From NCBI GenBank assembly GCA_947455695.1, contig CANGRN010000006.1:1-15906 (forward strand): DNA of 15,906 nt, given 5' to 3'. The DNA is from Alphaproteobacteria bacterium (GTDB taxonomy: Bacteria; Pseudomonadota; Alphaproteobacteria; Micropepsales; Micropepsaceae). The position numbers and the translations under genes were made by a program. Under the pieces are notes generated by a model. It did not search any database, had not been told where the DNA came from, and worked only from the letters and a program-made list of their open reading frames with translations. This document shows, piece by piece, positions 1 through 15,906 of this stretch (the first letter of the stretch is position 1; each line of letters starts with the position of its first letter).

Positions 1-1427
1 ACGGCCACGCCATAAATGTTGACCGCCTTCACGCCGGGGGCGGTGGCGGCCGCGGCGGCGACTTCGGTGGTGGCGACATTCTCGCCCTTCCAGCGAAATG
101 TGTCGCCGATGCGGTCGACGAAATAGAAGAATCCCTGTGCGTCCTGGCGCATCAGATCGCCACTGCGCACCCAGGCATCGCCGGGCGTGAACACGTCGCG
201 CAGGATCTTCTTTTCGGTGGCTGCCGCGTCGGTGTAGCCCTCGAAGCGCGCCGCGCCGCCGGCGATCTTGCCGATGGCCTCGCCGCTTTCGCCGCGGGTC
301 ACGGCGCGGCACAGCCCGTCGGAGCCGCGTTTGGGAAGGCCCGTTTCATCATCAAATTGCACGATGGCGGTGGGAAAGCGGTGGGCCAGGAAAGGCGGGA
401 TGCGGCCGATGGAACCGGCGCGACCCTCGACATTGTAGAGCGAGAAATTGCCTTCGGTGGCGGCATAGAATTCCAGGATCTGCGGAATGGCGAAGCGGTT
501 CTGGAAGGCTTCCCACACATCGCCCGACAAGCCGTTGCCGACGGCCAGGCGCAGCTTGTGCTCCGGTATCTCACCTTCCCCGGCCAGCAAATAACGGCAC
601 AATTCGCCGATATACTGGAAGATGGTGGCGCCGCTGTCCGCCACATCGCGCCAGAAGGCGCGGGCGGAGAATTTTTCGCGCAGGATCACCGCGCCGCCGC
701 CCAGCAGCACCGCGCCCGACGCCACCACCCCGCCCACGCTGTGGTACATGGGCAGGCAGTTGTAGAGCCGGTCATCGGCGCCCGCGCCGGTCATGCCGGC
801 GAACCAGTGAGTCCAGCTCATGATGCGGCGATGGCTGACATGGGCCGCCTTGGGCAGGCCGGTGGTGCCGGAGGTATAGATCAGAAGGGCGCGGTCGTTC
901 AGCGCGACCTGGCGATCATGTGCCAGCGTTTCACCGGAAAAGCCTTCCAGCAGCCGCGAAAAGGCCTCGCCATAATGCCAAAGCTGCGCCGTGGTGGTCA
1001 GATCGCTGCTCCAGCATTCGGCGGCGATGATATGGGTGGGGGCGGCCACGGCGATGCAGTGGCCCAGCGCCTCGCCCTTCAGGTTGGTGTTCAGCAGCGC
1101 CACGATACCGCCGATGGCGGTGATGCCCAGCCAGATCGCCAGATAATCGGGGCAGTTGGGCAACAACAGGCATACCGTGTCGCCCTTGCGGATGTTCTGC
1201 GCCAGCGCCCAGCGCGAGACCCGGTTGGCGCGCGCCGCCAGCCGTGCATGGGAAAATGTTTCGTTGGCGGCGATCAGGGCCGGCGCTTCGCCGAAGCGTG
1301 CGCCCAGCTCCTGGATCACGCACGGAAGGATGCGCGTGGGCGCGTCTTCGATCTTCGCGGTCATTTCCAGCGCGCGCAGCCAGGCCTTGGAAGCGGACGG
1401 GGCCTTGCGGGCCAGGGGAAGAGTCAT
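1..1427 (-). CDS. Long-chain acyl-CoA synthetase, FATP type (partial, C-terminus outside window)
   Basis: AMP-forming ligase that activates long- or very-long-chain fatty acids to acyl-CoA through an acyl-adenylate. The minus-strand frame is open from ATG at 1427 to the left edge, about 475 residues; FATP-type enzymes are near 600, so roughly the last fifth is missing. The P-loop motif YTSGTTGLPKAA starts at residue 184. A 'FYAATEGNFSLYN' block follows, and near the visible end comes 'DRIGDTFRWKGENVATTEV', the signature that separates the FATP/very-long-chain group from ordinary FadD. The start is the first ATG of the frame with the family-like N-terminus; only a weak GAG lies about 10 bases upstream. 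It diverges from metY across a 159-base gap, so it is probably transcribed separately. Seen: motifs and frame. Known: family reaction. Chain-length preference cannot be read from the sequence. Confidence 0.9.
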   Translation of the reverse strand, partial: MTLPLARKAPSASKAWLRALEMTAKIEDAPTRILPCVIQELGARFGEAPALIAANETFSHARLAARANRVSRWALAQNIRKGDTVCLLLPNCPDYLAIWLGITAIGGIVALLNTNLKGEALGHCIAVAAPTHIIAAECWSSDLTTTAQLWHYGEAFSRLLEGFSGETLAHDRQVALNDRALLIYTSGTTGLPKAAHVSHRRIMSWTHWFAGMTGAGADDRLYNCLPMYHSVGGVVASGAVLLGGGAVILREKFSARAFWRDVADSGATIFQYIGELCRYLLAGEGEIPEHKLRLAVGNGLSGDVWEAFQNRFAIPQILEFYAATEGNFSLYNVEGRAGSIGRIPPFLAHRFPTAIVQFDDETGLPKRGSDGLCRAVTRGESGEAIGKIAGGAARFEGYTDAAATEKKILRDVFTPGDAWVRSGDLMRQDAQGFFYFVDRIGDTFRWKGENVATTEVAAAAATAPGVKAVNIYGVA

Positions 1428-1546
1428 CGCGTGTCTCAAATTGAAACGGGCATGGAATTGCGCCAGCCCAGATTAGCCCGCCTTGCATGGAAACCGCGTT
1501 AACGCGCACCCTGTTGCGTGGAGTATCGCGCCGAGATTTTGTTAAT

Positions 1547-1581
1547 CCCCGAAGGTCTATGATGCGCCTCGCTATCCGGGG
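1547..1581 (+). promoter_or_regulatory. Candidate promoter element / hairpin ahead of metY
   Basis: The 159-base gap between the acyl-CoA synthetase and metY contains TATGAT at 1558-1563, a good match to a sigma-70 -10 box, but only a poor -35 (GATTTT, 1535-1540) at 17-base spacing. CCCCG at 1547-1551 can pair with CGGGG at 1577-1581, which lies just before the metY ATG and is the only G-rich stretch near it. The hairpin would matter only if transcription starts upstream of 1547; if TATGAT is the -10 box the left arm is not transcribed. The two readings exclude each other, so both are tentative. Confidence 0.25.
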
Positions 1582-1586
1582 CTTTT

Positions 1587-2885
1587 ATGCGCGACGAGAC
1601 ACTGGCATTGCACGCCGGCTTTGACGCCGACCCCGCCACGCGGGCGGTGGCGGTACCGATTTATCAAACCGCTGCCTACCAGTTCGATTCCGCCGACCAG
1701 GGCGCGGCGCTCTTCAACCTGGAAGAGGAAGGCTATCGCTACAGCCGCATCGCCAATCCGACGGTGGCGGTTCTGGAAGAACGCGTTGCGGCGCTGGAAG
1801 GCGCGGCCGGCGCGCTGGCGACGGCGAGCGGCCAGGCGGCGTTGTATTATGCGCTGGCGAACGTGGCGCAGGCCGGACAGAACATCGTCTCCACCCCGCA
1901 GCTTTACGGCACCACCCATACCCTGTTGCACAGCGTGCTGCCGGGCCAGGGCGTGGAAGGACGCTTCGCCGCCGGCGACAGCGCCGATGCGCTGGCCGCC
2001 TGCATCGACGACAATACCCGCGCGGTATTTTGCGAGACGGTCGGCAACCCCGCCGGCAATATCTGCGACATCGAAGCCATCGCCCGCATGGCCCATGCCA
2101 GGGGCATTCCCCTGATTGTGGACAATACCGTGGCGACGCCGGTGCTGCTCAAGCCCGCCGAGCACGGCGCCGATATCATCGTGCATTCGCTGACCAAGTT
2201 CATGGGCGGCCATGGCTCTGCCATGGGCGGCATGGTGGTGGATGCCGGCAAGTTCGACTGGATGGCCAACAAGGCGCGGTTCCCGCAATTCACCACCCCG
2301 GACCATTCCTATCACGGCCTGGTCTATGCCGAGCGCTTCGGCGCCAAGGCGTTCATTGCCCGCGCCCGCAGCGTCTATCAGCGCACCACCGGTGCCATCT
2401 TGTCGCCCATGAGCGCCTTCCTGCTGCTGCAGGGTATCGAGACCGTCAGCCTGCGTATCGAGCGCCATGTCGAGAATGCGAAGGCGGTGGCCGATTTCCT
2501 GCGCGGCGATGCCCGCGTGTCGTGGGTCAATTATGCCGGCTTCCCCGACAGCCCCTATCACGGGTTGGCCAGGAAATATCTTGGCGGCCGGGTGCCGTCC
2601 CTGCTGACCTTCGGCGTGGAAGGCGGCTTCGAGGCGGGCAAGAATTTCTATGACGCCCTTGGCCTAATCAAGCGGCTGGTCAATATCGGCGATGCCAAGT
2701 CGCTGGCCTGTCATCCGGCTTCCACCACCCATCGCCAGATGCCGGAAGCCGAACAGCGCAAGGCCGGCGTCACCCCGGAGACCATTCGCCTGTCCATCGG
2801 CATCGAGCATCGCGACGACATCATCGCCGATCTGGACCAGGCGCTGGCCGCCGCGGCCCAGGGCAAAAAGAGGATTGCGCGATGA
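1587..2885 (+). CDS. metY: O-acylhomoserine sulfhydrylase (MetY type), PLP-dependent
   Basis: Cytosolic PLP enzyme of the Cys/Met metabolism family that makes homocysteine from an O-acylhomoserine and sulfide (direct sulfhydrylation), the penultimate part of methionine synthesis. The 432-residue length and the long insert around 'FPQFTTPDHSYHGLVY' fit MetY rather than the shorter MetZ/MetB/MetC enzymes. The PLP lysine is K204 in SLTKFMGGHG; the upstream aspartate is in 'IVDNTVATP', and 'GYRYSRIANPT' and 'HPASTTHRQM' are the other family blocks. The ATG at 1587 gives the expected N-terminus (RDETLALHAGFD) but has no clear Shine-Dalgarno. The stop overlaps the start of the metA-type gene by 4 bases (ATGA), so the two are co-translated and the neighbour supplies its substrate. 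Whether it prefers O-acetyl- or O-succinylhomoserine is uncertain; see the partner gene. Confidence 0.93.
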   Translation: MRDETLALHAGFDADPATRAVAVPIYQTAAYQFDSADQGAALFNLEEEGYRYSRIANPTVAVLEERVAALEGAAGALATASGQAALYYALANVAQAGQNIVSTPQLYGTTHTLLHSVLPGQGVEGRFAAGDSADALAACIDDNTRAVFCETVGNPAGNICDIEAIARMAHARGIPLIVDNTVATPVLLKPAEHGADIIVHSLTKFMGGHGSAMGGMVVDAGKFDWMANKARFPQFTTPDHSYHGLVYAERFGAKAFIARARSVYQRTTGAILSPMSAFLLLQGIETVSLRIERHVENAKAVADFLRGDARVSWVNYAGFPDSPYHGLARKYLGGRVPSLLTFGVEGGFEAGKNFYDALGLIKRLVNIGDAKSLACHPASTTHRQMPEAEQRKAGVTPETIRLSIGIEHRDDIIADLDQALAAAAQGKKRIAR

Positions 2886-3859
2886 GCCGCGTCGAACAAT
2901 TCCTGCTGGGCGGCGGGCACAATCGCACCGCCATCCATGTCGGGCTGGTCAACAACATGCCCGATGCGGCGCTGCGCGCCACCGAGCTGCAATTTGCCCG
3001 CCTGCTGAAGGCGTCGGCCGGCACATTGGACGTGCGGTTGCGCCTGTTTTCGCTGGCCTCGATTCCGCGCGGCGAAGAAGCCCGCGGGCGCATGGCCGGT
3101 TTCTATGACGATGCCGGTTTCCTGCAGGCCGCCAATATCGAAGCCCTGATCGTCACCGGCGCCCAGCCCGGCGCCCCGGACCTGCGCGGCGAGCCCTATT
3201 GGGACGAGCTGGCGCGTCTGATCGAGTGGGCCGAGACCGGCACAATCTCCACTTTGTTCTCATGCCTGGCCGCCCATGCCGCGGTGCTGCACCTGGACGG
3301 CATCGCGCGCCGCCCGCTGCCCCGGAAACTCTCCGGCGTCTATGACAGCACCCGGGTCGAAGACGATCCCTTGTTCTTCAACACCGCGCCCGCGGTGCCG
3401 GTGCCCCATTCACGCCGCAACGACATCGCCGAAAGCGATCTGGTGGCCAAGGGTTATCGCGTGCTGTCGCATCTGGAGAATGGTCAGACCGATATCTTCA
3501 CCCGCGAACCGCCGGGGCAGAGCCGCTTTGTCTTCTTCCAGGGCCATCCCGAATATGATCCGGGCACGTTGGGCCGTGAATATCTGCGCGACATGGGCCG
3601 TTTCCTGCGCGGCGAAAGCGCCGAGCGCCCGGCGCTGCCGGAAAATTACTTCGACCGCGCCACCGAGGACCAGCTGACGGCCATGGCCGGTGAAACCGAG
3701 CTGGCGCGCTTCAACGAGGTCGTCATGAGCGCCCTGCCGCGCCAGATGTGGCGCAGCAACACCATCAAGCTGTTCGGCAACTGGCTGACATTGGTGGCCG
3801 CGGCCAAGGCGCGCCGCGCATCCTCGCGCAGCGTGCATACCCGCCGCCGCGCATCCTAG
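2882..3859 (+). CDS. metA: Homoserine O-acyltransferase, MetA family (probable O-succinyltransferase)
   Basis: Transfers an acyl group from acyl-CoA to the hydroxyl of homoserine, the first committed step of methionine synthesis. The protein has 325 residues (E. coli MetA has 309). The nucleophile is C128 in STLFSCLAAHAA; H222 and E224 in GHPEYD complete the triad; 'KLSGVYD' and 'PHSR' are further family blocks. At the position known to set CoA preference (E. coli residue 111) it has Gly (G97 in VTGAQPG), which in the family favours succinyl-CoA over acetyl-CoA. Oddities: the usual lysine-containing segment after 'MP' near the N-terminus is replaced by DAALRATEL (27-35), two residues longer by my recollection of the E. 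coli sequence, and the C-terminus ends in an Arg/Ser-rich tail. AAGAGGA at 2868-2874, 7 bases ahead of the ATG, is a good ribosome binding site. The last 4 bases overlap the convergent gene. Confidence 0.85.
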   Translation: MSRVEQFLLGGGHNRTAIHVGLVNNMPDAALRATELQFARLLKASAGTLDVRLRLFSLASIPRGEEARGRMAGFYDDAGFLQAANIEALIVTGAQPGAPDLRGEPYWDELARLIEWAETGTISTLFSCLAAHAAVLHLDGIARRPLPRKLSGVYDSTRVEDDPLFFNTAPAVPVPHSRRNDIAESDLVAKGYRVLSHLENGQTDIFTREPPGQSRFVFFQGHPEYDPGTLGREYLRDMGRFLRGESAERPALPENYFDRATEDQLTAMAGETELARFNEVVMSALPRQMWRSNTIKLFGNWLTLVAAAKARRASSRSVHTRRRAS

Positions 3860-5670
3860 ACCGTCGGGACCGCGTCAAAAGCAATCGTTGTCCTTGGCTG
3901 GGTATCCCGGAACGGCACCGTGCCGTGCCACATATAGGACGGGAACAGCACCAGCCGTCCGGCGCGCGGCTGGATGGCGCGGCGGATCGGGTCTTTCAGG
4001 TCCACGTCCAGCGCTGGCTCGCCGAACTTGATCCAGCCTTGCCGGCCTTGCGTATCCTCCACCGCCTTGGGCAGCGCCACGTAATAGCAGGAGCTGATCC
4101 AGCCTTCGGGATGGATATGGTTGGTATGGAAACCGCAGTCTTTCAGTCGCGAAGACCAGGAGCCGGTATAATCGAAACCGCGCGCCCGGCGCGAGAGCAG
4201 GGGATGGCTCTCGTCCGGCTTCATTTCGGCGATATAACGGCCGACCGCTTCGCGGATGCGCTGCTGGATTTTTTCCACCAGCACATGGCCGGCGCCAAAC
4301 AGCTTGTCCGGCGTCTGGCTGCCGTTTCGCAGTGACTGGTCCAGATATTCGCGGGTGGTGGGATGCACCCGGTCCAGCCAGGCATTCAGCTCGGCATTGA
4401 AGCTTTCCATGTCGGAATAGCCTTCCGGCGGCTCCAGGTCATAGGCCTTGATCAGTGTGTCATAGCCGCTCAGCGCCTCGTCGCGTTCATCGCCCAGCAT
4501 GCGCCAGGCGGTGCCCAGCATGGCCAGCGCCACCTGGTCGTGCGGCGCCAGCACCAGGCTTTTTTCGCACAGGGCCGCACCGCGCTGCGGATCGCCCGCG
4601 AGGATCGCGCCTTCCGCGGCGCAGCTCAAAAGATTTGCGTCTTCGCCAAACCTGGCCATCACCTCGTCGAAAACTTTCAGGGCCTCGGCCGGCCGCTTCA
4701 TCAGGTTCAGGGCATTTCCCACCCCGGTGGCGGCCGCCTTGTCGTCCGGCGCCAGCGCCTGGGCGGCGCGGTAAACCTCCAAAGCCTCCTCACCGCGCTT
4801 TTCATGGGTGAGGAAGTACGCCTTGGACATCAGAATTTCAGCGGTCTGCGGCGCCTGGTCGTAGGATTTGAGATAGTCCTCATGTCCCAGCCGGTACAGC
4901 AGGTCGTTGTGGAATTTGTGCCATTGCGGATTGGCCGGATCGCGTGTCACCAGGTCCCGCGATATCCGGACCGCTTCGTCATAGCGCTTCAGGTCCTGCA
5001 GGATTTCCGCACGGATGGCCTCGGATACCGGATCGGGGTCCAGTGCCACCGCATTTTCATAATGGGTCAGCGCTTCTTCATTCTTGTGTTGCCGGCGCAG
5101 CGCCAGGCCCAGTCTTTGGTGCAGCGTGCCGCGCCCCTCTGCCGACGCCACGCCCTCCAATGCTTCGCGCAAGGGCATTTCGGCCTCGGCCGGTCGCCTG
5201 GCCGCCAGCAGCACATCGCCCAGCGACAGCCGCGCACGGACATTTTCCGGCATCACCCGCAACCATTGGCGCGCCAAAATCTCCGCTTCTTTCAGGTCGC
5301 CCAAGTCCTGGAGCGTGTTGACCGCCTCGAAATAGGCTTCGCCATAATTGGGCTTCAATGCGATGGCGGCTTTGAAGGCCCGGGCCGCTTCCTCATTGCG
5401 CTGCAGCCAGCGCAGCGCCGTGCCGTGGCTGAAGGCCAGAAGCGCCGCGCGCGGATCGGCGGCGCGGGCGCGCGCAAAAAGACCGGCGGCGTCTTCATGG
5501 CGTTGCTGGTGCATGCGCAGCAGCCCGGCCAGGTGCAGCACGTGCGGATCCTCCTGTGTCAGCAGGGGCGCCAGCGCCCGGTCGGCCGCGCCGGTATCGC
5601 CCATCCGCAGGGCCTGACTCGCGGTCCCGAGGGCCTGCAAAAGGGCCGGATTTTCCTGGGTGGTCATCAT
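3856..5670 (-). CDS. TPR-repeat protein with C-terminal 2OG-Fe(II) oxygenase domain
   Basis: Protein of 604 residues. Residues about 10-410 form roughly ten TPR-like helical hairpins with the usual spaced Ala/Gly/Leu and terminal Pro (for example 'AIALKPNYGEAYFEAVN' and 'AVALDPDP'), a protein-binding scaffold. Residues about 455-604 look like a putative 2-oxoglutarate/Fe(II)-dependent oxygenase of the 2OG-FeII_Oxy_5 kind: H520-P-E522 followed by 'WISSCYYVALP', then 'GRLVLFPSYMWHGTVPF' with H582, and R593 in 'RTTIAFD'. H520, E522 and H582 are the likely iron ligands and R593 the likely 2-oxoglutarate ligand. No signal peptide or membrane segment is seen, so it is probably cytosolic. Start: ATG at 5670 with a TAGGGTG-like ribosome site upstream; a second ATG follows at 5667. 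It converges on metA and diverges from hpnI. The substrate is unknown; TPR-hydroxylase fusions often act on proteins, but that is inference. Confidence 0.8.
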   Translation of the reverse strand: MMTTQENPALLQALGTASQALRMGDTGAADRALAPLLTQEDPHVLHLAGLLRMHQQRHEDAAGLFARARAADPRAALLAFSHGTALRWLQRNEEAARAFKAAIALKPNYGEAYFEAVNTLQDLGDLKEAEILARQWLRVMPENVRARLSLGDVLLAARRPAEAEMPLREALEGVASAEGRGTLHQRLGLALRRQHKNEEALTHYENAVALDPDPVSEAIRAEILQDLKRYDEAVRISRDLVTRDPANPQWHKFHNDLLYRLGHEDYLKSYDQAPQTAEILMSKAYFLTHEKRGEEALEVYRAAQALAPDDKAAATGVGNALNLMKRPAEALKVFDEVMARFGEDANLLSCAAEGAILAGDPQRGAALCEKSLVLAPHDQVALAMLGTAWRMLGDERDEALSGYDTLIKAYDLEPPEGYSDMESFNAELNAWLDRVHPTTREYLDQSLRNGSQTPDKLFGAGHVLVEKIQQRIREAVGRYIAEMKPDESHPLLSRRARGFDYTGSWSSRLKDCGFHTNHIHPEGWISSCYYVALPKAVEDTQGRQGWIKFGEPALDVDLKDPIRRAIQPRAGRLVLFPSYMWHGTVPFRDTQPRTTIAFDAVPTV

Positions 5671-5715
5671 GGCGGCACCCTATAGGAGCCGGGCAGGGCC
5701 TGTCAGGACAAAAAC

Positions 5716-5729
5716 TTGACGAAGCGTCA
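5716..5729. promoter_or_regulatory. Candidate promoter -35 with dyad for hpnI
   Basis: In the 194-base divergent gap between the TPR-oxygenase gene and hpnI, TTGACG at 5716-5721 matches a sigma-70 -35 box on the plus strand. It overlaps a perfect short dyad, TGACG-AAG-CGTCA (5717-5729). The best -10 candidates (TTTAGA/TTAGAT near 5740-5746) are weak and at long spacing (18-19 bases), so the promoter call is tentative; a regulator bound to the dyad could compensate. Confidence 0.3.
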
Positions 5730-5764
5730 CGATTAACACTTTAGATTTCAAGGAGTTGGCAAAA

Positions 5765-5790
5765 TTGCGACAGGATTTTAATTGTCGCAA
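5765..5790. repeat. Inverted repeat, candidate operator upstream of hpnI
   Basis: TTGCGACA (5765-5772) and TGTCGCAA (5783-5790) are perfect 8-base inverted arms around a 10-base AT-rich spacer; allowing one mismatch the arms extend by three bases each way. The site is about 75-100 bases before the hpnI start, in the non-coding divergent gap. Dimeric repressors or activators often bind such sites. It is not followed by a T-run, so a terminator is unlikely. No regulator gene lies in the window. Confidence 0.45.
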
Positions 5791-5864
5791 ATTGTCAGAA
5801 AACGCCCCTTCCCCCCTCGCAGCCCGAGTTTTAATAAGTATCTACGGGCGGGGGCTCCTCAGAC

Positions 5865-7022
5865 GTGACCATGCATTCGCTATTCCTGGATATCGGCTGG
5901 TTTTTGGCGGCGATCGCAGCAGTCGGCACCTTCTATGCGCTGCTGTCCGCTGTACTGGTCGGCCGCTTCATGCAGGAAGCGCCGCGCGCGCCTGTCGCAA
6001 GTCCCGCTGTCACCATCCTCAAGCCCCTGCACCAGGGCGAGCCCGATCTGGCGCGCAACCTGGAGACTTTCTTCGCCCAGGATTACGCCGGCGACGTGCA
6101 GATCCTGTTCGGCGTGCATGACCAGGCCGATCCCGCCATCGACATCGTGCGCGCTCTGCAGGCCAAGTATCCGCATAGGGACACCGCCATCGTGGTGGAC
6201 ACGGCGCTGTATGGCGCCAATGCCAAGATTTCCAACCTGATCAATATGCTGCCGTCCGCGCGTCATGACACGCTGGTGCTGTCGGACAGCGACATTGCCG
6301 TGGGCCCCAAATGGCTGGCCCAAGTGACCGCGGCGCTGGCGCGCCCCGGTGTCGGCATCGTCACCTGCCTCTATACCGGCGAACCGGCCAGGGATGGCCA
6401 CCGGTTGTGGTCGTCGCTGGCGGCGATGGGCATGTCCTATACCTTCCTGCCCAATGCGGTGCTGGGCACCAGCCTTGGCCTTGCCACGCCCTGCTTTGGT
6501 TCGACCATCGCGCTCAAGCGCCAGACCCTGGACGAGGTCGGCGGATTCGCGGCCTTCGCCGATCAGCTGGCCGACGATTACGAGATGGGCCGCGCCGTGC
6601 GCGCCAAGGGTTACACATTGGCAATCCCGGCGATGGGCGTTGGCCATACGGCGGCGGAAAATTCGGTTCGGGAACTGATACGCCATGAGCTGCGCTGGAC
6701 CCGCACCATCCGGCTGGTCAATCCGGCCGGTCACCTGGGCAGTTTTGTCACCCATGGCTTCGTCTTTGCCCTGATGGCTGCCCTGTTCCTGGATGCTAAC
6801 GCTGTCAGCCTGGCTCTGCTGGCCGCATCGCTGGGCGCGCGGCTCTTGCTGAAAGCCCGGATTGACGGGCATTTTGGCACCAATGGCGGGCCGTACTGGC
6901 TGATGCCGCTGCGCGACCTGCTGAGTTTCGCGGTCTTTGTGGCCTCGCTGTTCGGCGAAACCGTGCATTGGCGCGGGACGCACTTTGCGGTAGAGCCTTC
7001 GGGCGCGATGTCCCAGGTCTGA
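5865..7022 (+). CDS. hpnI: HpnI, bacteriohopanetetrol N-acetylglucosamine transferase
   Basis: Inner-membrane family-21-type glycosyltransferase, related to ceramide glucosyltransferases. In characterised hopanoid producers HpnI transfers N-acetylglucosamine from the UDP-sugar to bacteriohopanetetrol. The 385 residues start with a membrane segment (about 7-33). The GT-A domain follows, with 'TILKPLHQGEPDL' near 50, DSD at 141-143, the aspartates of DQLADDYEMG near 233-238, and HELRW at 274-278 corresponding to the (Q/R)xxRW motif. Two more hydrophobic stretches lie at about 296-330 and 350-364. The start is GTG 5865, with a G-run at 5850-5854 about 10 bases ahead; ATG 5871, two codons later, is the alternative. 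It is the first gene of the long plus-strand hopanoid cluster, followed after 47 bases by hpnJ. Function is by family; the acceptor is supported by the hpnJ and hpnK neighbours. Confidence 0.92.
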   Translation: MTMHSLFLDIGWFLAAIAAVGTFYALLSAVLVGRFMQEAPRAPVASPAVTILKPLHQGEPDLARNLETFFAQDYAGDVQILFGVHDQADPAIDIVRALQAKYPHRDTAIVVDTALYGANAKISNLINMLPSARHDTLVLSDSDIAVGPKWLAQVTAALARPGVGIVTCLYTGEPARDGHRLWSSLAAMGMSYTFLPNAVLGTSLGLATPCFGSTIALKRQTLDEVGGFAAFADQLADDYEMGRAVRAKGYTLAIPAMGVGHTAAENSVRELIRHELRWTRTIRLVNPAGHLGSFVTHGFVFALMAALFLDANAVSLALLAASLGARLLLKARIDGHFGTNGGPYWLMPLRDLLSFAVFVASLFGETVHWRGTHFAVEPSGAMSQV

Positions 7023-7046
7023 AGATCTGAAAAGTTCCCACTTGTT

Positions 7047-7060
7047 CCCGGTTTTCCGGG
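7047..7060 (+). promoter_or_regulatory. Stem-loop just upstream of the hpnJ ribosome binding site
   Basis: CCCGG (7047-7051), loop TTTT, CCGGG (7056-7060) form a perfect GC-only hairpin in the 47-base gap between hpnI and hpnJ. It ends 3 bases before the AGAGG ribosome site of hpnJ. It is not followed by a T-run, so it is not a standard terminator. It may protect the downstream mRNA end after processing or tune hpnJ translation; that role is inference. Confidence 0.4.
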
Positions 7061-7075
7061 CCCAGAGGTATGACG

Positions 7076-8503
7076 ATGATGAAGTCCCTTTTCCTGCAGG
7101 CCCCGTCTTTCGAGGGTTATGACGGCGGCGCCGGCGCGCGGTACCAGATGAAGCGGGAAGTGAAGAGCTTCTGGTTTCCCACCTGGCTGGCCCAGGCCGC
7201 GGCGATGGTGCCCGGCTCGCGCCTGATCGACGCCCCGCCGCACAACCTGTCCTTCAAGGACATCGAAGACGATGTGAAGGCCCATGAGCTGATCGTCATT
7301 CACACCTCCACGCCCAGCTTCAAGTCCGACTGCAAGAGCGCGCGCCTTGTCCGCGCCCTCAATCCCACCGCCAAGATCGGTTTCATCGGCGCCAAGGTCG
7401 CGGTCGAGCCGATGGAGAGCATGCAGGCCTGCCCCGAACTCGATTTCGTGGCGCGCAATGAATACGACTTCACCATCAAGGAAATCGCCGAAGGCGCGGA
7501 CTGGTCCACCATCAAGGGTCTGACCTATCGCAATGCTTCGGGTGAAATCATCTCGAACCCCGAGCGCGAAATCCTGGTCGACATGGACAAGCTGCCGTCG
7601 GTGCTGCCCTACTACAAGCAGCTGGATGTGAAGAAGTATTTCGGCGGCTACCTGCTGCACCCCTACATGTCCTGGTACACCGGCCGCGGCTGCAAGTCGC
7701 GCTGCACCTTCTGCCTGTGGCCCCAGACCATCGGCGGCCACAAGTACCGCTTCATGTCCACCGAGCGCGTGGTGCGCGACGTGCAGTATGTGAAGGACAA
7801 TTTCCCCGAGGTGAAGGAAATCTTCTTCGACGACGACACGCTGACCGACAACCACGATCGCGTGGAAGAACTGGCCAAGGCGCTGGGCCCGCTGAAGATC
7901 ACCTGGTCGTGCAACGCCAAGGCGAACGTTCCGCGCAAGACCCTGGAAGTGATGAAGGCCAATGGCCTTCGCCTGCTGCTGGTCGGCTATGAATCCGGCA
8001 ACCAGCAGATCCTGCACAACATCAAGAAGGGCCTGCTGGTCGATGTCGCGCGCCGCTTCTCCAAGGATTGCCACGATCTGGGCATCGTCGTGCACGGCAC
8101 CTTCATCCTGGGCCTGCCGGGGGAAACCCGCGAAACCATCCAGGAAACGCTGCAATTCGCCAAGGATGTGAACCCGCACACCATCCAGGTGTCGCTGGCC
8201 GCGCCCTATCCGGGCACCTTCCTGTACAAGCAGGCCAAGGAAAATGGCTGGTTTGCCTCCGACGTGGACCTGTTGACGGACGACGGCACGCAGATTGCGC
8301 CGCTGAACTATCCGCACCTGGGCCATACCGAGATCTTCAATTCGGTGGAGGACTTCTACAAGAAGTTCTATTTCCGCCCGTCCAAGATCGCCGAGATCGT
8401 CAAGGAGATGCTCACCAGCCGCGACATGCTGGTGCGCCGCCTTCGCGAAGGCGTGGAGTTCTTCCAGTTCCTCAAGAACCGCGAAGACATGATCGTCTCC
8501 TAG
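7076..8503 (+). CDS. hpnJ: HpnJ, radical SAM enzyme of hopanoid headgroup (cyclitol ether) synthesis
   Basis: Radical SAM protein needed in known producers for converting glucosaminyl-bacteriohopanetetrol to the cyclitol ether, a sugar ring contraction. The iron-sulfur motif CxxxCxxC is in GRGCKSRCTFCLW; counted from ATG 7070 the cysteines are 208, 212 and 215. The preceding about 190 residues resemble the cobalamin-binding-like N-terminal domain of this radical SAM group ('IVIHTSTPSFKSD', 'IGFIGAKVAVEP'). 'FFDDDTLTDN' and 'GTFILGLPGET' are the usual barrel blocks, and the tail fits HpnJ. Start choice: ATG occurs at 7070, 7076 and 7079. AGAGG at 7064-7068 is only one base from 7070 but seven from 7076, so 7076 (or 7079) is preferred and yields an M-K-S-L-F-L-Q-type start expected for HpnJ. 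Product about 475 residues. The stop overlaps the hpnK GTG by one base. Confidence 0.93.
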   Translation: MMKSLFLQAPSFEGYDGGAGARYQMKREVKSFWFPTWLAQAAAMVPGSRLIDAPPHNLSFKDIEDDVKAHELIVIHTSTPSFKSDCKSARLVRALNPTAKIGFIGAKVAVEPMESMQACPELDFVARNEYDFTIKEIAEGADWSTIKGLTYRNASGEIISNPEREILVDMDKLPSVLPYYKQLDVKKYFGGYLLHPYMSWYTGRGCKSRCTFCLWPQTIGGHKYRFMSTERVVRDVQYVKDNFPEVKEIFFDDDTLTDNHDRVEELAKALGPLKITWSCNAKANVPRKTLEVMKANGLRLLLVGYESGNQQILHNIKKGLLVDVARRFSKDCHDLGIVVHGTFILGLPGETRETIQETLQFAKDVNPHTIQVSLAAPYPGTFLYKQAKENGWFASDVDLLTDDGTQIAPLNYPHLGHTEIFNSVEDFYKKFYFRPSKIAEIVKEMLTSRDMLVRRLREGVEFFQFLKNREDMIVS

Positions 8504-9345
8504 TGAGGCGTCTCATCGTCACCGCCGACGACTTCGGCGCTGCTGTCGAAGTCAATGAGGCGGTCGAACGCGCGCACCGGAACGGCATTCTTTCCGCCGC
8601 CAGTCTCATGGTTGCCGGCGCTGACGCCGGCGACGCCGTTGCGCGCGCCAAGACCATGCCGGAGCTGCGCGTCGGACTTCACCTGGTGTTGGTCGAGGGC
8701 AGGCCGATCCTGCCGCGGGATGCGGTGCCGGATCTGGTCGATGCGACCGGTCATTTTCGCACCGACATGGCGCGCGCCGGCGCCGCAATGTTCTTTTTCC
8801 CGAAAGTGCGCGCGCAACTGGCGGCCGAGATCGAAGCCCAGTTCGCGGCGTTCGAGGCCACGGGCCTGCGGCTGGATCACGTCAACGCCCACAAGCATTT
8901 CCACCTGCACCCCACCATCGCGTCCCTGATCGTGAAGATCGGCAAGACCCATCGCGTGACGGGTGCGCGCGTACCGCTGGAGCCGCAGGATGTGCTGGGC
9001 AGGATCGAACCGCACAAGGCCTCCGGCGTGGTGGCCCTGACCGCGCCGTTTGCGCGCGCGTTGCGCGGCCGCTTCCGCCGCGCCGGCATCACCGCGCCCG
9101 ATGCGGTGTTCGGCCTGGCCTGGTCCGGCGCGATGACGCGAAAGCGGCTGGCGGGGTTGATCGAACATCTGCCCGATGGCCTGAGCGAGATTTATACCCA
9201 CCCGGCCACCGGGCCGTATCCGGGCTCGGCGCCGGGTTATCAGTATGCCGGGGAACTGGCGGCTTTGACCGATCCGGCGGTGGTGGCCAGCCTTGCTGCA
9301 AAAGGGATCAAAACCGGCGGTTTTTCCGACTTTAAAGTCCAATAA
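8503..9345 (+). CDS. hpnK: HpnK, hopanoid N-acetylglucosamine deacetylase (YdjC/ChbG family)
   Basis: Metal-dependent carbohydrate deacetylase that removes the acetyl group from N-acetylglucosaminyl-bacteriohopanetetrol made by HpnI. The 280-residue protein opens with RRLIVTADDFG (D9, D10), has H60 in 'VGLHLVLVEGRP', and a histidine-rich metal segment DHVNAHKHFHLHP at 125-137; these are the family metal and catalytic regions. 'EIYTHPA' near the C-terminus is also typical. The start is GTG at 8503, overlapping the hpnJ stop (TAGTG) by one base; no ATG lies close enough to preserve the TADDFG N-terminus, and no strong ribosome site is visible, so translation is probably coupled to hpnJ. A 91-base gap follows. 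The family assignment is strong; the substrate follows from the hpnI/hpnJ context. Confidence 0.92.
   Translation: MRRLIVTADDFGAAVEVNEAVERAHRNGILSAASLMVAGADAGDAVARAKTMPELRVGLHLVLVEGRPILPRDAVPDLVDATGHFRTDMARAGAAMFFFPKVRAQLAAEIEAQFAAFEATGLRLDHVNAHKHFHLHPTIASLIVKIGKTHRVTGARVPLEPQDVLGRIEPHKASGVVALTAPFARALRGRFRRAGITAPDAVFGLAWSGAMTRKRLAGLIEHLPDGLSEIYTHPATGPYPGSAPGYQYAGELAALTDPAVVASLAAKGIKTGGFSDFKVQ
9310..9339. repeat. Small hairpin and 12-base palindrome at the end of hpnK
   Basis: Within the last codons of hpnK, AAAACC (9310-9315) can pair with GGTTTT (9319-9324) and is followed by one more T. GACTTTAAAGTC (9328-9339) is a perfect 12-base palindrome ending just before the stop codon. The hairpin is AT-rich with a 3-base loop and no long T-run, so it would be at best a weak terminator. 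The palindrome could be a protein-binding site or chance. Confidence 0.25.
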
Positions 9346-9366
9346 AAGCAAATACTTGCGCTGAGT

Positions 9367-9406
9367 TTGACGGAGATCATTTTAGGGTTCAATTGCTCCT
9401 GTCAAA
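9367..9406 (+). promoter_or_regulatory. Candidate internal promoter ahead of the diiron pair
   Basis: The 91-base gap 9346-9436 is the largest in the hopanoid cluster and is AT-richer than its surroundings. TTGACG at 9367-9372 is a good -35 match, but there is no convincing -10 box 16-18 bases downstream. TTTGAC (9366-9371) and GTCAAA (9401-9406) form inverted 6-base arms 29 bases apart. The call rests on the -35 match and the gap position, and is weak. Confidence 0.25.
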
Positions 9407-9436
9407 GGGGTATTGCAGTGCGAGAATGGAGCGTCG

Positions 9437-10342
9437 ATGAGTAGTCCGGCTTTCGCTATCCCCCCCGACCTGACGCGTGATACCGGCGCCTGGCCTGGTG
9501 ACGGTCCTATCAAGTTCGGCTCGGACGAGCACAAGCGGCTGTTCTGCAAGACGCTGCTCGACACCCATGACCCCTACAAGCCGGCGGTGCTGGACTGGCC
9601 CAAGCTGGGCGAGGAAGCCGAGAAGCGCATCACCGCGCTGCCGATCTGGGACATCGCTGTCCAGACCGAGAACCGCGCCGGCCTGAATGTCTGCACCTAT
9701 GCCGAAAGCATTCCCGATCAGCTGCTGCGCAAGGCAGTGGAGCTGAACGGCTTCGAGGAACGCCGCCACCGCCATGTGCTGGCCAACCTAGTCGAGGCTT
9801 ACGGCATCAAGCTGGCGCCCGAGCCGGTTTATGAGAAGCCGAAGAACCCGGAATGGGCCTTCCTGGTCACCGGCTACAGCGAATGCATCGACTCGTTCTT
9901 TGCCTTCGGTCTGTTCAAGGCCGCCAAGGACACCGGCTATTTCCCGCCCGAGCTGATCGCGACCTTCGATCCGGTCGTGAACGAGGAAGCCCGCCACATC
10001 CTGTTCTTCGTCAACTGGGTGGCCTGGCACCGCCGCAACATGCCCTGGTGGCGCCGGCCCTATTTCGAGTTGAAGGTTCTCGCGGTCTGGCTGTTCCTGA
10101 TCTATGAGCGCATGGGCATCGCCTCGGACGTGTCCAATGGTCAGCAGGACAACAACTTCACCGTCAACGGCGCCGCGCAGCTGGGGTCGGACATCGATGT
10201 CGGCGAGTTGATCGCCATCTGCGTCGCCGAGAATGACCGCCGCCTGAAGCCCTATGACGACCGTTTGAAGCGTCCGCGTTTCGTGCCTTTCCTGGCGCGC
10301 ATGGCGCTGAAATTCATTGGTCCGAAAAAGAAAGCCGCCTGA
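9437..10342 (+). CDS. Ferritin-like diiron protein A in hopanoid cluster
   Basis: Predicted non-haem diiron protein of 301 residues with a four-helix ferritin-like core. Ligand set: E78 (TENRAG), E108 and H111 (GFEERRH), E149 (GYSECIDSF), E184 and H187 (NEEARHILFFVNW), giving E-30-ExxH-41-E-35-ExxH. This is the arrangement of diiron oxygenases and oxidases, so O2 activation is likely; the substrate is unknown. A hydrophobic helix at about 211-222 (ELKVLAVWLFLI) could sit against the membrane, and the C-terminus ends in lysines. The start is ATG 9437 because GGAG at 9428-9431 lies five bases ahead; an in-frame TTG at 9413 would add eight residues but is disfavoured. The stop overlaps the next gene by one base. 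The next gene encodes a paralogue. I do not recognise a named Hpn family here; the fold call is confident, function is inferred from context. Confidence 0.85.
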   Translation: MSSPAFAIPPDLTRDTGAWPGDGPIKFGSDEHKRLFCKTLLDTHDPYKPAVLDWPKLGEEAEKRITALPIWDIAVQTENRAGLNVCTYAESIPDQLLRKAVELNGFEERRHRHVLANLVEAYGIKLAPEPVYEKPKNPEWAFLVTGYSECIDSFFAFGLFKAAKDTGYFPPELIATFDPVVNEEARHILFFVNWVAWHRRNMPWWRRPYFELKVLAVWLFLIYERMGIASDVSNGQQDNNFTVNGAAQLGSDIDVGELIAICVAENDRRLKPYDDRLKRPRFVPFLARMALKFIGPKKKAA

Positions 10343-11190
10343 TGAAAATCGGATCGCCGCAGCACCGCGACACCTTCTGCAAGCATTTCATGCAGACCTA
10401 TACCGAGTTCGATCCGGAAACGCTGCCCTGGCCGGACCTGGACGAGGCAGCGCTGGCGCGCCTGAAGTCGGTGCCGTTCTGGGAAGAAGTTTTCTACACC
10501 GAGCGCCGTGCCGGCGCGATCGTGGCCGAATTCGTCAAGACCATCAAAGACCCGGTGATGAAGGAAGCCGTGGCGCTGCAGGGCTTCGAGGAAGCCCGCC
10601 ACGCCAAGCTGCTCCGGGTGATGATCCAGAAATACAATATCGACGCCGCCGAACGGCCGCTGGAAGATGTCAGCGACAATGTCGAAACCCGCTTCAAGGA
10701 TTTCGGCTTCGGCGAATGCATGGACTCATTTCTTGGTTTCGGCGTTTTCAAGATCGCCATGCAGTCGCAATTCCTGCCCAAGGAAATGTTCCAGATCTTC
10801 GAAACCCTGATGTACGAAGAAACCCGTCACATCGTCTTCTTCGTCAACTGGATGGCCTATAACCAGGCGCAGAAGGGCTTTCTCGCCCGCATGCTGCTGC
10901 CGCTGACCGACTTCCGCTATTACATGCGCGCCCTGGGCCGCATGGTGGGCACCGCCAAGCGCGGCAAGGAGCTGAACGACGGCAAGGAATTTTCCGCCAC
11001 CCAGGCGAGCGTTTTCCTGGACGGCTTCACCTTCCGCCGCTTCCTGGAAGACTGCTATTCGGAAAACCGCCGCCGCATGGACGTGTTCGAGCCCGAATTG
11101 CTCCGCCCCAGCTTCCTGCCCCAGCTGGCGGAAACCGCGCTGGGCGCCATGCGCTTGTGGAGTTTCCGCGCCAAGCCGCTTCCTGCGTAA
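10342..11190 (+). CDS. Ferritin-like diiron protein B, paralogue of the preceding gene
   Basis: Predicted diiron protein of 282 residues, clearly paralogous to the upstream gene: GFEEARHAKLL against GFEERRHRHVL, FGECMDSFLGFGVFK against YSECIDSFFAFGLFK, and EETRHIVFFVNWMAY against EEARHILFFVNWVAW. Ligands are E54, E84 and H87, E125, E160 and H163, with spacings 30, 41 and 35 exactly as in protein A, so neither copy has lost its site. Protein B lacks most of the about 24-residue N-terminal extension of A. The C-termini are also related (ENRRRMDVF against ENDRRLKPY). Start ATG 10342 overlaps the upstream stop (TGATG) by one base; no strong ribosome site, so coupling is likely, and its own stop overlaps the hpnL ATG by one base. 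Possibly A and B form a heterodimer or act on successive positions of a hopanoid; both are inference. Confidence 0.85.
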   Translation: MKIGSPQHRDTFCKHFMQTYTEFDPETLPWPDLDEAALARLKSVPFWEEVFYTERRAGAIVAEFVKTIKDPVMKEAVALQGFEEARHAKLLRVMIQKYNIDAAERPLEDVSDNVETRFKDFGFGECMDSFLGFGVFKIAMQSQFLPKEMFQIFETLMYEETRHIVFFVNWMAYNQAQKGFLARMLLPLTDFRYYMRALGRMVGTAKRGKELNDGKEFSATQASVFLDGFTFRRFLEDCYSENRRRMDVFEPELLRPSFLPQLAETALGAMRLWSFRAKPLPA

Positions 11191-12164
11191 TGAAGTGGGC
11201 GCCAAAGCTCGGGGTCGCTGTCGCGCTGCTGGCTGGCGTCATCGCGGCCGTTTATCTGGTCCTGACCATCGGTTTTGACGCGGTGTTCGCGGCGGTCGCG
11301 CGCGCCGGCTTCGGTGGCCTGGCGCTGTTGTGCCTGTTCGCGCTGCTTGTGTTCATCAGCCTTGCTTTTGCCTGGTACACGCTGCTGCCGCCGTCCGAGC
11401 GCCGGCCGGTGCGCGATTTCTATCTCGCCCGCGTGGTGCGCGATTCCATCGCCGAGATTTCGCCCTTCTCGCCGGTGGGCGGCATGGTCGCCGCGGCGCG
11501 GCTGATGGTGTTGAAGGGCATGAGCCCGGCCCATGCCGCCGCTTCCGTCGCCGGCGACGCCACCACCGAAGCAATGGCGCAGGTCGTGTTCCTGGCCTTC
11601 GGGCTGGGCCTGGGCTTCACCCAGTTCCGCCACCTGGAAGGTTCGGGACCGGTCACCGAGGGCATGCTGGCGGTGCTGCTGCTCGCGATTCCGGCGATTG
11701 CGCTGCTGATCTTCCTGCAGAAGAAAGGCGCCGGGCTGGCCGAGCGCATGGCCGCGCGCTTCTTCCCCCTGCGCCAGGGCGTCCCGTTTCACGCCGCGAT
11801 CACGGAACTGTACAGCTCCAAGAGCCGTCTGGCGGTGTCGGCGGCGCTGCATCTGCTGGCCTGGATCGGGGCCGGTGTGGGGACGTTCATTTCCTTCCGC
11901 CTGGTGGGCGGGCAGATCGGCTTTTTGAATGCCGTGGCGCTGGAAGCCCTGCTGTGCACCTTGCGCAGCATCGCCGCGCCTGTGCCCGCCGCCATCGGGG
12001 TGCAGGAATGGGGTTACGCCATGCTGGCGCCGCTGTTCGGCCTGCCGGCGGAGATGGGTGTGGCGGTGTCGCTGCTCAAGCGGGCGCGCGAGATCGTGAT
12101 CGGCGTGCCGGCGCTGATCTATTGGCAAAGCGTGGAAAGCCGAAAGGCGTTCGCCAATGTCTGA
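11190..12164 (+). CDS. hpnL: HpnL, multi-pass membrane protein, flippase-like (LPG synthase TM type)
   Basis: Integral membrane protein of 324 residues with about seven to eight hydrophobic segments (for example about 7-27, 38-63, 123-140, 156-175, 215-240 and 280-315). It matches the membrane domain of lysylphosphatidylglycerol synthase/UPF0104 proteins, which are thought to move lipids across the bilayer: 'ARVVRDSIAEISPFSPVGG' and the downstream 'AAPVPAAIGVQEWGY' are the family blocks. HpnL of hopanoid loci belongs to this group; moving tailored hopanoids is plausible but not shown. Start: ATG 11190 overlaps the upstream stop (TAATG) by one base; a GTG at 11157 is in frame but would overlap the diiron gene by 34 bases. 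No ribosome site is visible, so translation is probably coupled. Its 3' end overlaps hpnA by 8 bases. Confidence 0.8.
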   Translation: MKWAPKLGVAVALLAGVIAAVYLVLTIGFDAVFAAVARAGFGGLALLCLFALLVFISLAFAWYTLLPPSERRPVRDFYLARVVRDSIAEISPFSPVGGMVAAARLMVLKGMSPAHAAASVAGDATTEAMAQVVFLAFGLGLGFTQFRHLEGSGPVTEGMLAVLLLAIPAIALLIFLQKKGAGLAERMAARFFPLRQGVPFHAAITELYSSKSRLAVSAALHLLAWIGAGVGTFISFRLVGGQIGFLNAVALEALLCTLRSIAAPVPAAIGVQEWGYAMLAPLFGLPAEMGVAVSLLKRAREIVIGVPALIYWQSVESRKAFANV

Positions 12165-13146
12165 TATCGCACTGGTCACCGGAGCATCCGGGTTCGTCGG
12201 CTCGGCCGTGGCGCGGGCGCTTGTGGCGCGCGGCCTGCATGTGCGGGTGGTGATGCGACCCACCGCCAACCGGCTCAATATCGCCAAGCTGCATTGCGAA
12301 CCGGTGGTCGGCGACATGCGCGATGAGGCCTCGATGACCGCCGCGCTGAAAGGTGCGCGCTATCTGTTCCATGTCGCGGCCGATTATCGCCTCTGGGCGC
12401 GCGATCCGGGCGAGATCGAACGCAACAATTTCCAGGGCGCCAGGGCGACCATGGGCGCGGCGCTGAAGGCCGGTGTGGAACGGGTGGTCTATACCTCCTC
12501 CGTCGCGGCCCTGAAGCCGGGTGATGCCGCGGTGGATGAGAATTCCCGCCACACGCCGCAAAGCGTGATCGGCGCTTACAAGCGCAGCAAGCTGGTGGCC
12601 GAGCGCGAAGTGGAACGCCTGGTGCGGGAGGAGGGGCTTCCCGCCGTCATCGTGGCGCCGTCCACCCCCATCGGTCCGCGCGACATCAAGCCCACGCCGA
12701 CAGGGCGCATCATCGTCGAGGCCGCCACGGGGCGCATGCCGGCCTTTGTCGATACCGGACTCAACCTGGTGCATGTCGATGATGTGGCGAACGGCCATCT
12801 GCTGGCCCTGGACAAGGGCAAGATCGGCGAAAATTACATATTGGGCGGTACGGACGTGGCCCTGCAGACCATGCTGGGCGATATCGCCTTTTTGTCGGGT
12901 CGCAAGGCGCCCACCATCAAGATCCCGCGCGCGCCCTTGTTCCCGCTGGCCTGGGCGGCCGAAGCGGTTGCCCGCGTGACCGGCAAGGAGCCGTTCCTCA
13001 CCGCCGATGCGCTCCGCATGTCGCGCTATCGCATGTTCTTCAGCAGCGAAAAGGCCAGGCGCGATCTGGGCTATACCGCAAGGCCCTATCGCGAAGGCCT
13101 GAAGGATGCGCTGAGCTGGTTCCGTGAGAACGGATATCTGGCATGA
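12157..13146 (+). CDS. hpnA: HpnA, NAD(P)-dependent epimerase/dehydratase-like protein
   Basis: Extended short-chain dehydrogenase of 329 residues found at hopanoid loci. The Rossmann motif TGASGFVG is at residues 8-15, the catalytic Y141-xxx-K145 in AYKRSK, and the serine in VVYTSS (113-115). 'DYRLWARDPGEIERNN' is characteristic of HpnA (the hopanoid-associated sugar epimerase family) rather than general GalE-type epimerases. The exact substrate is not established by the sequence; a sugar nucleotide or a hopanoid side-chain sugar intermediate is usually assumed. AAAGG at 12143-12147, nine bases before ATG 12157, is a usable ribosome site inside the hpnL end. The gene overlaps hpnL by 8 bases and hpnB by 4, so it is part of one coupled transcript. 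No odd features seen. Confidence 0.9.
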   Translation: MSDIALVTGASGFVGSAVARALVARGLHVRVVMRPTANRLNIAKLHCEPVVGDMRDEASMTAALKGARYLFHVAADYRLWARDPGEIERNNFQGARATMGAALKAGVERVVYTSSVAALKPGDAAVDENSRHTPQSVIGAYKRSKLVAEREVERLVREEGLPAVIVAPSTPIGPRDIKPTPTGRIIVEAATGRMPAFVDTGLNLVHVDDVANGHLLALDKGKIGENYILGGTDVALQTMLGDIAFLSGRKAPTIKIPRAPLFPLAWAAEAVARVTGKEPFLTADALRMSRYRMFFSSEKARRDLGYTARPYREGLKDALSWFRENGYLA

Positions 13147-14288
13147 TTGCGGGCATCCTGTTCGGCTTCCTGCCGCTCCTGATCTGGCTCTATCTGCTGC
13201 TGTTCCACAACGGCTTCTGGCTGCTGCGCGAACGCGACACGCAGCCGCTCGCCGAGCCCGATGCCTGGCCGTCTGTGGTGGCCGTGGTGCCGGCACGCGA
13301 CGAGGCGGATGTGATCCATCGCAGCATCGGCAGCCTGATCGCCCAGAATTATCCTGGCGAGTTTCGCATCGTGCTGGTGGACGACCAGTCGGGCGACGGA
13401 ACCGGCGCGCTGGCGCGGGCGCTGAATTCCGAGCGGCTGACGGTGCTGACGGGCGCGGCGCGCCCCTCGGGCTGGACCGGCAAGCTGTGGGCGATGAGCC
13501 AGGGCAGCGATTACGCCGCCGCCTTCAAGCCGGATTACCTGTGGTTCACCGACGCTGACATCGCCCATGCTCCGGACAATCTGCGCATGCTGGTGTCGCG
13601 CGCCAGGGATGGCAACCGGGTACTGGTGTCGCTGATGGCGCGGCTCAACTGCAAATCGGCGGCCGAGCATTTCCTGATTCCCGCCTTCGTGTTTTTCTTC
13701 GACATGCTGTTTCCGTTCGGCGCGGTCAACAATCCGCGCAACCCCGTGGCCGCGGCGGCCGGCGGCTGTATGCTGGCCAATAGCGCGGCGCTGGAAAAAG
13801 CCGGCGGCATTGCCGCCATCCGGCACAACATCATCGACGATTGCGCCCTGGGCCGGGCAATGAAGCGGCAGGGCTCCATCTGGCTGGGGCTTACCGACCG
13901 CGCTGTCAGCTTGCGGCCCTATCCCCATATCGCCGATATCCGCCATATGGTGACGCGCAGCGCCTATGCCCAATTGGGTTATTCGCCGCTGGTGCTGGCC
14001 GGCACCATGCTGGGCCTGGCGCTGGTCTATCTGGCGCCGGTGATGACGGCACTGTTCGCCTGGGGCATTTCGCAATTGGCTGGCTGGCTGGCTTGGATCA
14101 TCATGGCGCTGATTTACCAGCCCATGCTGCGCTTCTACCGCCTGTCGCCGCTATGGGGATTGGCCCTGCCGCTGATCGGCATTTTCTATGCGGCTTTCAC
14201 CCTGCAGTCGGCCGTCCAGTACTGGTCGGGCAAGGGCGGCATGTGGAAGGGCCGGGCCCAGGCGGATGCCGGAAAGGGCGCGGCATGA
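13143..14288 (+). CDS. hpnB: HpnB, hopanoid-associated glycosyltransferase
   Basis: Membrane-bound family-2-like glycosyltransferase of 381 residues. It has an N-terminal membrane segment (about 2-21), the GT-A domain 'VVAVVPARDEADVI', then VLVDDQSGDGTG (D80, D81), 'FTDADIAHAPDN' (D137, D139), and 'IIDDCALGRAMKRQG' (D232, D233) as the third acidic motif. 'TRSAYAQLGYSP' and the C-terminal 'GKGGMWKGR' are typical of HpnB. Hydrophobic stretches at about 180-195, 285-325 and 338-355 anchor it. HpnB occurs with HpnA in hopanoid operons; the sugar and acceptor are not proven by sequence. ATG 13143 overlaps the hpnA stop by four bases (ATGA), and the hpnC ATG overlaps its stop likewise. Confidence 0.9.
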   Translation: MIAGILFGFLPLLIWLYLLLFHNGFWLLRERDTQPLAEPDAWPSVVAVVPARDEADVIHRSIGSLIAQNYPGEFRIVLVDDQSGDGTGALARALNSERLTVLTGAARPSGWTGKLWAMSQGSDYAAAFKPDYLWFTDADIAHAPDNLRMLVSRARDGNRVLVSLMARLNCKSAAEHFLIPAFVFFFDMLFPFGAVNNPRNPVAAAAGGCMLANSAALEKAGGIAAIRHNIIDDCALGRAMKRQGSIWLGLTDRAVSLRPYPHIADIRHMVTRSAYAQLGYSPLVLAGTMLGLALVYLAPVMTALFAWGISQLAGWLAWIIMALIYQPMLRFYRLSPLWGLALPLIGIFYAAFTLQSAVQYWSGKGGMWKGRAQADAGKGAA

Positions 14289-15130
14289 GCAGCGTCGCTG
14301 AACTCCAGTCGGGCAAGGGCCATAAGGACGAGAATTTTCCCGTCGCCTCTATCCTGATCGCGCCGAAGCATCGCCCGCCGGTGATGGCCTTCTACCATTT
14401 CGTGCGCGCCGCCGATGATGTGGCCGATAGCGCCACAGCCGCGCCCGATGAAAAGCTGGCGCTGCTGGATCAGATGCGCGCCAGCCTGGTGGGGGAGAGC
14501 GATGCGGTGCCCGAAGGCGTCAAGCTGCGCGAAATTTTGAAAGAGCGCACCCTGTCGCCGGTGCATGCGCTGGACCTGCTGGAAGCGTTCCGCCGCGATT
14601 GCACCAAGCTGCGCTACCGGGACTGGGACGATCTGATCGACTATTGCCGCTACAGCGCCATGCCGGTGGGCCGCTTTGTGCTGGACGTGCATGGCGAAAG
14701 CCGTGATCTGTGGCCGGCCAACGACGCCCTGTGTGCCGCCCTCCAGGTGATCAACCACCTGCAGGACTGCGCCAAGGATTACCGCGAACTGAACCGGGTC
14801 TATATCCCGGAGCCGTTGCTGGCCGGGATCGGGGTGGAGGCGCTGGGCCAGAATAAAGCCAATCCAGCCCTGACTTTGGTGATCGCCGGGCTGGCGCGCC
14901 GGAATGCCGGGCTTCTGGAGACTTCGCGCCCCTTCGCGCGCGGTATAAAAGACGGCCGGCTGGCGCTGGAAGTGGACCTGATCCAGACCCTGGCCGATGA
15001 CCTGAATACCATGCTGATGAACCGCGACCCGCTCAGCCAGCCCGTGCATCATTCCAAGATGGACGTGGCGGCCCTGTTCCTGAAACGCTTTCCTTCCTTC
15101 GCGCTGATGCGCCTGAGACGCCCCAGATGA
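14285..15130 (+). CDS. hpnC: HpnC, hydroxysqualene synthase
   Basis: Class I trans-prenyltransferase-like enzyme (squalene/phytoene synthase fold), 281 residues. In the HpnCDE route HpnC converts presqualene diphosphate, made by HpnD, to hydroxysqualene. The first Asp-rich motif is DDVAD at 44-48 (after FYHFVRAA), the second is NHLQDCAKDY at 157-166; the latter, with the 'KHRPPVMAFYHF' segment, marks HpnC rather than HpnD. ATG 14285 overlaps the hpnB stop by four bases; GGAAAGGG at 14271-14278 six bases ahead is a strong ribosome site. The stop overlaps the hpnD ATG by four bases. Substrate assignment follows from the characterised HpnCDE pathway. Confidence 0.92.
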   Translation: MSSVAELQSGKGHKDENFPVASILIAPKHRPPVMAFYHFVRAADDVADSATAAPDEKLALLDQMRASLVGESDAVPEGVKLREILKERTLSPVHALDLLEAFRRDCTKLRYRDWDDLIDYCRYSAMPVGRFVLDVHGESRDLWPANDALCAALQVINHLQDCAKDYRELNRVYIPEPLLAGIGVEALGQNKANPALTLVIAGLARRNAGLLETSRPFARGIKDGRLALEVDLIQTLADDLNTMLMNRDPLSQPVHHSKMDVAALFLKRFPSFALMRLRRPR

Positions 15131-15906
15131 CCAATGCAGAGAATATCGGCGCCCCCGCCGCCAAGGCCGTGCAGAAGAAGGCCAAGAGCAGCTCCTTCTA
15201 TCTGGCCATGCGGCTGATGCCGGCCGAAGAGCGCGATGCCATGTTCGCCATCTATGCCTTCTGCCGCAAGGTGGACGACATTGCCGATGATGGCGTCGGC
15301 ACCCGCGCGGAGCGCCATGAAAAGCTGGAACAATGGCGCGCCGACCTGCGCGGCCTGTATGCCGGCACCGTCGCGCAACAGGTGCGCTTCCTGGCGCCGG
15401 CCATCGCGCAATATGGATTGCGCCTGGAAGATTTCCTGGCGGTGCTGGACGGCATGGACATGGACGTGGCCGAGGATATCGTCGCGCCCGATCTGGCCAC
15501 CCTGGACCTGTATTGCGACCGGGTGGCCAGCGCGGTGGGGCGCCTGTCCATCAAGGTGTTCGGCATGGACGAGGGGCCGGGCTTCGAGCTGGCGCACCAT
15601 CTGGGCCGCGCGCTGCAGCTGACCAACATCCTGCGCGACATCGACGAGGACGCCGCCATCGGCCGGCTCTACCTGCCGCGCGAATATCTGCAGGAGATGG
15701 ACTGCTGCCGCTCGCTGGATGTGCAGGCCATCGTGAACAAGCCCCAGATCGACGCGGTGTGCCGCAAGGTGGCGGCACAGGCCCATCATCATTATGACCA
15801 GGCCCAGCGCATCCTGTCGGCGCGTCCCAGGGGGCGAATCAAGACGCCCCGCCTGATGGGCGCGGTCTATTCGCAGATTCTGTCGGCCAGCGAAGCACAG
15901 GGTTTC
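15127..15906 (+). CDS. hpnD: HpnD, presqualene diphosphate synthase (partial, C-terminus outside window)
   Basis: Condenses two farnesyl diphosphates to presqualene diphosphate, the first step of the HpnCDE squalene route. The frame stays open to the right edge: 260 residues are visible and the family is about 280 long, so only a short C-terminus is missing. After 'KKAKSSSFYLAMRLMPAEER' come FCRKVDDIADD (D50, D51, D54) as the first Asp-rich motif and QLTNILRDIDEDA (D171, D175) as the second, followed by 'GRLYLPREYL', the standard squalene/phytoene synthase block. ATG 15127 overlaps the hpnC stop by four bases. HpnE and the cyclase are expected downstream but are not visible. HpnC and HpnD are distant homologues, and both are intact here as far as can be seen. 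Confidence 0.92.
   Translation, partial: MTNAENIGAPAAKAVQKKAKSSSFYLAMRLMPAEERDAMFAIYAFCRKVDDIADDGVGTRAERHEKLEQWRADLRGLYAGTVAQQVRFLAPAIAQYGLRLEDFLAVLDGMDMDVAEDIVAPDLATLDLYCDRVASAVGRLSIKVFGMDEGPGFELAHHLGRALQLTNILRDIDEDAAIGRLYLPREYLQEMDCCRSLDVQAIVNKPQIDAVCRKVAAQAHHHYDQAQRILSARPRGRIKTPRLMGAVYSQILSASEAQGF

Follow-up and report, generated by a model that had tools for sequence, protein, structure and literature searches.

Hopanoids are membrane lipids whose remains serve as molecular fossils. The described diiron proteins closest to those reported here are MiaE, which uses a diiron site to hydroxylate the isoprenoid-derived side chain of a tRNA, AcsF, which likewise uses a diiron site, here to oxidise a CH2 group in the side chain of a large ring system to a ketone, and AurF, a diiron oxygenase family. 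A 2025 survey measured bacteriohopanepolyols (BHPs) in 54 alphaproteobacteria, and its section 4.1.2.6 states that the genes for bacteriohopanepentol and bacteriohopanehexol are unknown, with no candidates near the hpn clusters (PMC12583986). Among the literature matches listed, no title or abstract connects hopanoid tailoring with a diiron or ferritin-like protein. Here, we describe two adjacent genes, termed A and B, which are good candidates for the genes behind two orphan steps, the addition of a fifth and of a sixth hydroxyl to hopanoids.

The window, i.e. the whole stretch of 15,906 nucleotides that was analysed, comes from an assembly that is 59% complete, and the organism-named close relatives of A carry the label Rhizomicrobium, family Micropepsaceae. 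On the + strand, the window is ordered hpnI, hpnJ, hpnK, A, B, hpnL, hpnA, hpnB and hpnC (Table 1). A sequence-only reading of this DNA had placed two diiron paralogues, which it could not match to a lettered Hpn family, between hpnK and hpnL. This description stood, as the flanking proteins pass the NCBIfam cut-offs for HpnI, HpnJ, HpnK, HpnL, HpnA, HpnB and HpnC, and neither A nor B matches any Hpn model in NCBIfam, leaving the gene pair unlettered. A and B share 33% identity over 267 aa without a gap (BLASTP, E 3e-57). The start/stop overlaps behind the proposed coupling of A to B and of B to hpnL are also present, the stop codons of A and B each sharing one base with the start of the following gene, which suggests translational coupling. 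A sigma-70 consensus scan of the 91 bp between hpnK and A gave no promoter on the + strand, and an Rfam scan at gathering score gave no RNA element.

Table 1 Features of the window and the family matches or proposed roles assigned to them.
Feature	Coordinates	Strand	Match or proposed role
TPR + 2OG-Fe(II) oxygenase gene beside hpnI	3856-5670	-	PF13759, 82.6 bits vs 27
hpnI, BHT N-acetylglucosaminyltransferase	5865..7022	+	TIGR03472, 445 bits vs cut-off 310
hpnJ, radical SAM enzyme, BHT cyclitol ether formation	7070..8503	+	TIGR03471, 750 bits vs cut-off 577.6
hpnK, deacetylase	8500..9345	+	TIGR03473, 362 bits vs cut-off 232.6
Gene A, ferritin-like diiron protein, 301 aa	9437..10342	+	Candidate C-31 hydroxylase of bacteriohopanetetrol (to BHpentol)
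A ligand codons, span	9668..9997	+	Invariant in 60 sequences
A ligand codon E78	9668-9670	+	
A ligand codon E108	9758-9760	+	
A ligand codon H111	9767-9769	+	
A ligand codon E149	9881-9883	+	
A ligand codon E184	9986-9988	+	
A ligand codon H187	9995-9997	+	
TGATG, A stop / B start overlap	10340..10344	+	Suggests translational coupling
Gene B, A paralogue, diiron protein, 282 aa	10342..11190	+	Candidate second hydroxylase (C-30, BHhexol)
B ligand codons, span	10501..10830	+	Invariant in 43 sequences
B ligand codon E54	10501-10503	+	
B ligand codon E84	10591-10593	+	
B ligand codon H87	10600-10602	+	
B ligand codon E125	10714-10716	+	
B ligand codon E160	10819-10821	+	
B ligand codon H163	10828-10830	+	
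TAATG, B stop / hpnL start overlap	11188..11192	+	
hpnL, membrane protein	11190..12164	+	TIGR03476, 246 bits vs cut-off 195.65
hpnA+hpnB+hpnC block	12157..15130	+	
hpnA	12157-13146	+	TIGR03466, above cut-off
hpnB	13143-14288	+	TIGR03469, above cut-off
hpnC	14285-15130	+	TIGR03464, above cut-off

Both proteins carry the two ordered E / ExxH ligand pairs expected of the ferritin-like diiron superfamily, and the six ligands lie at the residues originally assigned to them, with spacings of 30, 41 and 35 that are identical in A and B. This motif did not arise in any of 20,000 shuffles of A or 20,000 of B. All six ligands occurred at the exact spacing in 162 of the 166 A/B copies at the fetched loci, a total in which the same gene was sometimes counted in two loci and each A-B fusion was counted twice. 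Among the remaining four, two displayed a small shift (L056, L087), one was without the motif (L033) and one was a contig-edge fragment (L096). The ligands were invariant in an alignment of 60 sequences (45 A, 15 B) and in another of 43 (28 B, 15 A). Compared with nine close loci, dN/dS was similar for A (0.07-0.20), B (0.05-0.18) and hpnK (0.10-0.22). Both diiron-type sites are intact, conserved and under purifying selection. Type-specific residues distinguish A from B at 25 positions, some of them no more than four residues away from a ligand, as expected if the two proteins differ in substrate or position of attack rather than forming a catalytic and a dead subunit. In a rapidly built tree of 73 selected sequences, which had several long end branches, a branch with SH-aLRT 100 split A from B, the fused proteins excepted; the three 'A' sequences that fell with B were fused A-B proteins.

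Of 157 relatives found in named genomes, we compared the gene neighbourhoods of the best 80 (loci L003-L082), with hpn neighbours identified by tblastn using the window's own proteins. At least one other hpn gene was found in 76/80 of these loci, hpnK lay directly upstream in 67/80, hpnL or B directly downstream in 63/80, and B was present in 22/80, giving a recurrent gene order of I-J-K-A-(B)-L. Of the four loci with no hpn neighbour, three (L022, L059, L082) came from genomes with HpnH elsewhere and the fourth (L073) was a 4.6-kb contig. In three (L149, L150, L155) of ten A-negative, hpnJ-positive genomes examined, hpnL directly followed hpnK, which gives A the appearance of an optional insert. 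The expectation that homologues lie in hopanoid loci was borne out in Micropepsaceae and Sphingomonadales. In Acetobacteraceae, A lay away from hpn genes in 13/16 stretches examined (exceptions L115, L119 and L120), yet HpnH co-occurred in this family as well. In three further acetobacterial loci (L161-L163) A was near hpn genes, but these were chosen for A lying near hpnH. A adjoined hpnB, hpnA and hpnH in Cupriavidus metallidurans CH34, and A and B flanked the hpn core cluster of genome G055, which has no HpnJ. On a Burkholderia cenocepacia replicon carrying A, no hpn gene occurred within 8 kb; a feature from another B. cenocepacia strain has been annotated from MS2 as BHpentol cyclitol ether (PMC8560942).

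The association with hopanoid biosynthesis was also apparent at the level of whole genomes. In a class-wide sample of 241 alphaproteobacterial genomes, HpnH occurred in 63 and A in 17. With the window's own incomplete assembly excluded, every A-positive genome was HpnH-positive (16/16, versus 63/240 overall; P = 1e-10, ignoring kinship). In the genus of Novosphingobium nitrogenifigens, all nine A-positive genomes (9/109) encoded HpnH, itself found in 32/109. Among Acetobacteraceae, A was present in 66/120 genomes and HpnH in 65/66 of these, compared to 107/120 overall; the lone exception (G337) is an assembly of about 350 contigs. A and B belong to hopanoid metabolism. HpnJ scored above cut-off in only 8/16 A-positive genomes of the class sample, which makes the polyol side chain a more probable target than the cyclitol headgroup. 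In the same sample, 47/63 HpnH-positive genomes lacked A, and A is therefore no general protector of HpnH.

Whether the pair always accompanies hpnI/J/K, as the sequence-only reading had asked, was answered in the negative, since neither gene needs hpnI/J/K and A is often found alone. All 25 A-positive sphingomonad genomes tested, chosen from named records, had exactly one homologue, of A type, and no B. A B-like second copy was found in 24/59 genomes of the window's genus. In Acetobacteraceae, a second copy occurred in 17/120 genomes, adjacent to A in 15, and the seven that were fetched were of B type; Asaia bogorensis, with A and B adjacent, is among these genomes. The B of G055 grouped with a Reyranella protein in the tree. 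Two active subunits or two successive reactions had been put forward to explain why both sites are retained, and because A alone is common, successive reactions are favoured over two subunits of a single reaction. A and B are fused in three genomes assembled from metagenomes (L047, L049, L054), where a single ORF encodes about 580-600 residues, keeps both sets of ligands intact and is followed by an hpnL-like gene. The two proteins can also be held together.

Published lipid profiles enabled a comparison of genotype and phenotype. Combined pentol and hexol reached 90% in S. mali, 41% in Sphingobium estronivorans, 23% in S. formosensis, 15% in N. nitrogenifigens and 6% in Gluconacetobacter diazotrophicus PA1 5 (PMC12583986, Table 3). 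An A homologue was found in all five (P0287 in PA1 5), and in four of them (L030, L053, L069, L072) the gene is embedded in the hpn cluster. We take S. mali NBRC 15500 and PA1 5 to be survey strains listed under different names. For Novosphingobium rosa, only BHT cyclitol ether and 0% pentol plus hexol is listed (PMC12583986). The genome assigned to it (G395) possesses hpnH and hpnI-J-K, but searches of it gave no homologue of A or B. This absence is not absolute, as one contig (L102) is masked and could hide a gene. Overall, six strains were genotyped and 5/5 A-positive strains make pentol or hexol, against 21/48 BHP-producing strains in the survey (PMC12583986; P = 0.012, ignoring kinship). 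This is suggestive rather than proof, given that kinship is ignored and that 6/8 BHP-producing Sphingomonadales make pentol anyway (PMC12583986).

The distribution of hexol was compared with that of B in the same way. In the survey data, hexol is confined to Rhodospirillales and pentol extends to Sphingomonadales, with substantial hexol detected by Rohmer degradation in two strains, Asaia siamensis and Nitrospirillum (PMC12583986). For Asaia, genotype and phenotype come from different species, A and B being found in A. bogorensis and hexol in A. siamensis. Free and carbamoylated pentol and hexol are made by Enhydrobacter, a genus grouped with Reyranella in the survey (PMC12583986). NCBI taxonomy keeps Enhydrobacter in Hyphomicrobiales incertae sedis. 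In the strains and genera checked, the occurrence of A agrees with that of pentol and the occurrence of B with that of hexol.

Several observations fit this pattern less well. Rhizomicrobium palustre contains 1% pentol (PMC12583986). By name it is the cultured species closest to the window, and its genus is mixed for A, with 48/59 genomes matching (fragments included). Rhizomicrobium is described as facultatively anaerobic, and low oxygen in culture could explain this low pentol content, albeit post hoc. BHpentol cyclitol ether is present in Rhodopila strain LVNP, in a study that describes anoxic cultures in the text near the LC-MS data, the passage itself giving no growth condition for the LC-MS sample (PMC8590665). 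Rhodopila may make pentol without oxygen, and an O2-independent route would contradict an oxygenase. BHpentol has also been reported from Azotobacter and Nostoc.

On balance, A is probably an O2-dependent diiron C-31 hydroxylase responsible for pentol, with B a second such enzyme most likely acting at C-30 to give hexol, a reading built on protein motifs, gene distribution and published lipid data. A would add a hydroxyl to C-31, beside the tetrol of the side chain, in bacteriohopanetetrol or its derivatives to yield bacteriohopanepentol, and B would add the next, most likely on C-30, to yield bacteriohopanehexol. By extension from the superfamily, the two irons held by the E / ExxH pairs would be reduced by a donor and then bind O2, and a high-valent oxo species would insert oxygen into an sp3 C-H bond. 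We infer the metal content, O2 use, substrate, carbon numbers and electron donor of both proteins; when neighbours common to 18 loci lying outside an hpnI-J-K context were clustered and inspected by eye, none was recognisable as a redox partner. A more specific version is that A and B work as a stepwise, regiospecific pair, A at C-31 followed by B at C-30, with the product handed from one to the other. We hold this tentatively; such passing of product would account for the translational coupling in the window and for the fusion into one protein in some lineages.

Other readings of the pair were weighed against the hydroxylase proposal. A and B could together form one enzyme, as a heterodimer or a fusion, performing a single oxidation, e.g. 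to a 32-oxo intermediate from which a hydratase would make pentol. The overlap between the two genes and the three fusions would suit such an arrangement, as would the weak likeness of B to AcsF with its ketone product. The survey cites a 32-oxo-BHT glycoside from Zymomonas, and its authors speculate that oxidation is followed by addition of water (PMC12583986). We nevertheless consider a single joint enzyme unlikely. None of the 25 sphingomonad genomes tested has a B to go with its A, and pentol is made by all four of them for which lipid data exist. The sites of A and B are each complete and show comparable constraint, and the window's named genes include no hydratase. That the pentol/hexol hydroxylase is another enzyme, which A and B merely accompany, seems very improbable. 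The TPR + 2OG-Fe(II) oxygenase of the window is one example, its domain being clear and its gene lying beside hpnI in 12/80 loci (best 80 of 157), all 12 of Micropepsaceae type. The hpn stretches fetched from pentol-making sphingomonads (L030, L053, L069, L072) yielded no homologue of it.

It is also rather unlikely that A and B act elsewhere, be it on the cyclitol/glucosamine headgroup, in ring desaturation, or as rubrerythrin-like peroxidases shielding the radical SAM enzymes HpnJ and HpnH. In two orders, most loci place A next to hpnK, which is compatible with such targets, and the family has weak Rubrerythrin and Ferritin_2 matches. The persistence of A without HpnJ in half of the A-positive genomes of the class sample, and of the pair in G055, speaks against a headgroup role as the main reading. 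Unsaturated BHPs amount to 0-1% in the four A-positive sphingomonad strains (PMC12583986, Table 3), which speaks against a ring desaturase. A protective peroxidase sits poorly with the many HpnH-positive genomes that manage without A, and no rubredoxin family was among the Pfam matches of A or B. Hydroxylation, desaturation or oxidation of a hopanoid side chain or headgroup had all been considered from the sequence; pentol/hexol hydroxylation emerged as the best supported, through HpnH co-occurrence, gene order and the lipid table, whilst headgroup modification and desaturation are disfavoured.

If A and B are indeed the pentol and hexol hydroxylases, genomes could be scored for pentol (A) and hexol (A plus B), and these polyols would be markers of oxygen-dependent bacterial metabolism. 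A class of biomarkers would thereby gain a testable oxygen requirement, and the described diiron enzymes would be joined by a new family of hydroxylases that act on lipids.

In comparison to described diiron enzymes, the profile searches suggested for both proteins returned only weak matches below cut-off, which for the A/B family included Rubrerythrin, Ferritin_2, AurF and AcsF; neither A nor B reached any Pfam or NCBIfam model at its cut-off. AurF (PF11583) matched weakly in 16 of the 60 aligned sequences, with A at 14 bits and B at 11.6 bits against a gathering score of 29.6. The model of AcsF, the aerobic Mg-protoporphyrin IX monomethyl ester cyclase (NF010172/TIGR02029), matched weakly in 28/43 sequences of the B-first alignment (best E 1.2e-4); B itself scored 21.4 bits against a cut-off of 391 for NF010172, and A had no match. 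HpnJ is distantly related to BchE, the anaerobic cyclase; the parallel with an AcsF-like B may be coincidence. The best match to a profile of a solved structure was the MiaE-like tRNA hydroxylase 5ux1, at marginal significance (E 0.054 for A, 0.021 for B). This likeness spans the ligand region, whereas the C-terminal third of A and B lies outside the match, and the substrates differ. With the lettered hpn genes, A and B share a cluster and co-occurrence with hpnH, although no Hpn model fits them. We propose A and B as a diiron family, as yet without a model of its own, for a known orphan reaction.

In relatives of the window's cluster, the paralogous diiron proteins A and B also occurred as a single fused protein, with an hpnL-like gene located downstream of the fusion in L047, L049 and L054. 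Within the 19.9-kb stretch fetched from Novosphingobium rosa (L121), no match to either A or hpnL was detected; here, at L121 7131-12143, hpnK was followed by a weakly MlaA-like gene (103 bits vs a cut-off of 375) and hpnN. Copies or fragments of A in four genomes (G220, G333, G499 and G484) carried an in-frame stop within the matched frame, possibly reflecting decay or assembly error.

The rival candidate for the pentol/hexol hydroxylase, a TPR/2OG-Fe(II) oxygenase gene, is divergently oriented to hpnI in the window. It occupied the same place beside hpnI in 12/80 loci (the best 80 of 157 relatives), and no homologue was found in the sphingomonad hpn stretches fetched.

Coordinates of the oxygenase gene and the A-B fusions
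Feature	Location	Strand	Size	Domain
TPR protein, 2OG-Fe(II) oxygenase domain at C-terminus	window 3856-5670	-		PF13759
Fused A-B protein	L047 9938-11698		~580-600 aa	
Fused A-B protein	L049 3462-5255		~580-600 aa	
Fused A-B protein	L054 4212-5957		~580-600 aa	

The window's cluster was also present in L009, L011, L015 and L016 (A identity 85-94%), whose records are labelled Rhizobiales, Hyphomicrobiales or Rhizobium; these labels may be wrong. Separately, the tRNA-Asp(atc) called by ARAGORN within the O-acetylhomoserine sulfhydrylase gene (window 2524-2612, +) is probably false.

HpnJ (window 7070-8503) matched the anaerobic cyclase BchE (E 3e-30), whilst B weakly matched AcsF (E 1.2e-4), the aerobic cyclase catalysing the same reaction.
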